Positions 1 through 36,429 of a stretch of DNA of 36,429 bases are shown here, in pieces. Under the pieces are notes generated by a model. The model saw only the letters and a program-made list of their open reading frames with translations. It did no database searches and was not told the origin of the DNA. Positions within the stretch are counted from its first letter, which is position 1. Each line of letters begins with the position of its first letter. Position numbers and translations under genes: made by a program. The DNA comes from Beijerinckiaceae bacterium (lineage in GTDB: Bacteria > Pseudomonadota > Alphaproteobacteria > Rhizobiales > Beijerinckiaceae). The stretch covers positions 1 through 36,429 of the forward strand of contig CANJWR010000027.1 of assembly GCA_947478455.1 (NCBI GenBank), written 5' to 3'.

Positions 1-97
1 AGCCCGAGCGCCGCCTGAAAAAGATCCGTGTCACGCATGCATCAGAAAATACGCGGAGCCAGCGGAAACCAAAATATTCAACTTGTGGTTGAAACCT

Positions 98-556
98 CTA
101 CCCACACGATTCAGCGAAGAGCCCGATTTCATAGGCATGGTACTGGCCGAGATAGGCGTCGCGCTCGTGTTCGATTTTCTTGGCGCGTTCGGCCAGTTCC
201 TTGCGGCCTTCGCCGGTCGAGGGCTCGCTCTCCCATCGGGCGATGGTCGCCTGCCAGCCGGCGATCTGCTTGTCGAGTTCGGCCTTGTCGCCGGGTTGCT
301 CGATCTTTGCGTTCTCCATGGCGGTGCGCACTACGGTCTGGCGGATCGTCTTGGCCTGAAAGAAGTTCCAGGTGTCGCTCGCCTGAATGTTCAGCGCGAG
401 TCCGTGGGTCTGGGCTGATTTGCCGAGCATTTCCGAAACGGCCAGAAACAGCGCAAGGATCGAGATCAGCAGGCCGATCATTTTTGCATGGCCCTTGCCG
501 CTATGGGCGGCCTCGTGGGTCGCTTCATGCGCTACTTCGTGAACGGCTTCGGACAT
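98..556 (-). CDS. DUF4337-type small membrane protein
   Basis: A 152-residue protein of unknown function. The N-terminus (residues ~5-18) is a His/Glu-rich stretch in which HEA-type units recur every four residues. One hydrophobic segment follows (about residues 25-42, LLISILALFLAVSEML), then a charged helical region containing 'WNFFQAKTIRQ', a pattern I associate with DUF4337 proteins. The ORF stays open upstream, but the ATG at 556 is preferred because the family usually begins with a short His/Glu-rich cytoplasmic stretch. It is transcribed away from the M20 amidohydrolase, so the 233-base gap between them should hold both promoters. No enzymatic motif is visible. The fold is likely one membrane anchor plus a soluble coiled coil. 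The family name is from memory of the pattern and was not searched. Confidence 0.75.
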   Translation of the reverse strand: MSEAVHEVAHEATHEAAHSGKGHAKMIGLLISILALFLAVSEMLGKSAQTHGLALNIQASDTWNFFQAKTIRQTVVRTAMENAKIEQPGDKAELDKQIAGWQATIARWESEPSTGEGRKELAERAKKIEHERDAYLGQYHAYEIGLFAESCG

Positions 557-737
557 TGAGCATTCCCACGTTTCTAGCTTGGCAATAAAAATCGGATCGA
601 ATCGGGCTGTTGCCCTGTATATCGGTCGATCAAACCCCACGAGCCGCCATGCTCGCTTTTTCCGGAACTTTCAGGCTCCGGCGGTCGCCGAACAGGCGAA
701 AGGGCGCATATTCCGGCAAGCGGCCTGCCGATTGCCC

Positions 738-765
738 TTGATGCTCAACGTCCCTAGCCTATACC
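738..765 (+). promoter_or_regulatory. Candidate sigma-70-type promoter for the M20 gene
   Basis: TTGATG at 738-743 and TATACC at 760-765 are separated by 16 bases. Each matches four of six consensus positions. Transcription would begin near 772, leaving a short leader before the ATG at 790. This is motif evidence only. Confidence 0.35.
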
Positions 766-789
766 TGAGTGTCCAACTGGAAACGTTTC

Positions 790-1959
790 ATGCCCATCAG
801 CAACCGCATCGCCGAACTCGCCATTGAGGCGACCGCTTGGCGGCGAGACCTTCACGAAAATCCCGAGCTGCAGTTCGAGGTGCATCGCACAGCTGCGGTT
901 GTGGCCGACAAGCTTCGCAGCTTTGGCTGCGAAGAGGTCGTCACCGGCGTCGGCCGCACGGGTGTCGTCGGAATCATCAAGGGCAATGCGCCGGGTAAAA
1001 AGGTTGTCGGCCTGCGGGCTGATATGGACGCCCTGCCGATTGAGGAACTCACCGGCGTCTCCCACCAGTCCAAGGTGAAGGGCCTGATGCACGCCTGCGG
1101 GCATGACGGGCATACGTCGATGCTTCTCGGCGCCGCGCGCTACCTCTGCGAGACACGCAATTTTGCCGGCAAGGTGGCTGTCATCTTCCAGCCCGCCGAG
1201 GAAAACGGCGGCGCAGGCGGCAAGGCCATGTGCGACGACGGCATGATGGAGCGTTTCGGCATCGACGAAGTTTATGGCATGCACAATATGCCGGGCATTC
1301 CGGTCGGCGGTTTCGCCATCCGGCCCGGCGCCATGCTGGCGTCGTCCACACGCGTCGAAATCGAAATCGAGGGACTGGGCGGGCATGCCGCCAAGCCGCA
1401 CCTGTGTGTCGATCCGATCGTGGTGGCATCGCAGGTCATATTAGGACTGCAGACGATCATCTCCCGCAGCGTCCATCCGCTCGACGGCAGCGTGTTGTCG
1501 ATTACCCAGATCCGCGCCGGCACGGCCTTCAACATCATTCCGGAGAAGGTCTATTTGGGCGGCACGCTGCGCACCCTGAAAAACGCCACGCGCGAACTGG
1601 CCTGCAAACGCATCCACGAAGTTGCCGAAGGCATCGCCGCAGCCAATCGCTGCAAGGCGCATGTCACATTGACCACCGGCTATCCGGTGACCGAGAACCA
1701 TTACGAACAAACGAAATTCGCCGAAGCAGTGGCGGTGGAGGTCTCGGGTTCGCAGAACGTCGACACCAACATGGTTCCCTCCATGGGGGCGGAAGATTTC
1801 TCCTTCATGCTGCTGGAGCGCCCGGGCGCGTTCATTTTCGTCGGAAACGGCGACACGCCGGGTCTTCATCACCCGAAATACGATTTCAATGACGAGATTT
1901 TGCCAATCGGCATGAGCTATTGGGCGCGTCTGGTCGAACGCGCCATGCCGGTTGCGTGA
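790..1959 (+). CDS. M20-family amidohydrolase (hippurate hydrolase-like)
   Basis: A 389-residue cytoplasmic zinc or manganese metallopeptidase-fold hydrolase that should cleave an N-acyl amino acid or similar amide. Visible M20D features are LRADMDALPIEE (~75-86), the metal site HACGHDGHTS (~101-110, with Cys103 and His105), QPAEENGGAGG (~135-144, with the catalytic Glu pair), GMHN (~163-166) and a C-terminal GLHHPKYDFND. Length matches hippurate hydrolase/AbgB-like enzymes. A GTG at 769 would add seven residues, but it sits within the expected promoter/start region, so the ATG at 790 is preferred. The gene lies 129 bases before a peptide ABC importer on the same strand, so it may hydrolyse an imported peptide-like or acylated substrate. 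The substrate is not readable from sequence. Confidence 0.88.
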   Translation: MPISNRIAELAIEATAWRRDLHENPELQFEVHRTAAVVADKLRSFGCEEVVTGVGRTGVVGIIKGNAPGKKVVGLRADMDALPIEELTGVSHQSKVKGLMHACGHDGHTSMLLGAARYLCETRNFAGKVAVIFQPAEENGGAGGKAMCDDGMMERFGIDEVYGMHNMPGIPVGGFAIRPGAMLASSTRVEIEIEGLGGHAAKPHLCVDPIVVASQVILGLQTIISRSVHPLDGSVLSITQIRAGTAFNIIPEKVYLGGTLRTLKNATRELACKRIHEVAEGIAAANRCKAHVTLTTGYPVTENHYEQTKFAEAVAVEVSGSQNVDTNMVPSMGAEDFSFMLLERPGAFIFVGNGDTPGLHHPKYDFNDEILPIGMSYWARLVERAMPVA

Positions 1960-2088
1960 GGCTCTAACTTTCGTCGCATGGCGCGTTGCGGCTGTTGACC
2001 GCCCCGGCGCTTCCATGCGTCATTAACGCTTGATTAATTGGCCGGGCCGGCGCGTTGCCGCCCGGTGGTTCTGGAAGGGGAGTTCGAG

Positions 2089-3705
2089 GTGAGCGGATTT
2101 CAGTCTCGACATATGGCGACCATTGCGGCTGCGGCCGCCGGACTTGCTCTGGCCATTCCGGCGCAAGCGCAGGAATTGCGGGTAGGCCTCTCGGCAGAGG
2201 CCTCTGCGCTTGATCCGCATTATCACAACCTTACCCCGAACATTCAGCTCGCCACACAGGTCTTCGAGCGTCTGACCGATCAGGATGCCAATCAGGCGCC
2301 GCAACCCATGCTGGCGGAAAGCTGGAAGGCGCTCGACGACAAGACGTGGGAGTTCAAACTCCGTAATGGCGTGAAATTCACCGACGGTAGCGATTTCACC
2401 GCGCAGGACGTGATCTATTCTTTCTGCCGCGTGCCGAAGGTCGAGAATTCACCCTCGTCCTTCGTGGTTGCCACGCGCCCGGTCGACACGATGACTGCGC
2501 CCGATCCCTTCACAATTCGCATGACCACAGCATCGGCCTATCCGCTGATGCCGCAGACTGTTTTCAGCGTCGCCATCATGTCGGCCAAACAGGCAGGAGC
2601 GCCTGCCGATCTCAAGTTCAACAAGGACGGTTGCGAGGGCGTCGCCGCCTGGCCGAAAACCGATGATTTCAACAAACTGAAATTCGCCGGCACCGGGCCC
2701 TACAAATACACCCAGTATCTGCCGGGCGACCGCGTGGTGATGGAGCGCAACGACTCCTACTGGGGCAAGAAGCCCGCGTGGCAGAAGGTCACAATGCGGC
2801 CCATCACACAGTCGGCTGCGCGTGTTGCGGCCCTGCTGGCGGGCGATGTGGACTTCATCGAAAATCCGCCAATTCAGGATCTGCCGCGCATCAAGGGGAA
2901 CGCCAACCTCGATTTGGTGCAGGGGCTTTCGAACCGCGTTATCTATCTGCACTTCAACTATCTGGACGATGCGCCTCCGGGAGTGTCCGATTCAGGCGGC
3001 AAGAATCCCTTCCGCGACAAGCGCGTCCGCGAGGCGATTTCCTTGTCGATTGATCGCGACGCCATAGTGTCGCGCATCATGGGTGGCGTGGCGGTTGCTG
3101 CTGCCGAATTCCTGCCGAACCCGTTGGCAGGGACCAACCCCGGCATCCAGCCGCAGAAGCCAGATGTCGACAAGGCGAAGAAGCTCCTCGCCGAGGCTGG
3201 CTACCCGAATGGTTTCGGACTGACCATTGGCACCCCGAACGACCGTTACATCAACGATGCGCAGGTGACGCAGGCCGCCGCTCAGATGATGGCGCGCGCC
3301 GGCTTCAAGGTGCAGGTCGATGCTATGACGCAAACGACCTTCTTCGCCAAGCGCACCAAGCGCGAATTCGGCATCTGGCTTGCGGGCTGGAGCGCCGACA
3401 CGGGCGAAATGTCGAACTCGCTGCGCGCGCTTGCCGGCACGCCCGATGCCAAGACCGGTTTTGGAACCACCAATCCGGGCGGCTATTCCAACAAGGCCAT
3501 GGACGAGTTGCTGACGAAGGCGCTCACCACCGTGGACGACACCCAGCGTAATGCGATGCTCGCGCAGGCCTCGCGCATGACGATGGATGATTTCGCTGTG
3601 ATACCGCTGCACTTCGAGGTCACGGTCTGGGCCTTCAAAAAGGGCCTGACCTATGAGGCGCAGGTGAACCAGTACACACGCGCTGACGCTATCGGCCGCA
3701 AGTAA
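2089..3705 (+). CDS. Peptide-type ABC transporter substrate-binding protein (SBP_bac_5)
   Basis: A 538-residue periplasmic binding protein of the DppA/OppA class. The GTG at 2089 is chosen because GGAAGGGG lies at 2073-2080 and the product then starts with a clean signal peptide: a short polar stretch with Arg and His, an Ala/Leu core, and an AQAQ cleavage region near residues 24-27. The TTG at 2038 lacks these. Family features include 'LDPHYHNLTPN', 'PMLAESWKALDDKTWEFKLRNG', 'FAGTGPYKY' and 'RDKRVREAISLSIDRDAI'. It heads a five-gene importer operon (dppABCDF order) running to 7602. It may bind dipeptides, oligopeptides or another small ligand such as glutathione or an opine; this is not resolvable here. 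Confidence 0.9.
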   Translation: MSGFQSRHMATIAAAAAGLALAIPAQAQELRVGLSAEASALDPHYHNLTPNIQLATQVFERLTDQDANQAPQPMLAESWKALDDKTWEFKLRNGVKFTDGSDFTAQDVIYSFCRVPKVENSPSSFVVATRPVDTMTAPDPFTIRMTTASAYPLMPQTVFSVAIMSAKQAGAPADLKFNKDGCEGVAAWPKTDDFNKLKFAGTGPYKYTQYLPGDRVVMERNDSYWGKKPAWQKVTMRPITQSAARVAALLAGDVDFIENPPIQDLPRIKGNANLDLVQGLSNRVIYLHFNYLDDAPPGVSDSGGKNPFRDKRVREAISLSIDRDAIVSRIMGGVAVAAAEFLPNPLAGTNPGIQPQKPDVDKAKKLLAEAGYPNGFGLTIGTPNDRYINDAQVTQAAAQMMARAGFKVQVDAMTQTTFFAKRTKREFGIWLAGWSADTGEMSNSLRALAGTPDAKTGFGTTNPGGYSNKAMDELLTKALTTVDDTQRNAMLAQASRMTMDDFAVIPLHFEVTVWAFKKGLTYEAQVNQYTRADAIGRK

Positions 3706-3728
3706 GTCCAGACCGGCGGAGAGACCTT

Positions 3729-4706
3729 TTGCTCGCCTTCATTCTCCGCCGAATCGGGCAAAGCGCTTTCGTCATTCTGGCGATGGCGGCGCTGGTTTTT
3801 CTCAGTGTCTTCGCCATCGGCAACCCCATCGACATTCTGCTGGCGCCCGACGCCGACCAGATCGAGCGCGAGCAGGCGATTGTCCGGCTCGGGCTCGACA
3901 AGCCGATGTGGGAACAGTTCTTCGTTTTCCTCGTCAACATGCTGCACGGCGATCTTGGACGCTCTTTTGTCCATGGCTCGGATGCCGTGCATCTCATTCT
4001 GGGCCGTCTCCCGGCGACGCTCGAACTCGCAATCGTGGCTCTTTTTCTGGCGGCGCTGGTGGGCGTGCCCCTCGGCGTCATCGCCGGAATGAAGAGCGAC
4101 ACGTGGGTCGGCCGCTCGATCATGACGGGCTCGATTGTCGGATTCTCGCTGCCGAACTTCTGGTTCGGCATCATGATGATCCTGCTGTTCGCCGTTGAAC
4201 TGCAATGGCTGCCGTCGGGCGGACGCGGGCCGACCGGCACGCTTTTTGGCCTCGAATTCTCGCTGCTCAATCCGGCCGGATGGCCCAATCTGATCATGCC
4301 GGCCATGACGCTGGCGATCTACAAGGTGTCGCTCGTTATCCGCCTTGCCTGCGCCGGGACGCGCGAGGCCCTGTTGCAGGATTATGTGCGGTTCGCGCGC
4401 GCCAAGGGCCTTTCACGCACGCGTATCATCGGCGTGCATGTGCTCAAGAACATCCTCATCCCGATTGTGACTGTGCTCGGCCTCGAACTCGGCTCCATGA
4501 TTGCCTTTGCGGTCGTGACCGAGACAGTTTTCGCATGGCCCGGCATGGGCAAGCTGCTGATCGATTCCATTGCACGCTTAGACCGTCCGGTGATCGTCGC
4601 CTATCTGATGATCGTGGTGGCGATGTTCGCCATGATCAATCTCATCGTCGACATTCTCTATTCGGTACTCGACCCGCGCGTGCGCATTACCGAGACGGCA
4701 GGCTGA
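3729..4706 (+). CDS. Peptide-type ABC transporter permease, DppB class
   Basis: A 325-residue inner-membrane permease with about six hydrophobic helices. The N-terminus 'LRRIGQSAFVILAMAALVF' is the usual DppB/OppB first helix. The cytoplasmic EAA loop that contacts the ATPases is visible as 'TREALLQDYVRFARAKGLSR' (~215-235). Translation starts at TTG 3729, the codon that gives the standard family N-terminus, with a GGAGAG Shine-Dalgarno sequence just upstream. It lies 23 bases after the binding-protein gene and one base before the second permease. It should pair with that permease to form the translocation channel. Confidence 0.9.
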   Translation: MLAFILRRIGQSAFVILAMAALVFLSVFAIGNPIDILLAPDADQIEREQAIVRLGLDKPMWEQFFVFLVNMLHGDLGRSFVHGSDAVHLILGRLPATLELAIVALFLAALVGVPLGVIAGMKSDTWVGRSIMTGSIVGFSLPNFWFGIMMILLFAVELQWLPSGGRGPTGTLFGLEFSLLNPAGWPNLIMPAMTLAIYKVSLVIRLACAGTREALLQDYVRFARAKGLSRTRIIGVHVLKNILIPIVTVLGLELGSMIAFAVVTETVFAWPGMGKLLIDSIARLDRPVIVAYLMIVVAMFAMINLIVDILYSVLDPRVRITETAG

Positions 4707-4707
4707 C

Positions 4708-5616
4708 ATGACAGACGCAGCTCTCGTCACCACCCTGCCGCCCGTCGAAACGCCGTTCCGGATTTTCGTTTCGGATTTTGTGCGCAACAAGATCGCAGTA
4801 TCTGCTTTGGCGATCATCGTCGTTCTGGCGCTGCTGGCTATTTTCGCCCCGTGGGTGACGCCGCAAAACCCCTACGACCTCACGCAGATTTCCATCTTCG
4901 ACAACATGCTGAAGCCCGGCGAGAAGTCGATGGACGGCAAGTTCTTCCTGCTCGGCTCCGACGAGCAGGGTCGTGACATGCTTTCGGCCATGATCTACGG
5001 CCTGCGCATGTCGCTGTTCGTCAGCGCCACCGCCACCGCGATTGCGCTGCTGGTCGGCGTTTCAATGGGGGTGACGGCTGCTTATTTCGGCGGGCGCGTC
5101 GACACCGCCATCATGCGGCTGGTCGATCTGCAATTGTCGTTTCCGGCGATCCTGATTGCGCTCATTCTGCTGGCGGCGCTCGGCAAGGGAATCGACAAGG
5201 TCATTCTGGCCCTGATGCTGGTGCAATGGGCCTATTATGCCCGCACGGTGCGCGGCAATGCGCTGGTGGAGCGCCGCCGTGAATATATCGAGGCCGCCCA
5301 ATGTCTGGCGTTGCCGCGCTACATCATCATCTTCAAGCACCTGCTGCCGAACTGCCTGCCGCCGCTCATCGTGGTAGCGACCGTGCAGGTGGCGCATGCG
5401 ATCTCGCTTGAGGCGACCTTGTCGTTCCTCGGCGTCGGCGTGCCGATCACCGAGCCGTCGCTCGGCCTGCTGATTTCGAACGGCTATAAATACATATTGT
5501 CGGGCAAATACTGGGTCAGCGTTTTTCCGGGACTTATGCTGCTGCTGACGATTCTGTCGATCAATCTGGTCGGGGATCATCTGCGTGATGTGCTCAACCC
5601 GCGTCTGAAAGCGTGA
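4708..5616 (+). CDS. Peptide-type ABC transporter permease, DppC class
   Basis: A 302-residue permease with about six membrane helices. A cytoplasmic N-terminus (~1-25) precedes the first helix. The DppC-type segment 'LLGSDEQGRDMLSAMIYGLR' (~90-110) and the EAA loop 'RREYIEAAQCLALPRYIIIF' (~187-207) are present. 'EATLSFLGVGVPITEPSLG' (~232-250) is the usual family block. It follows the DppB-class gene with a one-base gap and precedes the first ATPase by seven bases, so translation is probably coupled. It forms the second half of the import channel. Confidence 0.92.
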   Translation: MTDAALVTTLPPVETPFRIFVSDFVRNKIAVSALAIIVVLALLAIFAPWVTPQNPYDLTQISIFDNMLKPGEKSMDGKFFLLGSDEQGRDMLSAMIYGLRMSLFVSATATAIALLVGVSMGVTAAYFGGRVDTAIMRLVDLQLSFPAILIALILLAALGKGIDKVILALMLVQWAYYARTVRGNALVERRREYIEAAQCLALPRYIIIFKHLLPNCLPPLIVVATVQVAHAISLEATLSFLGVGVPITEPSLGLLISNGYKYILSGKYWVSVFPGLMLLLTILSINLVGDHLRDVLNPRLKA

Positions 5617-5623
5617 GGCGGGC

Positions 5624-6603
<980 letters not shown>

Positions 6604-6607
<4 letters not shown>

Positions 6608-7602
6608 GCGATTTCCTGATCGAGGCGCGCGACGTCTCCAAGCGCTTTTCGCAGGAGCCCGATCTGGCGGCGAAAGTCGCTGGCCTGCTTGGCGCGAAGA
6701 CCAAGCGCATCGTGGTTCATGCGCTCGACCATGTGAGCCTAGGCATTCGGGAAGGCGAGGTTGTCGGCCTCGTGGGCGAGTCCGGCTCCGGCAAATCGAC
6801 GCTGGGCCGCATCATTGCCGGCATCTGGGAGCCGTCCGATGGCGAAATCTTTTTCGCCGGGACTGCCCGCAACGGTTTGAACGACGTCCAGCGCCGCGCC
6901 GCCGATCTGGCAGTTCAGATGGTGTTTCAGGATCCCATGTCATCGCTCAATCCGCGCATGCGGGTGGCGCAGATTGTCGGCGAGGCGCCGCAATATCACG
7001 GGATCGTGCCGCAGGCGGAAATTGGCGCCTATCTGGCCGATCTGCTGCAGAAGGTCGGCCTCGATCCATCCTTTGCGGAGCGCTATCCGCACCAGTTTTC
7101 TGGCGGTCAGCGGGCGCGTATCGGGATCGCCCGCGCGCTTGCCGTCAAGCCGCGCGTAATCGTCGCCGACGAAGCAATTGCAGCGCTGGACGTGTCCATT
7201 CAGGCGCAGGTCATCAACCTGTTCATGAAGTTGCGGGCCGAACTGGGGCTTGCCTATCTGTTCATCAGCCACGATCTCGGCGTGGTGCGTCATCTGGCCG
7301 ACCGTGTGGCGATCCTCTACCTCGGTCGCATCGTCGAAAGCGCGCCCGCCAGCGAGCTGTTCCGCGCCCCGAACCATCCCTATACGGTGGCGCTGCTCGC
7401 CAATATGCCGAAAGTCGAGACCGGCAAGCACGCCTTTGCACCACTCGAAGGCGAAATCCCGAGCCCGATCAATCCACCCACCGGCTGCCATTTCCATCCG
7501 CGCTGCGCCCATGCGACGGCGCGTTGCACGGCAGAAGTTCCCGCCTTGCGCGAGATCGCGCCAGGGCGCATGGCCGCCTGCCATCTGAACGACGCCGTCT
7601 GA
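6604..7602 (+). CDS. Peptide-type ABC transporter ATPase, DppF class
   Basis: A 332-residue ATPase, partner of the preceding DppD-class protein. The GTG at 6604 is chosen because it overlaps the upstream stop (GTGA) and gives the normal N-terminus 'SDFLIEARDVSKRF'; the open frame upstream is only an overlap with the previous gene. Motifs: Walker A GESGSGKS (58-65), signature FSGGQRAR (165-172), Walker B VIVADE (185-190), switch His223 and the C-terminal PTGCHFHPRC extension. One oddity is that the usual DEPTSALD reads DEAIAALD here, so the Pro after the catalytic Glu is replaced by Ala. It is the last gene of the importer operon. Confidence 0.9.
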
Positions 7603-7648
7603 TGGGTTTTCAGCATTGGCCTGTCTGAAATCCGGGCTGGGCGTCCAC

Positions 7649-7677
7649 TTCTAACCGTCGATCTTCCCTGCTATATT
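7649..7677 (+). promoter_or_regulatory. Candidate promoter for the VOC gene
   Basis: TATATT at 7672-7677 is a good -10 element (five of six). The -35 position 17 bases upstream holds only TTCTAA (7649-7654), which is weak. It sits in the 113-base gap before the VOC gene and leaves a leader of about 30 bases containing the GGGAGAA ribosome-binding site. Confidence 0.35.
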
Positions 7678-7715
7678 GTCGCACGCGACGCGATCAGACA
7701 TTCAGGGAGAAGAAC

Positions 7716-8261
7716 ATGACGGTGCACACCAAGCCGGAAGTGACGGGCGAACCGCAGGCTGCGGTCCGGACCTATGCGGAATCCCCGATCCAGTGCCGCA
7801 AGTTCGGCCACTATGTCTACGAAGTCACCGACGTTCAGCGCACCTTGAAATTCTGGCTCGAAGTCATGAACTTCAAGGTGTCCGACTGGAACGAGAAGGG
7901 CATGGTCTTCCTGCGCTGCAACTCGGACCATCACGGCATCGGCCTCAAGCCCGGCAAGGCCGACAAGCGCGCCACTGACGGCAACACCGTTGAGCATCTG
8001 GCCTTCGAGGTCGACAGCATGGACGTGCTGTTCAAGGCCCGCGAATATTTCAAGGCGCACAACATCCCGATCGTGTTCGAGGGCCGCAAAGGCGCGGGCT
8101 GCAACACATCGATCAACTTCCTCGATCCGGACGGCTACCAGTTCGAAATCTATTACCGGATCGATCAGGTGATCGACGACAATCTGCGCCCGGCCTCGCA
8201 GTTCCGCCCGGCCTCGCCGCTGGAAGCCGCTGTGGCGAATCCCGTGCCGGAGAAGTGGTAA
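7716..8261 (+). CDS. VOC-family protein, extradiol-dioxygenase-like
   Basis: A 181-residue single vicinal-oxygen-chelate domain. The likely metal triad is His32 ('FGHYVYEV'), His94 ('TVEHLAFEV') and Glu144 ('YQFEIYY'), the 2-His-1-carboxylate set used by Fe(II) extradiol dioxygenases. 'NFLDPDGYQFEIY' is typical of this group, as is the 'FWLEVMNFKVSD' motif. An N-terminal extension of ~28 residues and a Pro/Ala-rich tail (~158-181) flank the domain. The start has a GGGAG ribosome-binding site. The gene stands alone, 113 bases after the peptide importer. It could cleave a catechol-like ring or act as a glyoxalase or isomerase; the metal triad is seen, the reaction is inferred. The convergent RraA-family neighbour would fit a ring-cleavage pathway. 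Confidence 0.85.
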   Translation: MTVHTKPEVTGEPQAAVRTYAESPIQCRKFGHYVYEVTDVQRTLKFWLEVMNFKVSDWNEKGMVFLRCNSDHHGIGLKPGKADKRATDGNTVEHLAFEVDSMDVLFKAREYFKAHNIPIVFEGRKGAGCNTSINFLDPDGYQFEIYYRIDQVIDDNLRPASQFRPASPLEAAVANPVPEKW

Positions 8262-8290
8262 GCGTTTGAAACGCTGATTTCCGAACCTGT

Positions 8291-8322
8291 CATTCCGGAC
8301 CGCGCGTCGCGCGTCCGGAATG
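8291..8322. terminator. Strong hairpin between convergent genes
   Basis: CATTCCGGAC (8291-8300) is perfectly repeated in inverted form at 8313-8322, with a further CG-rich inner stem. It lies between the 3' ends of the VOC gene and the RraA-family gene, so it could stop transcription from both sides. There is no long T-tract. The sequence also resembles palindromes that I associate with dispersed elements in Bradyrhizobium-type genomes. Confidence 0.6.
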
Positions 8323-8338
8323 CCAAGGGTTTGTCGCG

Positions 8339-8998
8339 CTACTTCTTGTTGAGCATCGTCTCGTAGTCGCCGCCCATCACCTTCGAAACAGGATGGCCGG
8401 CCTCGACCGCAGCCGCCATGTCGTCGCTCTTGGCCATGATCTGTTCGGCGCGGGTCAGAATCTCGTCCACACGGCTCTGCGGAATCACCACCACGCCGCT
8501 GCGGTCGGCAGCCACGTAGTCGCCCGGCGTTACAACGCCGTCGCCGAACGCAATCGGACACTGGAAGTCGGCTTCGTGAATGCGGCCGCGCGCCGTGCGG
8601 GCCGTCGTCGAGCGGGCGAAGACCGTGTAGCCGATGCGGTCGGATTCCTCGATGTCGCGGGCAGGGCCGTCGATGATCGTGCCGGCGACGCCGCGCTTGA
8701 GCGCCGCCCGGGAAAGAATCCCGCCCCAACTGGCCGCATCGAGGCCGGTGCGCTGCTCCACCAGGATCACATCGTCAGGGCCGGCAGCTTCGACCGCGCC
8801 GGTGCAGAGGTGGCGATGGACATCCGGCGGCGCCTGACCTGCCGCGAGTTTTACCGTCACGGCGCGGCCCGCAATTGGCTTTGCGCCGCTGACAGGGCGA
8901 ATGCCGGTGGCGGCGGGCGTCAGGCCCAGAGCATCCAGTGCGTCGGAAAGGTCGCAAATGTCGAGCTTGCGCAGGCGCGCGATAATCGGGTCGGCCAT
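8339..8998 (-). CDS. RraA-family aldolase/decarboxylase-like protein
   Basis: A 219-residue member of the RraA/4-hydroxy-4-methyl-2-oxoglutarate aldolase fold. The key block is GGILSRAALKRGVAG (~92-106) followed by DGPARD (110-115), where Arg114 and Asp115 match the metal- and substrate-binding Arg-Asp of the aldolase/oxaloacetate decarboxylase branch. Length suits 4-carboxy-4-hydroxy-2-oxoadipate aldolase-type enzymes better than a short RraA regulator. The ATG at 8998 is chosen because AGAGGAAA precedes it on the minus strand; the frame is open upstream but encodes no recognisable domain. It diverges from the ABC importer at 9177 and is convergent with the VOC gene. A role in ring-cleavage product breakdown is inferred only. 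Confidence 0.85.
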   Translation of the reverse strand: MADPIIARLRKLDICDLSDALDALGLTPAATGIRPVSGAKPIAGRAVTVKLAAGQAPPDVHRHLCTGAVEAAGPDDVILVEQRTGLDAASWGGILSRAALKRGVAGTIIDGPARDIEESDRIGYTVFARSTTARTARGRIHEADFQCPIAFGDGVVTPGDYVAADRSGVVVIPQSRVDEILTRAEQIMAKSDDMAAAVEAGHPVSKVMGGDYETMLNKK

Positions 8999-9050
8999 TG
9001 AGGCATTTCCTCTGCAGGTGTTGAGCGTTTCCGGTGCATCCGCTACATCG

Positions 9051-9070
9051 GGTTGCGGCCGCCTGCAACC
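9051..9070. promoter_or_regulatory. Inverted repeat in divergent intergenic region
   Basis: GGTTGC (9051-9056) and GCAACC (9065-9070) form a dyad with an eight-base spacer, between the divergent RraA-family and ABC ATPase genes. It could be an operator. A TAAAAT element at 9146-9151 might be a -10 for the importer, but no good -35 accompanies it. The support is weak. Confidence 0.2.
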
Positions 9071-9176
9071 GGGTGCGCCGACGGGGAACGGGACGAATGA
9101 CAGAATTCGCTTGAACCACGAATGATCGTCACCGACACTCAAAGATAAAATCATCCAATCAGGGCCGAAACACCCA

Positions 9177-10319
9177 ATGACCTCTCAAGTTTCGCCAGAT
9201 GCGGCGTCCGGAACGCCCGGCGATGTTGTGCTGCGCTTCGACCATGTGTCGCGAATCTTCGGCGCCTTTGCGGCTGTCGAGGAAATCGATCTCGAATTGC
9301 ATCGCGGCGAAATTCTCACGCTGCTCGGCCCCTCCGGCTGTGGAAAAACCACTACGCTGCGCATGGCCATCGGCCTCGAGCGCGCCGACCGTGGCCGCAT
9401 CACCTATCGGGGCGCGACCGTCGATGCGCCGGGCGAAAAGATCTTCGTGTCGCCCGAACATCGCGACATGGGCATGGTGTTCCAGTCCTATGCGATCTGG
9501 CCGCATATGAATGTGTTCGAGAATGTCGCCTTCCCGCTGCGCACGCGAAAGATCGAGAAAAGCGTCGTCGCTGCGAAGGTGAAGGAATTTCTTGAAGTCG
9601 TCGGCCTCAAGGGCTTCGAGCAACGCTCCGGTATGCAACTATCCGGCGGCCAGCAACAGCGCGTAGCTGTAGCGCGTGGACTCGTGGCGAATCCCGATGT
9701 GTTGCTGATGGATGAGCCGTTCAGCAATCTCGATGCGAAACTGCGCGACCAGATGCGCGTCGAACTCAAGCTGTTGCAACGCCGCATCGGCGCCTCGATC
9801 CTGTTCGTCACCCACGACCAGTCGGAAGCCATGGCGATCTCGGATCGCATTGCGGTGATGCGCGCCGGCAAGGTGGAGCAAATCGGCTCGCCGCTCGAAC
9901 TCTACACAAAGCCTGTCGTTCCCTTCGTGCGGGACTTTCTTGGCCACACGCTCAAACTGCCGGGCCGCGTCGTTGGCCGCGAGGGCGCGAATGTGCGGGT
10001 CGATATCGGCCATGGCGTGACGCTCGACGTGGGCGGCATGAACCATATGAAGAACGCCGCGGCAGGCGCGGACTGTCTCGTGACGATAAGGCCCGAGGAA
10101 ATCAACGTCGTCGATCAGTCGGTCGAGGCCGGAGCGAATTCGGTTTCGGCGGGCATTCGGACTTTGCTGTTCCTCGGCCAGCAATATGAAGCTGTGGTCG
10201 ATCTCGCGGGCGGACGCGACCTGCTGATCTTCCTGCCGCGTCTGGTGGGCTGGCGCGAAGGGCAGGGCGTGCGGCTGCAATTCCCCGCCGAGCGCCTGCA
10301 GGTCTGGGATGCGGAGTAG
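9177..10319 (+). CDS. ABC transporter ATPase, FbpC/PotA class
   Basis: A 380-residue importer ATPase. Motifs: Walker A GPSGCGKT (51-58), Q-loop VFQSYAIWPHMNV (~101-113), signature LSGGQQQR (155-162), Walker B VLLMDEP (175-181), D-loop NLDAKLR (~184-190) and switch His213. Beyond about residue 240 is a TOBE-like regulatory region ('VTIRPEEINVVD'). This arrangement is typical of iron(III), spermidine/putrescine and related importers. The start ATG lies 178 bases from the divergent RraA-family gene. The permease begins three bases after its stop, so the two are co-translated. The ligand is unknown. Confidence 0.9.
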   Translation: MTSQVSPDAASGTPGDVVLRFDHVSRIFGAFAAVEEIDLELHRGEILTLLGPSGCGKTTTLRMAIGLERADRGRITYRGATVDAPGEKIFVSPEHRDMGMVFQSYAIWPHMNVFENVAFPLRTRKIEKSVVAAKVKEFLEVVGLKGFEQRSGMQLSGGQQQRVAVARGLVANPDVLLMDEPFSNLDAKLRDQMRVELKLLQRRIGASILFVTHDQSEAMAISDRIAVMRAGKVEQIGSPLELYTKPVVPFVRDFLGHTLKLPGRVVGREGANVRVDIGHGVTLDVGGMNHMKNAAAGADCLVTIRPEEINVVDQSVEAGANSVSAGIRTLLFLGQQYEAVVDLAGGRDLLIFLPRLVGWREGQGVRLQFPAERLQVWDAE

Positions 10320-10322
10320 GCC

Positions 10323-12050
10323 ATGAGCATGAGCCTGCCTGCGCCGCGCCAGAAAAGCGCCATGTCGACAGAAGCGCGCGTCGTCTTGCTGACGACACTG
10401 CTGCTCGTCGTCGGTTTTCTAGTCCTCTATCCGCTGTTCAATCTGCTCGTCACCAGCTTTCAGACCAATGATTTTGGCCGCGAGACGATATGGGGCATCG
10501 AGAACTGGCAAAAGGTTTTCACCCAGCAGCGCATCGGTCGCGCCATCTGGAACACGATTTCTCTGAGCCTGACCCGTCAGGCGATTTCGATCGTGCTGGG
10601 CGTGCTGATCGCCTGGCTGATTGCGCGCTCGAATCTGCCCGGCCGCAAATGGATGGAGGTCGGTTTCTGGATCGCCCTGTTCATGCCGGCGCTGCCGGTG
10701 ACGCTGGGCTGGGTATTCCTGATCGCCGGCCGCAGCGGTCTGCTGAACAAGGCGCTGAACGAATTGCCCTTCGTGGACGGGCCTATGTTCAATGCCTATT
10801 CATGGTGGGGCATTGTGTGGGTCCACCTGATGACGGCCACGTTGGCTGTCAAGGTATTCCTTCTCGTGCCGGCCTTCAAGGCGATGGATTCCTCGCTCGA
10901 AGAGGCGGCGCGCGCCAGCGGCGCAAGTCTTTGGGGCACGATCCGCAAGATTGTCGTGCCGATCATGATGCCGACCATTCTGGTGGTGGCGCTGATCGGC
11001 CTCGTGCGCGCCATGCAGGCCTTCGAGGTGGAGCTGATCCTCGGCGCGCCGCGCAACATCGACGTTTACAGCACCATCATCTTCCGCTCGATGACGCAGG
11101 AGCCGCCGCAGCACGGCGTGGCGAGTTCGCTGTCGCTGACGTTCTTCTTCTCGATCATCCCGCTTGTGCTGCTGCAGCAATGGTATTCGAACCGACACCA
11201 GTATTCGGTGGTCTCTGGCAAGTTCCAGCATCGCACGCAGGATCTGGGCGTCTGGAAGGTTCCGATTGCGATTGCAATCTGGACGCTGCTGTTCCTCATG
11301 ACGGTCGTACCCTTCGTGTGCTTGCTGATGGCGACGTTCATGAAGCTGTTCGGCATGTTCGACATGGCGAATCCCTGGACCACCGATCACTGGGTGAATG
11401 CTTTGTCGCGCGGCGACATTCCGCGCGCGCTTTGGAACTCGCTGCGGCTGGGCTTCATCTCGGCTTTGACCGGCATGGTCGCCTTTACGCTCATCGCCTA
11501 CATCACCACCAAGACGAAGTTCTGGGGCCGCAAGGCGCTGGATTTCTTCACCTGGATGCCGACGCTCATTCCGGGCCTCGTGCTGAGCCTCGGCCTTTTG
11601 CAGATGTTCACCGGCGTCTGGGTGTTCCGGCCATTTTACGGCACCATCGCGGTGCTGGTTTTGGCGATCCTGATCAGCACCGTCACGATCGGTACACAGA
11701 TGATCCGGGGCGGGTTCAGGGCGCTCGGGCAGGAACTGGAAGAAGCCGGCTGGGCGGCTGGCGGCTCGCGCTTCTACACGTTCCGGCGTGTGATGCTGCC
11801 GCTGATCGCCCCGACTGTGGCGGTGATAGGGCTCGAAATATTCGCCACAGCCAATTCCGCGGTCGGCATTGTGGCCTTGCTCGGCACTGGCGCAACGCAG
11901 CCCCTGTCGATCCTGCAACTGGTGCTGCTCGATTCCGGCAAGTTTGAATCGGGCGCGGTGGTGGGCGTCGTCATTATGGTTCTGACAATCGCGTCGGCGC
12001 TGCTGGCGCGCTACATCGGCACGAAGGCGGGTCTGGGACGCCACGCCTGA
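10323..12050 (+). CDS. Fused double-domain ABC permease, FbpB class
   Basis: A 575-residue membrane protein with about twelve helices, made of two tandem permease domains. Each half carries its own EAA loop: 'LEEAARASGASLWGTIRKI' (~200) and 'LEEAGWAAGGSRFYTFRRV' (~480). This is the architecture of iron(III)/thiamine-type FbpB permeases, in which one polypeptide forms the whole channel. It starts three bases after the ATPase gene and is followed 68 bases later by the first of two binding proteins. No separate second permease is needed or present. Confidence 0.9.
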   Translation: MSMSLPAPRQKSAMSTEARVVLLTTLLLVVGFLVLYPLFNLLVTSFQTNDFGRETIWGIENWQKVFTQQRIGRAIWNTISLSLTRQAISIVLGVLIAWLIARSNLPGRKWMEVGFWIALFMPALPVTLGWVFLIAGRSGLLNKALNELPFVDGPMFNAYSWWGIVWVHLMTATLAVKVFLLVPAFKAMDSSLEEAARASGASLWGTIRKIVVPIMMPTILVVALIGLVRAMQAFEVELILGAPRNIDVYSTIIFRSMTQEPPQHGVASSLSLTFFFSIIPLVLLQQWYSNRHQYSVVSGKFQHRTQDLGVWKVPIAIAIWTLLFLMTVVPFVCLLMATFMKLFGMFDMANPWTTDHWVNALSRGDIPRALWNSLRLGFISALTGMVAFTLIAYITTKTKFWGRKALDFFTWMPTLIPGLVLSLGLLQMFTGVWVFRPFYGTIAVLVLAILISTVTIGTQMIRGGFRALGQELEEAGWAAGGSRFYTFRRVMLPLIAPTVAVIGLEIFATANSAVGIVALLGTGATQPLSILQLVLLDSGKFESGAVVGVVIMVLTIASALLARYIGTKAGLGRHA

Positions 12051-12118
12051 CGTTTGGCGTTCCGCCGTTCCTTCGCTAGTCTCCCGCAAAAGCTTCACGG
12101 GCGGAGCGGGAGGCAGCG

Positions 12119-13216
12119 ATGAAACTTTGGGCGGGCGTATGCGCACTGGCGTTAGGACTGGCGTCTCCTGCGCTCGCACAGGACTGGCAGAAGGAATGGG
12201 CCGACACGCTCCAGCGCGCCAAGGGCCAGCCGCTCGTCCTCGCCGTCCATGCGCTTGAAGGTCATGCGCCCATTGTTGAGGCCTTCCAGAAGCGCTTCCC
12301 GGACATCAAGGTCGAACTGACCCTTCAGGGTCAAACTGTCACCGCCCCGCGTGTCATCACCGAACAGAAGAACGGCATCTTCGCCTGGGATTCCTGGTGG
12401 GGCGCGACCGGCAACATGACGACTGTCGTTCTGCCGACAGGCGGCTTCGACAAGATTACGGATTACATGATCTTGCCGGAAGTGAAAGACGCGCAGAACT
12501 GGAGCGCGCCCGACTATCTTTACACATCCGACAAGGGTTCCTATGTCTTCGTCCATACGCATTACGAGGAAGCTGCGGTCTATTTCAACAAGGGCGCGGT
12601 CAAGGGATTTGCGCCGGCCAGCATCGACGCTCTTGTCGATCCGCGCCTGAAAGGCCTCATCGCCATCCGTGACCCGACGAAGCCCAACAATGGCACTTCG
12701 GCTCTCGCGGGCGTCCTGAAGGAGAAGGGGCCGGACTTCGTGAACTACCTGTTCGGCCAGATGGATCCGACCGTGATCGACAATCCGCGCCAGCTCACCG
12801 ACGCCGTGATGCGCGGCGACAAGGCCCTCATCATCGGCGGCTCGCAGGACATCGTGAACCAGTGCCGTCTCGCCGGCGCCTGCGCGGATGTTTCCAAGCT
12901 GCCGTACGGGCGCTACGTGCTGTCGCGCGGCGTCGGGGTAATGAAGAACGCGCCCCACAAGGATTCCACGAAGGTCTGGATCAACTGGCTGCTGAGCCGC
13001 GAGGGGCAGGAGACCTATGTGAAGATCTGGGCGCAGCACAACAGCACCGGAGCGGTCAGCCTGCGCAAAGATGTGCCGCCCGACCCGAAGCACCTCGATT
13101 CCGTGCCTGACTACATGAAGCTCGACCAGTACCTGCTGATCGCCACGGAATCCGGCGAGGCCACGCTCAAGCAGGTGCAGTCGCTTTATAGCGCCGTTAA
13201 GGATCGCGCCCGCTAG
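12119..13216 (+). CDS. ABC transporter substrate-binding protein (first of tandem pair)
   Basis: A 365-residue periplasmic type-II binding protein of the iron(III)/polyamine class. The signal peptide is residues 1-20 (Lys2, then a Leu/Ala core, then PALAQ), and the mature protein begins near 'DWQKEWADT'. A GGGAGG Shine-Dalgarno sequence precedes the ATG. Recognisable family blocks include 'FAWDSWWGATGNM', 'DPRLKGLIAIRDP' and 'NWLLSREGQETYVK'. It is paralogous, without large gaps, to the next gene. It presumably delivers ligand to the fused permease and ATPase upstream. The classical iron-binding tyrosine pair was not confirmed, so an organic ligand is equally possible. Confidence 0.88.
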   Translation: MKLWAGVCALALGLASPALAQDWQKEWADTLQRAKGQPLVLAVHALEGHAPIVEAFQKRFPDIKVELTLQGQTVTAPRVITEQKNGIFAWDSWWGATGNMTTVVLPTGGFDKITDYMILPEVKDAQNWSAPDYLYTSDKGSYVFVHTHYEEAAVYFNKGAVKGFAPASIDALVDPRLKGLIAIRDPTKPNNGTSALAGVLKEKGPDFVNYLFGQMDPTVIDNPRQLTDAVMRGDKALIIGGSQDIVNQCRLAGACADVSKLPYGRYVLSRGVGVMKNAPHKDSTKVWINWLLSREGQETYVKIWAQHNSTGAVSLRKDVPPDPKHLDSVPDYMKLDQYLLIATESGEATLKQVQSLYSAVKDRAR

Positions 13217-13302
13217 AGCCTCTGGCGGCTTGCGGGTAGGTGATTTATTGTGAACCAGATTGCAAGCCGCGCAGAATGCGCCTGCATATTCGGAGGAAGC
13301 CC

Positions 13303-14403
13303 ATGTTGAAATCCCTGTCGGTCGCAATCGGCATCATGGCCGTCGCCGCCTTGCCCGCCGCCGGGCAGGATTGGCAGAAGGAATGGGCCGACACGCAGGC
13401 CCGCGCCAAAGGCCAGACCCTCGCCATCGCGGTTCACGGGATCGAGGGCCATGCGGCGCTGGTGCGCGAGTTCCAGAAGAAGTTTCCCGACATCAAGGTC
13501 GATCTCTGGGAGGGCAATCCATCCCAGTTTGCGCCGCGCGTGCTGACCGAGCAGAAGAACGGCATTTTCGCGTGGGACGTCATGTGGGCGGCTACATCGA
13601 ACATGACCAATACGATCATGCCGGCGGACGGCTTTGAGAAAATCACCGACTTCATGATCCTTCCCGAGGTGAAGGACGAGGCCAACTGGCGCGCGCCGTC
13701 CTATCTCTACACGTCCCCGAAGGGCCCCTATGTGTTGGTTCATTCCTACATGGCGGAAGGAACCATTTACCAAAACCAGTCAGCCATCAAGAATCTGAAG
13801 ATCGAGAATGCCGACGGTCTGCTCGACCCTCGCCTGAAGGGCAGGATTGCGGTGCGCGATCCCTCGCGCAGCAACAACGGCACCTTCGTGCTCGGCTCCG
13901 TGCTGCGCGAAAAAGGGCCGGATTTCCTGCAGAAGTTTTTCGCCCAGATGGAGCCGACCGTCATCGACAATCCGCGCCAGTTGACCGACGCCGTGATGCG
14001 CGGCGATTCCGCCATCGCCGTGGGGGCTGCGCCGGACACGGTAGCCCAGTGCTATCTGGCGGGCGGCTGCAAGGACATCCAGCGCCTGCCGTTTGGCCAA
14101 TATCTGTTCTCTCGCGGCGTCGCCGTGCTGCGCAACGCCCCCCACAAGGAGGCCGCAAAAATCTGGGTAAACTGGTTCCTGAGCCGGGAAGGGCAGGAGA
14201 CCTTCGTGCGCGAATGGGTGAAGTACAACGACAGCGGCGCCATGAGTTTCCGCAAGGATGTCGCGACCGATCCGAAACACAAAAGCTCGGAGCCCGACTA
14301 TACGAAGATGGATACCTATTTCATGGCGGGCGCGGACTCAGGCGAAGCGCTGTTGTCCAGCGTGATCAAGATGTATACGGACATCAAGAACCGCACGAAA
14401 TAG
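13303..14403 (+). CDS. ABC transporter substrate-binding protein (second of tandem pair)
   Basis: A 366-residue paralogue of the preceding binding protein, sharing the mature N-terminus 'QDWQKEWADT', the blocks 'PTVIDNPRQLTDAVMRGD' and 'SREGQET', and the same overall layout. The ATG at 13303 is chosen because CGGAGGAAG lies at 13291-13299 and the product then begins directly with a signal peptide (~1-21). The longer upstream frame would bury that signal. It sits 86 bases after its twin. The pair probably arose by tandem duplication, giving one channel two ligand specificities or affinities. No further transport component follows. Confidence 0.88.
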   Translation: MLKSLSVAIGIMAVAALPAAGQDWQKEWADTQARAKGQTLAIAVHGIEGHAALVREFQKKFPDIKVDLWEGNPSQFAPRVLTEQKNGIFAWDVMWAATSNMTNTIMPADGFEKITDFMILPEVKDEANWRAPSYLYTSPKGPYVLVHSYMAEGTIYQNQSAIKNLKIENADGLLDPRLKGRIAVRDPSRSNNGTFVLGSVLREKGPDFLQKFFAQMEPTVIDNPRQLTDAVMRGDSAIAVGAAPDTVAQCYLAGGCKDIQRLPFGQYLFSRGVAVLRNAPHKEAAKIWVNWFLSREGQETFVREWVKYNDSGAMSFRKDVATDPKHKSSEPDYTKMDTYFMAGADSGEALLSSVIKMYTDIKNRTK

Positions 14404-14424
14404 CCGGATTTGGGGGAAGCGCAG

Positions 14425-14952
14425 ATGGCTTACGATCTCGAACGATTTTGTCAGGATACAAGCGCAGCCCTGAAGAGCGGTAAGCCCCTGCAGGCCAGCC
14501 TCGACGAGATCGCCGCAAGGCTGGGCGACCTGCTGCGCAATCCCGATTTCGTCGCGTCGGCGTTCAACGAAGACACGCCGCCCGGCAAGGAAGAGCTTTA
14601 TCATGATCCGGAGCTCGATTTTTACGTTCAGGCGCATATGCAGAAGGGCGGCAAGAACGGCACGCCGCACAGCCACGGGGCTTCGTGGGCGATCTACGGA
14701 AACGCAACAGCCCTTACCCGCATGACCGAATGGCGGCGCGTGAATCCCGAGGCCGAGGAAGCGGCCGTGCTGGAGCCGACAGAGACCTACGAGCTTCACG
14801 CTGGCGATACGCGTACCTACGGGCCGGGCGTCATCCATTCGACCGCCCATCCTGAAAAGGCCTGGGTAATCCGCGTCTGCGGAACGGATCTCGACGCGAT
14901 CCCTCGTTACAAATTCCGCAAATCACGCGACAGAATCCTCGAAAAGGCCTGA
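14425..14952 (+). CDS. Cupin, cysteine-dioxygenase-like
   Basis: A 175-residue single-domain cupin. The metal-binding His-X-His is in 'GTPHSHGASWAIYG' (His82, His84), and a third His is in 'GVIHSTAH' (His138, with His142 nearby). This three-His arrangement, with no Glu in the first motif, resembles cysteine dioxygenase/thiol dioxygenase enzymes. The ATG at 14425 is chosen because GGGGGAAG lies just upstream; the TTG at 14410 lies before this site. It is 21 bases after the second binding protein and so probably part of the same transcript. Its substrate is unknown. A link to the importer or to the following racemase-fold genes is inferred from position. Confidence 0.75.
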   Translation: MAYDLERFCQDTSAALKSGKPLQASLDEIAARLGDLLRNPDFVASAFNEDTPPGKEELYHDPELDFYVQAHMQKGGKNGTPHSHGASWAIYGNATALTRMTEWRRVNPEAEEAAVLEPTETYELHAGDTRTYGPGVIHSTAHPEKAWVIRVCGTDLDAIPRYKFRKSRDRILEKA

Positions 14953-15024
14953 CGCGTTTCGTCCATTTCTATCGTTCGTTCGCGGCTGAATTTCACCGCA
15001 GCGGTTTTATCTTCGGAGGAATAC

Positions 15025-15759
15025 ATGAGCTTTTCGGCGTGGCGCGGCATTGCGGGCATCATCCATCCAACCCTGCGTCCCGGTGCGCTGGAAGAATTCA
15101 TTCGCCTTCTGCCCGAAGGCATCGGCGTCATCCCGCTGTTCACGAACATCACCAAGGGTACGCGCGAGGAATTCGGCACGGTGATGGACGCCTATGAGGC
15201 GCAGATTGCCATTCTGGCCGAACAGGGCTGCGACGCCATCCACCCGAACGGCGCGCCGCCCTTCATGGTTCACGGCCTCAAGGGCGAAGCAAAGCTGATC
15301 GACGGCTGGGAGAAGAAATACAAGGCACCGATCTTCACCGCCGGCCAGAACCACATCACGGCCCTGAAGGCCATCAAGGCGAAGACCATTGTTGGCGCGA
15401 CCTATTTCTCGGGCGAGATCAACGACACATTCGCCCAGTATTTCAAGGATGCCGGCTTCAAGGTGAAGGCCATGGAGGGCATCGACGTGCCCTTCAACAA
15501 GGTGCAGGAACTGTCGGGCGAGCAGGTCTATGCCCACATCAAGAAGAACTTCCTGAAGCACAAGGGCGCCGATGCGATCTACATGCTCGGCTCCGGCTGG
15601 CGCACGCTGAACATCATCGACATGCTGGAAAAAGACCTCGGCGTGCCGGTCATTCATCCCGTGCCCGCCCGTGTGTGGGAGTTCCAGAAGCGCCTGCATG
15701 TCAATGAACCGCGCAAAGGCTTCGGCATGTTGCTCGAAACGCTGCCGTCGTTGCCGTAA
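15025..15759 (+). CDS. Arylmalonate decarboxylase/Asp-Glu racemase-fold protein, copy 1
   Basis: A 244-residue protein of the AMDase/maleate isomerase branch of the Asp/Glu racemase superfamily. Visible are NGAPPF (75-80) at the first half-site, 'IVGATYFSG' with Tyr127 at the position of the AMDase oxyanion-hole tyrosine, and 'LGSGWRTL' (188-195) followed by 'LGVPVIHPVPARVWE' at the second half-site. The catalytic cysteines of racemases and maleate isomerase, and the single catalytic Cys of AMDase, are missing. The only Cys (69) is not conserved in the twin copy. A GGAGG ribosome-binding site precedes the ATG. It starts 72 bases after the cupin. It may bind a small dicarboxylate without racemase chemistry. 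Confidence 0.82.
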   Translation: MSFSAWRGIAGIIHPTLRPGALEEFIRLLPEGIGVIPLFTNITKGTREEFGTVMDAYEAQIAILAEQGCDAIHPNGAPPFMVHGLKGEAKLIDGWEKKYKAPIFTAGQNHITALKAIKAKTIVGATYFSGEINDTFAQYFKDAGFKVKAMEGIDVPFNKVQELSGEQVYAHIKKNFLKHKGADAIYMLGSGWRTLNIIDMLEKDLGVPVIHPVPARVWEFQKRLHVNEPRKGFGMLLETLPSLP

Positions 15760-15783
15760 CGTCACGTCGCAAGGGGTTTCCCG

Positions 15784-16842
15784 ATGAAACATCAGATCAA
15801 CATGGTCGGCGCTGTGGCTCTGGCGACCGGCGTTCTTTGCAGCGGCGCCGTCTTCGCACAGACCTCTGTCGAGCAATTCTACAAGGGCAAGAACGTCAAT
15901 CTGACGATTCCGACCTCTCCAGGCGGCATCAATGATATTTCGGGCCGTCTCGTGTCGCGGCACCTGGGTAAATTCATTCCAGGCAACCCGAACATCGTGG
16001 TGCAGAATGTGCCTGGCGGCGGCGGACTTGTGGCGCTGAACAAGCTTTACAACACGTCTGAGAAAGACGGCACGCAGATCGCCATCATCCAGCGCGGGAC
16101 ACCGCAGTTGGCCATACAGGGCGAGCCAAATGCGAAGTTCGATCCGCTGAAAATGACGTGGCTGGGTTCGTTGTCGTCTTACGCTGGCGATCGCTATCTG
16201 CTGCTCGTCAACTCCAATCATCCGGCAAAGACCGCAACCGACCTTCTTAAGCCCGGCGTTCGTCTCAAGGTGGGCGGCGACCAGCCGGGCTCAACGAACC
16301 TGTCTTTCGCCATGATGGCGAAAGACGTGCTGGGCCTGAACATCGATATCGTGCGCGGCTATCCAGGCGCGGCGCCGATGTTCATCGCCATGCAGAGCGG
16401 CGAACTCGACTCGCAGGTCATCGGATACAATTCCGTCCGCGCCGGGCAGCCGCATTTGTGGAATGGCAAGCTCGTGCGCGCGCTCATCCAGTTCGGTCGT
16501 GACGATCGCCTCGGCGGCGAACTTGCCGATGTGCCGACCGGGCAGGAACTTTTGAAAGATCCGGATAAAAAGGCGCTTCTCGCCTTCGCCGAATTGCCGT
16601 TCCAGATGGCGCTGCCGTTCGTTGCGCCTCCCGGAATGCCGGAGGATCGCACGAAGGCGCTCAAGAACGGCTTCATGCAGATGGTGAAGGATCAGGCGTT
16701 CCTTGCCGACGCAGAGAAAGTGAATATCGAGATCAGCGCCATCAGCGGCGACGAGGTTCTGGCCGTCATCGGCAAGATGGCCGCCACGCCGAAAGCGGTG
16801 ATTGCGAAATATACCGATCTCGACAACGCCAATCGCAAGTAA
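15784..16842 (+). CDS. TctC/Bug-family periplasmic binding protein
   Basis: A 352-residue extracytoplasmic receptor of the tripartite tricarboxylate transporter (Bug) family. The signal peptide is about residues 1-25, ending VFAQ. Family blocks include 'FYKGKNVNLTIPTSPGG' (~33-49), 'NIVVQNVPGGGGLVALNKLY' (~76-95), 'VRGYPGAAPMFIAMQSGELD' and 'PFVAPPGMPEDR'. Bug proteins bind carboxylic acids such as citrate, malate or aromatic acids. No TctA or TctB membrane partner is present in this window, so it is an orphan receptor here. It lies between the two racemase-fold twins, with gaps of 24 and 18 bases, strongly suggesting a single operon and a shared ligand. Confidence 0.9.
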   Translation: MKHQINMVGAVALATGVLCSGAVFAQTSVEQFYKGKNVNLTIPTSPGGINDISGRLVSRHLGKFIPGNPNIVVQNVPGGGGLVALNKLYNTSEKDGTQIAIIQRGTPQLAIQGEPNAKFDPLKMTWLGSLSSYAGDRYLLLVNSNHPAKTATDLLKPGVRLKVGGDQPGSTNLSFAMMAKDVLGLNIDIVRGYPGAAPMFIAMQSGELDSQVIGYNSVRAGQPHLWNGKLVRALIQFGRDDRLGGELADVPTGQELLKDPDKKALLAFAELPFQMALPFVAPPGMPEDRTKALKNGFMQMVKDQAFLADAEKVNIEISAISGDEVLAVIGKMAATPKAVIAKYTDLDNANRK

Positions 16843-16860
16843 TTTACGCAGGGGACTCTC

Positions 16861-17595
16861 ATGGCATTCACAAGTTGGCGCGGCGTCATCGGGATGGTTC
16901 ACCCGACGTTACGTCCGGGCTCGACCGAAGAGGTTATCCGTCTGCTGCCGGAAGGCATCGGCGTGCTGACCCTCTACATGAACATCCGCAAGGGAACCGC
17001 GACCGAATTCGAAACTGTCATGGCCGGTTACGAATCCCAGATCGCCATTCTGGCGGAGCAGGGCGTTGACCTGATCCATCCCTCGGGTGCGCCCCCGTTT
17101 ATGGTGCACGGCTACAAGGGCGAAGCCAAAATCATTTCCGGCTGGGAAAAGAAGTACAAGGTTCCGATCTTCACGTCGGGGCAGAACCAGATCACGGCGC
17201 TGAAAGCCATCAAGGCCAAGAGCATTGTGGGCGCGACTTATTTCCCCGGCGACATCAACAAGTCCTTCTCGAAATATTTCGAGGACGCCGGCTTCAAGGT
17301 GAAGTGCATGGACGGCATCGAAGTGCCTTTCGACAAGGCGCAGGAGCTTTCCGGCGAGCAGGTCTATGCGCACATCAAGAAAAGCTTCCTGAAGCAGAAG
17401 GGAGCTGACGCGATCTATATGCTTGGCTCTGGCTGGCGCACGCTGCACATCGTCAAACTGCTGGAGCAGGATCTGCAGGTGCCGGTCATCCACCCGCAGC
17501 CTTCGCGCGTCTGGGAAATCCAGAAGCGCCTGCACATCAACGAAGCCAAGACCGGCTACGGCATGTTGCTCGAAACCATGCCGCCGCTGCCGTAG
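16861..17595 (+). CDS. Arylmalonate decarboxylase/Asp-Glu racemase-fold protein, copy 2
   Basis: A 244-residue twin of the gene at 15025; the two align without gaps and are about three-quarters identical by eye. It keeps GAPPF (76-80), 'GATYFPG' with Tyr127 and 'LGSGWRTL' (188-195), and again lacks the expected catalytic cysteines. Its single Cys (149) is at a different place from the Cys of copy 1 (69). The ATG follows the orphan TctC gene by 18 bases and is preceded by a weak AGGGGA site. A terminator lies 27 bases after its stop, so it ends the operon. Two copies around one receptor suggests either a heteromeric enzyme or paralogues with different substrates. Confidence 0.82.
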   Translation: MAFTSWRGVIGMVHPTLRPGSTEEVIRLLPEGIGVLTLYMNIRKGTATEFETVMAGYESQIAILAEQGVDLIHPSGAPPFMVHGYKGEAKIISGWEKKYKVPIFTSGQNQITALKAIKAKSIVGATYFPGDINKSFSKYFEDAGFKVKCMDGIEVPFDKAQELSGEQVYAHIKKSFLKQKGADAIYMLGSGWRTLHIVKLLEQDLQVPVIHPQPSRVWEIQKRLHINEAKTGYGMLLETMPPLP

Positions 17596-17621
17596 GCGTT
17601 TCGCTTTCGCACAACGTTCGT

Positions 17622-17650
17622 GCCCGCGCCAGTCGCGGGCATTTTCGTTT
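17622..17650 (+). terminator. Rho-independent terminator
   Basis: GCCCGCG (17622-17628) and CGCGGGC (17634-17640) form a perfect seven-base stem with loop CCAGT, followed by ATTTTCGTTT. It lies directly after the second racemase-fold gene and before the convergent phosphoesterase. Confidence 0.8.
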
Positions 17651-17655
17651 GCGCG

Positions 17656-19323
17656 TTAGCCACGCATCGCCAGAAGCTCGGTCTGGCCCATCACCTCGAA
17701 GACCAGATGGTCGCGATGCGTCCTGCCGAATTCGTCGGTCGCCACAATGTCGAGCCGATGCACGCCGGCTGGCAGATCGTTCGGCAGCGCAACAGACCAG
17801 ACATGCGAGGAATTTTCGGCATTCACCCACGGTTTGATGGAACTGCGGTTGCGTGCATAGACCGAAGCCACGAACGGATCGGCCCGGTTCTCACGCGCCA
17901 TCTCGAGGGCCTGGCCTTTTCCGATGCTGCAGGAAACGCGCGTACGAGGTCCGCCGTCGAACACGTTAACGACAAGCTCAGTGCGGCCGGAATCCGCAAT
18001 CGATAGGGCCGGCCCACGGAGCTTTGCCGCAACCTTGCTGCGATATTCGTCTGGCAGCTTTTCGCACAGCACAGCGCGCACCTGACGTTCGCGCGCCTCA
18101 TTGGCCGACTGAAAGCGCGTTTCGCAAGTCGTCCCGCTGACGCTGAGAATGTAATAGCCGCTCGGCGAGCCGTCGCAGGCGTCGGCAATCGCCACGCCGC
18201 GCCGGTCGTAGGGGCCGCTCCACCACGAGCCCGAGACCGTCGCCAGCACCTGATGATGGTGAGGCGCGCTTTTGGCGTCGAGGTGAATGTAGCGATGTTC
18301 GCTCATATGCGTATGGCCGGAAAAACTCACGCAAGGCCTGTCGCCCAGCAGCTTGAGCAATTCGGCGCAATCGTCCACGGCCATTTCGCGGCCGTCGGCT
18401 CCGCGCCACGAGCGCAGCGGCACGTGCATGCCGAGCACAATCAGCGTGTCGGCAGGCGTCTGCGCCAGCAGATTGGCTACAAACGCAAGTTGTTCCCTGC
18501 TTATGCCGTCGCCGTAGGGGCTTTCGTTCAACGGTCCGGAGGCATCTGCGCCGCCATACACCACATTGTTGAGCATGATGTAGAGCGCCTTGCCATACGC
18601 GAAGGCATAATGCGTCGGGCCGAAAATGCGCTTGTAAGTCTCGCGTGCATAGCGGTCGTTCGGCGATTCAAAATTGAGATCGTGATTGCCCGGCACATTG
18701 TACCAGGGCGCGCCGATCTGGCCGATGATCTGGTTCAGGCGGTCGTAGAGACCGAGATTGTCGCCGACAATATCGCCCAGCGTGACCCCGAAAGCCGCCC
18801 GCGTTCCCACCAGCCCGGGCACGACGCCGTCGCGGATGAAATCCACTTCCGCATGGGTCTCGGGCTGCGGATCGGCGAACAGGATTGCCTCGTAAGAGTC
18901 TGGCTCGTTCTGCGGCGTCAGTACAAAATCCACCGATGCCGGCAGAGGCCCTGTGGGAGCGAGGCCCGCGAAGGCCATGTTGAATTCCGCCGGTGTGCCC
19001 TGCGGCTGGTGGATGTAATAAAAGCGTGGCTGCCGGGTCAGCGGATCGACCGGCGGCGCATAACCAGATGGCTTGATGACGCTGATGATCGTATCGCCGT
19101 CGAGCGGCAGTTCGTAGCGGCCTAACGGGTCAGTCCGCGCAATATCGCGACCGTTGGTCACCAGCACGCCCGCCAGTCCCGCGCCGTCCGGCGTCCGCAC
19201 CACGCCGCGCGCCCGTCTGTCGAGGCCGATCGCCACAGCCCGGCCCGGCAGGAAACTCGCGGTCGCCATCGCCACGCCGCTGCGCAACACATTGCGGCGC
19301 GTCGGCTGAAGATTTTCGATCAT
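17656..19323 (-). CDS. Tat-exported calcineurin-like metallophosphoesterase
   Basis: A 555-residue secreted phosphoesterase. The ATG at 19323 is preferred over 19341 and 19335 because GGAG sits seven bases upstream. The N-terminus carries a twin-arginine signal (TRRNVLRSG, then a hydrophobic core), so it is exported folded. An Ig-like N-terminal domain (~35-110) precedes the catalytic domain: 'FADPQPETH' (DPQ at the place of the usual D-X-H, which I believe is normal for this branch), GDIVGD, GNHD, HVPLRS and GHTHMSEH. A C-terminal domain of ~200 residues follows, as in the MetallophosN/Metallophos/MetallophosC architecture. It diverges from trpG. The substrate is unknown. Confidence 0.88.
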   Translation of the reverse strand: MIENLQPTRRNVLRSGVAMATASFLPGRAVAIGLDRRARGVVRTPDGAGLAGVLVTNGRDIARTDPLGRYELPLDGDTIISVIKPSGYAPPVDPLTRQPRFYYIHQPQGTPAEFNMAFAGLAPTGPLPASVDFVLTPQNEPDSYEAILFADPQPETHAEVDFIRDGVVPGLVGTRAAFGVTLGDIVGDNLGLYDRLNQIIGQIGAPWYNVPGNHDLNFESPNDRYARETYKRIFGPTHYAFAYGKALYIMLNNVVYGGADASGPLNESPYGDGISREQLAFVANLLAQTPADTLIVLGMHVPLRSWRGADGREMAVDDCAELLKLLGDRPCVSFSGHTHMSEHRYIHLDAKSAPHHHQVLATVSGSWWSGPYDRRGVAIADACDGSPSGYYILSVSGTTCETRFQSANEARERQVRAVLCEKLPDEYRSKVAAKLRGPALSIADSGRTELVVNVFDGGPRTRVSCSIGKGQALEMARENRADPFVASVYARNRSSIKPWVNAENSSHVWSVALPNDLPAGVHRLDIVATDEFGRTHRDHLVFEVMGQTELLAMRG

Positions 19324-19512
19324 CGATTGCTCCATTTTCATGGAGTTGCGATGGCTGATTCATCCGACAGACGCGCGAAGACGCGGTGACAGGGCGGCGA
19401 AGGGGCCATGACAGTTCGATGAATCCCAGACAGTCAGCAGCCGGTCCGGTGAGCCCCACCTTGACCTTCCGGCCCGCGCGCCGCAAAAGTGCCGCAACCA
19501 ACCGGGCCCGCC

Positions 19513-20118
19513 ATGCCATCCGTCACGCTTATCGACAATTACGACAGCTTCACCTGGAATCTGGTCCATTATCTGGGCTCGCTGGGTGCTGACGTGACCG
19601 TGTACCGGAACGATCAGCTTTCCGCGGAAGCCGTTCTGGCCGAAAAGCCCGACGCCATCGTGTTGTCGCCCGGCCCCTGCACGCCGAAAGAGGCGGGCAT
19701 TTGCCTCGATCTCATCAAGGCCGCCAATGGCGAGGTGCCGCTGTTCGGCGTCTGCCTCGGCCATCAGTCCATCGGGGACGCCTACGGCGGCGACGTCGTC
19801 CGTGCGCCCGCGCCCATGCACGGCAAGATGTCGACCATCGAGCACCACGGCGAGACGATCTTTCGCGGCATCAACGGGCCGTTTCAGGCGACGCGCTATC
19901 ATTCGCTCGTGGTGAAGCGCGACACCATGCCGGACGATCTCAAGATTGTCGCCGAAACCCACGACGGCCTCGTAATGGCGGTATCGCACCGGCATCATCC
20001 GGTTCATGGCGTTCAGTTCCATCCCGAAAGCATCATGTCCGAGCACGGCCACGACATTCTGCGCAACTTCCTCGATCTGGCCGGGGTCTGGAACCGCGCC
20101 CATCCGCGCAAAGCCTGA
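19513..20118 (+). CDS. trpG: Anthranilate synthase component II (glutamine amidotransferase)
   Basis: A 201-residue class I glutamine amidotransferase that supplies ammonia to TrpE for anthranilate synthesis. The N-terminus 'LIDNYDSFTWNLVHYLGSLG' is diagnostic. The nucleophile Cys is in 'FGVCLGHQSIG' (~79) and the His-Glu pair is in 'VQFHPESI' (~169-171). The ATG at 19513 gives the standard N-terminus; an in-frame upstream start at 19489 would add eight unrelated residues. No trpE is adjacent in this window; the divergent neighbour is a phosphoesterase. TTGACC at 19461 might be a -35, but no convincing -10 follows. The next gene, trpD, starts 12 bases after its stop. Confidence 0.93.
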   Translation: MPSVTLIDNYDSFTWNLVHYLGSLGADVTVYRNDQLSAEAVLAEKPDAIVLSPGPCTPKEAGICLDLIKAANGEVPLFGVCLGHQSIGDAYGGDVVRAPAPMHGKMSTIEHHGETIFRGINGPFQATRYHSLVVKRDTMPDDLKIVAETHDGLVMAVSHRHHPVHGVQFHPESIMSEHGHDILRNFLDLAGVWNRAHPRKA

Positions 20119-20130
20119 GAGAGATTTTCC

Positions 20131-21147
20131 ATGGATGCGTTCAAGCCGCTGATAGCCAAAGTCGCCACAGGCGCGAGCCTGACCCGCGCCGAGGCCCGGC
20201 AGGCGTTCGACAACATGCTGTCTGGTGAGGTTACTCCGTCGCAGATGGGAGGCTTCCTCATGGCCCTGCGCGTGCGCGGCGAGACCGTGGAAGAAATCAC
20301 CGGCGCTGTGACGGCCATGCGCGAGAAGATGTTGAAGGTGAACGCCCCGGTGGGCGCCATCGATATCGTCGGCACCGGCGGCGACGGCTCGGGCTCATAC
20401 AATGTCTCGACTTTGGCCTCGATCATTACCGCCGCCTGTGGTCTGCCGGTGGCAAAACACGGCAACCGCGCTGCCTCGTCGCAGTCGGGCGCCAGCGATG
20501 TGTTGTCGGCGCTCAATGTGAAGATCGGGCTGCCGGCGACGGGCGTCGAGGCTTGCCTGAACGAGGCAGGGCTTGGCTTCATGATGGCCCCCACGCACCA
20601 CGCCGCTATGCGCCACGTCGGCCCGGTGCGGGTTGAGCTCGGCACGCGGACGATATTCAACATTCTGGGGCCGCTTTCGAACCCGGCCGGCGTCACCCAT
20701 CAGTTGCTCGGCGTGTTTTCGCCCGCATGGCTCGAACCCATGGCGCAGGTCTTGAAGAACCTTGGCTCCGAGCGCGTCTGGGTCGTCCATGGCTCCGATG
20801 GTCTGGACGAAATGACCACGACCGGCCCGACGTCAGTGACGGCGCTCGAACATGGCCAGATCCGCTCGTTCGAGGTCACGCCTGAAGAAGCCGGTCTGAA
20901 ACGCGCCACCGCCGCCGACCTGAAGGGCGGCGACCCAGCCCACAATGCGGCTGCGCTACGCGCCGTGCTGGACGGCATGAAATCCCCCTACCGGGACATT
21001 GCGGTGCTGAACGCAGCCGCAGCGCTTGTGATCGGGGACAAAGCCAAGACGCTTCTGGATGGCGCAAGGATAGCGGGCGAGGCGATCGACTCAGGTCGTG
21101 CGAAAGCCACACTGGCGAAACTCGTCGACGTTTCAAACCGAGGATAA
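20131..21147 (+). CDS. trpD: Anthranilate phosphoribosyltransferase
   Basis: A 338-residue enzyme that joins anthranilate to phosphoribosyl pyrophosphate, the second step of tryptophan synthesis. The PRPP-binding block '[17 protein letters not shown]' (~78-94), '[15 protein letters not shown]' (~108-122) and '[12 protein letters not shown]' (~174-185) are typical, and length is normal for the family. It lies between trpG (12-base gap) and trpC (three-base gap), a standard alphaproteobacterial arrangement with probable translational coupling. Confidence 0.95.
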
Positions 21148-21150
21148 GGC

Positions 21151-21972
21151 ATGCCGGATATTTTGCGGAAAATCGAGGCCTACAAGCGTCGCGAGATTTC
21201 CGACGCCAAGGTCCGCATGCCGCTGCATTCGCTGGAGCGCCAGATCGACAAGCAGTCGCCGCCGCGCGGTTTCGTACACGCACTGGAAGCCAAGATCGAT
21301 TCCGACTCTTTTGCGTTGATCGCCGAGATCAAGAAGGCCAGCCCCTCGAAAGGCGTCATCCGCGAAGACTTCAATCCGACCCAGCTCGCGAAGGATTACG
21401 CGAAGGGGGGAGCCGCCTGTCTGTCGGTCCTTACCGACAATCCGTCGTTTCAGGGCAAGCCCGAATATTTGACCGACGCGCACAACGCCGCGAAAAATCT
21501 GCCCGCTCTGCGGAAGGATTTTCTCTACGATCCCTATCAGGTCTATGAAGCCCGCGCGTGGGGCGCGGACTGCATTTTGATCATCATGGCGGCTGTCGAC
21601 GACGATGCCGCGCGCGCGCTCAACAAGGCCGCCCACGATCTGAAAATGGACGTGCTGGTCGAGGTTCATGATGAGGCAGAACTCAAGCGCGCCCTGTCTC
21701 TGGAAACCCGCCTGATCGGCATCAACAATCGCGATCTTCACACGTTCAAGACCAGCCTCGATGTGACCGAGCGCCTTGTGAAGCTCGTGCCGAAGAACCG
21801 CATCGTGGTGTCGGAAAGCGGCATCGGCGACCACGAGGATTGCCTGCGTCTGTCCGGGCTGGGCGTTGGAGCATTCCTCGTTGGCGAAAGCCTCATGCGT
21901 CAGGCCAATGTGGTCGAGGCCACGCACGATCTTCTGCACGGCAAGCTCATTCCCAAGCGCACGAAGGCCTGA
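21151..21972 (+). CDS. trpC: Indole-3-glycerol phosphate synthase
   Basis: A 273-residue TIM-barrel enzyme that closes the indole ring. Family signatures: '[17 protein letters not shown]' (~58-74, with the catalytic Lys), '[21 protein letters not shown]' in part (~117-137), '[10 protein letters not shown]' (~190-199) and '[11 protein letters not shown]' (~216-226). It is monofunctional, with no fused TrpF. It begins three bases after trpD and ends three bases before moaC, so it links the tryptophan genes to the molybdopterin genes in one transcript. Confidence 0.95.
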
Positions 21973-21975
21973 GCG

Positions 21976-22458
21976 ATGAGCGATCTCACGCATATCTCCG
22001 CCTCCGGCGAGGCCCGCATGGTGGATGTCTCGGAGAAGGACGTCACCTCGCGCACCGCCATCGCCGAAGGCCGCGTGGTGATGCTCAAAGAGACGCTTGA
22101 ACTGGTCAAATCCGGCAACGCCAAGAAAGGTGATGTGCTGGGCACAGCCCGCATCGCCGGCATCATGGCGTCGAAGAAGACGCATGAACTGATTCCCATG
22201 TGCCACCCGCTGCTGATCTCGAAAGTGCAGGTCGATCTCGAAGTTGACGAGGCGCTTCCGGGCATCCGGGTGCGGGCGCTCTGCAAGGTCGCGGGGCAAA
22301 CCGGCGTCGAGATGGAAGCCCTGACGGCGGTGTCGGTGGCGTGCCTGACCATCTACGACATGGTGAAAGCCGTGGACCGCTTCATGCGCATTGAGGGCAT
22401 AGGACTCGTCGAAAAAATGGGCGGCAAGTCAGGGTACTGGAAGCGGGACGAAGTTTAG
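21976..22458 (+). CDS. moaC: Cyclic pyranopterin monophosphate synthase
   Basis: A 160-residue enzyme of molybdenum-cofactor synthesis that acts with MoaA to form cyclic pyranopterin monophosphate from GTP. The signature '[10 protein letters not shown]' (~72-81, His77) and '[20 protein letters not shown]' (~110-129, Asp128), followed by Lys131, match the active site of MoaC. Length is typical. It starts three bases after trpC and precedes moeA by 60 bases. Its linkage to trpC is common in Hyphomicrobiales. Confidence 0.95.
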
Positions 22459-22518
22459 TTCTCGTCGTTGAATTTGACGGCGCTTTTCTTGACCGCCTTA
22501 CCCATGCGATAAACCCTC

Positions 22519-23739
22519 ATGGCTCCTTCACCGCTCCTTCCCGTTCCCGAAGCTCTCGCCCGCATTCTGGCCAGCGCGCCCCATGGGCTGCCCTCCGAGA
22601 ACGTTCCGCTCGCGCTTGCCGCAGGCCGCACGCTGGCGGCCGATCTGGCGGCTCGACGCACCCAGCCGCCGTCCGATGTTTCCGCGATGGACGGCTATGC
22701 GCTGATCTTCGACGATATTGCGCACGTTCCGGCGACTCTGGACGTGATCGGCGCAAGTTCGGCGGGCCACGGTTTTGCTGGCGAAGTGACGCGCGGCAAG
22801 GCAGTGCGCATCTTCACCGGCGCGCCTGTTCCGAAGGGCGCCGACACGGTGCTGATTCAGGAAAACACCAAGGTCGAAGGCGCGCGCGTTATGGCTGTTG
22901 AGAACGAGCCGCGCGGCCACAATATCCGCAAGGCAGGGCTCGATTTCGTCGCCGGGCAGACCTTGCTGCCGCAGGGCCGCCGTCTCGGCGCGCCCGAACT
23001 GGCGCTGGCAGCAGCCATGAACCATGCCACGCTGCCGGTCGCCCGCAAACCGCGAGTGGCGCTGCTGGCGACGGGCGACGAACTCGTCGCGCCGGGGCAG
23101 GAGCCGGGTCCGGACCAGATTGTTGCGTCCAATACTTTTGCGGTCGCCGCCTATGCGGAAGCCGCAGGCGCAGAGGTGATCGATCTAGGCATTGCGGGCG
23201 ATACGTTCGCTGCCCTCGAAGCCGCTATCAAGAGCGCCCGCGACGCGAAGGTTGATGTGCTGGTGACGGTCGGCGGAGCATCTGTCGGCGATCACGATCT
23301 GGTTCAGACAGCGCTCACCCGCGAGGGTATGGAGCTCGGCTTCTGGAAAATCGCCATGCGGCCCGGCAAGCCGCTCATGCACGGACGTCTCGGCGACATG
23401 CGCATTCTGGGTCTGCCGGGCAATCCGGTGTCGGCCATCGTGTGCGCCGTTCTGTTCCTCGTGCCGCTGGTACGGGCACTGTCTGGCGATCCCGATGCGG
23501 GACGCGATACGTCTGCGGCCGCAGTTCTGGGTGGAGATCTGAAGGCAAACGATTCCCGGCAGGATTATCTGCGCGCAACGCTTGCGCCTGCGGGCGATGG
23601 ACTGCCGATCGCGACGCCGTTCGGACGGCAGGATTCCTCGATGCTGCGCACGCTGGCGGATTCTCAATGCCTCGTGATCCGACCGGCCTTCGCGCCTGTC
23701 GCAAAGGCGGGCGATCCCTGCCGGATCGTACGGCTTTAA
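22519..23739 (+). CDS. moeA: Molybdopterin molybdenumtransferase
   Basis: A 406-residue enzyme that inserts molybdate into adenylylated molybdopterin. Conserved segments: 'PPSDVSAMDGYAL' (~50-62), 'VRIFTGAPVPKGADTV' (~95-110), 'LLATGDEL' (~182-189), 'VTVGGASVGDHD' (~251-262), 'MRPGKPLMHG' (~281-290) and 'GLPGNPVSAIV' (~299-309). All four MoeA domains appear present. It follows moaC with a 60-base gap containing no clear promoter, and no strong Shine-Dalgarno sequence precedes the ATG. In many relatives lexA follows moeA; here a transporter binding-protein gene follows instead. Confidence 0.94.
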   Translation: MAPSPLLPVPEALARILASAPHGLPSENVPLALAAGRTLAADLAARRTQPPSDVSAMDGYALIFDDIAHVPATLDVIGASSAGHGFAGEVTRGKAVRIFTGAPVPKGADTVLIQENTKVEGARVMAVENEPRGHNIRKAGLDFVAGQTLLPQGRRLGAPELALAAAMNHATLPVARKPRVALLATGDELVAPGQEPGPDQIVASNTFAVAAYAEAAGAEVIDLGIAGDTFAALEAAIKSARDAKVDVLVTVGGASVGDHDLVQTALTREGMELGFWKIAMRPGKPLMHGRLGDMRILGLPGNPVSAIVCAVLFLVPLVRALSGDPDAGRDTSAAAVLGGDLKANDSRQDYLRATLAPAGDGLPIATPFGRQDSSMLRTLADSQCLVIRPAFAPVAKAGDPCRIVRL

Positions 23740-23831
23740 GCGCCGCTTGCCCTGAACCTGAGAGCGCAATAGCTTGTCCCCAACCGTGAGCGCAGCGCTT
23801 CTGTCTGCGCATCACAAATTGGGAGGAACGC

Positions 23832-24905
23832 ATGCGCCTTCAATGCGCGACAATCGCCGTCACAATAGCGACTCTTGCTGGTTCCGTGTCGGCGCTTGCG
23901 CTGACGCAGGAGGAAATCCTCAACTACAAGGGCGCGGATCGCGACAAGGTGCTGATCGAGGGCGCGAAGAAAGAGGGCCAGGTGGTCTTCTATTCGGGCA
24001 TGATCCCGAACCAGACGCTTCGTCCACTGGCGGACGCGTTCCAGAAAAAATATCCCGGCGTGAAGCTGAATTTCTGGCGGGCGGATTCGGAAGAAATTGT
24101 CACCAAGATGCAGGCAGAGCAGCGCGCCAATAACATGGTCGGCGATGTGCTGGAGGGCACCGGCGTCGGCGAACTGGCTGTCAGCGCCAATCTGGTTCAG
24201 CCCTTTACGTCGCCGGTGTTGAGCGAATATCCTGAGCAGTTCCGCGATCCGCGCAAGTTCTGGGCGCCGACGCGACTGAGCTATTTCGGCATTGCCTACA
24301 ACACCAAACAGGTTCCGGCCAACAAGGTCCCCAAATCATGGGACGATCTTCTTGATCCGCAATGGACGGGCAAGATGGCGTGGTCTTTCGGCCCAGCAAC
24401 CGCCGCAGGCCTGATGATCACCACCATCCGCAAGGTGATGGGCGAAGAAAAGGCGAAGGCCTATTTCGAAAAACTCGGCAAGCAGAAGATCGCCAATCTG
24501 GCCGAGACGTCCCGCACGGTTGTCGACCGCACCATGGCAGGCGAGTACGCGCTGGGGCTGGCGATCTACGCGCATCATCCGCTGATCAGCAAGGCAAAGG
24601 GCGCGCCGGTAGACACAGTGCTGTTCGATCCGGTGGCCAGCGCGGCCGGCGTGATGCTTGTGGCGAAAAATGTTCCGCATCCGCACGCCGCCATGTTGCT
24701 GGTGGATTTCATCCTGTCGAAAGACGGGCAGGACATTATGGCCAAGTCGCAATATTTCCCGGCTCGGCCGGATGTACCGGCGCTGCCGGAACTCGCGCCG
24801 ATTGTACCGAGCGCGGTGGACTTCAAGGATCTGTTCGTGACGCCGGAAGATTTGCAGAATTATGCGGATTCTTCGGCGAAGATTCTGAACGACTATTTCC
24901 GCTAG
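23832..24905 (+). CDS. ABC transporter substrate-binding protein, iron/polyamine type (orphan)
   Basis: A 357-residue periplasmic type-II binding protein. The signal peptide is about residues 1-22, and the mature region begins near 'LTQEEILNYKGADRD'. 'LIEGAKKEGQVVFYSG' (~42-57) is the classic opening of FbpA-like receptors, followed by 'PNQTLRPLADAFQKKYPGVK' (~59-78) and 'SWDDLLDPQWTGKMAW' (~169-184). GGGAGG lies four bases before the ATG. It is only distantly like the tandem pair at 12119 and 13303. No permease or ATPase gene adjoins it, so it either borrows another transporter or has lost its partners. It sits 92 bases after moeA. Confidence 0.87.
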   Translation: MRLQCATIAVTIATLAGSVSALALTQEEILNYKGADRDKVLIEGAKKEGQVVFYSGMIPNQTLRPLADAFQKKYPGVKLNFWRADSEEIVTKMQAEQRANNMVGDVLEGTGVGELAVSANLVQPFTSPVLSEYPEQFRDPRKFWAPTRLSYFGIAYNTKQVPANKVPKSWDDLLDPQWTGKMAWSFGPATAAGLMITTIRKVMGEEKAKAYFEKLGKQKIANLAETSRTVVDRTMAGEYALGLAIYAHHPLISKAKGAPVDTVLFDPVASAAGVMLVAKNVPHPHAAMLLVDFILSKDGQDIMAKSQYFPARPDVPALPELAPIVPSAVDFKDLFVTPEDLQNYADSSAKILNDYFR

Positions 24906-24928
24906 CCGAACGCTGAACACGCTTTTGT

Positions 24929-24957
24929 CCTTCTGGCGATACTGCATCGCCAGAAGG
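24929..24957. terminator. Bidirectional hairpin terminator
   Basis: CCTTCTGGCGAT (24929-24940) and its exact inverse (24946-24957) form a perfect twelve-base stem with loop ACTGC. It lies between the convergent binding-protein and 2-hydroxyacid dehydrogenase genes. No long T-tract follows on either strand. Confidence 0.75.
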
Positions 24958-25006
24958 TTCAGGTTTCACAACCGGATTTTGAGTCGTCTATTGCGGCAGC
25001 GTTGAG

Positions 25007-26071
25007 CTATCCCGTTACGCTCGCATTGCCGAACTTCTCTTTCCACTTCGGAATGACTTCCTTGTTGTAGACATTGTCGGGAACGATCCCGTTCAATGCG
25101 GAAATCACCGAGCGCGCCGCCCAGGCGATGCCGGGGCGCAATTCGCCGCCTTCGTTGAACGAGGCCGAGTGCGGCGACAGCAACACCTTGTGGCCGAGTT
25201 TGCGCAGTGGCGAGTCCATCGCCACAGGCTCTTCCTCGAAGGCGTCGATGGCTGCGCCGCGCAGTCGATTTTCGGCGATGGCCTTCGCAACGGCTTCTTC
25301 GTCGATGATCTTGCCGCGCGCTGTGTTGATGAGCGTTGCGGTCGGCTTCATCAGGCGGATCTGGTCTGCGCCGAACATGAAGCGCGTTTCCTTCGTCAAC
25401 ACCACATGGAACGACACCACATCGGATTCTCGAAGTAGCGTCTCGTAATCGACGGATTTGACGCCGGTCTGCAGGAAGTCGGACGGCGGAATATAGGGAT
25501 CGTAGGCGATCAGGCGCACACGCCACGGCGCGAGCAGGGCTGCGACGCGCTTGCCGATGCGCCCGAGACCGACAAAGCCTATGGTGATGCCCGGATAACC
25601 ATCGGCGCGCGCACCAAGGAATGTGGTGCCCAGATGCGGCTCGCGCCACTGGCCGGCCCGCACCGCCAGATCGCGTTCGACGATCTTTTTCAACATGGCG
25701 AGGATCATCGCCATCGTGGTTTCAGCGACGCCGAAGCAATTGGATTCCGTCGGCGCGTGGCAAACCAGAATGCCCAGATCGGTGGCGGCGTCGGTGTCCA
25801 CGTCGTCAACCCCGACCGTATATTTCGCCACGATGCGCAAACGCTGCGAGGCTTCCATCACGCGGCGCGAAATCGGCGTATGGCGGATAGAGGTGCCCAT
25901 CAGGGCGACGGTGTCGCGCGCTGCGTCTGTCAGCGGGCCCTCATGCTCTCCGCGCGGCAGGGTCCACGACTTGTCGCCCCAGACGAGTTCGTAGCCGCGG
26001 CCTTCCAGATTTTCGATGATGTCTTTCGGTTCTTCGCGCGGTGCGAACATCAGGATTTTCGGCTTCGACAT
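25007..26071 (-). CDS. D-isomer-specific 2-hydroxyacid dehydrogenase
   Basis: A 354-residue NAD(P)-dependent dehydrogenase of the phosphoglycerate dehydrogenase/D-2-hydroxyacid class. The Rossmann motif is 'GFVGLGRIGKRVA' (~165-177, GXGXXG at 168-173). The catalytic trio is Arg252 ('NTARGK'), the Glu of 'DAFEEEP' (~279-281) and His301 ('LSPHSAS'). There is no C-terminal ACT domain, so it is unlikely to be the regulated SerA. The ATG at 26071 follows a strong GGAGGAAAC ribosome-binding site on the minus strand. It diverges from the isochorismatase-fold gene at 26284. The substrate is unknown. Confidence 0.9.
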   Translation of the reverse strand: MSKPKILMFAPREEPKDIIENLEGRGYELVWGDKSWTLPRGEHEGPLTDAARDTVALMGTSIRHTPISRRVMEASQRLRIVAKYTVGVDDVDTDAATDLGILVCHAPTESNCFGVAETTMAMILAMLKKIVERDLAVRAGQWREPHLGTTFLGARADGYPGITIGFVGLGRIGKRVAALLAPWRVRLIAYDPYIPPSDFLQTGVKSVDYETLLRESDVVSFHVVLTKETRFMFGADQIRLMKPTATLINTARGKIIDEEAVAKAIAENRLRGAAIDAFEEEPVAMDSPLRKLGHKVLLSPHSASFNEGGELRPGIAWAARSVISALNGIVPDNVYNKEVIPKWKEKFGNASVTG

Positions 26072-26283
26072 GTTTCCTCCTGTTCGCTCGATCAGTCTGG
26101 CTGACGAGGCATCTTCACAACTTATGCTACGCGACCGAAGAGCCCCGCAAGCCCACCCGGCGCGTCAAAAAGCCCGGACCGGGCGAGCCCCGCGCAGGCG
26201 GCGGGCGACCGCGCCGGCAGATCGAAATTCCATCGGCATATGAATTGCTTAATCCCCCGTCGCAGGGCAGCGGCGGGGGCTAT

Positions 26284-26949
26284 ATGCCGACAATTCATGC
26301 AGAGCCATACGGGTTCGACCTTGATCCAGCGCATGCTGCGCTTCTGATCATCGACATGCAGCGCGATTTTCTGGAGCCCGGCGGCTTCGGCGAAATGCTC
26401 GGCAACGATGTCGGTCAATTGCGCCGAACAATAGAGCCCAATCGCAGATTGCTGGCCGCGTGGCGTGCCGCCGGCTTGCTGGTCATTCACACACGCGAGG
26501 GGCACCGGCCGGATCTGTCCGATCTGCCGCCATCCAAGAAAATCCGGGGCCGCTCCGGGACCAGCATCGGCGACATGGGCCCCATGGGCCGCATTCTGGT
26601 GCGCGGCGAACCCGGCCACGACATCATCCCCGAGCTTTATCCAGTCGCCGGCGAACCGGTGATCGACAAACCCGGCAAGGGCGCATTCTACGCCACCGAT
26701 CTCGCCGAAATCCTCCGGCATCTCGGTGTCACGCAACTCGTCGTCACCGGCGTCACCACCGAAGTCTGCGTCAACACCACCGTGCGCGAAGCCAACGACC
26801 GGGGCTTCGACTGCCTCGTGCTCGAAGACTGTGTGGGTTCCTACTTCCCCGAATTTCAGGCCATGGGCCTCAATATGATCAAGGCGCAGGGCGGCATCTT
26901 CGGATGGGTCGCGCCGTCGGACCGCGTCATTGCAGCCATCACGAACTGA
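26284..26949 (+). CDS. Isochorismatase-fold cysteine amidohydrolase
   Basis: A 221-residue cysteine hydrolase. The Asp-Lys-Cys triad is visible: Asp24 ('LIIDMQRDFLEPGG'), Lys132 ('DKPGKGAF') and Cys162 ('TTEVCVNTTVREA'). The cis-peptide GVTTE loop lies just before the Cys. This resembles biuret hydrolase and ureidoacrylate hydrolase rather than true isochorismatase. The ATG at 26284 gives the usual family start; the frame is open further upstream and encodes a basic Gly/Pro-rich stretch (see findings). The Shine-Dalgarno sequence is weak (GCGGGGG). The next gene is a nucleobase-type permease 36 bases away, so breakdown of an imported ureide or similar nitrogen compound is inferred. Confidence 0.87.
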   Translation: MPTIHAEPYGFDLDPAHAALLIIDMQRDFLEPGGFGEMLGNDVGQLRRTIEPNRRLLAAWRAAGLLVIHTREGHRPDLSDLPPSKKIRGRSGTSIGDMGPMGRILVRGEPGHDIIPELYPVAGEPVIDKPGKGAFYATDLAEILRHLGVTQLVVTGVTTEVCVNTTVREANDRGFDCLVLEDCVGSYFPEFQAMGLNMIKAQGGIFGWVAPSDRVIAAITN

Positions 26950-26985
26950 ACAAACCCAACAAACGTTCGTGCAGAGGAGGTGAGC

Positions 26986-28536
26986 ATGTCAGCAACATCA
27001 GCAACGACGGCGCCAAAGCTGTGGACGCCCGGCGACTGGAACGCATTCTTCGGCTTCGGCACCAATATTCTTGTCAACATTCTGGTTCTGACCGGACTGT
27101 TGCGTTTCGTTCTCAAGATGCCCGACTCGCTTGTGTTCGGCCGCATTCTGCCGGCGCTCGGCGTCATGTTGTGCCTGAGCACCTGCTACTACGCCTGGCT
27201 GGCCTACAATCTAGCAAAGAAGACCGGCCGCACCGATGTCTGCGCGCTGCCCTCTGGCGTCAGCGTCCCGCACATGTTCGTCGTGACCTTCGTGGTCATG
27301 CTGCCGATTTTGATCGCCACCAACGATCCCGTGCAGGCATGGGAAGCCGGCCTGACGTGGGTCTTCGTGCAAAGTTTCGTGTTGATGATCGGCGGCTTTA
27401 TCGGCCCGGTCATCCGCCGGATCACGCCGCGCGCGGCGCTGCTCGGCTCGCTCGCGGGTATTTCGATCACCTTCATCTCCATGAGCCCGGCGGCGCAGAT
27501 GTTCTCGACGCCAGTGATCGGCGTCGTCTGTTTCGCGGTGATCCTCGCGAGCTGGTTCGGCGGCGTGCGTTATTTCAATGGCGTTCCGGGCGGCCTTGTG
27601 GCCATCGCGGTCGGTACCGCGCTGGCGTGGGGCTCGAACCTGTTTGGACTCGGCTATGGCGATCTGACGCTCGCCAAGCTGACCGGTTCTTTTGCCAACT
27701 TCGGCTTTGAGATCCCGATTCCGGCCATCGGCCATGTGTTCTCGGGTTTCAAGTTCATCGGCGTCATTCTGGTGACAGCGATTCCGTTCGGCATCTACGA
27801 TCTGGTGGAGGCGCTTGATAATGTCGAGAGCGCGGCGGCGGCGGGAGATTCTTACCCGACTACCCGCGTGCTGACGGCGGACGGCGTGGTGAGCCTTATC
27901 GGCTGCCTGCTCGGCAATCCGTTCATCAATGCCGTCTACATAGGCCATCCGGGCTGGAAGTCCATGGGCGGGCGCATAGGCTATTCGGCCGGCACAGGCA
28001 TTCTGATGCTGGTGCTGACCTGCTTCGGCATCGTGGCGCTGATGTCGGCGCTCATTCCGGTCGTGGCGATCCTGCCGATCCTTCTCTACATCGGCATGCT
28101 GATCGGCTCGCAGGCCTTTCAGGAATCGCCGCACCGGCATGCGCCGGCCATTGTGCTGGCGCTGGTTCCGCAAATCGCCGCCTGGGGCAAGACGCAGATC
28201 GATGGCGCTCTAGGGGCGGCCGGAACCAACGCTGCGGCGGTGGGTTTCGACAAGCTCGGTCAGGTGGGCGTGCTCTACAAGGGGCTCGAAACGCTGGGCG
28301 GCGGCGCGACGCTGGCCGGCATTATCCTCGGTGCCGTCACGGTGTTCACCTTCTTCGGCTTCATCCACGGCGAGGCCATCGGCTTCGCCAGCTCGCCGGC
28401 GGTGGCTTTCTCTTATCTGGCGGTGGCGGGCCTGCTGTTCGCCTGCTCGAAATATGCCGAGGTCACGCCCCTCTCGTTCGACTTGGCGCACGGGACCGAT
28501 CCAAAGACCGAAATGACGACGCCCGCCGCCGTCTGA
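26986..28536 (+). CDS. NCS2-like (xanthine/uracil-type) permease
   Basis: A 516-residue integral membrane protein with roughly twelve to fourteen helices. 'NILVNILVLTGLLRFVLKMP' near the start and 'CALPSGVSVPHMFVV' (~85-99) match nucleobase/ascorbate-type (NCS2/AzgA-like) permeases. The 'GIYDLVEALDNVESAAAAGD' region (~265-285) corresponds to the conserved NCS2 helix with an acidic residue. The ATG at 26986 is chosen because AGAGGAGG ends six bases upstream; the GTG at 26980 is too close to it. It sits between the isochorismatase-fold hydrolase and an AEC carrier. The substrate is inferred to be a purine, pyrimidine or ureide. Confidence 0.82.
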   Translation: MSATSATTAPKLWTPGDWNAFFGFGTNILVNILVLTGLLRFVLKMPDSLVFGRILPALGVMLCLSTCYYAWLAYNLAKKTGRTDVCALPSGVSVPHMFVVTFVVMLPILIATNDPVQAWEAGLTWVFVQSFVLMIGGFIGPVIRRITPRAALLGSLAGISITFISMSPAAQMFSTPVIGVVCFAVILASWFGGVRYFNGVPGGLVAIAVGTALAWGSNLFGLGYGDLTLAKLTGSFANFGFEIPIPAIGHVFSGFKFIGVILVTAIPFGIYDLVEALDNVESAAAAGDSYPTTRVLTADGVVSLIGCLLGNPFINAVYIGHPGWKSMGGRIGYSAGTGILMLVLTCFGIVALMSALIPVVAILPILLYIGMLIGSQAFQESPHRHAPAIVLALVPQIAAWGKTQIDGALGAAGTNAAAVGFDKLGQVGVLYKGLETLGGGATLAGIILGAVTVFTFFGFIHGEAIGFASSPAVAFSYLAVAGLLFACSKYAEVTPLSFDLAHGTDPKTEMTTPAAV

Positions 28537-28656
28537 ACAATGCGGGGATTGGGCGGCATCGCCCGGTCCCTTTTCGTTGCGTGGCAGGTCTGCGGTCTGT
28601 TCGACTTGCGCCATGGCCCGTCGCCGCGTAGGGCAGGCCCCTGCGTGGAGGCAAGA

Positions 28657-29538
28657 TTGGGTCTGATTGGCATTCTGATCGACGTTGTGGGGCCGGTGTT
28701 GATCATCGCCCTGCTGGGTTACGTCTGGGCGAAGCGGGGGCCGAAATTCGAGGCTGCCTTCGTGACCGTGCTGGTCAATAATTACGGTACGCCTGCTCTC
28801 GTCCTCGACAGCCTGCTCAATACGAAGCTTGATCCTTCGACGCTGGGCGTCATGGCGTTTGGCGCGTTGATCGCCATGGGGACCGCCATGGCGCTTGGCT
28901 GGGTTTTCGTGCGCGCCCAGGGGCTGTCTGTGTCGACCTATCTGCCTGCACTGGTCTGGTCGAACGGCGGCAACATGGGCCTGCCGCTCATGCTTTTTGC
29001 ATTCGGCGAACGGGGCCTGGCGCTGGCGATCGCGTGGTTCGCGTTCTCAGCTATTACCAATTACACGATCGGACAGGCCATCGCGGCGCGCGGTCTCAGC
29101 CTGCGCGAAATTGTCCGGATGCCGATCATGTGGGCGCTGGCCATTGTGGTCGTGTCGCATGGTGTAGGCGTCCGCCCGCCCGAAATGGCCATGAGGGCTG
29201 TTCATCTGATGGCGGGCCTCTCGGTTCCGCTCATGCTCATGTCCCTTGGCTATTCGCTGGCGAAGCTGAAGATCGGCGCACTGCCGCGCAGCCTGATGTT
29301 TTCCTGCGCCCGCCTGTTTGGCGGCTTCGCTATCGGTTGGGGCGTGGCGACCTTGCTCGGACTGCAAGGCGTCGAGCGCGGCGTGCTGGTGACCCAGAGC
29401 GCCATGCCGTCGGCAGTGCTGAATTATCTGTTCGCCTCGCGCTACGGCAATCAGGCGGAGGATGTGGCCGGCATCGTGGTCATGTCCACCTTGATGTCCG
29501 TGGCGCTTCTGCCGATCTTCCTCATGACGGTGATGTGA
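28657..29538 (+). CDS. AEC-family transporter
   Basis: A 293-residue membrane protein of the auxin efflux carrier/malonate permease (AEC) family. Two halves of about four to five helices each are visible. 'LVNNYGTPALVLDSLLNTKL' (~30-49), 'LVWSNGGNMGLPLMLFAFGE' (~102-121) and the C-terminal 'TQSAMPSAVLNYLFASRYG' (~248-266) are typical. Translation is taken from TTG 28657, because GGAGG lies at 28647-28651 and the first helix begins at once. The longer frame from 28540 encodes a charged, unrelated stretch. It lies 120 bases after the permease and seven bases before queA. Confidence 0.83.
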   Translation: MGLIGILIDVVGPVLIIALLGYVWAKRGPKFEAAFVTVLVNNYGTPALVLDSLLNTKLDPSTLGVMAFGALIAMGTAMALGWVFVRAQGLSVSTYLPALVWSNGGNMGLPLMLFAFGERGLALAIAWFAFSAITNYTIGQAIAARGLSLREIVRMPIMWALAIVVVSHGVGVRPPEMAMRAVHLMAGLSVPLMLMSLGYSLAKLKIGALPRSLMFSCARLFGGFAIGWGVATLLGLQGVERGVLVTQSAMPSAVLNYLFASRYGNQAEDVAGIVVMSTLMSVALLPIFLMTVM

Positions 29539-29544
29539 GGGGCC

Positions 29545-30645
29545 ATGCGGGTCGATCTTTTCGATTTCGAACTGCCGGAGGAGCGCATTGCGCTGCGACC
29601 CGCCGAACCGCGCGACAGCGCGCGCCTGCTGGTTGTTAATCCCGCCGGCGCGCCCGAACTCTCCGACCGCATCGTTCGCGATCTGCCGGGCCTGCTGCGC
29701 CCTGGCGATGCGCTGGTGGTCAATGATACGCGCGTGATTCCGGCGCGGCTCGACGGTGTGAGGGTGCGCGGCGAGGCCGTGGCGCGCATTCAGGCAACCC
29801 TGCACAAACGCGAAGGCGACGACCGCTGGTGGGCCTTCGTGCGCCCGGCGAAGAAACTCAACGTCGGCGAGCGCATCCGCTTCGGCGAGACATCCGAAAG
29901 CATGGCGTGCCTGCTGGGCTCGCTCGACGTTGAAGTGCTGGAAAAACGCGACGGCGGAGAGGTGCTGCTCGGCTTCGCCTTCACCGGTGCGGCGCTGGAT
30001 GATGCGATCATGCGCCTCGGCCACATGCCTCTGCCGCCCTATATCGCTTCCAAACGCGGCGAGGATGACCGAGACCAGTCAGATTACCAGACGCTGTTCG
30101 CCGACAAGCTCGGCGCAGTCGCAGCCCCCACCGCAGGCCTGCATTTCACGCCCGCGCTGATCGACGCGCTGGCGGCGCGTGGCGTCGCAACCCATCGGGT
30201 GACGCTGCATGTGGGGGCGGGGACGTTCCTGCCGGTGAAGGCGGACGATACGGCGGAACATAGAATGCACGCCGAATACGGGATCGTCACAGAAGAAATT
30301 GCGCGAGCGCTCAACGCGGTGCGGACCAATGGCGGGCGCATCGTGTGCGTCGGCACGACATCGCTGCGCATTCTCGAATCCGCCACCGGCGAAGATGGAA
30401 TCGTGAAACCTTTCGCAGGCGACACGTCGATTTTCATCACGCCCGGCTACAGGTTTCGGGCCGTCGATGTGCTGCTGACAAACTTCCATCTGCCGCGCTC
30501 GACTCTGTTCATGCTGGTCTCGTCCTTCTGCGGGCTGGAGCGCATGCAGCGCGCCTACGCGCACGCTATTGCGAACGAGTATCGTTTCTATAGCTACGGC
30601 GACGCCTGCCTGTTGTTTCTCGATGACAAAGTGCGCGCGCCATGA
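29545..30645 (+). CDS. queA: S-adenosylmethionine:tRNA ribosyltransferase-isomerase
   Basis: A 366-residue enzyme that transfers the ribosyl group of SAM to 7-aminomethyl-7-deazaguanine in tRNA, making epoxyqueuosine. Opening motif '[19 protein letters not shown]' (~5-23), '[16 protein letters not shown]' (~53-68), 'PLPPYI' (~162-167), '[20 protein letters not shown]' (~181-200) and '[18 protein letters not shown]' (~311-328) identify it. The ATG overlaps no other gene, and it begins seven bases after the AEC carrier stop. Its own stop overlaps the next gene by four bases (ATGA). It acts after tgt in queuosine synthesis. Confidence 0.96.
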
Positions 30646-30977
30646 CGCAATCCAATGTGCGTATTTTGGCAGAATGGATCGATGATCCAACCGAAAGCTT
30701 GCTGACGCTCGATCTGCGGATCGATGCGAGCAAGCGCGTCGTCGGTTCGTGGGCGCTGTTTGGCGCTGTCGATCTGGATGCGTCGGGCTGCGCGCCTTTC
30801 GTATTGCGCCACGATGGCCGCATGGACTTCGGCGCAGATCACCAGCGCAGCTGGCGAACCGATCTCAGGCAGCGAACCATTAAAGTGGGCGAGACGTTCA
30901 CGATCCATTGGAACGACGTAGATTTCGGAACCTACCGCGTCGAAAAAGTCGCCGTACTTGGCAGCAAGGAGAGTTGA
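30642..30977 (+). CDS. Hypothetical protein between queA and tgt
   Basis: A 111-residue protein of unrecognised family. It starts in an ATGA overlap with queA and stops four bases before the tgt start, so it is translationally coupled on both sides and very probably real. The sequence is soluble, with no signal peptide or membrane segment. Alternating hydrophobic residues near the C-terminus ('[19 protein letters not shown]') suggest a small beta-rich fold. It has a single Cys (~50). Its position implies a role tied to queuosine modification, but nothing in the sequence states one. Confidence 0.7.
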
Positions 30978-30981
30978 GCGC

Positions 30982-32103
30982 GTGAGCGAGGATTTTACCT
31001 ACTCGATTTCGGCGCGAGACGGCGCAGCCCGTACCGGCGAAATCCGCACGCCTCGCGGCAATATCCGCACGCCGGCCTTCATGCCGGTCGGCACGGCCGC
31101 TACCGTGAAGGCCATGTATCCAGAACAGGTGAAGGCGCTGGGCGCGGACATCGTACTCGGCAACACCTATCATCTGATGCTGCGGCCGGCGGCCGAAAAG
31201 GTCGCCGAACTCGGCGGCCTGCACAAATTCATGAACTGGAAGCATCCGATCCTCACCGACAGCGGCGGCTTCCAGGTCATGTCGCTCGCCAAGCTGCGCA
31301 AGCTCAACGAAAACGGCGTGACGTTTCAGTCGCACATCGATGGCGCGCGCCATGTGCTGACGCCTGAACGCTCGATGGAAATTCAGGGGCTGCTCGGGTC
31401 CGACATTCAGATGCAGTTCGACGAATGCGTGAAGCTGCCTTGCAGCGAGGCCGAAGCCGAGCGCGCCATGCGTCTGTCGCTGCGTTGGGCGGAGCGCTCG
31501 CGCAAAGCATTTGGCGGTGAGCCGGGCAGGGCAGTCTTCGGCATCGTCCAGGGCGGCGCTGTGCCGGCGTTGCGCCTCGAGAGCGCGCGGGCGCTGGCCG
31601 AAATGGACTTTCACGGCATGGCCATCGGCGGTCTCGCGGTCGGCGAACCGCAGGCCGTGATGCTTGAGATGATTGAAGTCGTGATGCCGCACATGCCGGA
31701 CGCCAAACCGCATTATCTGATGGGCGTCGGTACGCCCGACGATATTCTGGAAGCAGTGCGGCGCGGCGTCGACATGTTCGATTGCGTGATGCCAACCCGC
31801 GCCGGCCGTCACGGTCTGGCCTATACGCGCAACGGCAAGGTGAACCTGCGCAACGCCAAACACGCGTCCGATCCACGCCCGCTGGATGAAGCATCGTCCT
31901 GTCCGGCAGCGCGGGATTATTCGCGCGCCTATCTGCATCACCTTGTTAAATCAGGCGAAATCCTCGGCATGATGCTGCTGACTTGGAACAACCTGTCCTA
32001 TTATCAGGACATGATGGCAGGCGCGCGGGCCGCCATCGCCGAAGGCCGTTATGCGGAATATTGCACGGCCACAAAGGCCGGATGGGAAAAGGCGGGCGGC
32101 TAG
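30982..32103 (+). CDS. tgt: tRNA-guanine transglycosylase
   Basis: A 373-residue enzyme that exchanges guanine 34 of certain tRNAs for the queuosine precursor preQ1. The catalytic motifs '[12 protein letters not shown]' (~90-101), 'GGLAVGEP' and '[12 protein letters not shown]' (~266-277) are present. GTG 30982 is chosen because AAGGAGAG lies at 30966-30973; the TTG at 30958 lies before it. The C-terminal zinc site, Cys-X-Cys-X2-Cys...His in E. coli, reads 'SSCPAARDY' here: only Cys307 remains, with Ser and Ala at the other Cys positions. The following 'YSRAYLHHL' is intact. It ends the queA operon. Confidence 0.94.
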
Positions 32104-32110
32104 TCCTCGA

Positions 32111-32518
32111 TCAGATTTTCGGCCCGCGCCGCGCCTGCATGGCCTGCGCGCGAGCAGCCTGCACGTTGTGGGCTGCGTTAGAAACGCGCGCCCGGTCACC
32201 GAGGATCAGTTCGCGCCGCGCCGCACGGTCCTGCCACAACTTTTCGTGGGCCGTCCGCAGATCTTTTCTTTCTGCCTGAAGCGCCAGCCGGTCGGCGGCG
32301 AGCCTTTCGCGCGATTTGCTGCGGTCGGCCTTCAGTTCCTGAAACGCCGACTTACGTTCCTGCCGGGCGCTGGCGACTGCTGGACTTTGATGCGGTCCGG
32401 CAAAACCCTGTGTCGGCTTGACCTGTGTAAAGGCCGACTTCGGAGCTGGATCCGCGATGGCCGGACGCATGCCGGCTACGGCCAGAATGGCAATAAATCC
32501 GACGCTGATCGATCTCAT
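32111..32518 (-). CDS. Small secreted basic coiled-coil protein
   Basis: A 135-residue protein of unrecognised family. A signal peptide is apparent at the start (Arg2, then 'ISVGFIAILAVAGM', with cleavage near PAIADPA). The mature region is strongly helical and charged (~50-115), rich in Arg, Lys, Glu and Ala with heptad-like spacing, so it is probably a periplasmic coiled coil. The ATG at 32518 is chosen over the upstream TTG because GGAG lies seven bases before it. That ribosome-binding site sits inside a perfect palindrome (32526-32543). It is convergent with tgt and follows dnaE on the minus strand. Confidence 0.65.
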   Translation of the reverse strand: MRSISVGFIAILAVAGMRPAIADPAPKSAFTQVKPTQGFAGPHQSPAVASARQERKSAFQELKADRSKSRERLAADRLALQAERKDLRTAHEKLWQDRAARRELILGDRARVSNAAHNVQAARAQAMQARRGPKI

Positions 32519-32525
32519 ACTTCTA

Positions 32526-32543
32526 CTCCGGGTCAACCCGGAG
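32526..32543 (-). promoter_or_regulatory. Palindrome covering the ribosome-binding site
   Basis: CTCCGGGT (32526-32533) and ACCCGGAG (32536-32543) form a perfect eight-base stem. On the minus strand the downstream arm ends in the GGAG Shine-Dalgarno of the secreted-protein gene, so folding would hide that site. It also lies 66 bases after the dnaE stop, so it might slow read-through from dnaE. Confidence 0.45.
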
Positions 32544-32608
32544 CGGAAACTAGGCCTTAAGTTTGAGCTTGCGGTGAAGGCGTTTGTTACTATTTGAACG
32601 AATCCTGC

Positions 32609-35600
32609 TCAAACATGTTCCACAGCCACGATGCCGGGGATCGCCTTGATCGCGCCGGCAACCTGCGGACTGACCTGAAATTTTCCCGGCAGGCGGATTT
32701 CCACTTCGCTGCGATCGCGTTCGATCATCAGCACAAGCGAAACCTCGCCCTCGCCGCGCACCATTAACCTTTGCGAGATCGCCGGCAACGGCGCGTCGTC
32801 GCGCAGGAAAATCCGAAGTCCCTTTTGTATGCGGCTGGCGGCGGTTGCGAGCGTGTCGACCGCCACGATGCGAGCGCGCACATCTTCGCCCTCCATATTG
32901 GCCTGCAGGCTCACCAGAACCGCCGAGCCCTTTTCGAGCATGTCGCGATATTGGTTCAGGGCCTCCTGAAACATGATGGCTTCATACTGGCCTGATTGGT
33001 CCGAGAGGGTCACGATGCCCATCTTGGAGCCGGATTTGGTGCGCCGTTCCGTGCGGTCGAGAACCGTGGCGGCGAGTCTTGCGCCCGATGCGCCCTGTTT
33101 GACAGCGCGGGCGAAATCTACCCAGCGCTCCACCCGAAGCTTCTTCAGCACGCCTGCATAATCGTCGAGCGGATGGCCAGACAGGAAGAAGCCCACCGCG
33201 TCGAATTCGCGTTTGAGCCTTTCCGCCGGCGGCCAGGATTGCGACTTCGGCAGCACGAAGCCTTCGCCTGCGCCCGAGCCGCCGAACAGGGCGCTCTGCC
33301 CGGCCAGCGCTTCTTCCTGCACCCGGTTGGCGATGCGCAGCACCGTCTCGATAGCGCCCGAGGCGCGCGAGCGGTCGGGCTCGATCTCGTCGAAAGCGCC
33401 GGCTGCCGCGAGGCTTTCGAGCACTTTCTTGTTCACCTCGCGCGGATTGATCCGGTGCGCAAAATCGCCCATGTCGCGGAATGGCTTTGCGCCCCGCGTC
33501 GCCACAAGCGCTTCCGCCTGTCCGGTGCCGACGCCCTTCACGGCAGACAGAGCGTAATAGATCGTCAGCGAGCCGTTCTCATCCTGCCGCACGTCAAAAT
33601 CGACGCCCGAACGATTCACGGATGGCGGCTCGATGCGAATACCGAGGCGCTGCGCCTCGTTGCGGAATTCCGAGAGCTTGTCGGTATTGCCCTTGTCGAG
33701 GCTCATCGAGGCGGCGATGAACTCCACCGGATAGTTCGCCTTGAACCATGCGGTTTGATAGGCGATCAGCGCATAAGCGGCGGCGTGGCTCTTGTTGAAG
33801 CCGTAGTCGGCGAACTTTGCCAGCAGGTCGAAGATTTCGTCTGCTTTGGCCTTGGTGATGCCGCGTTCCATCGAGCCGCGCACGAAGCGTTCGCGCTGGG
33901 CGTCCATCTCGGCCTTGATCTTCTTGCCCATCGCGCGGCGCAGCATGTCGGCTTCGCCGAGCGAATATCCAGACAGGATCTGGGCGATCTGCATCACCTG
34001 TTCCTGATAGATGATGACCCCAAACGTCTCTTTCAGGATGGTCTCGATGAGCGGGTGGATGTAGTCGGCTTCCTGCTCGCCGTGCTTCACGGCGCAATAG
34101 GTCGGGATGTTGGCCATTGGGCCGGGGCGATAGAGAGCCACGAGCGCGATAATGTCTTCCAGACGGTCGGCGCGCATTTCGGCGAGCGCCTTGCGCATGC
34201 CGGCGCTTTCCAGCTGGAACACGCCGATAGATTCCGCCCGGCCCAGCATTTCGTAGGTCTTGCGATCATCGAGCGGTATTTTCGACAGATCGATTTCTAT
34301 GCCGCGCAGGCGGATCAGATCGACCGTGGTGGCAAGCGTCGTCAGCGTTTTCAGGCCGAGGAAGTCGAACTTCACTAGACCCGCAGGCTCCACCCATTTC
34401 ATGTTGAACTGGGTCGCCGGCATGTCGGACTTCGGGTCGCGATAGAGCGGCACCAACTCGTCGAGCGGGCGGTCGCCGATCACGATACCGGCGGCGTGGG
34501 TCGAGGCGTTGGAGTAGAGGCCTTCCAGCTTCTCGGCGATATCGAGCATCTTTGCGACGCGCTCGTCAGATTCCATCGCCTCGCGCAGCCGGATTTCGGT
34601 GTCGATAGCCTGTTTGAGCGTGACGGGCGCAGCAGGATTCTGCGGCACCAGCTTGGCGAGCTTGTCCACCTGACCGAGCGGCATTTCGAGCACGCGCCCG
34701 ACATTGCGCATGACGCCGCGCGCCAGAAACGAGCCGAAGGTGATGATCTGCGCCACCCGGTCCACGCCGTAGCGCATCCGCACATAGCGGATCACTTCGT
34801 CGCGGCGATTCTGGCAGAAGTCGATGTCGAAGTCGGGCATCGACACGCGTTCGGGATTGAGAAAGCGCTCGAACAGCAGACCGAAGCGCAGCGGATCGAG
34901 ATCGGTGATCGTCAACGCCCAGGCTACCACCGAGCCCGCGCCCGAGCCGCGGCCCGGTCCCACAGGAATCCCTTGCGACTTCGCCCATTTGATGAAGTCC
35001 GACACGATGAGGAAGTAGCCGGGAAACTTCATATTCACGATCACGTCGAGTTCGAACCCCAACCGTTCCCGGTAGTCGGTCTCTGTCATGTCGGGCGCGC
35101 AGCCGTGCGCTTCCAGTCGACGCGTCAGGCCGTCTTCGGCCTGCTGGCGCAGCTCGGCGATTTCGTCGAGCGGCGCGCCGTCGAGGCTGGTGAAGCGCGG
35201 CAGGATCGGCCCACGCGTGCGCGGTCGATAGGAACAGCGCATGGCGATCTCGACTGAATGGTCGGTCGCCTCGGGCAGGTCGCTGAACAGTTCCACCATT
35301 TCGGCGCGCGTCTTGAAGCGATGCTCGGCGCTCAACTGGCGGCGATTTCCCTCGCTGATGATCTGCCCGTCGGCGATGCAAAGCAGGGCGTCGTGCGCCT
35401 CGTAGTCCGATTGCGCGGCGAAGAAGGGTTCGTTGGTCGCCACCAGCGGCAAACTGCGTTTGTAGGCGATGTCGATCAGATCGCGTTCGATGCGCTGCTC
35501 TTCCTCAAGCCCGTGGCGCTGCAACTCAATATAGAGGCGGCTGTCGAAGGCGCGCTGCAGATGGTTGAGACGGACGAGCGCCGTCTCCGGGCGTCCACCC

Positions 35601-36073
35601 CGTGTGGCGTGGTCAATCGGGCCGGTGGGGCCGCCAGTCAGGGCGATGATGCCGGCGCTGTATTGTTCCAGAAGCTCGACCATCACATGAGGCGTGTCGC
35701 CGGCTTCTGAATCGAGCCAGGCGCGCGAGGTGAGCTTCATCAGATTGGCGTAGCCCTGCTCGGTCTGGCCCAGCAACACCAAATTGGCGCGCCCCGGTCC
35801 GGTATCGCCCACGCGGGCGCCAAATAGGGCGGCGTCGCCGAAATCGACCGTGAGCTGCATGCCCACGATTGGCTGGATGCCCTCCTTGACGATCTTCTCG
35901 GAGAATTCCAGCGCCCCGAACAGATTGTTCGTGTCCGTGATTGCCAGCGCAGGCATCTTGTCGGCCTTCGCAAAGCCGCTCAGCTTCGCGATGGTCAGCG
36001 CCCCCTCGCGCAGCGAAAAGGCGGTGTGGACGTGCAGATGCACGAACCCGACGTCCTTGATGATCCGACTCAC
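32609..36073 (-). CDS. dnaE: DNA polymerase III alpha subunit
   Basis: A 1154-residue replicative polymerase. The N-terminal PHP domain opens with 'HLHVHTAFSL' (His12, His14). The catalytic aspartates are Asp414 and Asp416 ('MPDFDIDF') and Asp570 ('KFDFLGLKTL'), equivalent to 401, 403 and 555 in E. coli. 'SFLARGVMRNVGRVL', 'QLESAGMRKALAEMRAD' in part and 'LSGYSLGEADMLRRAMGKK' are typical fingers and palm segments. Near the C-terminus is an OB-fold ('LSDQSGQYEAIMF'). GTG 36073 is chosen because GGGAG lies seven bases upstream; the TTG at 36133 has no such support. Length and motifs fit DnaE1 rather than the mutagenic DnaE2. A LexA-boxed small ORF lies just upstream on the same strand. Confidence 0.96.
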   Translation of the reverse strand: MSRIIKDVGFVHLHVHTAFSLREGALTIAKLSGFAKADKMPALAITDTNNLFGALEFSEKIVKEGIQPIVGMQLTVDFGDAALFGARVGDTGPGRANLVLLGQTEQGYANLMKLTSRAWLDSEAGDTPHVMVELLEQYSAGIIALTGGPTGPIDHATRGGRPETALVRLNHLQRAFDSRLYIELQRHGLEEEQRIERDLIDIAYKRSLPLVATNEPFFAAQSDYEAHDALLCIADGQIISEGNRRQLSAEHRFKTRAEMVELFSDLPEATDHSVEIAMRCSYRPRTRGPILPRFTSLDGAPLDEIAELRQQAEDGLTRRLEAHGCAPDMTETDYRERLGFELDVIVNMKFPGYFLIVSDFIKWAKSQGIPVGPGRGSGAGSVVAWALTITDLDPLRFGLLFERFLNPERVSMPDFDIDFCQNRRDEVIRYVRMRYGVDRVAQIITFGSFLARGVMRNVGRVLEMPLGQVDKLAKLVPQNPAAPVTLKQAIDTEIRLREAMESDERVAKMLDIAEKLEGLYSNASTHAAGIVIGDRPLDELVPLYRDPKSDMPATQFNMKWVEPAGLVKFDFLGLKTLTTLATTVDLIRLRGIEIDLSKIPLDDRKTYEMLGRAESIGVFQLESAGMRKALAEMRADRLEDIIALVALYRPGPMANIPTYCAVKHGEQEADYIHPLIETILKETFGVIIYQEQVMQIAQILSGYSLGEADMLRRAMGKKIKAEMDAQRERFVRGSMERGITKAKADEIFDLLAKFADYGFNKSHAAAYALIAYQTAWFKANYPVEFIAASMSLDKGNTDKLSEFRNEAQRLGIRIEPPSVNRSGVDFDVRQDENGSLTIYYALSAVKGVGTGQAEALVATRGAKPFRDMGDFAHRINPREVNKKVLESLAAAGAFDEIEPDRSRASGAIETVLRIANRVQEEALAGQSALFGGSGAGEGFVLPKSQSWPPAERLKREFDAVGFFLSGHPLDDYAGVLKKLRVERWVDFARAVKQGASGARLAATVLDRTERRTKSGSKMGIVTLSDQSGQYEAIMFQEALNQYRDMLEKGSAVLVSLQANMEGEDVRARIVAVDTLATAASRIQKGLRIFLRDDAPLPAISQRLMVRGEGEVSLVLMIERDRSEVEIRLPGKFQVSPQVAGAIKAIPGIVAVEHV

Positions 36074-36157
36074 AGCAATGCTCCCGAGAGAGCGCGCATG
36101 ATCGCGGATGCGGCCGCCCGCGTCGAGGCTCAACGGCGGCCGGTCAACAGAAACGAA

Positions 36158-36256
36158 TCAGACGCCGCCCGCTGCCTTCGCCAAGCAGGCGATCATGGTC
36201 AGGAAGGCCCCGAGGGACGCGAGTTCGGCCAAACCGGAAAGAACGCCACGCAACAT
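36158..36256 (-). CDS. Putative SOS-induced single-pass membrane microprotein (SidA-like)
   Basis: A 32-codon ORF on the minus strand, from ATG 36256 to TGA 36158-36160. It was read directly from the sequence because it is too short for routine ORF calling. The product has an Arg at position 3, a hydrophobic helix from about residue 5 to 25 ('ELASLGAFLTMIACLAK' in its second half) and a Lys near the C-terminal side, so it should be a single-pass inner-membrane peptide. GGAG lies at 36264-36267, seven bases before the ATG. A LexA box and a plausible promoter lie 33-72 bases upstream. Size, topology and control match Caulobacter SidA, a 29-residue SOS-induced division inhibitor. This is inference from architecture, not from alignment. 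Confidence 0.6.
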   Translation of the reverse strand: MLRGVLSGLAELASLGAFLTMIACLAKAAGGV

Positions 36257-36288
36257 ATCCACACTCCACGCTGTGAATGTTCCTGTAT

Positions 36289-36303
36289 GTTCCATGTATG
36301 TTC
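36289..36303. promoter_or_regulatory. LexA (SOS) operator, GTTC-N7-GTTC
   Basis: GTTC (36289-36292), seven bases, then GTTC (36300-36303) exactly match the direct-repeat LexA box of alphaproteobacteria. A third GTTC lies at 36279-36282, six bases from the second copy. The box overlaps the -10 of the putative minus-strand promoter, where bound LexA would block RNA polymerase. Confidence 0.7.
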
Positions 36304-36328
36304 TATTTTTATTCTCCAATCAAGGCAA
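36300..36328 (-). promoter_or_regulatory. Candidate promoter for the microprotein (and possibly dnaE)
   Basis: On the minus strand, TTGCCT (36323-36328) and TAGAAC (36300-36305) are 17 bases apart; each matches four of six sigma-70 positions. The start site would be near 36293, giving a leader of about 37 bases before the ATG at 36256. The surrounding DNA is AT-rich, unlike the coding regions. Motif evidence only. Confidence 0.4.
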
Positions 36329-36429
36329 GTGCGGCAAAATGGTAAATTTCAGTCAAGCCTTTGACACATATAATGATTATCTGACGCGGCAGCTATTGTT
36401 CGTCGGTTGGGCGTAAACGGCTTGGGACT

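Follow-up and report, generated by a model that had tools for sequence, protein, structure and literature searches.

A candidate SidA-like peptide gene between a LexA box and dnaE1 in a Beijerinckiaceae genome, and its relatives in the Alphaproteobacteria

A small ORF between a LexA box and dnaE1

The stretch of DNA analysed here (36,429 nucleotides, hereafter referred to as the window) is a Beijerinckiaceae contig that encodes DNA polymerase III alpha on its minus strand (dnaE1, 32609–36073; NCBIfam PRK05673, scoring 1437.8 bits, above the cut-off of 1002), with a presumed GTG start at 36073. On the same strand, 84 nt 5' of this start, lies a short ORF of 32 codons and a TGA (36158–36256, MLRGVLSGLAELASLGAFLTMIACLAKAAGGV), whose ATG is at 36256 and whose stop ends at 36158. 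It is preceded by a GGAG Shine-Dalgarno site (36264–36267, minus strand), 7 nt 5' of the ATG, and sites of a similar kind precede many of the relatives' ORF starts. The frame stays open 5' of the ATG as far as a TTG at 36319; the similarity of the relatives to this ORF starts at the ATG, not at the TTG. The encoded peptide is hydrophobic by sequence, with a single transmembrane helix predicted, and AlphaFold2 predicts one helix, spanning residues 2–28 (mean pLDDT 95).

A LexA box is present 32 nt 5' of the ATG, at 36289–36303 on the minus strand. In gene sense it is GAACATACATGGAAC (GAAC-N7-GAAC), corresponding to GTTCCATGTATGTTC (GTTC-N7-GTTC) on the plus strand, and it is kept in the genus, as described below. 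A third GAAC half-site (36279–36282, minus strand) is seen 6 nt past the second one. The window's genome encodes LexA (TIGR00498, 181 bits against a cut-off of 111), and its lexA gene carries the same motif, GTTCCTGATGTGTTC, ∼137 nt 5' of its ATG; GTTCN7GTTC has been tabulated as the SOS box of C. crescentus (PMC9578287). The exact pattern occurs 149 times on both strands of the 4.6 Mb genome, compared to 80 times for a reversed-pattern control, from which the chance of finding it in a stretch of 170 nt is about 0.5%. A lone box is therefore weak evidence, and it is the conservation of the box that carries the argument. Elsewhere in the genomes analysed (L018, G000:C9:42075–42108), two tandem GTTC-N7-GTTC boxes are present beside a gene that is radical-SAM-like by eye, and is likely a further LexA target.

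A sequence-only reading of this DNA had pointed out the 32-codon ORF with its ATG, the GGAG site seven bases upstream and the LexA box, all of which are seen directly in the sequence. It had also placed a plausible −10/−35 pair under the box. A strict sigma-70 scan of 36020–36429 returned 0 promoter-like sites, so that this pair stays a guess, and the promoter is not recognisable by consensus in the window. The best candidate by eye for a −35 element, possibly a weak one, is TTGATT (36318–36323, minus strand). A search of positions 35900–36429 against the described RNA families of Rfam gave no match at E up to 0.1.

In Pfam and NCBIfam, no above-cut-off match was obtained for the four peptides tried first, nor in Pfam for the Caulobacter BP25 ORF described below; one relative's peptide matches DUF3789 with an E-value of 0.011, under the cut-off of that family. 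The window peptide has no match in PHROGs, where the Caulobacter ORF weakly matches one family of no assigned function (E 0.072). With tblastn at E up to 1, no hits were obtained in plasmids using a relative's peptide as the query, or in phages using the window peptide.

The window ends at the end of its contig, and its last 88 bp (36342–36429) overlap another contig of the assembly (C140:11707–11794). Upstream of the overlap, C140 encodes a lolC/E-like permease and a lolD-like protein, in the same direction as the ORF; the best NCBIfam matches of these two genes are lolCE and LolD, both under the family cut-offs. The overlap (36342–36429) contains one mismatch, and C140 then continues for 115 bases of differing sequence (L002, 1589–1703), so that the assembly splits just 5' of the control region of the ORF, either through strain variation or through misassembly. 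In other parts of the window, two adjoining paralogues (12119–13216 and 13240–14403) resemble, by eye, ABC transporter substrate-binding proteins, and two closely similar 244-residue proteins (15025–15759 and 16861–17595) flank a gene resembling, likewise by eye, those of TctC-type binding proteins.

Conservation and selection within the genus

Searched at the DNA level, 39 of 61 genomes (that of the window and those of 60 relatives) gave a match. Among same-genus relatives, 28 of 36 matched at the dnaE start, and 27 of these loci were taken (L034–L060, with G018 left out). An ORF aligning to the window peptide precedes dnaE in all of these except that of G015, where none is found within 520 nt of dnaE, i.e. 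in 26 of 27; in one of the two nearest relatives, it would begin at a TTG. By eye, contig C27 of G015 (L319) carries the ORF after a lolD-like end and an exact box, with a hydrolase-like gene following it and dnaE absent; the contamination of this genome is 6%. One weak DNA match (G003:C33) was dismissed; it sits inside a large ORF.

I compared nine close same-genus pairs, with no locus in common, at synonymous and non-synonymous sites, as the sequence-only reading had suggested for the region upstream of dnaE. The ratio pN/pS is 0.128 for the ORF, and 2.6 and 3.4 for the two shifted frames. The 139 differences are distributed as 22, 13 and 104 over the first, second and third codon positions (p ∼3e-24 for the bias). 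The low ratio and the excess at third positions imply purifying selection on the protein, and judged by this pattern the window ORF is a real protein-coding gene. That reading had also staked its case on the frame persisting where the LexA box does, and the frame is indeed conserved in the relatives that keep the box.

The box itself was sought in the 110 nt before the ORF in the window's own locus and the 26 others. It is exact in 18 of these 27 and has at most one mismatch in 25, compared to 0.3% and 5%, respectively, of mononucleotide shuffles of the same upstream sequences. The best site ends 25–45 nt before the ORF start in 24 of the 27. Only one-mismatch boxes are present in the two nearest relatives (L034 and L035), and for L058 and L059 the one-mismatch sites are probably not the true operator, a two-mismatch site further up being likelier. 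By eye, TTGAC stands shortly 5' of the box in 16 of the 27 rows, and is absent from that of the window.

These observations bear on the trivial explanation, that of a chance ORF beside a LexA box, itself genuine or due to chance. Short ORFs are common, the window's promoter lacks a clear consensus, and the genome contains fewer than two copies of the box pattern for each copy of the reversed control, all of which would fit this explanation. However, chance would account neither for the codon-position bias nor for the recurrence of the ORF in the genus, the order and the class, and no antisense control matches the model of the family (see below). I therefore regard a chance ORF as extremely improbable.

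Distribution in the order and class

With a profile of the genus peptides, matches with E-values up to 1 were obtained in 120 of 199 genomes from the order. Many of the weak matches fall within long frames, and probably arose by chance. The best 29 loci besides the window's own consist of 26 short ORFs of the SidA-like type, with an exact box in 22 and dnaE downstream in 22, and three chance matches (L113, L117 and L119), which fall within long open frames and lack a box or dnaE of the kind described here.

A wider profile (A3), built from 40 peptides, some of them from the order, the class and the Caulobacterales, matches 84 of the 199 genomes at E up to 0.1. For 24 further hits obtained with it, a DnaE start motif is found 75–319 nt after the ORF stop in 21, and the box is exact in 15, with a best site of one mismatch in three and of two mismatches in another three. 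The remaining three (L359, L360 and L361) have neither dnaE nor a box nearby. L359 (27 codons, in G402) and L360 (31 codons, in G482) are SidA-like ORFs; both genomes have another such ORF before dnaE, and it is possible that L359 and L360 are paralogues outside SOS control; L361 is probably a chance match. Within the family to which the window belongs, matches to A3 at E up to 0.1 are limited to the window and G218, with none in six other genomes; on inspection, two of these six (G118 and G520) have a box and an ORF before dnaE. No box was found at the dnaE locus of G298. In the genus g284 (L110, L116, L121, L346, L351 and L352), no exact box precedes the ORFs, and L121 (and L110, by eye) reads GAAC-N7-ATAC, as if the second half-site had changed in this genus.

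In a sample of the class, 281 of 289 genomes have a DnaE start, and 110 loci were examined, including the window and one locus of only 203 nt. An exact box in gene sense is present within 700 nt of dnaE in 21 of the 110, and absent from the other 89. I searched the 90 nt past the box for starts of ORFs of 24–60 codons that have an ATG and a Shine-Dalgarno site and encode a hydrophobic helix. Such a one-helix ORF is found at 19 of the 21 boxed loci, compared to 1.1% of 1848 matched control windows taken from the other 89. The remaining two boxed loci (L075 and L085) match the profile, among whose rows are their own cores or a near-identical one. Seven of the 21 boxed peptides (L070, L072, L082, L125, L146, L148 and L177) have no individual profile match at E up to 0.05. 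At five class loci (L154, L159, L182, L188 and L189), the only box close to dnaE is in the opposite sense, and an ORF of this kind is absent. The unit formed by a LexA box, a one-helix ORF and dnaE is thus widespread in the class, with a patchy and not universal distribution.

The recurrent neighbourhood raises the question of whether the box serves dnaE1, the small ORF being a leader whose translation does no more than adjust dnaE expression. In agreement with this, dnaE is within ∼800 nt of the ORF start in 22 of the 26 order loci and in 21 of the 24 further ones, such that the genes may share a transcript, and a single weak terminator-like site was found near the ORF and dnaE1 (0.4 expected). 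However, it is the amino acids that are conserved, not merely the codons or the RNA, the one-helix motif is kept between distant groups, and no Rfam family was matched. The G015 locus L319 also has the box and the ORF without dnaE, in a genome with the contamination mentioned above, and the matching Caulobacter gene has a division phenotype of its own (PMC4211646). Because of the selection pattern and the G015 locus, I consider a leader-peptide role unlikely.

Relationship to SidA and proposed function

In Caulobacter, SidA is a 29-residue inner-membrane protein that blocks division, acting on FtsW (PMC4211646), and is LexA-regulated (PMC12700426). The sequence-only reading had stated that standard ORF callers miss such genes; that of SidA does carry a locus tag, CCNA_02004 (PMC10769358). 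CCNA_02005 is an inosine-uridine preferring nucleoside hydrolase (PMC3667746), and the first dnaE of Caulobacter is CC1926 (PMC1839093). As a comparison partner standing in for the published SidA letters, I used the Caulobacterales ORFs found in the same slot. No genome of the class sample has a DivK identity above 83%, and a search for Caulobacter in the order of G163 covered only three genomes. Named Caulobacterales were found by a DivK search of genome contigs; thirty genomes were chosen, with a DnaE match in 29, the one miss being a C. vibrioides MAG.

At the Caulobacter, Brevundimonas, Phenylobacterium and Asticcacaulis loci examined, an ORF of 28–31 residues, counted from the chosen start, lies directly before dnaE. 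In Caulobacter sp. BP25, it encodes 29 residues from the second ATG, after a GGAGG, of a 40-codon frame (L316), and is located between an inosine-uridine nucleoside hydrolase gene (PF01156 IU_nuc_hydro, E 4.8e-80) and dnaE. Given the adjacency of CCNA_02004 and CCNA_02005, the same hydrolase-ORF-dnaE order and the length of 29 residues, the BP25 ORF is almost certainly sidA, as identified by position and length.

The window peptide and the BP25 ORF are only 21% identical. I compared profiles, with permutations of the columns, except for the first three, serving as controls. The genus profile aligns to that of the Caulobacterales over 28 columns, with an E-value of 1.3e-4 and a score of 20.2 that none of 300 permutations reaches, by a narrow margin (maximum 19.7). 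With an order-wide profile (45 rows), the score is 24.1, and again none of 300 permutations reaches it (mean 10.4, maximum 18.6). A third group, consisting of 18 class peptides, of which one belongs to the family of the window, and a peptide from a named Parvibaculaceae, matches both profiles, with 0 of 150 permutations reaching the score in each case. The 40-peptide profile (A3) matches 26 of the 29 named dnaE upstream regions at E up to 0.01, many of the named peptides being in the model or close to its rows, and none of 139 antisense controls. At E up to 0.1 there are 27 named matches, with an exact box in 18. Matches from outside the rows of the model were obtained for Maricaulis (2.9e-5), Stappia (0.0036) and Roseibium (5.1e-5), and weakly for Woodsholea (0.051); with the same model, no ORF of this family was found upstream of dnaE in Methyloceanibacter and Robiginitomaculum. 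The peptides have in common a short basic start, a D or E before the helix, an A-L-x-[SA] motif and a nearly constant central F, often with an M or W further on. Taken at the profile level, this evidence indicates that the window family is homologous to the Caulobacterales ORFs of the sidA slot, going beyond a functional counterpart.

I therefore propose that the window ORF is an orthologue of Caulobacter sidA, encoding a LexA-controlled inhibitor of FtsW-dependent division. This appears quite likely, since the ORF occupies the same place, has the same box and a similar size, and encodes one predicted helix with significant profile similarity. The sequence-only reading had seen in it a SidA counterpart from another order, which the same features support, its activity being assigned by analogy.

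A similar combination of features would be found in membrane peptides of the TisB kind, which are SOS-induced, depolarise the membrane and promote persistence, and the window peptide could be one of these, without any block of FtsW. The size, the single helix and the LexA control all fit such peptides. In contrast, the homology and the position point to SidA, and the frequent D or E before the helix, together with the nearly constant F in its middle, suggest contact with a protein. No family was found in this region among the RNA families described in Rfam. Because of the homology, a TisB-like role seems improbable.

The likeness to C. crescentus SidA includes the location directly before dnaE, the LexA box, the length of ∼30 residues, the single helix with a basic start, and a profile similarity above all permuted controls. 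Differences are also seen: the window peptide is three residues longer than the 29-residue form, with the low identity to the BP25 ORF given above, and has a K near its C-terminus, without the W of the FVWMM stretch of Caulobacter. YneA, SosA and ChiZ, from Gram-positive bacteria and mycobacteria, are likewise DNA-damage-induced membrane division inhibitors, and are larger proteins. Their proposed point of action is FtsW or a late stage of division, and in low-confidence models from a 2026 paper SidA was placed against TM7 of FtsW, on the side opposite to that bound by YneA, SosA and ChiZ (PMC13396833). Caulobacter DidA (CCNA03212) is also a small one-helix division inhibitor on FtsW/FtsI/FtsN (PMC4211646); it differs in being 71 residues long, in binding FtsN, and in being induced by DriD independently of SOS. 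E. coli SulA is an SOS-induced division inhibitor as well, which differs in acting on FtsZ, and has been described as not widely conserved beyond gammaproteobacteria (PMC4211646).

From the sequences, the gene and the purifying selection on it, the box, the presence of LexA, the position, and the homology to the Caulobacter slot ORF can be read. Building on these, LexA bound to GAAC-N7-GAAC would hold the promoter of the ORF shut. Upon DNA damage, RecA would trigger the self-cleavage of LexA and the ORF would be transcribed, with the transcript perhaps running on into dnaE1. The 32-residue, one-helix peptide would enter the inner membrane and hold FtsW/FtsI/FtsN inactive, delaying division until the damage is repaired. 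For the window organism, the expression, the membrane insertion, the FtsW target and the division phenotype are those expected by analogy with Caulobacter.

In the literature searched, there is no report of SidA outside the Caulobacterales (the original 2011 description, which was outside this search, may discuss its distribution), and SOS division arrest in alphaproteobacteria is not described outside Caulobacter. Proteins of the SidA kind are known; as far as can be told, the novelty lies in how widely they occur, in their repeated location 5' of dnaE, and in the possibility that division and the replicative polymerase are controlled together. With this locus, a defined candidate for a division-arrest gene becomes available in many genera, as does a varied set of aligned sequences for a 30-residue peptide whose likely target is FtsW. 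SidA-like genes can also be sought simply, by looking from a LexA box towards dnaE. A further question that arises is whether dnaE1 is transcribed in the SOS response from the promoter of the SidA-like ORF. I consider it possible, if somewhat less likely than not, that the LexA box-sidA-dnaE1 unit is ancestral to much of the Alphaproteobacteria. The SidA checkpoint would then be the standard answer of this class to DNA damage, not a peculiarity of Caulobacter, and a single LexA promoter would govern the inhibition of division together with the amount of replicative polymerase supplied.
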